DNA from: an uncultured Synergistales bacterium | GTDB taxonomy: Bacteria; Synergistota; Synergistia; Synergistales; Aminobacteriaceae | DNA length: 33,829 bases | Reading direction: 5' to 3' | NCBI GenBank assembly: GCA_905235395.1 | Contig: CAJOLN010000018.1 | Coordinates: 1 to 33,829 of the forward strand | Made by a program: the position numbers and the translations under genes | Notes under the pieces: generated by a model | What the model saw: only the letters and a program-made list of their open reading frames with translations | Told to the model about the DNA's origin: nothing | Database searches by the model: none | Part shown: positions 1 through 33,829 of the stretch, in pieces | How the letters are laid out: each line of letters begins with the position of its first letter | Numbering within the stretch: the stretch's first letter is position 1

Positions 1-1341
1 GCAAATAAAAAATTCTGCGTGAAAGTTTACGGCTGTCAGATGAACGTCTACGATGCTGATCGCGTTCGCACAGTCTTATGTTCAAGAGGCTGGGAGGAAT
101 TGCCCGAAGAGAATCAATTTGATGCTGACGTTGTGATGATTACAGGGTGCAGTGTACGCGCTAAGGCCGAACAAAAAGTATGGAGTGAGCTAGGTCTCTA
201 TGAATCATCGTGGCAGAAGAATCATAAACCATTAATCGCTCTCACTGGATGCATTGCTCAAAGGCTCGGCGAAAAAGCACTCTCTCGCTTCCCATATGTG
301 AGACTGGTTGCAGGGCCTCGTCATATTGGTATGCTTCCAAATGCAATTGAACAGATTGAATCACACCCTAAATCACGAATCAATCTCCTTGATACTGACG
401 CAAGAGAATTTCACGCTCTGGATTTCGATTCTGATGACATAACCATAAAACGCGAGAACAAATACAAAGCCTATGTTACGATTGCACACGGCTGTGATAA
501 CTTCTGCACTTACTGTATCGTTCCATATGTGAGAGGAAGATTCGTGTCACGTAAACCTGATGACATTTTTGCTGAATGCGAGATGCTGATTCATGACGGA
601 GTGAAGGAAATTACGTTACTGGGTCAGAATGTGAACAGCTATGGAAAAGATATAGGCTTGAATTTTGCATGGCTGTTGAAGAACGTTGCACAGTTAGACG
701 GAATTAAACGCGTTCGTTTCGTAACGTCATTGCCGCAGGATTTCACAGAGGACATCGTTAATGTCATGGCCAGTGAGAAGACAGTTTGCCCGTCGCTTAA
801 CCTTCCGATACAATCAGGAAGCAATCACATCTTGAAGCTCATGAATCGCAAATACACACGTGAAGAATATTTTGCAAAGGTAAAGATGACTCGTGAACGT
901 GTTCAGGGATTGGGACTCACGACAGATTTAATCGTAGGTTTTCCTGGTGAGACAGAAGAAGACTTTGCTGACTCAATGAGTGCACTTGAAGAGATTCGAT
1001 TCGATCTCGTTCACTCTGCCGCTTACTCTGAACGTGACGGTACACCTGCCGCAACAATGACAGGTGCATTGCCTGTTGAACTTAGACTTGAGAGACTAAA
1101 CAGACTGAATGAACTTCAAGACAGCATAACACTTAACATAAATAAGAATCTTCAAGGTCATGTATTCGAGGTTCTGGTTGATGCTCTTGCTCCAAAAGGT
1201 GAAGGCTTGTTGCAGGGAAGAACTCCTTCAGATAAAGTGGTAATTTTCGAGGGGAAAAATAATTTAATCGGTCAGTTCGTGAATGTGAAAATCACTCAGG
1301 CTGAAGCATGGTGCCTTCATGGTGAAGTAGTCTCAGAATAA
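1..1341 (+). CDS. miaB: tRNA-2-methylthio-N6-dimethylallyladenosine synthase MiaB (5' end outside window)
   Basis: MiaB is a radical SAM methylthiotransferase that converts i6A37 to ms2i6A37 in tRNAs reading UNN codons. The frame is open from base 1, and 446 residues are visible. The family motif YGCQMN appears almost at once, so only a short N-terminus is missing; the GTG at 19 is internal and not the start. The N-terminal domain carries the cluster cysteines (GCQMN, TGCSVRA, TGCIAQR). The radical SAM motif HGCDNFCTYC lies near residue 165 and is followed by IVPYVRGR, which is typical of MiaB rather than RimO. The last 60 or so residues fit a TRAM RNA-binding domain. The final 50 bases overlap the convergent cobQ. 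Identification is secure. Confidence 0.95.
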   Translation, partial: ANKKFCVKVYGCQMNVYDADRVRTVLCSRGWEELPEENQFDADVVMITGCSVRAKAEQKVWSELGLYESSWQKNHKPLIALTGCIAQRLGEKALSRFPYVRLVAGPRHIGMLPNAIEQIESHPKSRINLLDTDAREFHALDFDSDDITIKRENKYKAYVTIAHGCDNFCTYCIVPYVRGRFVSRKPDDIFAECEMLIHDGVKEITLLGQNVNSYGKDIGLNFAWLLKNVAQLDGIKRVRFVTSLPQDFTEDIVNVMASEKTVCPSLNLPIQSGSNHILKLMNRKYTREEYFAKVKMTRERVQGLGLTTDLIVGFPGETEEDFADSMSALEEIRFDLVHSAAYSERDGTPAATMTGALPVELRLERLNRLNELQDSITLNINKNLQGHVFEVLVDALAPKGEGLLQGRTPSDKVVIFEGKNNLIGQFVNVKITQAEAWCLHGEVVSE

Positions 1342-2476
1342 AATCTATGTCGAGGTTCTGAGCTAACACTTTTGCAATCTCATCATACGAATCTTCATTT
1401 ACGGCGCGTGTGTCAATTGCTTCATGCGTGCCTAAACTTTTCTTTTCACGTATCATGTTCAGCCATTCATTGCACTTAACATGAAGTCCTCCGCATACAT
1501 TGAAGATGAAGCCGTCAAAGTTTTTTATCATCGTATCAAGTCCCGAATCTTTGAACCAGTTCAACGCAAGAGATGTATTCGTTGTTTCAGGAAGAATTAT
1601 CGCATCGAGTTCATGAAAGCGTTTTATGGTTGTGTTGTCATTAATGTAAATTAGATTCACGTCAGGCTCATGAATAAATGAATCAAAATCATTGAAGTTT
1701 GAGATGTACGGAAATTTTATAATGCCTATATTAACTTCTGCGTTCTTCTTAATGCTCGAATGTATGTTCAGTGAGTCCTCAGCAGAAATTTTTACGTCCT
1801 CAAGAAACGGAATCACTCCCACAACCTTTATGCCAGTGTAATTTTCTGTCCATTCAACCGCACTCCTGAACAGCTCAATGTCTCCTCGAAACTTGTTGTA
1901 TATTATCCCCTTCACACGTTCACGATCTTGGCCAAGAAGTTCAAGTGTACCTGCAACACATGCAAGAGAACCGCCTCTGTCAACATCAGCAACAAGAAGA
2001 ACATCAACGTCTGCTTCACGTGCAACTCTCATGTTCACGATCTCTGTGTCATTCAGATTAACTTCTGCGGGACTTCCTGCACCTTCAATTATCACTGCGT
2101 CAAAGTGTCTTTCAATGTGTCTCAGTGATTCGCGTACTGCACGAATGCCTTCATTCTGTGTGAACTCTCTGTAATTTTTTGTTGAATGTGCGAATACTCT
2201 TCCGTTCAGAATTATCTCTGATGATTGGTTGTGTATGGGCTTCAGAAGAATAGGATTCATGAAGACTTCAGGGTTCAATCTTGCTGCTTGTGCCTGAACT
2301 GCCTGTGCATTGCTTATCTCTAGGCCGTCATGAGTAACGTATGCGTTGTTGGACATGTTCTGTGATTTGAAGGGGCATACATTCATTCCCATGTTTGAGA
2401 GCATACGACATAATCCCGTTGCAATAAAACTCTTTCCTGAATCACTTGATGTTCCCTGAATCATTATTCCATTCAT
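1292..2476 (-). CDS. cobQ: cobyric acid synthase CobQ/CbiP with collapsed glutaminase domain
   Basis: CobQ amidates four side chains of adenosylcobyrinic acid a,c-diamide using glutamine and ATP. The N-terminal synthetase half is intact: the P-loop-like GTSSDSGKS (residues 8-16), KSQNMSNNAYVT, EGAGSPAEVNL, DVDRGG and NKFRGD are all present. The protein has 394 residues against about 490-510 for the family. Comparing from memory with Salmonella CbiP, the chain runs to the CGG motif near residue 327 and then jumps almost directly to the family's C-terminal tail (LDIDFIL). About 90-100 residues are lost, including YEIHMG and GTYLHG, which hold the glutaminase histidine region. The ATG overlaps the cobD stop as ATGA. 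It may use free ammonia, take ammonia from a partner, or be decaying. Identity of the family is certain; activity is not. Confidence 0.88.
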   Translation of the reverse strand: MNGIMIQGTSSDSGKSFIATGLCRMLSNMGMNVCPFKSQNMSNNAYVTHDGLEISNAQAVQAQAARLNPEVFMNPILLKPIHNQSSEIILNGRVFAHSTKNYREFTQNEGIRAVRESLRHIERHFDAVIIEGAGSPAEVNLNDTEIVNMRVAREADVDVLLVADVDRGGSLACVAGTLELLGQDRERVKGIIYNKFRGDIELFRSAVEWTENYTGIKVVGVIPFLEDVKISAEDSLNIHSSIKKNAEVNIGIIKFPYISNFNDFDSFIHEPDVNLIYINDNTTIKRFHELDAIILPETTNTSLALNWFKDSGLDTMIKNFDGFIFNVCGGLHVKCNEWLNMIREKKSLGTHEAIDTRAVNEDSYDEIAKVLAQNLDIDFILRLLHHEGTMLQPE

Positions 2477-3456
2477 GATCGATATTTTAACATTGCATCG
2501 TGAAAAAGTTTGTTCTCTTTCGGCTGTCTCGTTGCAACTCGTATATATCTTCCATTGAGGCCCGCAAAATTTCTTGTGTGCCTCACTGCTATTCCATTCA
2601 TCAGCAAGTGCCTTATCATCGAAATATCATCATCAACCTGAATCATGAAGTAATGCACATCAGAATCAATGACATTAAACCCTGAAGCCCTAAGTGAATC
2701 AATGAATGCAGGAGTATTCTTGCGATAGAATTTTTTTGTATCAGCATAAAAAGTTTTATCATTCAGGAATCGTTCTGCTAATTCCTGCGCAACTGCATTC
2801 ACACTCCATGTTGGTTGTCGTGTTTTGAGTTCCGAAATCACATCTTCATTCGCAATCACATAACCTATACGTACTCCGCTGAGATGAAAAAATTTCGTGA
2901 GTGAACGAAGCAAAATTACATTCTTAAATTCACACAGCCTTTCACAAACTGAATCATGAATCAGGAAGTCTATATATGCCTCATCAATTATGAACATCGT
3001 ATCAGGGTATTGCATTATGATTCGCGATAAGTCAGGAATATATTTTCCTGTCGGGTTATTCGGGTTCGTGAGTATGAAATTGTTGAATCGTCCTGCATCA
3101 TCAAGTCTGAATGCGTCATGTGAAGTTCTGAATGCACGCTTATATTCTGAGTAGCACGGATGAAGTATCGCTGTTGTTCCTGAGAGTGATTGTGCCAGAA
3201 GATATATTGTCTCATTGATTCCGTTCGTGAAGAGTATTCTGTTCATGCTGACATTCTCACGTTCAGATATTATCCGTCTAAGTGAATTGCAATCAGGGTC
3301 AGGGTAATGCGATGCAAGTTCCTCAAGGTTGATGTGTATGTCTGGCCATGAAAGTATATTTGTGTTTGTGCTGAAGTCAATAATCTTATCCGGAATTGGA
3401 ATGTTAAACGCATGATACAAGTTTTCGGGGTTAGCTCCGTGAATCAAATTATCCAT
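2473..3456 (-). CDS. cobD: threonine-phosphate decarboxylase CobD (PLP aminotransferase fold)
   Basis: CobD makes (R)-1-amino-2-propanol phosphate from L-threonine phosphate; CbiB attaches this product to cobyric acid. The 327-residue protein has fold-type I PLP landmarks: HGANPENLY at the N-terminus, NPNNPTG, DEAYIDF, the PLP lysine in SLTKFFHLSGVRIGY, and the C-terminal RVATRQP arginines. These closely match the histidinol-phosphate aminotransferase relatives, but location between cbiB and cobQ favours CobD over HisC. I chose the ATG at 3456 because family members begin near HGANP. The frame extends to 3492, but that adds an unconserved leader deep inside cbiB. The start overlaps the end of cbiB by 13 bases and the stop overlaps the cobQ ATG. 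Confidence 0.88.
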   Translation of the reverse strand: MDNLIHGANPENLYHAFNIPIPDKIIDFSTNTNILSWPDIHINLEELASHYPDPDCNSLRRIISERENVSMNRILFTNGINETIYLLAQSLSGTTAILHPCYSEYKRAFRTSHDAFRLDDAGRFNNFILTNPNNPTGKYIPDLSRIIMQYPDTMFIIDEAYIDFLIHDSVCERLCEFKNVILLRSLTKFFHLSGVRIGYVIANEDVISELKTRQPTWSVNAVAQELAERFLNDKTFYADTKKFYRKNTPAFIDSLRASGFNVIDSDVHYFMIQVDDDISMIRHLLMNGIAVRHTRNFAGLNGRYIRVATRQPKENKLFHDAMLKYRS

Positions 3457-4385
3457 GAAAATAATATTAGCATAAATGCAAAGAGTGAACATGATACATC
3501 AAGAAGTTCATATGCCCTAAATACATCAATAACTTCAGGTTCTCTTGCACATTCATTGATATACGGACGCGATTCAAATTTGCCGCCGTAAAATGCACCT
3601 CCTCCAAGTCTCACGCATAACACTCCTGCAAATGCACTTTCACCGTGTGCACTGTTCGGACTCTTATGCTTTTTCCTGTCATGAATGAAAACTCTCAATG
3701 CACGTTTTGCGTCATGGCCTGTGAGTATCCCTGCAAGAATGATGATTAGACCTCCGAGCCTCGCGGGTATGAAGTTCAGAACGTCATCAAGTCTTGCACT
3801 TGCCTTCCCGAATTCATGATAGTGTTCATATCCTATCATTGAATCGAGCGTGCTTGCTGCCTTGAACACCCACACAAATACTGCCATTCCATATGAATGA
3901 TTGAACGCGTAACCCAAAGCTGCAAAGAACATCACCGATATGATTCCGTCAATTGAATTCTCTGCTATTGTCTCAATTATTGCACTCACAATTTCATGTT
4001 CATTTAGATTTTTTGTATCACGTCCTACAACACGAGACAAAAATTTTCGTGAGGTTTCTATATCGTGATTCATTAATGCGAATACGGCAGGCATAGTTTC
4101 ATCTTTGAGGTCTCGCCATGCAATTGCAGAATACAAAAGATAGATTTGAATAATAATATTGCAGTCAGTGATGAAAAGTATGAATGAAACAGAAAGCCCC
4201 GTTACTGTGATAGTGATTGAACACAGAACGAGGCCGCGAATGAATGAATGTGTATCAGTGAATAGTTTTGATTTCAGAAATGTAATTAAATTCCCGATGA
4301 GCTTAACAGGATGAGGAAAGCTAATCGGGTCTCCGAATATCGAATCAAGCAGAAGTGAAATGCATAACGTTAATGCAAAATTCAA
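3444..4385 (-). CDS. cbiB: adenosylcobinamide-phosphate synthase CbiB
   Basis: CbiB is an integral membrane enzyme that joins adenosylcobyric acid to aminopropanol phosphate, made by the next gene's product. The 313-residue length is normal. The N-terminal signature LLLDSIFGDP followed by PHPVKLIG is diagnostic, as are ENSIDGIISVMFF, the KAASTLDSMIGY motif and the RLDDVLNFIPARLGG stretch. Several hydrophobic membrane segments are visible. The start is TTG at 4385, directly after the TGA of the upstream gene, with a GGGAAG sequence further upstream as a possible ribosome site. It is translationally coupled on both sides. No cobalamin riboswitch is seen in front of it, since there is no leader between the genes. 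Confidence 0.93.
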   Translation of the reverse strand: MNFALTLCISLLLDSIFGDPISFPHPVKLIGNLITFLKSKLFTDTHSFIRGLVLCSITITVTGLSVSFILFITDCNIIIQIYLLYSAIAWRDLKDETMPAVFALMNHDIETSRKFLSRVVGRDTKNLNEHEIVSAIIETIAENSIDGIISVMFFAALGYAFNHSYGMAVFVWVFKAASTLDSMIGYEHYHEFGKASARLDDVLNFIPARLGGLIIILAGILTGHDAKRALRVFIHDRKKHKSPNSAHGESAFAGVLCVRLGGGAFYGGKFESRPYINECAREPEVIDVFRAYELLDVSCSLFAFMLILFSWII

Positions 4386-5126
4386 TCAGTAATTGCTTCC
4401 CGTTCTGCCGCGATACAATGCAACGGATTCAACTCTTCCTTCTTCATCACCTTCATCACGCACGAGTGTGATTGCAAGCGTCATGTCCCTGTCTGAGAGT
4501 TCATATGAGAGAATGCTCACGTTGATGTCTTCGTATGGACTTTCACGCATTGTAGGAGTTCCGAGTTTTGAGCGAAGTTTTGTCTGATACATTCCGATTA
4601 AGTCAGTTCCGAAGAATAATTCACATGTCTTGTGGTCGCCGGTCTGGAAGAATATATCTTCAACTCCTCTTTTGCTTTCACGTACCCAGAATTCTCCGTT
4701 GTCTGACGTGTACATCGTTACTCCGTCATCATTGCTTTTCGTCCATGAACGCGATGATCTGCCAGTGATGTTTCTTCGTGTCTTTGCGTAGGTCTTGTAG
4801 AGATTTGATGCTGCTTTGCTCTTTCCTCCCATTTTCAGACGTATTCCGTTCTGAGGAAGCCAGCCTTTACGACCGTCAATGTTCACGCTGTACCAGAGAT
4901 AATTATCATCATCACGTACTGCGCTGGGGACTTTTATCCATTCATCTGGCATTTCGATTTCACGGTTGCTCGCCCCTCTGTCGGCTTTCGAGTAGAGAAG
5001 TGATTTTGATTCGAGAGGCAATGCCCATTGACCTTTTGACGGCGGAATCGGGCCTGTCTCTGCAAATGACACAGAAGAAAATGCGAACGTAAAGATTAAT
5101 GCGAATATGAAAATTTTTCTTGTCAT
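4386..5126 (-). CDS. secreted SH3-like domain protein, function unknown
   Basis: This is a 246-residue exported protein that I do not recognise beyond its fold. The first 22 residues form a clear signal peptide: a Lys/Arg start, a hydrophobic core and a probable cut after SFA. Residues 30-100 look like a bacterial SH3 domain (WIKVPSAV, NYLWYSVNIDGRKGWLPQNGIRL), often a cell-wall binding module. The remainder is charged with no obvious catalytic motif, ending in alternating strands. The ATG at 5126 has a strong GGAGGG ribosome site 8 bases upstream, the best in this operon. Its stop abuts the TTG of cbiB, so it is co-transcribed with cobalamin genes, but nothing in the sequence ties it to cobalamin. 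A TATAAT-like -10 at 5157-5162 could give it extra expression. Confidence 0.75.
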   Translation of the reverse strand: MTRKIFIFALIFTFAFSSVSFAETGPIPPSKGQWALPLESKSLLYSKADRGASNREIEMPDEWIKVPSAVRDDDNYLWYSVNIDGRKGWLPQNGIRLKMGGKSKAASNLYKTYAKTRRNITGRSSRSWTKSNDDGVTMYTSDNGEFWVRESKRGVEDIFFQTGDHKTCELFFGTDLIGMYQTKLRSKLGTPTMRESPYEDINVSILSYELSDRDMTLAITLVRDEGDEEGRVESVALYRGRTGSNY

Positions 5127-5164
5127 ATTTATTCCCTCCGATAAAAAATTTGCGATATTATAAC

Positions 5165-6844
5165 TTAAACATCAAGACAACTTCCTCCGATAAACTCACG
5201 AATGACTGAATTGTTCGGTATTCCGTCATTGTTCAGTGCAGGAACGAATCTCAAAATGTTCAAGAGCCTTAATGCTTCACTGAATACGCTCGAATTTTCA
5301 TCGACTGTATGCAGTAACGGTTCAACATATGGTTTCAGCACACCGAGTTCATACGGCAATGATGAATTAAAAATTGCGTTTGCTCTGCTCCTGTATGGAA
5401 AAATATATTTGCGTGCCCCGCGAATAACCTTAGGATAAACTTCAAGAGTTACCTGCGCAGATTTCCCCCTTGTTCTGTAATCACGAATTATTCTTCTCAG
5501 TAATCGATTGTCGCTCGTGCTCGTCTTGTTGTGCGGGTCAATGCATATTCCTGTTAATGGCGACACAAATACACCATACCTTCCTGACTCAGGAATCATT
5601 GAGAGAATTTTATCATTGAGTCCGTGAATACCTTCCATGATGAGAACATCAGAAGGTTTAAGTTTTACTACCTTGCCGGGTTCCTTCTGGCCTTTTATGA
5701 AATTATACACAGGAGTTATTACTTCTTCTCCTGAAAGTATGCGTGTGAGATTATCGCCGAGAAGATCTAAATCTAATGCATCAAGACGTTCATAATCATA
5801 TTCGCCGGTTTCATCTTTCGGTGAATCTTCACGTTCCTTGAAATAATTATCCAATGGCAATGTCACAGGTGTCTTCCCGCAGACCATTAACTGAACCTTC
5901 AATCTTTCAGAGAATGTCGTTTTGCCTGAACCTGACGGGCCTGCAATCGTTACAACTTTCACAGGACGTGCCGCAATATCCTCCGCGATGTTTCCGAGAC
6001 GCTGTGAATGAAACGCTTCTGCAATCAAAATCAATTCCTGAATCTTTCCTTCCGTAACCCTATGATGAAGTTTATTCAGGTAATTCAAATCGAGAACCTG
6101 AAGCCAGTGTGCATAATCGAAAAATACTTTTCCCATTGAAGGTTCAAGTTTCAGTTCGGGAACTTCTTCGGGTGATTCAGGGTCAGGGAAGCGCAGTAAC
6201 ATTCCATGCTCGTAAAGCACAAGGTCAAAAGTCTTCAGCATTCCTGTTGACGGTGCAAGAGGCCCGCCGCAGAAATATCCGTAACGGTCACCGCACCTGT
6301 ATACTTCAACGGGATCAAGATTCGCTCTCACGAATAATTCTGCAATTTCATTCTCGCCCTGCCTCTGAAAAACTCTGCGTGCTTTATCTATCGTTAATAT
6401 CTCTCTCGTTATCACAGAATCATGCCGTATGATTTCATTCATCTCTGCCTTTATCTTGTCTACATCTGCCTGTGTTACCGGGCCGTCCTCAAACTCCCAG
6501 TAATTTCCGTCTGCTATTGAGTGCCTTATTATCGCCTTACGTTCTAATACTCTCGCACATGCAATGACAAGCACAAATCCTAATGAGCGTTTATATATTC
6601 TCTGTCCCATAGGTGATATTGATGTGATGAATTCAACCGTTGCATCTTCATCTACAACCCAGTCCAACGGTCTCGTATAGTTATTCACGAACCATGCAAT
6701 CACTCTTCGCTGAGGCATGTCATGTTTCGTTATCATTTCTGTCATTACTTCATGGCCTGTTACTGGTGCTTCTCCTGCTATGTAACTTGCTATGTATGTG
6801 TCTCTTTTCTTTGCCGCAGTTAATACGCAAACTGTAAATGACAA
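5165..6844 (-). CDS. nucleoside kinase (uridine kinase-like, with tRNA-synthetase-type N-terminal domains)
   Basis: The C-terminal half is a uridine kinase/phosphoribulokinase P-loop domain: GPSGSGKTTFSERL begins near residue 299, followed by PLDNYF, a conserved EYDYERLDALD segment and DVLIMEGIHGLND. Such enzymes phosphorylate nucleosides, usually uridine or cytidine, with ATP or GTP. The N-terminal half resembles the TGS and second additional domains of threonyl-tRNA synthetases, including the HxxxH-like segment RHSIADG near residue 106. This fused architecture of about 550 residues is known in Thermotogae, Clostridia and Synergistetes. The start is TTG at 6844 with GGAAGGTG 7 bases upstream. 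The exact substrate cannot be read from the sequence. Confidence 0.88.
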   Translation of the reverse strand: MSFTVCVLTAAKKRDTYIASYIAGEAPVTGHEVMTEMITKHDMPQRRVIAWFVNNYTRPLDWVVDEDATVEFITSISPMGQRIYKRSLGFVLVIACARVLERKAIIRHSIADGNYWEFEDGPVTQADVDKIKAEMNEIIRHDSVITREILTIDKARRVFQRQGENEIAELFVRANLDPVEVYRCGDRYGYFCGGPLAPSTGMLKTFDLVLYEHGMLLRFPDPESPEEVPELKLEPSMGKVFFDYAHWLQVLDLNYLNKLHHRVTEGKIQELILIAEAFHSQRLGNIAEDIAARPVKVVTIAGPSGSGKTTFSERLKVQLMVCGKTPVTLPLDNYFKEREDSPKDETGEYDYERLDALDLDLLGDNLTRILSGEEVITPVYNFIKGQKEPGKVVKLKPSDVLIMEGIHGLNDKILSMIPESGRYGVFVSPLTGICIDPHNKTSTSDNRLLRRIIRDYRTRGKSAQVTLEVYPKVIRGARKYIFPYRSRANAIFNSSLPYELGVLKPYVEPLLHTVDENSSVFSEALRLLNILRFVPALNNDGIPNNSVIREFIGGSCLDV

Positions 6845-6887
6845 AATCTAACACCTTCCATAAAAATTTTTCTGCTTATTATATCGC

Positions 6888-8447
6888 TCATTTTCTCGTG
6901 AACGCCTGATGAAGCATTTTCCATTCTTCAAACTTCATCTTCAATGTTACGATTGAATATGACACTGCACTTAACGCTATGACTCCGAGAACCCATAATG
7001 AACGAATCAAAATCCCTGCATCAGCGTTATACGGCCAGACAAATTTATATATCATCACTGCAATATCAATCATCATCAATGCAACGAGATAATCTCCGAA
7101 TAACTTCCAGCTTATGATATTCAAAGACCTTCCCAGCTTTCTTCTAACGTAATACAGTCCAAGCATACCCGACAATGTAAATGCGATTCCAGGTGAAAGT
7201 GCGAGACCGTTATAGCTCATGGGATACACGAGAATCAAAGAGAGGATTGCAGTTGAGGCAACACTGAATAACGTAACCTTGAATGCTTCACGAGGCATAG
7301 ACAACGCATAGAGTGCACGCATGACCACCGTTGAACATGCCATGCCAGAAAGTCCAAGCATACTGAATGAAAGAGTTGATGATGTTGCATACCATGCCCA
7401 AGAATTAAACTCGCCTCTGACGAATACAAGATGAACAAATTCATCTGAGATTAGAATCACACCCAGTGATGCAGGAACTACTACGAACAATGCAAATCTT
7501 ATTGCCTGTCTTAGAGTTTCAATGAACTCTTCATCATTTTTAGCTCGTGAAAGCTGAGGCAATACTGCCTGCGATATTGCGATAACGAATAAGCCCAACG
7601 GTAACTGAAGGATTCGATTTGAATAATTGAGTACGGATATGCTGCCCTCCTGAAGAAATGAACCAAGCATACGGCTTATCACAGGGTTAACCTGATTCAG
7701 TGAGAGACCAGCCGCATATGGAATAAAAAGTTTCATTATGCGTTTTAGATCAGGGTCATGAAGATTCGGTTTTGCTGGATATAAAACAGCTTTCATTTTG
7801 AATCCCCAAAGCCATTGTGTGAGGAAGTGTGCCATTCCTCCGCATAATACTGAGAATGCGAGACCATAGACACCAAATTTAGCCGCGAAGAACGGAGCTG
7901 TAATTATGAAAACGAGATTGCTGAATGCAGGAGACAATGCAGGAATGAAAAACGAACCCAGAGAATTCAATTCTCCCATTGTGAGAGCACCAAGCGATAT
8001 GATTATCAGAAATGGGAACATCAACCGCGTTAAACTTACGGCTAATTCATAGCTTGATGAATCAAAACCAGGTGCCATTAATTTAACAAGTGCAGGTGCA
8101 GCGAATACACCAAGTGCAACTACAATACATGACGCGAAAATTAAAACTGTCATTGTTCCTCGTGCTAATTCAAGCGCCTTCTGTCTGCTCTTCGTGAGTG
8201 CCTGCGAGAATACAGGAACGAATGCCGCAGATAATGCTCCTTCTGCGAGAAGCTGACGCGCTAAATTCGAGAGTGTGTATGCTATGTTGAATGCGTCCAT
8301 TGCTTTAGTTGCTCCGAAAAATGCCGCAACCAAAATTTCACGTGCAAGGCCAAGTACACGGCTTGTGAGAGTACCTGCCATCATGAAGACTGCATGACGA
8401 ACCATTGAAGGATTTTCTGTTTGTGAATGTGAATCATTGTTCTGCAA
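6888..8447 (-). CDS. murJ: lipid II flippase MurJ (MviN family)
   Basis: MurJ flips undecaprenyl-linked peptidoglycan precursor across the inner membrane. At 519 residues it has the normal length, with about 14 hydrophobic segments spread along the chain. The N-terminus carries the family's MVRHAVFMMAGTLTSRVLGLAREILVA pattern in pieces, then AFFGATKAMDAFNIAY and RQLLAEGALSAAFVPVFS, which are typical of MOP-superfamily MurJ. The start is TTG at 8447, supported by GGGGTGA 7 bases upstream; the in-frame ATG 14 codons later would remove a poorly conserved leader and is the alternative. The product serves the same wall-synthesis process as MreBCD, PBP2 and RodA at the other end of the window. Confidence 0.95.
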   Translation of the reverse strand: MQNNDSHSQTENPSMVRHAVFMMAGTLTSRVLGLAREILVAAFFGATKAMDAFNIAYTLSNLARQLLAEGALSAAFVPVFSQALTKSRQKALELARGTMTVLIFASCIVVALGVFAAPALVKLMAPGFDSSSYELAVSLTRLMFPFLIIISLGALTMGELNSLGSFFIPALSPAFSNLVFIITAPFFAAKFGVYGLAFSVLCGGMAHFLTQWLWGFKMKAVLYPAKPNLHDPDLKRIMKLFIPYAAGLSLNQVNPVISRMLGSFLQEGSISVLNYSNRILQLPLGLFVIAISQAVLPQLSRAKNDEEFIETLRQAIRFALFVVVPASLGVILISDEFVHLVFVRGEFNSWAWYATSSTLSFSMLGLSGMACSTVVMRALYALSMPREAFKVTLFSVASTAILSLILVYPMSYNGLALSPGIAFTLSGMLGLYYVRRKLGRSLNIISWKLFGDYLVALMMIDIAVMIYKFVWPYNADAGILIRSLWVLGVIALSAVSYSIVTLKMKFEEWKMLHQAFTRK

Positions 8448-8481
8448 AGTTTAATCACCCCGCAGAGATTATACAGTTATT

Positions 8482-9117
8482 TTATTCCCCTACAGATGAC
8501 AATGCATATGCACATACTACAATTGCTCCGGCCTTCTCCAATGCTTCGGACAATCGCAAAAGTGTAGCTCCCGTTGTGCATACATCATCTACAACTGCAA
8601 CTCTCAACCCCTTAACATTAAATATGATTCTGAAATCGTCTGCACTGAGTTTCATTCGTTCACGTGCATTCAATCCTACACGATGCTGAATTTCATTTGC
8701 CCATTCTGCCGCCTCAATCAATTTTACGTTCCAGAGTTCGGACATTCCTTTTGCGAGTTCAAATGACTGGTTGTATTGCCGTGTGCTGTGTATGTGAAGA
8801 GGAACAGGAATAAGATAATCAATTTCAGGTTTAGTGAAGAGCATGGACATTGCGCGTCCTAATGGCAGACATAAATTTTTTGCGTTCTCATATTTGAATC
8901 TGTGAATGATTTCTCTCATGCCATAATAAAAATACGAAGCTGAATATATAGTGAGGTGATTCAATTTCTGCTCTAACGGTTCACTCTCAAATAATATGCT
9001 GAGATATTTATTCTCAATTTCGTAAACATCTTCGTGTTTTGAAACTTCAATCTCAAATATATTTTCGTCAGGCCAGAATAGATGAAGAATAATTTTCAGC
9101 CATTTATATAATTTCAT
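8482..9117 (-). CDS. comF: ComF family phosphoribosyltransferase-like protein
   Basis: ComF proteins are needed for DNA uptake in naturally competent bacteria and carry a phosphoribosyltransferase fold. The PRPP-binding motif is clear at VAVVDDVCTTGATL near the C-terminus, preceded by IPVPLH, the R..NQSFELA element and QHRVGLNARER, all standard ComF features. The 211-residue protein has the middle IHRFKYENAKNLCLPLG element as well. What is missing is the N-terminal zinc-ribbon with paired cysteines that most ComF proteins carry; instead there is an acidic unconserved stretch. The ATG overlaps the end of rnhA by 14 bases, so it is translationally coupled. Competence genes comEA and comEC lie divergently about 3.7 kb away. 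Confidence 0.88.
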   Translation of the reverse strand: MKLYKWLKIILHLFWPDENIFEIEVSKHEDVYEIENKYLSILFESEPLEQKLNHLTIYSASYFYYGMREIIHRFKYENAKNLCLPLGRAMSMLFTKPEIDYLIPVPLHIHSTRQYNQSFELAKGMSELWNVKLIEAAEWANEIQHRVGLNARERMKLSADDFRIIFNVKGLRVAVVDDVCTTGATLLRLSEALEKAGAIVVCAYALSSVGE

Positions 9118-9550
9118 CGCGTGCTCGTCTCACAAGCTCATCACATCGGTTATTGCGTTCGTCTTCTGCATGGCCTTTCACCCAGTGCCATTTGACTTTA
9201 TGAATCTTCGTAAGCTCAATCAACTTCTCCCATAAATCTCGATTCAGCACATCACTTCCTGTTGAACTCTTCCAGTTTTTACGCTGCCAGTTTCTCAGCC
9301 AGCCTTTAACGAATGCATTTTGAAGATATGCAGAGTCAGTGTGAATGTCAACCTCGCATGAAGTTTTCAATGCTTCAAGTGCTTTTATCGCCGCAGTGAG
9401 TTCCATTCTGTTATTTGTTGTATCGCGTTCTGCACCATAAATCTCGCGTTCTGCATTATGAACAGGTGAATATAATATTGCCGCCCAGCCTCCAAGACCT
9501 GGATTAGGTGATGCTCCTCCGTCAGTGTAAATTATCACGTGAGGTTTCAT
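9104..9550 (-). CDS. rnhA: ribonuclease HI
   Basis: RNase HI cleaves the RNA strand of RNA-DNA hybrids. All four carboxylates are recognisable: D in IYTDGGASPNPG, E in NNRMELTAAI, D in HTDSAYL, and the late D in RNNRCDELV. The WVKGHAED segment supplies the conserved histidine loop. WLRNWQRKNWKSSTG matches the basic protrusion found in E. coli-type enzymes. I chose the ATG at 9550: it has GAGGA 5 bases upstream and lies one base after the stop of the DUF3084 gene. The frame could begin 4 codons earlier at a TTG (9562), which would overlap that stop. The 148-residue length is normal. Confidence 0.96.
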   Translation of the reverse strand: MKPHVIIYTDGGASPNPGLGGWAAILYSPVHNAEREIYGAERDTTNNRMELTAAIKALEALKTSCEVDIHTDSAYLQNAFVKGWLRNWQRKNWKSSTGSDVLNRDLWEKLIELTKIHKVKWHWVKGHAEDERNNRCDELVRRARDEII

Positions 9551-9551
9551 T

Positions 9552-10655
9552 TCATTCCTCAAAAATTATGTTTATCACAACAGGGCCTTCACTGTAGATA
9601 TCTCCAGAGGCAAGCGCACTTATGATTACGGATTCTTTTATATTGCTCAATGTCTCTACTGCATCAAAAAATGATTCTCCGTCGAGAGTTCCAACATTAT
9701 TGGTTGCAGGTTCAGGAATGATTCCGTCATTGATTGCCTTATTTTTCAGTTCTCTCAGGAAGTAGTGAAGTATCTCTTCAGGTGCTGCTTTACTGTCCTT
9801 GTCAAAAAATTTTCTGTACACTGCTTCTCCGTCATGATAAATGATTATGCTCGTACCTGTTTCAAATCTCACGGTTATTCTCATGTTGTCATCAAGCGCG
9901 GCATTCTCTCCAGATAACGCCCTGACATACTGCCTTGTATCTGCACTCTGAAGTTCACGAATCAATTTTTCTTCTTCGTCTGAATTGAATATTATTGGAA
10001 TATCACGAAGCCTCGAAAAAGATTGATCTGAAATTTTGGTTAGGGCATTCAGTCTCACCTGCTGTTTTAAAGTATTCAGTCCTGAAATGATTTCAAGCCT
10101 CGACATTCCAGATTCAAAAGCACGCTGGCCAAGAAGGATATTAGCATTCAGTGCAATAGATTCACTTCGCATAGTCTTCAAATCTTTCTTAAGCTGTTCA
10201 GATTCATCACGCATAACACGAAGCATAAATTCAAGCTCTCTTTTCTCCTGTTCGAGAATCAATTTGTCATTCTTCATCATGTCCAGTTCAAACCCAACGA
10301 TGTCCAGACTTGCGGAAGCCTCTGCGAAACTTAATCTCGTATGTTCAGCGTTGGCTTCACTCTGATTCAACTGGAACTGCAATTCATTCATCTGCTGTTT
10401 CAGAATCTTCATGCCGAAGAGTGCAGTGCGTACATCTTGCGACAATACAGACACGACTCCGAGAATGCAAAGTGCTATGAACGCTCCTGTTATTGCGGTT
10501 ATGAGCTGGCTTGTGCGTCTTGGCCTCAAACCGAAGAGTGATATTCGCTTCTTTCCGTATTTAGTGCCTATCGTGTCACCTGCTACAGCGAGTGCTGCAC
10601 TTCCGAATACGAGTGAGAGTATCAACAGCCAGTTAGTATCAGAGAGAAAACTCAA
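9552..10655 (-). CDS. DUF3084 domain membrane protein, function unknown
   Basis: This 367-residue protein belongs to the DUF3084 family, found mainly in Synergistetes and cyanobacteria, with no established function. The N-terminal membrane segment is followed by the family signature AGDTIGTKYGKKRISLFGLRPRRTSQLIT, given here in outline, and a second membrane helix (residues 49-70). Residues 75-165 form a long coiled coil rich in Glu, Gln, Leu and Lys. The C-terminal third is a globular domain of alternating strands, likely outside the cytoplasm. A TTG start at 10655 is preceded by GAGG about 10 bases upstream. Its position before rnhA, comF and murJ suggests an envelope role, but this is only context. 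Confidence 0.85.
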   Translation of the reverse strand: MSFLSDTNWLLILSLVFGSAALAVAGDTIGTKYGKKRISLFGLRPRRTSQLITAITGAFIALCILGVVSVLSQDVRTALFGMKILKQQMNELQFQLNQSEANAEHTRLSFAEASASLDIVGFELDMMKNDKLILEQEKRELEFMLRVMRDESEQLKKDLKTMRSESIALNANILLGQRAFESGMSRLEIISGLNTLKQQVRLNALTKISDQSFSRLRDIPIIFNSDEEEKLIRELQSADTRQYVRALSGENAALDDNMRITVRFETGTSIIIYHDGEAVYRKFFDKDSKAAPEEILHYFLRELKNKAINDGIIPEPATNNVGTLDGESFFDAVETLSNIKESVIISALASGDIYSEGPVVINIIFEE

Positions 10656-10661
10656 AATATT

Positions 10662-11514
10662 TCAGCCTCGATTCGTTTTGAAATGCATGAATGGTTCAAG
10701 CTCTGCTATAAGTACAGACGCAAATATCATTGCACATCCTATTGATGCCCTTATCGTTAATGTCTCACCGAGAAATATTATGCTGCTGAACAATCCGAAC
10801 ACAGATTCAAGGCTCATTATGATTGCGGCATGTGAGGGCTTTGCGTATTTCTGTGCGCATATCTGAATCATGTAGCACCCGAACGTACAGAATACAGTTG
10901 TGAATACAAGCTCATATATTCCGTTCATGCTGAGTATTTCATTTCGTGTCTCGAATATCAGTGACGTGATGAATGACAACACTGCAAGCGTAACGAACTC
11001 AATGAAACTGAGCGTAACGGGGTCACAGTCATAAGTGTAATGATTGATTGCGAGTATCTGAATCACATATTATCGTGAGAATATCGCCTATGTTCATCGG
11101 GCCTGTCATGTCATCACCAGTGAGAAAATACATTCCGATGACGCACAGGCACGCTGCAAAGAGCGTAATCCATCCTGGAAATACTTTCCTGAATGCCCAG
11201 ACCATTAACGGAACTATCAGAACGTATATTGCTGATATAAATGCAGAACGTCCTCCGCCTATGTATTGAAGGCCGACAGTCTGGCTTCCTATTGCTGCGA
11301 ACAGAAGTGCACCGATTATCATTCCTCCTTTGAGACACTTCCGAATCGATTCGTGAATCCTCCTGTGAAAAAATACATATACCATGAGTGCCGCAGTTCC
11401 GAATCTCAGAAATAAAAGCCAGCATATAGGATAAATATTCACGAGTATCTTCATTGTCGGGAAACTTAATCCCCAGAACATTGCGCAGTATAGAAGAGCT
11501 AAATCAGCAAGCAT
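10662..11514 (-). pseudogene. EamA/DMT family transporter, interrupted by a frameshift
   Basis: Drug/metabolite transporters of this family have two EamA repeats and ten membrane helices. The first repeat reads in one frame from ATG 11514 (LYCAMFWGLSFPTMKILV through GDILTIIC) and runs to a stop near 11029. The second repeat continues in the +1 frame from about 11064 (IQILAINHY through the end at 10662). The family normally has about five residues (of the type AFFFA) between the C and the IQI, so the sequence seems to have lost about 14 bases at 11060-11068. Joined, the protein would be about 283 residues against a usual 290-300. The start overlaps the DUF1015 stop as TAATG. Either a real inactivation or a sequence error; substrate unknown. 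Confidence 0.8.
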
Positions 11515-12719
11515 TATTTTATTCTCCTGGCTTCAAGATAGTAACGCTTCTCTTGTGCATGACCCATTGAAAATGTCTTTCTGGGCAGTACACCTGACTG
11601 AGAGATTATGCTGAAGAAATCACGTTTAGCATTTGAGTCGAATGCAGGCATTTCAAATCCAACACAGCCGGATTCATCTGCAAGTTTGCGAAGTGATTCT
11701 GTATCATGAATATAATCTATATCACAGCCTCTTTCATCAAGATATTTTTGCAGAACAATTAATGCTGAAGCTCCTTTTGATTTATCGATGAAAATTATTC
11801 CCTTCTTGCCGTGAAAATAGTAATTCAATGCCCATGAATTTTTTGTGCTTGTCCAACCTTTAACACATATTTGATTCTGAATCTCCGAAATAAATTCTTC
11901 TGGATTAATTCCCTTAACGATTCTGTGAATTGGTTCAAACTTCAATGCACCATCATGAATGTTTTCGAGTTCAACCATTGCGTAACGTGAAAGCTCAGAG
12001 GGTTTTTCAATGTAGCATGCTTTAGCTGCCGCAAGTGAATGATTCCCGTCACCTACAGCAAACGTCAATGACAATTCTTTTGCTTTTCGCTTAATGTATG
12101 AGTTCATTCGCGTGTTGAATGCTCTTGCATGTTCACCATTCATAAGCCAGCCGTCAATTTTTCCTCCGCCGAGCATGAGTTCAAAACCGTAAAGTTTCTT
12201 CATGCTGTGCTTTGAATGCTTCAAAGGTTCAATGAGAGTTTTCTTTTCATCATCGCAGAGGAGAATCACGTGTGAGAGTTCGAGTGCTGAATTTTCACGG
12301 ATAGTTTTGCGTGCAGGGATTCGTTCTTTCACTGTCTCTTCTGTTGCACGTATCCTTGATGATGTTCCTTCTCTATAATCATACTCTTCAAGGTCAATCA
12401 CTCCGACTACCCCGCGCCTTATTGAACCGTCAAGGAGTTCACGTTCAACATATACATATGAGTCTCTGTATTCAGTGAAGATTTTCTGTTCAAGATAACT
12501 ATTCATTGCGGCATTTATCTGTTCAATCTTCTGAAGCCCGGACTCATTCAGCATGGCCTCAGGAAGAATGAGATTGTATGCAGACGGTGAAGTACCTGCG
12601 ATTGATTGTACATTCTGCCAGTATTCAGGCTGTGATGTAAATTGATCGCAGGCAATAACTGCCCATTGAGATAAATCTTTTACGTTAGGCAGTAAGAAAT
12701 TTCCAGATGTGAATATGAT
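11514..12719 (-). CDS. DUF1015 family protein with an apparent non-canonical start codon
   Basis: This is a DUF1015 protein, whose biochemical role is not established. The first ATG in frame is at 12554, but in-frame sequence upstream is clearly conserved: FLLPNVKDLSQWAVIACDQ followed by FTSQPEYW and ILPEAML match the family N-terminus. The true start must therefore lie between 12717 and the in-frame TGA at 12723-12725. No ATG, GTG or TTG exists there. The ATC at 12717-12719 lies 8 bases after AAAGGA and 27 bases or so after a predicted transcription start, giving 401 residues, the family length; ATA at 12714 is the alternative. A one-base error that hides a normal start is also possible. The GDGNHSLAAAK motif is present in the middle. 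Confidence 0.72.
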   Translation of the reverse strand: MIFTSGNFLLPNVKDLSQWAVIACDQFTSQPEYWQNVQSIAGTSPSAYNLILPEAMLNESGLQKIEQINAAMNSYLEQKIFTEYRDSYVYVERELLDGSIRRGVVGVIDLEEYDYREGTSSRIRATEETVKERIPARKTIRENSALELSHVILLCDDEKKTLIEPLKHSKHSMKKLYGFELMLGGGKIDGWLMNGEHARAFNTRMNSYIKRKAKELSLTFAVGDGNHSLAAAKACYIEKPSELSRYAMVELENIHDGALKFEPIHRIVKGINPEEFISEIQNQICVKGWTSTKNSWALNYYFHGKKGIIFIDKSKGASALIVLQKYLDERGCDIDYIHDTESLRKLADESGCVGFEMPAFDSNAKRDFFSIISQSGVLPRKTFSMGHAQEKRYYLEARRIK

Positions 12720-12752
12720 TCTTCAAGTCCTTTCTTTGAGTTGCTGATAATA

Positions 12753-12781
12753 ATTTTATTTTGGCATTATAGACGCGTCAA
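12753..12781 (-). promoter_or_regulatory. promoter of the minus-strand operon
   Basis: On the minus strand TTGACG (12776-12781) and TAAAAT (12753-12758) are separated by exactly 17 bases, each matching the sigma-70 consensus at 5 of 6 positions. The predicted transcript would start near 12746 and reach the DUF1015 start after about 27 bases. No other convincing promoter is seen for the ten genes that follow. Confidence 0.65.
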
Positions 12782-12789
12782 TTCGTCTA
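12770..12789. promoter_or_regulatory. inverted repeat between divergent promoters, possible operator
   Basis: TAGACG (12770-12775) and CGTCTA (12784-12789) form a perfect 6-bp inverted repeat around an 8-base spacer. The left arm also forms GACGCGTC at 12772-12779. The repeat covers the -35 of the minus-strand operon and lies just upstream of the -10 for comEA, a position where a bound protein would affect both directions. No known operator is recognised. Confidence 0.35.
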
Positions 12790-12796
12790 GCTACGT

Positions 12797-12802
12797 TATA
12801 AT
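12797..12802 (+). promoter_or_regulatory. -10 element of the comEA-comEC promoter
   Basis: A perfect TATAAT lies 28 bases before the comEA start codon. There is no good -35 at 16-18 bases, so the promoter may be weak or need an activator, perhaps through the neighbouring inverted repeat. Confidence 0.4.
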
Positions 12803-12830
12803 CACTCTCATAAATTACAGGAGGAGAATC

Positions 12831-13515
12831 ATGCAGAAGTTTATTGAGCTTCATCGCAAAGAGATAATCACGGGAGCAGGAGTTTTATTGTTCATGACAG
12901 CCGGAGCACTTGCGATGTTAATTATGCCGTCAGAAAATTCACAGCCAGTTCATGAATCAAAACCTCAAACGCAGAATCAAATCACGGTCAGCGAACCAGA
13001 ACCTACTAAGCCCATAGTGAACGAAACAATCAGAGAGATATATGTGTACGTTACAGGAGCAGTGAAGAAGCCAGGCGTATATAAATTTCCAGAAGGCTCA
13101 AGGATATTTGAAGTTGTGGAGGCAGCAGGAGGATTCACATCAAAAGCAGACATTTCCAGAGACATTTTCAGACGCACAGCACATACACATTCCAGTGAAG
13201 GGAGAACGTCCACGCACAATCACGAATGCAAACGCAAATTCAGAAACGTATACGCATATAACAGTTCAGCCTGCGGAATCGAAATCATCAAAATCAAATG
13301 CGAAGTCGTCAGGCAATACAGGACTTGTTGATGTGAACAATGCATCAGAGAATGAGCTTCAGAGATTAAAGGGTGTAGGGCCAGCAATAGCGAAGAGGAT
13401 ATACGAATACAGACAGAAAAATGGAAAGTTTAAGAGTGTGGAAGATTTAATCAAAGTTCGCGGAATTGGGCCGGCCAAGCTCGAAAAAATGCGGTCACAG
13501 ATTTTAATACGCTGA
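12831..13515 (+). pseudogene. comEA: competence protein ComEA, interrupted by a frameshift
   Basis: ComEA is a membrane-anchored DNA receptor for natural transformation. The ATG at 12831 has AGGAGG 6 bases upstream. A single membrane helix (residues 10-33) is followed by an SLBB-type domain (YVYVTGAVKKPGVY, IFEVVEAAGGFTSKADI). Near 13160-13170 the reading must move to the +1 frame, where SDAQHIHIPVKGE completes the SLBB domain. It is followed by a linker and a helix-hairpin-helix DNA-binding pair (VDVNNASENELQRLKGVGP and VRGIGPAKLEKM). The break coincides with a tandem 12-base repeat, AGACATTTCCAG then AGACATTTTCAG. The residues usually found between ADIS and the DAQ-like strand are fewer than expected, so a short deletion is likely. 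Joined length is about 227 residues. The stop overlaps the comEC start as TGATG. Confidence 0.8.
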
Positions 13516-14915
13516 TGGAAATTATTAGATGTGCTCCTATGCTGGGAGTTCTTGCGGGTCTCGTATCTGGTCTTGCACTCTATGACAGGCTTGGAATTTA
13601 TGCTTTCATTATTGCAGTTCCTGTTGTGTATTCGGGAATCATGTTATGTTCTTACAAGCGCGAGTTCAAATCCCAATGGCAGATTTTCTTTGTCGCATTA
13701 ATCTTCACACTTATATGTTCACTCCAAATCTACAATGAAATCTCTCGTCCTCTTCATGAACCCGTAACTCTTAATGACGCATACGGAACAGTTGAATCGA
13801 TTCGTACATGGGGCAGAGGATATGCGGCAGTGATTGACGTTGATGATATTGGAAGTTATGTAAGCTGGAGGAGATTTGCGGACATAATGCCGGGCACACG
13901 AATCAAATTTGACGGTGCAACACGAAAATTCAAAACCTCGAATCATGACGGAAGTTTTGATGAGGAACGTTACTTCAGGGCACGAGGTGTATCAGGCTGG
14001 ATTAACATTCGCAATGTTCAGGAACTCCCGAAGAGATTCAGCATACCTTTAATGCGTTACAGGCTATTGAGAGCACTGACCATATACATGCCAAATCGAA
14101 CAGCATTATACTTAAAAGCGGCATGGCTTGGCGAACGAGATAATGAACTCAACAGGCAGCATGTGAAATGGGGAACGAGTCATCTTCTTGCGGTCTCAGG
14201 ATTTCATGTAGGGATTGTGATTCTGATTGCAAGTTATTTTTTCAGAAAGAATATTTTGATTCTCAGCGTAATTTTATGGGCGTATATTCTTCTCACTGGA
14301 GCTGCACCGAGTGCAATGCGTACGGGGTTAATGCTTCAGGTTGGATTATTGGCGAGAGTGTTTAAGCGTCCGATTATGGGAGTGAACAGTGTGTGTGTTG
14401 CAGGAGTTATTCTCTTATTGTGGAGACCATTTTTATTCTGGGATATTGGATTCAGATTGTCAGTTCTATCTGCTCTGACTTTGACGGCCATGTTCGATTT
14501 ACGCAAAGCATTTTGGTTTATGGTAAACACAGTAATATTTCTCGTTACGTTTCCACAGATTGCGAAGACATTTCAAACTGTGCCTCTCGTTGGAATCATT
14601 CTGAATCTATTTGCGCCCTTCTACTTTGGTTTTGCGTTTACGATTGCGTCTGCATGTGCAGTATTGAGACTGATGAACTTTCCGTTGTCAGAATATCTTG
14701 TGCTTGCGTCTGAAGGAATATTTATTATCTTTGAGAGACTTGCGGAATACATTGCGAATCATTTTACGTTTATCATGAACTGGAATTTTTTCACTGCATG
14801 GATTGGAACAGGTACACTGATTCTATTTCTGTGCAGATACTTTGACTTCTCATTGACCCGAACATTTATTCTTATGGCCGGAATAAGTTTTTTTGCGTTC
14901 ATAATCTTCATGTGA
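13515..14915 (+). CDS. comEC: short ComEC/Rec2-type DNA uptake channel
   Basis: ComEC forms the inner-membrane channel for incoming single-stranded DNA. Residues 1-60 hold membrane helices, residues 80-170 fit the OB-like DUF4131 domain, and the competence domain follows with the signature WGTSHLLAVSGFHVGI near residue 220 and PSAMRTGLML. Multiple helices run to the C-terminus. The 466-residue protein ends there, while full-length ComEC proteins (about 750 residues) continue into a metallo-beta-lactamase domain thought to degrade the non-transported strand. That domain is absent, and no frame downstream encodes it. ATG overlaps the comEA stop by one base, so the two are coupled. Confidence 0.88.
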   Translation: MEIIRCAPMLGVLAGLVSGLALYDRLGIYAFIIAVPVVYSGIMLCSYKREFKSQWQIFFVALIFTLICSLQIYNEISRPLHEPVTLNDAYGTVESIRTWGRGYAAVIDVDDIGSYVSWRRFADIMPGTRIKFDGATRKFKTSNHDGSFDEERYFRARGVSGWINIRNVQELPKRFSIPLMRYRLLRALTIYMPNRTALYLKAAWLGERDNELNRQHVKWGTSHLLAVSGFHVGIVILIASYFFRKNILILSVILWAYILLTGAAPSAMRTGLMLQVGLLARVFKRPIMGVNSVCVAGVILLLWRPFLFWDIGFRLSVLSALTLTAMFDLRKAFWFMVNTVIFLVTFPQIAKTFQTVPLVGIILNLFAPFYFGFAFTIASACAVLRLMNFPLSEYLVLASEGIFIIFERLAEYIANHFTFIMNWNFFTAWIGTGTLILFLCRYFDFSLTRTFILMAGISFFAFIIFM

Positions 14916-14924
14916 AATAAAATA

Positions 14925-14953
14925 TCCCCTGCTGAATCAATCACAACAGGGGA
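14925..14953. terminator. bidirectional terminator between comEC and guaB
   Basis: TCCCCTG (14925-14931) pairs perfectly with CAGGGGA (14947-14953) around a 15-base loop. T-rich sequence follows on the plus strand (ATAATTTTCATTTT) and on the minus strand (TATTTTATTT), so it can end both convergent genes. Confidence 0.8.
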
Positions 14954-14966
14954 ATAATTTTCATTT

Positions 14967-16478
14967 TCACTTTGTCCGTCTCACCGCTTCCTTCATCATT
15001 ACGTCATGTGCTCCTCCTTCAAGAAGTGCAACAGGTGATACGAGCGTCAATTTTGCTTTTTCTCTCATCTCGTGTAAATTCAGTGCGCCGCAGTTGCAGA
15101 ATGTAGATTTAATTTTGCTAAGTGTCTCCGTAACATTAACGCGTAAACTTCCTGCATAAGGCACATAACTATCAACGCCTTCTTCAAAAGACAATTTAGC
15201 CTGTGATGAATCACCTGAATCATAACGCTGCCAGTTCCGTGCTCTTGATGAACCTTCGCCCCAGTATTCTTTGACGTAATTCCCATTCACCATGACTTTA
15301 TTTGTGGGACTTTCATCGAAACGTGCAAAATATCTTCCCAACATACAGAAGTCAGCACCCATAGCAAGAGCTAATGTGATGTGATAATCCATAACGATGC
15401 CTCCGTCTGAACATATCGGTATGTATATTCCTGTTTCAGCATAATATTCATCTCTGGCCTTCGCAACTTCTATCACTGCTGTAGCCTGTCCTCTTCCGAT
15501 TCCTTTTGCCTCACGCGTAATGCATATTGAGCCTCCTCCGATTCCAACTTTCACGAAGTCTGCTCCATTCTCGACAAGGAATCTGAATCCGTCAGCGTCA
15601 ACTACATTGCCTCCTCCGACTTTCACATCATCGCCATATCTATCGCGAATCCATTTGAGAGTCCTCTTCTGCCATTCAGTGAAACCTTCAGATGAGTCTA
15701 TGCATAACACATCAACTCCTGCATTGATTAACGCAGGCACTCTCTCTTCATAGTCGCGCGTGTTTATTCCTGCACCTGTCATGTAACGTTTTTGCGAATC
15801 AAGAAGCTCTAACGGATTCTCTTTATGCATGTCGTAATCTTTTCTGAAAACGAACGCTACCATATTGCCTTCTGAATCGATAACGGGAAGTTGATTTAGT
15901 TTATGTTCCCAAAGAATATCATTTGCTTCGCTCAGGCTCAAACCGTCATGTGCAGCTATCACTTTGTCGATTGGGGTCATGAACTCCTTTACCTTTGCAT
16001 TGATATCCATTCTGCTAACGCGGTAATCTCTGCTCGTTATGATTCCTAACAGTTTACCCGTGAGACTTCCGTCATGTGTCACTGCAACTGTTGTGTGTCC
16101 AGTCTGCTCTTTGAGTGCGAGAATGTCCTTAAGTGTTTGTTCAGGGCCAATTGCTGAATCATTTGCAACGAAGCCTGCCTTATATCGTTTCACTTTCGCG
16201 ATCATTTCTGCCTGCTTATCGATTGGCTGTGAGCAGTATATGAATGATATGCCTCCTTCACGAGCAAGAGCAATTGCCATATTGTCATCTGAGACTGACT
16301 GCATGCTTGCTGATATTAACGGAATGTTTATGCTCAATGGTGCTTCTTCGCCTCGTCTGAACTTGCATAACGGTGTTCTCAATGAGACATTTGAAGGCAC
16401 GCAATTTTCTGATGAGTATGACGGGATTAACAGATACTCGGAGAATGTGTGAGAAGGTTCGGTGTAAAAATAGGCCAT
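14967..16478 (-). CDS. guaB: IMP dehydrogenase
   Basis: GuaB oxidises IMP to XMP with NAD, the first committed step to GMP. The 503-residue protein shows a (beta/alpha)8 barrel interrupted by two CBS domains (about residues 110-235, e.g. [10 protein letters not shown] and [21 protein letters not shown]). [22 protein letters not shown] marks the start of the barrel. [15 protein letters not shown] contains the catalytic cysteine, and the variant [18 protein letters not shown] is that of the clostridial-type IMPDH rather than the E. coli form. CSDGGI and [14 protein letters not shown] bind the nucleotide phosphate. The ATG at 16478 has an AGGAG 12 bases upstream, rather far. A 21-bp dyad lies just upstream. 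It faces comEC across a shared terminator. Confidence 0.95.
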
Positions 16479-16512
16479 GTAAAAAAATTTCTCCTTTCAA
16501 AAAATTTTAGTG

Positions 16513-16533
16513 TGTATGATAACACCTCATACA
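16513..16533. promoter_or_regulatory. 7-bp inverted repeat upstream of guaB, possible operator
   Basis: TGTATGA (16513-16519) and TCATACA (16527-16533) form a perfect inverted repeat with a 7-base spacer, 35-55 bases before the guaB ATG. A TATCAT hexamer on the minus strand (16516-16521) overlaps one arm and could be a -10, although no good -35 is seen. It is AT-rich with no T-run, so a regulator-binding site is more likely than a terminator. No guanine riboswitch is recognised here. Confidence 0.4.
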
Positions 16534-16566
16534 TAAATAAATTTTCAGACAGTTACATAAAACAAA

Positions 16567-16591
16567 AGCCCCCCCGCTTTAACGGAAGGCT
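16567..16591 (-). terminator. rho-independent terminator of the surface protein gene
   Basis: Read on the minus strand, AGCCTTCCG pairs with CGGGGGGGCT (two G-U pairs and one bulged G) around a TTAAAG-like loop, followed by TTTTGTTTTA. It sits 17 bases after the stop codon at 16608. The seven-C run on the plus strand is part of this stem. Confidence 0.8.
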
Positions 16592-16607
16592 CAAATTTGA
16601 AATTTCG

Positions 16608-19600
16608 TTATCGTTTCTTCTTCAACAACAGCAATAGAGCAAATACTCCTAAAACTGAAGAGTTACATCCTCCTCCGCCACTGCTTTTTTGTTGCTGATC
16701 TGGTTGCGGTTGTGGCTTAGGTTCAGGCTCAGGCTGTGGTTGAGGTTGTGGTTCGGGACTGGGTGCTGGAGTAGGCTCAGGTTCAGGTTCGGGTTCATCT
16801 GAATCTTCGTATTCGGGGCCAACATCAACACTTATTGCGGCGGTCAATCCATTGAATTCTGCTCTCAGTGTTGTAGTTCCTTCTTTGAGACCTTGTACCA
16901 TGCCTTCGTCATTCACAAACGCAATTTCAGGGTCATCTGCTGTCCATTTGGTGCCGCTTAATGGCGATGATACATCGAACATATTTCCGTCTTCAGTGTT
17001 TGCGAATAATCCGGCTTTGGCAAATGAGTTCACATTCGTGCAAATCATATCTGTTCCGATAAAGTCGAGCCCTATTGTATTTATGCCATTAAGGTTGTAC
17101 ATGCACGCGAGATGAATAATGTCAGATGTGTAAAGTTTCTTATCACCCGCAGAGTAACAGTAAGCTGTCATATATCCCAAATCGCTGCTTGCAAACTCAA
17201 CATTCACTTCAAAATTTCCGCTGCCATCAGAGTACATCGGGAAAATTTTATCAATGCCATCTTTTTGAATCACAAGTTGTACGTCACTGTTCACATTATT
17301 GGACGCTTGGGCAGTAAATTTCACGACGCTCGTCTCAGTGTCAGAAACTATCAGAACGCTTTTATTCACGGTCAATTCGAAATTTGTGATGTAAAAATTT
17401 TTGAGATCAATGTCATCAAAATTTATATCTTCGTAATCAATTGAACTTGCTTTCACTCGTGCATTTTGCGAAGTAACGTTTGGCGATGCAGTGAGTGAAA
17501 CAGAATTTTTCAGTACAGCAAAATCACTCATTGGGGCATTTTTCAGGATATTTACCACAGCATACGCAACATCACCCTGTTGGCACAGCGTCGAGTATCT
17601 GAATCTCCAGTCAGTCCAATTAACGTCATTTCCGTACTCAGGAAAACCTGTTGAATATTCATGTAACCCTGCGACTGCACTGCTCACTGGTACAAATAAA
17701 TCGTGGCCCTGATCCGCGAAAATCAACCTTTGAACTGCGAAAAATAAGTTGAACGTCAATTCAAATGGATTAAGATTTTTATTTGCAAGATCAATAGTTG
17801 AGCTGACGATTTGCAACACACCACTAACCTGAGGATCCTGCGCAACATTTTCGACAAATGAAAATGCAAGACCACGAAGCTCATCATTCAACAATATATC
17901 CTTAAGAATTTCCTCCTGTTGTGAGGCTAATCTCAACAGAATGCGATCGTCTAATGCATTGATAGTTTTCAATAAGTCAAGATCACTTGCGTGCTTAAAG
18001 TTATCCAGAGTATTGAGAGTTTGCACGTAGTCCATATAATCGGTCAATTTTTTGAACTTTGATATCTGAGAGCCTAGTGATTTCAATAGCTTCATGATAT
18101 TAAACACTGCAAATGCGTTATCTTTTATTCCCTCGAAACCATCCAGATAACCTTTCACATCACCGTACACGAAATGCATCGGGACATTCGCTGGCAAAGT
18201 TAGCTTCATGAAATCGCTTCCAACAGCAATCTCTTTCCAAAATGGATCATAGTGAGGGAGTTGGTATCTGTTATGCAAAAACCAGAGGAGAGAGCGTGCG
18301 ATTGGCTCTTTCAATATTGGTTGATCATTCAGCAGGCTGAAGTCTCCAGTTAAAATATTTGCCAGAGGAGTTCCCATGTGAGGCACAGCGATGTTTATAA
18401 ACCTGTGAATCATTCCTTGCTTATACGATTGCGTTGTCCAGTTATTCCCATCTTTGGTTTGTCTACGTTCAGGTGTGTCCTCCAAGAATTTGCGCACAAC
18501 AAGTCCGCCTATTCCATGAGCGATAACGTCCGCTTTTGTGCAAACGATGCCTTCCTGAGCGTAACGATAGAACATTCCGGTTAATGCGTTGAAGAAGTCG
18601 TTAAAATCATTCTCCAAAAGTTTCTGTATCCCTTGTCTGCCGTTATGATCCCATAAAGCAATATGTTCTTTCTTGAAGTCTCTGTTCAGCAGTTCCTGAT
18701 AAATGCCAACGCCGATTTTTTGGTTAAGTCCGAATGTGTGACTCGCGTTTCCTGGATTTACTATACTTGCAAAGAAGCTTGCAAACCCTGATATATTGGT
18801 AAAGCCACCTGGATTTATCATGCCTGGAATTAAAAACACAGGTGCAGCTTCAATCTTCAACTCTATATCACGTTCTTCTTTTGTGCCGTCATCAGCGTAA
18901 AAATTCACATGAACTTTGAATGTGTCAGACGGAAATTGTTTGTTCTCCGGGAAAGTCTCAGGCGCAATCATAACAATTGAAATCTGATGACCTCCCTCTT
19001 CCTCATCAAGAATACCAACCTGAAATGTTCTAACCTGACTCGTTGAATTTATTTCAGAGCGTTGCAGAGTTTCGAGAGTTGCACCTATATCTTTATCGAA
19101 TTGGAAAGTAGCATAGCCAGGTTTATCTGTCTGAACACGCAGAATAAGGCGTGAATTTCCGTCCGCAGTGAAACCAAGTTTGCCGTATGTGCCGTAATTA
19201 TATTGTGCTATGGTTGGTTCTGTGAGTTGATGACCTTGATAGTCGATGTAATAGCTGGAAGTCATATCGCAGATGATGTTATCAGTGCCGAATCCTCCGC
19301 GTTCAAGTGCTTCAACCTTCAGTGTTCCGCCTTCACCTTTTAGAGTAACATTCATGCGTTCCTCATTAGGTGAATGGGTCTGATATTCATAGAAAAGTTC
19401 TGAAGGATATTCTGAAAACAACACGATGCCATTTGAGACATCAAATGAAATTGGAGACATTTCTTCAGAATTTTTTCCGCTCTTTGCCCGTATTGAATCA
19501 GGAACTATATTTTCGAGTTTTGATACATACTCGCTCAAATCAACCTTATAACCCTCAGTTGTTATTTCAGCTTTCATGCCTTCCCTAATTTGAGGAGAGC

Positions 19601-20531
19601 AGACTATACCTGTCAACACCTTATTATTACTAAGGTCAAGTTCTGTAAGATGATTATTCTCGCAATGTAGCTCTATCAACTTTGTGTTTTGTGAGAGGTC
19701 AAGTTCATTAAGCCCCGTGCCAAAGCAGCCAAGTCTCTCCAGATTCGGGCAGGTTCGCAGATTCAGCTTCCTAACATCTCCGTTTTCTGACAGCATCCAT
19801 AATTCTTTCAGGCTTGTACATCCGTCTACGTTCACCCCTTGCAACGCTGGGCTATCACAGCATATATATTCCAAAGCAGCAAGTCCACTAAAGTTAATTG
19901 TCGTAAACTGGTTGTTGCCGCCTGCAAAAAGTTTTAAATTTTTGCAACTGCTTAGGTCTATTTGTGTAAGTGAATCATTGTCACAATAGATCGTCTCAAG
20001 GGATGAGCAACCATTGAGATTCACATACTTTAGGTTGGGACTACTGCCACAGCCAAGCACTGTAAGGCTCGAACATCCTGACGCATTGATACTCTCAAGA
20101 TTAGGGCCGCTGAGGTGAAACTCAGTAAGATTGGAGAAGCCGCTTATATTTACATTTTTGACCATAACGCCCGGACAGTAAACCCTTCTCAGGTTAGTCA
20201 GGTATTCGATCCCTGACAGGTCAGCGAGTCCGCAATACTGTATGCTGATAAAGTCCTTGTGATTAAGCTCGTAGTCGTTCAATACGCCGTCCTTGTATGC
20301 TTCACTCCACTGCCATTCATAGCCCAACACGTTGCCTTCATAATCAGTAACGGGAACTTGTTTCCAGCCGTCAAACCACTCAAGCTGTTGAAGCCATTCA
20401 CGCAGAACAGGATCAGGGAAATGTGCCTCATCAATCGGGACATCAGCAGAAGCAATTGCAGAAAAGGAAAACAGAAGTGCAAAAATCAGCAAAATTACTC
20501 TTGTGGGGGGGGGGCAGACTTTTTTGAACAT
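16608..20531 (-). CDS. giant secreted protein: leucine-rich repeats, alpha/beta-hydrolase-like domain, Big_2, C-terminal sorting tail
   Basis: A 1307-residue exported protein of unknown function. A signal peptide (residues 1-32, ending IASA) follows an odd CPPPT segment encoded by ten C. Residues about 90-315 are irregular leucine-rich repeats with Cys/Asn ladders (LTELDLSNNKVLTGIVC). An uncharacterised beta-rich region follows. About residues 560-930 resemble a lipase-type alpha/beta hydrolase: PVFLIPGM, then VIAHGIGGLVVRKFLED where the family has HSMGG, so the nucleophile serine is glycine (residue 673), and DQGHDLFVPVSSA near the acid position. About residues 1165-1240 look like Big_2. A Pro/Glu/Gln spacer and an SGGGGC-hydrophobic-KKKR tail end it. 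The start at 20531 is supported by AAGGAG 9 bases upstream and a promoter at 20581-20609; the frame stays open to 20630, but that would begin upstream of the promoter. Confidence 0.85.
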   Translation of the reverse strand: MFKKVCPPPTRVILLIFALLFSFSAIASADVPIDEAHFPDPVLREWLQQLEWFDGWKQVPVTDYEGNVLGYEWQWSEAYKDGVLNDYELNHKDFISIQYCGLADLSGIEYLTNLRRVYCPGVMVKNVNISGFSNLTEFHLSGPNLESINASGCSSLTVLGCGSSPNLKYVNLNGCSSLETIYCDNDSLTQIDLSSCKNLKLFAGGNNQFTTINFSGLAALEYICCDSPALQGVNVDGCTSLKELWMLSENGDVRKLNLRTCPNLERLGCFGTGLNELDLSQNTKLIELHCENNHLTELDLSNNKVLTGIVCSPQIREGMKAEITTEGYKVDLSEYVSKLENIVPDSIRAKSGKNSEEMSPISFDVSNGIVLFSEYPSELFYEYQTHSPNEERMNVTLKGEGGTLKVEALERGGFGTDNIICDMTSSYYIDYQGHQLTEPTIAQYNYGTYGKLGFTADGNSRLILRVQTDKPGYATFQFDKDIGATLETLQRSEINSTSQVRTFQVGILDEEEGGHQISIVMIAPETFPENKQFPSDTFKVHVNFYADDGTKEERDIELKIEAAPVFLIPGMINPGGFTNISGFASFFASIVNPGNASHTFGLNQKIGVGIYQELLNRDFKKEHIALWDHNGRQGIQKLLENDFNDFFNALTGMFYRYAQEGIVCTKADVIAHGIGGLVVRKFLEDTPERRQTKDGNNWTTQSYKQGMIHRFINIAVPHMGTPLANILTGDFSLLNDQPILKEPIARSLLWFLHNRYQLPHYDPFWKEIAVGSDFMKLTLPANVPMHFVYGDVKGYLDGFEGIKDNAFAVFNIMKLLKSLGSQISKFKKLTDYMDYVQTLNTLDNFKHASDLDLLKTINALDDRILLRLASQQEEILKDILLNDELRGLAFSFVENVAQDPQVSGVLQIVSSTIDLANKNLNPFELTFNLFFAVQRLIFADQGHDLFVPVSSAVAGLHEYSTGFPEYGNDVNWTDWRFRYSTLCQQGDVAYAVVNILKNAPMSDFAVLKNSVSLTASPNVTSQNARVKASSIDYEDINFDDIDLKNFYITNFELTVNKSVLIVSDTETSVVKFTAQASNNVNSDVQLVIQKDGIDKIFPMYSDGSGNFEVNVEFASSDLGYMTAYCYSAGDKKLYTSDIIHLACMYNLNGINTIGLDFIGTDMICTNVNSFAKAGLFANTEDGNMFDVSSPLSGTKWTADDPEIAFVNDEGMVQGLKEGTTTLRAEFNGLTAAISVDVGPEYEDSDEPEPEPEPTPAPSPEPQPQPQPEPEPKPQPQPDQQQKSSGGGGCNSSVLGVFALLLLLKKKR
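16611..16685 (-). other. Synergistetes-type C-terminal sorting signal (coding segment)
   Basis: The last 25 residues have the tripartite layout of C-terminal sorting domains: a glycine-rich motif with a single cysteine (SSGGGGCNSS, Cys 1289), eleven hydrophobic residues, then KKKR. This resembles the Synerg-CTERM class, which by analogy with MYXO-CTERM would be cut near the Gly-Cys motif by an intramembrane protease and leave the protein on the outer surface. No processing enzyme is encoded in this window. Confidence 0.7.
16686..16805 (-). repeat. low-complexity Pro-Glu-Gln spacer repeat
   Basis: Degenerate six-base units encoding EP, QP, TP, AP and SP dipeptides for about 40 residues. This is a wall- or membrane-spanning type linker that holds the folded domains away from the anchor. 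Its repetitive DNA may vary in length between strains. Confidence 0.75.
20505..20514. repeat. ten-base G/C homopolymer, possible phase-variation tract
   Basis: Ten consecutive C on the coding strand form codons 6 (last base) to 9 of the surface protein. At ten C the frame stays open. At nine C the next codons read CCA CAA GAG TAA, a stop at codon 12. At eleven C the frame reaches TGA about 30 codons from the start. It is the longest single-base G or C run seen in this AT-rich window. Confidence 0.7.
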
Positions 20532-20580
20532 ATCATACAACTCCTTTAGGATAATTTGAGAAGATTTTTGAAGTATTTTA

Positions 20581-20609
20581 ATTTTACACATTGAAGCTAT
20601 TTTTACCAA
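20581..20609 (-). promoter_or_regulatory. promoter of the surface protein gene
   Basis: On the minus strand TTGGTA (20604-20609) and TAAAAT (20581-20586) are 17 bases apart. A transcript from here would start near 20574 and have a leader of about 43 bases before the ATG at 20531. This argues against the longer reading frame that begins at 20630. Confidence 0.6.
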
Positions 20610-20692
20610 GAACAAAATTTTCTTCATCACAAAAAGCTCTCACAGTTGAAAGAGTTTGAAGCCCTGAATCAAAAAGGATATTGCGCGGCGTG

Positions 20693-20698
20693 TATAAT
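20693..20698 (+). promoter_or_regulatory. -10 element upstream of tadA
   Basis: A perfect TATAAT lies 54 bases before the tadA start and is the only good hexamer in the gap. No matching -35 at 16-18 bases was found. It probably serves the long plus-strand operon. Confidence 0.4.
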
Positions 20699-20752
20699 AC
20701 GTTTCAAAATCAAACTCAGAAACAAAAACGGAGCTGAAATAAACAAGGCCTT

Positions 20753-21211
20753 ATGACTAATCAATATGATGATATGTTCATGCAGGCAGCACTAATTGAA
20801 GCAGAATATGCATTCTCAAGAGGAGATGTGCCTGTAGGAGCATTAATAGTACGCAACAATAATATATTAAGTTCGGGAAGCGATAAGAAGCTCAATGACC
20901 CGACAGAACACGCAGAGATGATTGCAATACGCGAGGCATCACATAAAATTCATCACTGGAACCTCACAGGCTGTACCCTCTATGTTACTCTTGAACCATG
21001 TCCTATGTGTGCGGGTGCATGCGTGAATTCGAGAATCTCACGCGTAGTTTATGGAGCAAAAAATTACAAGAGCGGTGCAGGCGGAACACTCTATAACATA
21101 CTTCGGGACTCAAGACTGAATCACACATGCGAAATTCAATCGGGCATTTTGGAATCTGAATGTCTGAATATACTTCAGAAATATTTTTTCAAACGGAGGA
21201 CTCAAAAATGA
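20753..21211 (+). CDS. tadA: tRNA adenosine(34) deaminase TadA
   Basis: TadA converts A34 to inosine in tRNA-Arg(ACG). The 152-residue cytidine-deaminase fold shows the zinc site in full: HAEMIAIREA supplies the zinc ligand histidine and the catalytic glutamate, and PCPMCAGAC supplies two cysteines. GDVPVGALIV is the typical N-terminal strand. NSRISRVVYGAKNYKSGAGGT follows, where related guanine deaminases differ. The ATG at 20753 has only AAGG close by as ribosome site. The stop overlaps the recJ ATG (ATGA), so the pair is coupled. It is the first gene of a block running to mrdA. Confidence 0.94.
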   Translation: MTNQYDDMFMQAALIEAEYAFSRGDVPVGALIVRNNNILSSGSDKKLNDPTEHAEMIAIREASHKIHHWNLTGCTLYVTLEPCPMCAGACVNSRISRVVYGAKNYKSGAGGTLYNILRDSRLNHTCEIQSGILESECLNILQKYFFKRRTQK

Positions 21212-22896
21212 TTCCAACATGCTTAATTTCAGACCTGAAAATTTTTCACACAGGCGATTCAACAAAACATCTTGCGACTGAATTATCATGTCCTGAACTT
21301 GCTGCCGGAGTTCTCGAAATGCTGAAGGGTGATGATGATATTAATCTTCTCCGCGAATGGATACGTCCCGATTTCTCTCAGCAAATGGATAAACTGAATC
21401 TTGGAACAGGAAGCAAAGAAGCAAAAGCATTATGGGAATCTAAAAGTTCATTCGGAAATGTTCTTGTGTATGGTGATTATGATACTGACGGAATATGTTC
21501 TACAGTTATGGCAATGGAAATATTCAGGAACAAAGCCGCACAGGTAAGATATTTCATTCCGAGAAGGGACATTCACGGTTACGGATTGAATGCGGGTGTC
21601 CTCGAAAAACTTCCGTCAATGGGATGCAACACTCTCGTAGTTGTGGACTGCGGCACGAATGATTCAGAGATGCTTGAAGAATTACGCAAGGCAGGCATAA
21701 ATATTTTTGTGTTCGATCATCATTCGGTATCATCTCCCATAACAATACCTGCGATAGTAAATCCGTCTATTGATATTGAAGCTGGCGATGTTCAGAAGAT
21801 ATGTGCAACTGCGGTGCTATGGTGCTGGGCATGGATTGAAAATATTGTTTCACGTGACTTCCTGAAATATGAACTCGACCTTGCTGCTCTTGCTACTATT
21901 GCTGACTGTATGCCCCTGCATAATCTCAACCGTTCTCTTGTACGTTACGGAATGAAACTCATGCGTTCAAACCCACGAAGAGGATTAAGCGCACTCTTTG
22001 ACTGTCTTGGAATCAATAAGTCTCAATTATCCGAAGAACATCTTTCAATGAGAGTAATTCCATGTCTGAATGCACCGGGAAGAATCGCTACAGCCGATGT
22101 AGGAGTGAGAGCGTTACTTGGAAACGGAAGCAGTGATTCGATATATTCATGTGTGAATGACCTTATGAGAATCAATCGTAAGAGACAGACATTAACGGAG
22201 AATATTGCACATGAAATTGATGACGGGATTCTCACTCACAAAATCACAAAGAAGGTTCTGTATCATGATTCATGGCCTATAGGTGTACTAAGCGGAGTAG
22301 CGAGCAGAGTATGTGCACAGTACAACATACCCATAGTTCTGGCTGCACCAGTGGGGAGCAAAGTGATACGTGGAACATTGAGAGTTCCTGAAGGAGGCGA
22401 TGCAGTAGGAATACTCGGCAAGATTGCGAACATGCTCGATGCATGGGGAGGACACAAATACGCCGCAGGATTTTCTGTGCTGATTGAGAACTGGGCAGAT
22501 GTATGTCAATCACTTGAGAAAATGTTAGCTGACATTGAGATTCAGCCTGAAGGAGTTACACCCGTAATTGATATTTCACCGTCTGATATCTCAATCTCTG
22601 ACTGGCGGGCAGTATCTGAACTTGGGCCTTTTGGAAATAATAACCCGTCTCCGAAATTTTTCACGGTTAAGAACATGGCCTGCACAGAAATTCTGCCTAT
22701 GGGAAAAGAAGGCAAACATAGCTGTATTCGTGTGAAGAACGCGAGGCTTCTTGCATTCAACACGACAGCAAGAGATGTATCTGAAATGCTCGGCAGAGTA
22801 CAAGGCTGGGTATATCATCCCAGATTAGATTACTGGAGGAATGAAGAACAGTTACAGTTTATATTAGACTGCGCAGTAACAGAAGGAGGCGTTTGA
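21208..22896 (+). CDS. recJ: single-stranded-DNA-specific exonuclease RecJ
   Basis: RecJ degrades single-stranded DNA 5' to 3' in recombination and mismatch repair. The DHH-family motifs are present: VLVYGDYDTDG near residue 88 and VFDHHSVSS near residue 169. VDCGTND and TIADCMPL lie in expected order. WGGHKYAAGFSV near residue 410 is the DHHA1 motif, and the C-terminal 100 residues fit the OB domain. I chose ATG 21208, with GGAGGA 8 bases upstream and overlap with the tadA stop; the frame continues upstream to 21160 only inside tadA. At 562 residues it is of normal size. Confidence 0.94.
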   Translation: MIPTCLISDLKIFHTGDSTKHLATELSCPELAAGVLEMLKGDDDINLLREWIRPDFSQQMDKLNLGTGSKEAKALWESKSSFGNVLVYGDYDTDGICSTVMAMEIFRNKAAQVRYFIPRRDIHGYGLNAGVLEKLPSMGCNTLVVVDCGTNDSEMLEELRKAGINIFVFDHHSVSSPITIPAIVNPSIDIEAGDVQKICATAVLWCWAWIENIVSRDFLKYELDLAALATIADCMPLHNLNRSLVRYGMKLMRSNPRRGLSALFDCLGINKSQLSEEHLSMRVIPCLNAPGRIATADVGVRALLGNGSSDSIYSCVNDLMRINRKRQTLTENIAHEIDDGILTHKITKKVLYHDSWPIGVLSGVASRVCAQYNIPIVLAAPVGSKVIRGTLRVPEGGDAVGILGKIANMLDAWGGHKYAAGFSVLIENWADVCQSLEKMLADIEIQPEGVTPVIDISPSDISISDWRAVSELGPFGNNNPSPKFFTVKNMACTEILPMGKEGKHSCIRVKNARLLAFNTTARDVSEMLGRVQGWVYHPRLDYWRNEEQLQFILDCAVTEGGV

Positions 22897-22899
22897 TTT

Positions 22900-25236
22900 T
22901 TGGCCACAGAGAAAACTACTCCTGAGACATTAAAAACCGGCAGTGAAACTTTTTCATCGATAATGAACAGCGTACCTTCAATTGATAATTCTTCAGACTT
23001 CCTTCGGGAAATGTCCTCACATCGAGATGAATATTTTTTGAGAATCCCGGAGAATTCACAGAAGGAATGCGTTCGGCTTCTATGGTCTGACCTCTGGAAC
23101 AAAGCAATGATGTCATTGACTCCCGAACAAATGCAGAAACTCGGTGAGACATTCGTGTTTGCCGCAAAAGCACACCAGCACCAATTGAGGAAGTCAGGAG
23201 ATCCGTATATCATTCACACAATAAGTGCCGCATTGATTCTCGCTGATATGCATTTGGACATGGCCACGCTTGAAGCAGCATTACTTCATGACACAATTGA
23301 AGATACTGATGTCACACCTGAAGAACTAAAAGAAAAATTCGGCTCTGATGTTGCGATGCTGGTTGACGGTGTTACGAAGCTGGCTCATGATGACGTTAAA
23401 GAATTCATGTCGAGAGAAGACCTGACCAGCGAAAATTTACGGCGAATGTTCATAGTAATGGCTCGTGATATTAGAGTCGTTCTGATAAAACTTGCAGACA
23501 GACTTCACAACATGAGAACTCTCCACGTTATGCGTGAGGAAAAACAAAAACGAATTGCCCTCGAAACAATGGAAATATATGCACCGCTTGCACATCGTCT
23601 AGGAATATATCAGCTTAAACGTGAACTCGAAGATTTATCATTCATGTATCTTCACCCTGATATCTACGCGGAGGTTGAACAGAGAGTAAAGAAGCGTATG
23701 CCGAAAATGGAAGAAGTCATCAATAAGGCACGTGAAATATTAGAAGAACGTCTTCAAAAAGATAATATACCATGCAGGATAAAGGGACGGTCGAAGCATT
23801 ACTACAGCATATATGAGAAAATGCAGAGGAAAAAAATTTCGTTCGATGAATTGTATGATATTCTTGCTGTTCGCGTTCTCGTTGATGACGTTACAACTTG
23901 CTATTCTGTTCTCGGTATCGTTCATGCATTATGGGTTCCTGTTCCCGGACAGTTCGATGATTACATTGCAACTCCGAAAAGCAATATGTATCAGTCATTG
24001 CACACAACAGTTATGGCATTCGGTGTGCCTCTTGAAGTTCAGATACGTACATATGAAATGAATCATTACGCTGAATATGGAATTGCTGCTCACTGGGTAT
24101 ATAAAGCAGGAGGCGGGAGGAAATCCATTAAGGGATTAGACGCAAAACTTATGTGGGTACGTCAGGCATTAGAGGCAGGGCAGGACGGCGACAGAAAAGA
24201 ATTCATGGACGTTCTGAAGAGTGACATATTGCTCACAAGTGAAGTATACGTTTTCACTCCTCAGGGAAAGCCCGTAATCCTTCCGAATGGTTCAACAACT
24301 TTAGACTTCGCATATTCAGTTCATACTGAAGTTGGCAATCACTGTGTAGGTGCACAGATTAACGGAAGAATTGTGCCTTTGAACACGCAGCTTCATTCAG
24401 GAGATATAGTACGCATTCTGACATCACCGAACGGATCACCCTCAAAGGACTGGCTGAAGATAGTGAACAGTGCAAAGACACGAAGCAAAATCCGAAACTA
24501 TTTCCGTCAGGCAGAAAAAATTGACCGTGAAGAAAAACTTGAACGCGGCTGGAAGTTAATCGAACGTGAATTGAAACGCAGAGGACTAACTGACGTAAAG
24601 CGTGAGGACTTCAGCAATATAGATGATCAGTTAGTGGCTGTAGGATCAGGTTCAATAGGGCCAGGTGAAACAGCACAGAGATTATCTCTCGCATATCTTC
24701 AGCATCATTCATCATCATTGCCTCAGCAGAATACTCCCGTTGAAATTCAGACAGAAGAACCAAAACGTAACAGAGACAGCAAATCAGATATTCTAGTTGA
24801 AGGTGAAGGAGGAGTTAGTGTAACTCTCGCGAACTGCTGCAACCCCGTCTACGGAGATGAAATCATAGGGTATTCAACCAACAGACGAGGCATAACGATT
24901 CATCGCGCTGACTGTCCGGGCATATCGGGAACGAATCAGGAACGCAAAATTAATGTATCATGGGCACCAATTGATCCTGCTAACACGATCAGAAAGTCTA
25001 AACTCTACACCGCAAGACTTAAAGCAGAAGGCATTGACCGTGAAGACCTTATTGCTGATACTACTCGTGCACTCACTCTTGACGGAGCAAGCATAGCAGG
25101 CATAAAGGCATTAATGGCAGGTAACAGTTTAATGCGAATGAAAATAGAACTACGTGTACGAAATCTTGAACATTTGTATTCAGCAATGGCAAAATTAAAT
25201 GAGGTCAGAGGAATTCTTGAAGTAACAAGGGGGTAA
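22900..25236 (+). CDS. rel: bifunctional (p)ppGpp synthetase/hydrolase (RelA/SpoT family)
   Basis: This enzyme makes and breaks the alarmone (p)ppGpp. At 778 residues it has the full domain order. First, an HD hydrolase (IIHTISAALILADMH, LLHDTIEDT, LADRLHNMRTL) appears catalytically complete. The synthetase domain follows (GRSKHYYSIYEKM, ELYDILAVRVLV, YIATPKSNMYQSLHTTV). Then comes a TGS domain (VYVFTPQGKPVILPNGST), a zinc-finger-like CC segment (LANCCNPVYGDEIIGY) and a C-terminal ACT domain. Both activities look retained, as in Gram-positive Rel. The start is TTG at 22900 with GGAGG about 10 bases upstream inside the end of recJ. The neighbours dtd and an MBL hydrolase match an order common in other phyla. 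Confidence 0.95.
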   Translation: MATEKTTPETLKTGSETFSSIMNSVPSIDNSSDFLREMSSHRDEYFLRIPENSQKECVRLLWSDLWNKAMMSLTPEQMQKLGETFVFAAKAHQHQLRKSGDPYIIHTISAALILADMHLDMATLEAALLHDTIEDTDVTPEELKEKFGSDVAMLVDGVTKLAHDDVKEFMSREDLTSENLRRMFIVMARDIRVVLIKLADRLHNMRTLHVMREEKQKRIALETMEIYAPLAHRLGIYQLKRELEDLSFMYLHPDIYAEVEQRVKKRMPKMEEVINKAREILEERLQKDNIPCRIKGRSKHYYSIYEKMQRKKISFDELYDILAVRVLVDDVTTCYSVLGIVHALWVPVPGQFDDYIATPKSNMYQSLHTTVMAFGVPLEVQIRTYEMNHYAEYGIAAHWVYKAGGGRKSIKGLDAKLMWVRQALEAGQDGDRKEFMDVLKSDILLTSEVYVFTPQGKPVILPNGSTTLDFAYSVHTEVGNHCVGAQINGRIVPLNTQLHSGDIVRILTSPNGSPSKDWLKIVNSAKTRSKIRNYFRQAEKIDREEKLERGWKLIERELKRRGLTDVKREDFSNIDDQLVAVGSGSIGPGETAQRLSLAYLQHHSSSLPQQNTPVEIQTEEPKRNRDSKSDILVEGEGGVSVTLANCCNPVYGDEIIGYSTNRRGITIHRADCPGISGTNQERKINVSWAPIDPANTIRKSKLYTARLKAEGIDREDLIADTTRALTLDGASIAGIKALMAGNSLMRMKIELRVRNLEHLYSAMAKLNEVRGILEVTRG

Positions 25237-25240
25237 AAAT

Positions 25241-25681
25241 TTGCGTATTCTGATTCAGAGAGTAAAACGAGCTTCAGTAATCATAAACGGAAAAGAGAAA
25301 CGTGAAATCAATCATGGCATGTGCATATTCATCGGGATAACTCACGGTGATAATGAATCAAATGCTGACTGGCTGGCAGAAAAAATTTCCGGGCTTAGAA
25401 TATTTGAAGATGAAAACGGAAAATTGAATCTCTCAGTCAAAGATGTAGAAGGTGAATTACTTCTCATATCACAGTTCACTCTCTACGCTTCATGTGCTAA
25501 GGGCAGGAGGCCAAGTTTCACTGATGCTGCTAAACCTGATGAAGCAGAAAGATTGTATGATTATTTCGTTTCAAAGGTTAAGAGCTTTGAGTTCAGAAAA
25601 GTAGAATGCGGTGAATTCGGTGCAGACATGGAAGTTGAAATAATTAATGACGGGCCATTGACGTTTATCATTGATTCATAA
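25241..25681 (+). CDS. dtd: D-aminoacyl-tRNA deacylase
   Basis: Dtd hydrolyses D-amino acids (and glycine from tRNA-Ala) from mischarged tRNA. The 146-residue protein carries the family markers: RILIQRVKRASV at the N-terminus, the catalytic SQFTLYASCAKGRRPSF element, and the C-terminal cis-Gly-Pro motif NDGPLTFI. The start is TTG at 25241 with AAGGGGG 8 bases upstream, five bases after the rel stop. It is translationally linked to the next gene. Confidence 0.95.
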   Translation: MRILIQRVKRASVIINGKEKREINHGMCIFIGITHGDNESNADWLAEKISGLRIFEDENGKLNLSVKDVEGELLLISQFTLYASCAKGRRPSFTDAAKPDEAERLYDYFVSKVKSFEFRKVECGEFGADMEVEIINDGPLTFIIDS

Positions 25682-25697
25682 AGGGGGAAAATTAAAG

Positions 25698-26333
25698 TTG
25701 AACTACAAACGCTTTCCATTGGGAGCATTATGGACTAACGGTTATTTGTTCTGGGATGATGAATCTCATGAGGCTTTCTTCATTGATCCGGGCGGAAAGA
25801 CAAGAGATGTTCAAAAATTTCTGAAGGAACATGATTTGAAACTCACAATGATTCTTCTCACTCACGGACACATAGATCACATTGCAGGAATTCACGAGCT
25901 TGTACCATATGTTCACGATAATATTTACATCGGCGAGAAAGACGCAGAAATGTTACGTAAACCTTCAACACAGCTTCAGGAATTGCTCGGAGTTCATTGC
26001 GAAGGCATAAATGATTTTCATGAAGTGAATGAAGGAAGAGAGATTGATTTTTCAGGCTACAATATTAAGGTTATGGAGACACCCGGACATACAGAAGGCA
26101 GTGTATGTTACATGATAACGGACAAAGAGAATCACAGCATATTGATTTCAGGTGATACGTTATTTGCTCAGAGTGTCGGACGTACTGACCTCGAAGGCGG
26201 AGACGAAATCAAACTTGAGGCATCACTTCGCAGACTCGATACATTGAAGCCCGGCTTGCATGTTCTTCCAGGTCATGGCCCTGATACATCAATAGGTGAA
26301 GAACGTGAATTGAATCCATACTGGCCAAGATAG
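25698..26333 (+). CDS. MBL-fold metallohydrolase (glyoxalase II-like)
   Basis: A metallo-beta-lactamase-fold hydrolase of the GloB-like group, commonly found after rel and dtd. The dinuclear metal site is visible: LTHGHIDHIAG, TPGHTEGSVCY, SGDTLFAQSVGRTD and a final LPGHGPDTS histidine. Such proteins hydrolyse thioesters, often S-lactoylglutathione-like substrates, but the true substrate is unknown. I chose TTG 25698, which has GGGGG about 10 bases upstream. The frame also opens at 25671 inside dtd. The length from TTG is 211 residues, typical for the group. Confidence 0.88.
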   Translation: MNYKRFPLGALWTNGYLFWDDESHEAFFIDPGGKTRDVQKFLKEHDLKLTMILLTHGHIDHIAGIHELVPYVHDNIYIGEKDAEMLRKPSTQLQELLGVHCEGINDFHEVNEGREIDFSGYNIKVMETPGHTEGSVCYMITDKENHSILISGDTLFAQSVGRTDLEGGDEIKLEASLRRLDTLKPGLHVLPGHGPDTSIGEERELNPYWPR

Positions 26334-26346
26334 AGAGAGAATAAAG

Positions 26347-27402
26347 ATGTTCAAATATTTATCTGGCGTTCTGGGAATGGATGTAGGAATAGATTTAGGT
26401 TCATCAAATATAGTTGTCTATGTCAAAGAGAAGGGAATAGTATTAAGTGAACCTTCAGCAGTAGCCGTGAAAAAATTACCCAGAGGAGAAGGTTCAGAAG
26501 TTATTGCTGTCGGACGTGACGCAAAAGCAATGTCCGGAAAAGTTCCTACAGGAATTGAAGCTATATGGCCTCTTGAAGGTGGAGTAATCGCAAATTTCGA
26601 TATGACTCAGGAACTCATTCATTACGCATTGAAACGCGTAAGTTCAAGCAATAATTTCATGGTTCATCCGAGAGTTGTAATCTCAATTCCCGCAGAGGTA
26701 ACTGAAGTTGAACGCAAAGCCGTAATTGATGCAACATTAGGAGCAGGTGCAAGTGAGGCATATGTAGTTGAAGAACCAATAAGTGCGGCATTAGGTGTAG
26801 GTCTGCCAATCGATAAGCCGTCGGGCTGCATGATAATAGATATAGGCGGAGGAACAAGCGAAGTCAGCGTAATATCACTCGGAGGAATTGTAGTAACGAG
26901 TTCACTTCGTACAGCAGGCAAAATGATGGACAATGCAATTATCGCAATGGTACGTTCACGTTATGCACTTCTAATAGGCGAGACTACAGCAGAAGAAGTG
27001 AAAAATACAATCGGGTCTGCTCTTCCTTTAACACCTGAACTTGAAATGAATGTTAAAGGACGTGACTTATCTGACGGATTGCCTAAGAGTGATACAGTAT
27101 CATCAATAGAAGTCCGCGAGGCAATGGAACCTATATTTGTAGGCATTGAAGACATGGTGAAAATTGCACTTGAGAAAATGCCTCCTGAACTTGCAAAAGA
27201 TGTTGTAGACAGAGGAGTGATTCTTACAGGAGGAGTTGCACTCATGCGGGGATTCTCTGAGAGATTATCCCGTGCAATCAATACGCCTGTTATCGTTGCA
27301 GAAGAGCCTTTGAATTCCGTTGCGCTTGGTGTTGGAAAGATACTCGATAATCTCGGAGCAATGAGAAGAGTTTTAACATCAGTTGAGAGAGGCTCACGCT
27401 AA
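26347..27402 (+). CDS. mreB: rod shape-determining protein MreB
   Basis: MreB is the actin-like filament protein that directs lateral wall synthesis. At 351 residues, the actin-fold ATP-binding motifs are clear: GIDLGSSNIVVYV (phosphate 1), IDIGGGTSEVSVISLGGIV (phosphate 2) and ILTGGVALMRGFSERL (adenosine). The N-terminal MFKYLSGVLGM could form the membrane-binding amphipathic segment. The ribosome site is poor (GAGAGAG). Next comes mreC with a 6-base gap, so one operon. Confidence 0.96.
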   Translation: MFKYLSGVLGMDVGIDLGSSNIVVYVKEKGIVLSEPSAVAVKKLPRGEGSEVIAVGRDAKAMSGKVPTGIEAIWPLEGGVIANFDMTQELIHYALKRVSSSNNFMVHPRVVISIPAEVTEVERKAVIDATLGAGASEAYVVEEPISAALGVGLPIDKPSGCMIIDIGGGTSEVSVISLGGIVVTSSLRTAGKMMDNAIIAMVRSRYALLIGETTAEEVKNTIGSALPLTPELEMNVKGRDLSDGLPKSDTVSSIEVREAMEPIFVGIEDMVKIALEKMPPELAKDVVDRGVILTGGVALMRGFSERLSRAINTPVIVAEEPLNSVALGVGKILDNLGAMRRVLTSVERGSR

Positions 27403-27408
27403 ACTTTA

Positions 27409-28176
27409 ATGGACAATACACGAAATACTACTCGTGAATGGGTACACGGTCTCATTGCCTTAATACTTGGCCTCTTTCTTCTGGGAATAAGTTCGGGAAT
27501 GGGAGTCATGAAGAGCATAGTTGATTTATGGGGAAGTATTCTCTCTATTCCTGAATACCCCGCTGTCATTATGCGTGAAATGTTCATAGAATGGCGTTCA
27601 TGGTCTCGTGACAAGAACACTCTGAATGATGAGGTAAGACGTTTGAGGAATGAGAATGCGAAACTTAGATTAGACCTCGCGAAGTTCAACAGTGAAAAGA
27701 TATATGAGTCATCGGATAATGAAATACGGACAGCAAGAGTAACATTGAGAGCACCAATGTCATGGTGGAGTGAGATACGAATAGACAGAGGAGAACAGGA
27801 TAAAATTACGCAGGGGCTTCCGGTATTCAGCAACGGATATTTAATCGGACGTGTGAGTTCCGTATCTCTCATGTCATCATGGGCAGAACTTATTACGTCT
27901 CCGTCTTTCATGATCCCCGCTGTGATTGAAGAAACTCGTGAACTCGGTGTTGTTGCTGGTGACGGAAATGGTTCTGTGCTGTTGAGATACATACCAGCAG
28001 GCAGAGGAATAAAAACAGGAATGAAAGTGAGTACCGCAATGATTGGTGAACAAGTGCCGCCTGGCTTACCCATAGGACAAATTTCAGGAGAGTTTGCCGC
28101 AGGTGTTGACGGGTACACAACATACAGAATTGAACCGGGCGCAGACATGTCGAGATTTTACACAGTGAGTTATTGA
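27409..28176 (+). CDS. mreC: rod shape-determining protein MreC
   Basis: MreC is a bitopic membrane protein that links MreB filaments to PBP2. The 255 residues show a short cytoplasmic start, a membrane helix (residues 11-35) and a coiled coil (about 58-85). Two beta-barrel halves end in GYTTYRIEPGADMSRF. The segment DRGEQDKITQGLPV then GYLIGRVSSVS is the conserved core of the family. The stop is followed three bases later by the mreD ATG. A standard length supports an intact gene. Confidence 0.92.
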   Translation: MDNTRNTTREWVHGLIALILGLFLLGISSGMGVMKSIVDLWGSILSIPEYPAVIMREMFIEWRSWSRDKNTLNDEVRRLRNENAKLRLDLAKFNSEKIYESSDNEIRTARVTLRAPMSWWSEIRIDRGEQDKITQGLPVFSNGYLIGRVSSVSLMSSWAELITSPSFMIPAVIEETRELGVVAGDGNGSVLLRYIPAGRGIKTGMKVSTAMIGEQVPPGLPIGQISGEFAAGVDGYTTYRIEPGADMSRFYTVSY

Positions 28177-28179
28177 TTC

Positions 28180-28650
28180 ATGACGTTAATTATTCTTTGG
28201 CTCATTCAGGACTTATTGACCGTCTTCACTGGCGGAGCTATGCAGATACCCAGCCTCTTTATGCTTGGCCTCGTGTATAGATTGCTCATTGATGACAGTA
28301 ATGACGAAGGCGTTAATCTCTGGGGAATATGGAGCGCATTTGCAGGAGGAGTTTTATGGGATTTACGGTGGATAGGCATTCCGGGTTTTTTCACACTCGG
28401 TTATGTTGTCGTTGTGCTCGCAGTGATTCAGGTCTGGGGAATCATTCCTCCTCAGGGCAGAAGCTCAGGTACAGGTCTAATCGTGTTCATACTCATGGAA
28501 ATATCACAGCTCATTCCTCCTTTACTGCCCGTTCTGATTCTCGGAGGTTCAGCAGGCTGGAGGTTCTTTCTTATGCAGCAGGTATACTCTCTTCCGGCAA
28601 TATTATTCTGCATATACATCTACAACAGGAAAGTACGAAACAGGAAGTGA
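28180..28650 (+). CDS. mreD: rod shape-determining protein MreD
   Basis: MreD is a small polytopic membrane partner of MreC and PBP2. The 156 residues are almost entirely hydrophobic, with about five membrane helices, and identity rests on this, length and position between mreC and mrdA. The motif GGVLWDLRWIGIPGFFTLGYV is the typical inner segment. There is no good ribosome site; coupling with mreC is likely. Confidence 0.88.
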   Translation: MTLIILWLIQDLLTVFTGGAMQIPSLFMLGLVYRLLIDDSNDEGVNLWGIWSAFAGGVLWDLRWIGIPGFFTLGYVVVVLAVIQVWGIIPPQGRSSGTGLIVFILMEISQLIPPLLPVLILGGSAGWRFFLMQQVYSLPAILFCIYIYNRKVRNRK

Positions 28651-28659
28651 AAATGAAAA

Positions 28660-30372
28660 TTGGAAATATTAGACAGCAGACTTAAATTATTTATGTACTG
28701 CATGACTGCCTCATTATTGATTCTAATCAGCGGTTTATATTTCTGTCAGATATATCAGAGTGATAAATATGTTCGTCTGGCACATATAAACAGACTCAGA
28801 ATGATTCGATTCCCCGCACCAAGAGGCGAAATTTTTGACCGTAACGGTGTACCCTTAGCCGTGAATGATACTACCTTCTGTATAATGGGTTACCCTCTCG
28901 ACTTAAACACCCCTGAAAAACTCGAACACCTCAGCAAAATATTAATGCGTCATGGAATCCCGATAAGCATAGAAGATTTACAGAAGACGATAAAACAACA
29001 GAGAATTGCACCATACAGAGTGATGAAAATTGTGCCTAACCTGACGATGACACAAATGGCCGAACTTGTTGCAGATTATGATTTTCCTCGTGAACTTTTC
29101 CCTTTAAGCGTGTGGCGAAGAACATATCCTGCCGGAACAGTTGCGGCTAATATTCTTGGTTACGTTGGCGAAATTTCAGAGAGAGAACTTGAATTACGTT
29201 CCGAAGAAGGCTATGTAGGAGGTGATTTAATAGGCAAGTCAGGAATAGAACGCTCATATGAATCAATACTCAGAGGTTCACCAGGACAGGAAGCACTTGA
29301 AGTTGATGCACGAGGCCGAAGAGTTAGAACTCTCGATGCAAATCCTGCGGTCAAAGGTGAAGACCTTCATCTCACTATCGACGTTGGAGCACAGAAGTTA
29401 GCGGTTGAATTGCTCAGGAACTGGAAAGGTGCAGTTGTTGCTATGGACGTTAAGACAGGTGAAGTGTTAGCAATCGCATCAAGCCCTGTGTATGATAATA
29501 ACCCGTTGACGTGGGGAATATCTGGACGTGAATGGAACGCAATGATAAATGATCCCAACAGGCCAATGTTAGACCGCGCAATAGCAGGTGTGTATCCTCC
29601 CGCGAGTACATTCAAGGCGTTCATGTCTATAGCAGCACTCGAAGAAAATTCAATCACACAGTCGAGTATGTATTCATGCAGAGGAGGTTTGCGTTTCGGT
29701 TCTCATCTTTTCAAATGCTGGAAACATTCAGGGCATGGTGGTTTGAATGTCACTGGTGCATTGCAGCATTCATGTGATGTATTCTTCTATCAGGTAGGAC
29801 TGAAGACAGGCATAGATAATTTAATCAAATGGGGAAGAAAATTTCATTTAGGTGAACCAACAGGAATAGATTTGCCTGGTGAAAGCGGAGGCAACATCGC
29901 AGGATCAGAATGGAAAATGCGGAGGTTCAATCGTCAATGGGGAAACGGAGACACGATTAACTATTCAATAGGACAGGGCTATATGCTGATGACTCCGATT
30001 CAAATTGCCCGTGTCTATGCAGCAATCGCTAACGGAGGAAAAATGGTAACGCCTCATCTCAACATCAAAGGCTACAAGACACCAGAAGATATTGGTCTGA
30101 ATTCTGAGAAACTCGAAATAGTTCGCAAAGGATTAGAAGCAGTTGTGAGTCGCGGAACAGGTTCGAGGGCAGGAAGATTCGGTGTGAAAGTTGCAGGCAA
30201 GACAGGCACGGCTCAGAATTCACACGGTGATGACCATGCGCTTTTTGCAGGCTATGCTCCCGCAGATGATCCAAAGTATGTAGCTGTTGCTGTAATTGAA
30301 GGAGGCAAACACGGAAGCAGTGTAGCAGGGCCTATAGTTGGTCAGATGCTCGCACATTTGTTATCTCACTAG
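28660..30372 (+). CDS. mrdA: penicillin-binding protein 2 (peptidoglycan D,D-transpeptidase MrdA)
   Basis: PBP2 is the transpeptidase of the rod complex, paired with RodA. A single N-terminal membrane helix (residues 10-30) is followed by the pedestal domain (FPAPRGEIFDRNGVPLAVN). The catalytic motifs are all present: the SxxK serine in PPASTFKAFM (about residue 313), SCD in HSCDVFFYQ, and KTGTAQN near residue 515. Length (570) is a little short of E. coli PBP2 but normal here. The start is TTG at 28660; an AGGA lies 14 bases upstream, and an ATG at 28652 is out of frame. This is the last gene of the tadA-mrdA block, with a promoter just downstream. Confidence 0.95.
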   Translation: MEILDSRLKLFMYCMTASLLILISGLYFCQIYQSDKYVRLAHINRLRMIRFPAPRGEIFDRNGVPLAVNDTTFCIMGYPLDLNTPEKLEHLSKILMRHGIPISIEDLQKTIKQQRIAPYRVMKIVPNLTMTQMAELVADYDFPRELFPLSVWRRTYPAGTVAANILGYVGEISERELELRSEEGYVGGDLIGKSGIERSYESILRGSPGQEALEVDARGRRVRTLDANPAVKGEDLHLTIDVGAQKLAVELLRNWKGAVVAMDVKTGEVLAIASSPVYDNNPLTWGISGREWNAMINDPNRPMLDRAIAGVYPPASTFKAFMSIAALEENSITQSSMYSCRGGLRFGSHLFKCWKHSGHGGLNVTGALQHSCDVFFYQVGLKTGIDNLIKWGRKFHLGEPTGIDLPGESGGNIAGSEWKMRRFNRQWGNGDTINYSIGQGYMLMTPIQIARVYAAIANGGKMVTPHLNIKGYKTPEDIGLNSEKLEIVRKGLEAVVSRGTGSRAGRFGVKVAGKTGTAQNSHGDDHALFAGYAPADDPKYVAVAVIEGGKHGSSVAGPIVGQMLAHLLSH

Positions 30373-30382
30373 AAATTCATAC

Positions 30383-30411
30383 TTGCAAAAATCCCGCATT
30401 AACAAAATAAT
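30383..30411 (+). promoter_or_regulatory. putative promoter of the min-rodA operon
   Basis: TTGCAA (30383-30388) and AATAAT (30406-30411) are 17 bases apart, matching the consensus at 4 and 5 of 6 positions. They lie in the 90-base gap between mrdA and minC, the only sizeable gap in the plus block. I saw no GC-rich terminator hairpin here, so read-through from mrdA may also supply transcripts. Confidence 0.45.
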
Positions 30412-30462
30412 TAAGCACACAAAAAAATTTTTTATCATTAAGATACAAAGAATGAAAAGACC

Positions 30463-31227
30463 ATGAGGATACCAAATTTAAATTTGCTGAGAAAGATTCG
30501 CAAGTCCGATGCGAAACCTGAGCGTACACATTACGGATTGAAGTTTATAATTCCTGAGAACCTTACAGAAGATGAAATCTTAAAGTCTCTTGTGCGAATA
30601 CCTGCAAAAAATTACAAGCTGCCTGATGAACAAGGGATTGCACTTGATTTCGGAGGACGTTCATGTTCAAAGAGGCTGGTGCTTCACATACTGAATTCTA
30701 TTGTATGGGAGAAAGATTTGAGGATTCTCTCGTGGCTCTCAAGCAATGAAGACAGCATGAAACTCTTCCGTTCCGCAGGATTATGCGTGAATGAACCTGC
30801 CGAAAATATCAACGAAGCCGAGAAGCCCGAAGAGTCACCTGAATCAAAAAATGAATCAGAAAAAACTGAAGAACGTATATCAGCTTTGAAAGTTGTATAT
30901 AATTCTATGCGTTCAGGTCAGAAAGTTGAAACTGAAGGAGACGTTCTCGTTCTTGGTCATCTGAATCCAGGTGCAGAAGTAATCGCAGGAGGAAGCATAA
31001 TAGTTGCAGGAAGACTACTCGGTGTTGTGCATGCAGGAGGATACGGACGAGGAGATGTATTCGTTTGGGCAGGGAGCTTTGAGACCCCGCAGGTTAGAAT
31101 CGGAAACAAATTATGCTATGCCGATTCAAAATCTACGTCATGCTGGCGGAAATGCGTTGTGATTACACTTGAAGACGGAACGCCAGTAATACGTGAGAAT
31201 AAATTTATGAGCATGGAGAAAAAATAA
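30463..31227 (+). CDS. minC: septum site-determining protein MinC
   Basis: MinC inhibits FtsZ polymerisation away from midcell. The 254-residue protein has an N-terminal FtsZ-binding domain and an acidic Glu/Lys/Pro linker (about residues 118-140). The C-terminal beta-helix, which binds MinD, reads GDVLVLGHLNPGAEVIAGGSI then VAGRLLGVVHAGGYG. This fold is specific to MinC. Start ATG 30463 has only a weak AAAGA upstream. Gene order minC-minD-minE-rodA is compact. Confidence 0.9.
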   Translation: MRIPNLNLLRKIRKSDAKPERTHYGLKFIIPENLTEDEILKSLVRIPAKNYKLPDEQGIALDFGGRSCSKRLVLHILNSIVWEKDLRILSWLSSNEDSMKLFRSAGLCVNEPAENINEAEKPEESPESKNESEKTEERISALKVVYNSMRSGQKVETEGDVLVLGHLNPGAEVIAGGSIIVAGRLLGVVHAGGYGRGDVFVWAGSFETPQVRIGNKLCYADSKSTSCWRKCVVITLEDGTPVIRENKFMSMEKK

Positions 31228-31247
31228 CAGGAGGGTTTTAATTTTAA

Positions 31248-32057
31248 ATGTCAGCACGTGTAATAGTAACAACTTCAGGCAAGGGCGGAGTAGGCAAGAC
31301 AACATCAACAGCAAATATTGCCGCAGCACTGGCCAAGTTTGGAAAGAAAGTAGTAGCAATTGATGCAGATGTAGGATTGCGCAATCTCGATGTCATTATG
31401 GGACTTGAGAACAGAGTTGTGTATAACTTCATTGATGTAATCGAGAAGACCTGCAAAATGTCTGCTGCACTCGTCAAAGATAAAAGAGTTCCGGGTTTAT
31501 ATCTGCTTCCTGCCGCACAGACACGCACGAAAGATGCAGTGAACCCTGAACAGATGATTGCGTTGTGTGAAGAACTGAAACCTGATTTTGATTTCATTTT
31601 TCTTGATTGCCCCGCAGGCATTGAAGGAGGTTTCAAGAACGCAGCAGCAGGTGCAGATGAAGCACTTGTAGTGACGACACCAGAGATACCCGCAGTGAGA
31701 GACGCAGATAGAATAATCGGAATGCTTGAATCAATGGGCAAATCTCCCATAAGGCTCATCATTAATCGTCTGCGCCCTAATATGGTTCAGGACGGTGACA
31801 TGTTAGCAAAAGATGATATTCTTGATGTCTTGTCGATTGAGCTTATCGGTGTAGTTCCTGAAGATGAAAGCGTAATACGTGCCACGAATAACGGTGAACC
31901 TATGACCATGACGCTTGATTCACCAGCCGCACACGCATACTTGAACATAGCGGAGAGACTGCTGGGCCATGATGTGCCGTTAATGGATCTTGAGAGCTAT
32001 GCAGGTCGAGGCTTCTTCAGCAAGATAAAGAAGTTTTTCAGAGGGAAAAAGAAATAA
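31248..32057 (+). CDS. minD: septum site-determining protein MinD
   Basis: MinD is the membrane ATPase that carries MinC and is driven by MinE. The deviant Walker A KGGVGKTT is near residue 11, and the Walker-type motifs IDADVGLRNLDVIMGLE and FIFLDCPAGIEGGF follow. The last residues (FFSKIKKFFRGKKK) form the amphipathic membrane-targeting helix. Length 269 is normal. The ribosome site AGGAGG is good but lies 12-13 bases from the ATG. Confidence 0.96.
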   Translation: MSARVIVTTSGKGGVGKTTSTANIAAALAKFGKKVVAIDADVGLRNLDVIMGLENRVVYNFIDVIEKTCKMSAALVKDKRVPGLYLLPAAQTRTKDAVNPEQMIALCEELKPDFDFIFLDCPAGIEGGFKNAAAGADEALVVTTPEIPAVRDADRIIGMLESMGKSPIRLIINRLRPNMVQDGDMLAKDDILDVLSIELIGVVPEDESVIRATNNGEPMTMTLDSPAAHAYLNIAERLLGHDVPLMDLESYAGRGFFSKIKKFFRGKKK

Positions 32058-32069
32058 GGAGTTGGAAGG

Positions 32070-32345
32070 ATGGATTTTCTGAAAAAATTATTTGGGAGTG
32101 GCAACGAAACTTCCGGGCAAAAAGCAAAAGACAGGTTGAGGATCGTATTGATACATGACAGGACAGACATATCGCCGCAGTTACTCAATAATCTTCGTGA
32201 GGAGATAGTACACGTTCTTGTGAAGTACATGGACATAGACGAAAAGAAAATCGAAATAGATTTGGATCGAGATGAAAAAGCAGTAGCACTGGTAGCGAAT
32301 ATCCCGGTACTGAGAATCAAACGCAACAGCATAGAAATGAAATAG
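32070..32345 (+). CDS. minE: cell division topological specificity factor MinE
   Basis: MinE stimulates MinD ATPase and sets Min oscillation. The 91 residues have the usual layout: a membrane-targeting start (MDFLKKLFG), an anti-MinCD helix region (AKDRLRIVLIHDR) and the dimerisation strand with VLVKYMDIDEKKIEIDLDRD. The ATG has GGAAGG very close and AAGGAG 12 bases upstream. Its stop is one base before the rodA ATG. Confidence 0.95.
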   Translation: MDFLKKLFGSGNETSGQKAKDRLRIVLIHDRTDISPQLLNNLREEIVHVLVKYMDIDEKKIEIDLDRDEKAVALVANIPVLRIKRNSIEMK

Positions 32346-32346
32346 C

Positions 32347-33459
32347 ATGCGTGACTTCTGGATACGCCTGAAAGATGATATAGCCCTCACAGACAGGCTC
32401 ATGATACTTTGTGCACTGATTCTCTCAATGTGGGGAGTCTTCTGCGTCTACAGTGCAGGTGCCGGCATAATGGGACGAGGTTTTGATCTTGCGTTCCGTC
32501 AATCGATGTGGCTTCTTATAAGTGTGATTGCAATGCTCATAATTATGTATATCGGACACAGAAAGATGTTAGAGGGTGCATATCCACTTTATGGCCTGAT
32601 GCTTCTGTTTTTGCTTCTCACTGATTTATTTGCTCCGAAGGTCAACGGTGCACAGTCATGGTTAGGTGTGGGAAGTCTGAAAGTACAGCCGTCAGAATTT
32701 GCGAAGATATCAATTATTTTAATGATGTCGAAATTTCTAACGCGTTATCCTCCGCTCGACATAAAAACATTTCTTGCAGGTTTAGGCGTAATATCTCTTC
32801 CCGTATTGCTGGTTCTGCTTCAGCCTGATGCAGGAAGTGCTTTAGTCTATCTCGTGATTTCATTCGGAATGCTTGTTGCTGCGGGTACACCATTCAAATT
32901 TCTCGGCACACTTGTGGGACTTGGCCTCTCAGCAATTCCCATATTAATCATGTTCGTACTGAAAGATTATCAGAAGAAGCGAATTCTAGTATTCCTTGAC
33001 CCAAAGAGAGATCCGTTAGGTGCAGGCTACAATGTAATACAATCGAGAATAGCTGTAGGTTCAGGAGGAGTTTACGGAAAAGGTTACATGCTGGGAACGC
33101 AGAGCAAACTTAAATTCCTTCCAGAACCTCACACGGATTTTATCTTCAGCGTATTATCTGAGGAGTTCGGTTTCATTGGCAACTTGATTCTTATATTGCT
33201 GTTTGCACTCCTGCTGTTCAGGATAACGCTTACGGGAATAAGGAGCAAAGACAGGAGATGTAAAATTTTAACGGCAGGTGTATCTTCGTGGTTATGGTTT
33301 CAGATGTTCGAGAGTATAGGAATGAGTATAGGCTTAACTCCCGTTACAGGTCTTCCTCTTCCGTTTATCAGTTACGGAGGAAGTTCAATGCTTGCGATAT
33401 TCATTGCACTTGGCCTCGTAGCGAGCGTATATATTGAGGGGGCTGAAAGGAAATTCTAA
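32347..33459 (+). CDS. rodA: peptidoglycan glycosyltransferase RodA
   Basis: RodA is the SEDS-family glycosyltransferase that polymerises glycan strands with PBP2. The 370 residues show about ten membrane helices, the QPSEFAKI motif, the QPDAGSALV motif with the conserved Asp, and the loop FLPEPHTDFIFSVLSEEFGF. LPFISYGGSSML closes the family signature. Its location with mreBCD, mrdA and minCDE favours RodA over FtsW. No strong ribosome site is visible, so it is probably coupled to minE. Confidence 0.94.
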   Translation: MRDFWIRLKDDIALTDRLMILCALILSMWGVFCVYSAGAGIMGRGFDLAFRQSMWLLISVIAMLIIMYIGHRKMLEGAYPLYGLMLLFLLLTDLFAPKVNGAQSWLGVGSLKVQPSEFAKISIILMMSKFLTRYPPLDIKTFLAGLGVISLPVLLVLLQPDAGSALVYLVISFGMLVAAGTPFKFLGTLVGLGLSAIPILIMFVLKDYQKKRILVFLDPKRDPLGAGYNVIQSRIAVGSGGVYGKGYMLGTQSKLKFLPEPHTDFIFSVLSEEFGFIGNLILILLFALLLFRITLTGIRSKDRRCKILTAGVSSWLWFQMFESIGMSIGLTPVTGLPLPFISYGGSSMLAIFIALGLVASVYIEGAERKF

Positions 33460-33461
33460 GC

Positions 33462-33829
33462 ATGAATTTTGAAGAATTCAATCTGCCGGAATGGAAATTA
33501 TTATCTCAGGTATCAAGGCCGTCACGTTATTGTTGTTCAGAATGGAGACCTCATAAAAAAATTTCATGGGACGATTCAAGTTTGCGTGTGTGTATCGCAT
33601 TCCCTGATGTCTATGAAATCGGAATGAGCTATTACGGCTTCCAGATAATAGAGCAGTTCATTCACGCAATGAATAGCAGGTACATTGCAGACAGAACATA
33701 TTGCGTATGGCCTGATATGGAAGACTTGATGAAGAAGAATAATGTATTGCTCACGTCAACGGAACATAAGAGGCCGGTTAAAGATTTCGATGTATTAGCG
33801 TTCACACTTCCTCATGAAGCAAGTTACAC
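33462..33829 (+). CDS. B12-binding-type radical SAM protein of the TIGR03960 group (3' end outside window)
   Basis: About 122 residues are visible from ATG 33462, which has AAAGGA 10 bases upstream. The sequence reads RVCIAFPDVYEIGMSYYGFQ, then CVWPDMEDLMKKNNVLLTST and VLAFTLPHEASY. These match the N-terminus of the large radical SAM proteins that follow rodA in many Firmicutes and Synergistetes. The B12-binding-like fold comes first; the CxxxCxxC cluster motif would lie beyond the window. The function of this family is not firmly established. Confidence 0.85.
   Translation, partial: MNFEEFNLPEWKLLSQVSRPSRYCCSEWRPHKKISWDDSSLRVCIAFPDVYEIGMSYYGFQIIEQFIHAMNSRYIADRTYCVWPDMEDLMKKNNVLLTSTEHKRPVKDFDVLAFTLPHEASY

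Follow-up and report, generated by a model that had tools for sequence, protein, structure and literature searches.

Most of what is known of gene switching by homopolymer tracts comes from a small number of lineages, and many of these are mucosal pathogens. In the phasomes of Campylobacter, Helicobacter and Neisseria, runs of about 9-12 G or C within surface genes turn expression ON or OFF by frame shifting, and further tracts lie in promoter spacers and at the 3′ ends of genes. The titles and abstracts of the open-access papers we searched gave us no description of phase variation in Synergistetes, Synergistota or Synergistaceae. The stretch of DNA analysed here (33,829 nucleotides, referred to as the window) is contig 18 of a draft genome (1.98 Mb, 97.9% complete) of an uncultured Synergistales bacterium from the ruminant gut. 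It carries a run of ten C near the start of a large surface-protein gene, which we regard with good confidence as a simple-sequence contingency locus, that is, a phase-variation tract. Judged from its sequence, the source genome very probably contains about 28 slip-prone on/off switches, this run among them.

On the forward strand, positions 20505-20514 read G10, so the minus-strand ORF reads C10. As the sequence-only reading had claimed, the tract falls within codons 6-9 of a 1307-residue protein, counted from the ATG at 20531. The elements around this start are as follows.

20505-20514, minus strand: poly-C tract, C10 in the coding sense, codons 6-9 (read from the sequence)
20529-20531, minus strand: start codon ATG2, in frame at C7, C10 and C13, 9 nt after AAAGGAG (sequence and frame table)
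20534-20536, minus strand: start codon ATG1, in frame at C8 and C11, only 4 nt after AAAGGAG (sequence and frame table)
20541-20547, minus strand: Shine-Dalgarno-like AAAGGAG (read from the sequence)

At C10 the 1307-codon frame is open, confirming that the assembled phase is ON, and a table of frames for tract lengths C7 to C13 bears out the stops given earlier: from the ATG at 20531, translation would end at codon 12 (TAA) with nine C and after 29 codons with eleven, where about 30 had been stated. Gain or loss of one unit is predicted from the sequence to change the frame of the gene. Because a second ATG, ATG1, lies 5 nt upstream of ATG2 in a different frame (ATGATATG) and is in frame at C8 and C11, the tract is potentially a three-state switch, and the two spacings from AAAGGAG make ON, weak and OFF states likely, in a ranking that we infer. 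At C10, and also at C7 and C13, translation from the well-placed ATG2 would give the ON state; at C11 and C8 only ATG1 would be used, with poor Shine-Dalgarno spacing and probably low expression; and C9 and C12, which allow read-through from neither ATG in the frame table, would be OFF. The changes in length would arise by slipped-strand mispairing in replication, which would add or remove C's and so shift the frame of this accessory LRR/lipase-like surface protein.

The gene itself and its surroundings comprise the following features.

16608-20531, minus strand: gene for the 1307-aa surface protein (profile and structure matches plus inspection)
20445-20531, minus strand: signal peptide MFKKVCPPPTRVILLIFALLFSFSAIASA (by inspection, not by a signal-peptide program)
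16555-20677, no strand assigned: insertion of accessory DNA, with the gene inside it, between guaB and tadA (comparison with relatives)
16570-16589, minus strand: terminator-like hairpin after the gene, overlapping a C7 run at 16569-16575 (two such hairpins found versus 3.3 expected in shuffles)

The target is a surface protein, as in described contingency loci, and similar gene classes are found at the other tracts. The protein consists, in order, of a signal peptide, leucine-rich repeats, a lipase-like region, an Ig-like and Pro/Glu-rich spacer and a tail. Its repeat region best resembles internalin J (PDB 3bz5, E 2e-20); the leucine-rich repeats are shared with internalin-type proteins, but the lipase-like domain that follows them is not. 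The tail (GGGGCNSS, a hydrophobic segment, then KKKR) resembles the Synerg-CTERM sorting signal, although at 16.9 bits it scores below the curated cut-off of 22.5 bits for TIGR04564. The LCAT/lipase match, at residues 642-832, is weak. Lipases usually carry a GxSxG motif; this protein has VIAHGIGG at that place, and the lipase-like region may therefore be catalytically inactive.

The gene is absent, and its site empty, in four relatives; guaB and tadA are adjacent in the reindeer, red-deer and goat MAGs. In the reindeer MAG, whose DNA is 90% identical over the matched flank on the tadA side, 16 bp stand in place of the 4.1-kb stretch at 16555-20677. A search of the ends of this insert for direct or inverted repeats of at least 8 nt found none, and a search of genome contigs with the 1307-aa protein for other strains gave no relative. 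The run is missing from homologues of the protein elsewhere in the genus, whose signal peptides are of the ordinary kind (MWKQIRIFLAVLLALSVVSGLSACAYG in G056, for example). By this sequence comparison, the tract is a gain of the source lineage rather than ancestral, since homologues in other species lack it. The sequence-only reading had counted homologues without the run as grounds for rejecting a switch; such homologues do exist, but their lack of a run reflects recent gain of the tract here and does not refute phase variation.

That reading had also described the genome as otherwise poor in G/C runs, which is true only of the window: the source genome contains 28 G/C tracts of 9-12. In a sample of about 0.5 Mb containing all 28, there are two runs of 7 and two of 8, and a first-order Markov model predicts 4.3, 0.6, 0.2 and 0.0 runs of length 7, 8, 9 and 10, respectively. 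Twelve control stretches (240 kb) have no run of at least 8. By both measures the C10 tract exceeds chance length, and the excess at lengths 9-12 strengthens the contingency reading. Nearly all of the 28 tracts lie in or beside surface-glycan genes, and the tract genes are strikingly alike in function; their Pfam matches include UDP-sugar dehydrogenase, epimerases, glycosyltransferases, FkbM and other methyltransferases, pyruvyl transferase, WbqC, ATP-grasp, asparagine synthase, RmlC, GtrII and PglD-like proteins, among others; one tract has a type II secretion F gene on one side and a pilin-like gene on the other. Of the tracts that fall inside a coding frame or close to its start, about 10 are assembled ON (that of the window included) versus 8 OFF, and a pair of neighbouring genes, not a single frameshifted one, may account for some of the OFF cases (L018, L032).

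Some tracts are placed to act otherwise than at the start of a reading frame. Poly-C runs occupy the -35/-10 spacers of two promoter-like sequences of the form TTGACT-19/20 nt-TATAAT (19 nt with C9 at L022:8164-8172 and 20 nt with C11 at L024:2027-2037), upstream of genes for a PglD-like acetyltransferase and a Sel1/SH3 protein; these are candidate promoter-spacing switches, in which a change in tract length would alter the spacing. Tandem ATP-grasp genes carry tracts at their 3′ ends (L016:9423 and L016:10727), the second of which is kept in G029 (L162:1500; G9 versus G11). This placement suggests C-terminal switching, for which the C-terminal sequence switching described for Helicobacter canadensis offers a comparison (PMC2823697). 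Tracts also sit at junctions between two enzyme frames (L018:9911, IspD/epimerase; L019:4896, RmlC/epimerase; L032:2934, RraA/ATP-grasp; L025:4020, ATP-grasp/next ORF), where tract length may decide between fused and separate proteins.

Related genomes differ in the length of such tracts. The UDP-sugar dehydrogenase tract is G12 in the source genome versus G9 in the reindeer MAG, within surroundings that are 92.5% identical, and in one GT2 family the run at the same position is G7, 9, 9, 9, 12, 13, 14 and 16 in eight species. Five of these GT2 tracts are in frame and three out of frame, with coding sequence conserved on both sides; that the sequence past an OFF tract is intact speaks for a recent and reversible change and against decay. 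These between-genome differences are seen at other tracts of the set, the 1307-aa locus being absent from close relatives. In G029, tandem paralogues (L112:1447 and 2772) have the same flanking motif and G12 at the same position, and the tracts were therefore duplicated along with the genes. Species of the genus differ also in number: some have roughly 20-55 long tracts and others almost none, with G026, G027, G029 and G042 among the tract-rich species and G046, G056 and G057 among the tract-poor.

The flanks of the tracts, compared with the G run oriented on the top strand, share a motif, of which the window has one copy:

20486-20501, plus strand: TCAGCAAAATTACTCT, a copy of the flanking motif associated with tracts, preceding the G run on the G strand at a distance of 3 nt (motif scores)

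With a leave-one-out profile of 34 flanking bases, tracts of the source genome average +7.7 bits and control G4-G6 runs -12.9 bits; the window tract, at 14.6 bits, exceeds all 679 controls. We then trained the motif on the 128 foreign tracts with sufficient flank, from a genus collection of 157 that includes the source genome's own, holding the source genome out. The resulting motif, T[AC][CA]GTAAWT..[AC]C..A, usually lies 0-5 nt before the G run and can be summarised as TNMGTAAWT...TAC or, with its further positions, TNMGTAAWT...TACNNA. In the held-out source genome, scores above 2 bits were obtained for 16 of 28 tracts versus 8 of 678 controls (AUC 0.86, p = 5e-11). The window tract scores 4.0 bits with this foreign-trained model, and four of the 678 control sites exceed 4.

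Sites with the motif and no tract occur at chance frequency (145 seen versus 137 expected), and we therefore rejected the idea that it is a general genomic word. A simple pattern (GTAAW, then 4-16 nt, then G9), with its reverse as control, gave about 530 overlapping hits versus 60 in 43 genomes of the genus, and about 41 versus 32 in the other 140 genomes of the order. On these counts, the motif is linked to G tracts and, within the order, is almost restricted to the source genus. It adjoins tracts in coding, promoter and intergenic positions, and the coding strand may carry either the G run (114 tracts) or the C run (21), which together point to a role or origin at the DNA level. Paralogy as the source of the shared flanks was rejected, the tract genes being unrelated. 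A hairpin reading fared no better: at the main dyad centre no base pair covaried positively (z = -3.6), which argues against a mere hairpin, and two off-centre registers gave z of 3.1 and 4.4. The exact tract-flank pattern was sought in viral contigs, and none was found.

Loss of mismatch repair was likewise rejected as a general explanation for the tracts, because the source genome and almost every genome of the genus have MutS_I. Long G/C runs are few in most genera that have MutS. In three genomes of another genus of the family (G009, G010 and G011, genus g4), MutS_I gave no match and very long G/C runs are numerous, some above 25; g4 is possibly a case of mismatch-repair loss, separate from the source genus.

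Could the tracts reflect something other than switching? Homopolymer lengths can be wrong in assemblies of this kind, the source genome being a fragmented draft, and one rival reading takes the tracts as artefacts of draft metagenome-type assembly or of sequencing, with poly-G produced by the chemistry or with miscounted homopolymers. A few contigs do stop at a G tract or only a few bases from one (L033:3145-3152; L154:1579, the end of G029:C42; L175:1486, the end of G027:C32), and these look as if variable tract length broke the assembly. Artefact is nevertheless a very remote explanation in our judgement: the tracts recur at orthologous positions with conserved flanks in independently assembled genomes, they are concentrated in one functional class, and the motif is not seen in the family's other genera. 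It is improbable, too, that the CPPPT encoded here is merely tolerated in the signal peptide with no switching at all. The tract-encoded residues do lie in a region of low constraint, and homologues have ordinary signal peptides, but neutral drift would not be expected to yield 28 tracts with bimodal lengths and a bias to surface genes, and the flanks of the window tract match the tract-associated motif. The phase-variable switch proposed earlier is well, though indirectly, supported by the excess and bimodality of lengths, the surface genes, the presence of both ON and OFF copies, the orthologous length differences and the promoter-spacer tracts; what does not stand is its picture as an isolated single run, since it is one of 28. 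The purpose of such a set, mostly in surface-glycan genes and in part in promoter spacers, would be surface variation against phage, host or competitors. This main reading places the window tract in a genus-wide repertoire of phase-variable genes with a common flanking motif.

How the tracts arose is a separate matter. We put forward tentatively, at rather less than even chances, that a dedicated process, one that recognises TNMGTAAWT...TACNNA or carries it, makes or spreads the poly-G switches of the genus, which would then be programmed and not chance expansions. One form of this, which we hold to be possible but doubtful, is that the tracts are copies of a small poly-G element flanked by inverted repeats and inserting into genes, often in frame, the window tract being an eroded copy. 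Near-identical stretches of 32-38 bp, ACAAAATACGTAACT-G9-CAAAATTACG, occur in three unrelated genes (BLAST E about 2e-6), at least 22 of 34 flank positions are common to 17 of 378 tract pairs versus 11 of 200000 control pairs, the motif without a tract is no commoner than chance, and the UDP-sugar dehydrogenase seems about 10 codons longer at its tract, judged by the usual family pattern. Such near-identical copies at non-homologous sites concern a subset of tracts only, however; in GT2, copies with the tract exceed paralogues without it by only about 4 codons, which is the G run alone; neither a transposase nor a target-site duplication came to light in the sequences compared; and the motif is degenerate, with 12 of the 28 own tracts below 2 bits. 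The same GT2 comparison, with neighbouring bases changed in place, speaks for a recognition site: a protein acting there, whether a dedicated enzyme or a factor of replication or repair, would create adjacent G tracts or make them unstable. A motif that is sequence-specific, mostly 0-5 nt away from tracts, be these coding, in promoters or intergenic, free of pair covariation at its symmetric centre and nearly confined to one genus would suit such a site; its degeneracy, its absence beside some tracts and the lack of a candidate protein count against it, and we consider this form unlikely. Both forms are compatible with phase variation, and the inserted element would in addition explain where the tracts came from.

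Some 28 tracts in an uncultured ruminant Synergistaceae genus would extend homopolymer phase variation to a phylum for which we found no report. The shared motif makes it testable how new homopolymer switches arise in new genes: if it is functional, any place where the motif appears may give rise to a switch, and there would be a case for a hitherto unrecognised mechanism by which switches are made or spread; if it is the footprint of insertion, the element should be identifiable from empty versus filled sites. In the abstracts we retrieved there was no precedent for a flanking motif around poly-G/C contingency tracts.

Among known systems, Haemophilus lic-type loci have several start codons that overlap in different frames, which allows more than two states of expression. 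The locus described here is alike in its multiple ATGs, but those loci have tetranucleotide repeats where this one has a mononucleotide tract, and the expression states here are predicted. Rickettsia palindromic elements and other small palindromic repeats or MITEs are short and in some cases located inside protein-coding genes (entry points: PMC3733652, PMC10969869); the sequences described here differ in carrying poly-G and in showing neither a terminal inverted repeat with target duplication nor a transposase. The closest likeness is to the poly-G/C contingency loci of Campylobacter, Helicobacter and Neisseria: by analogy, the C10 tract appears to work as they do, in a different phylum and with a shared flanking motif that is a feature of the source genus.
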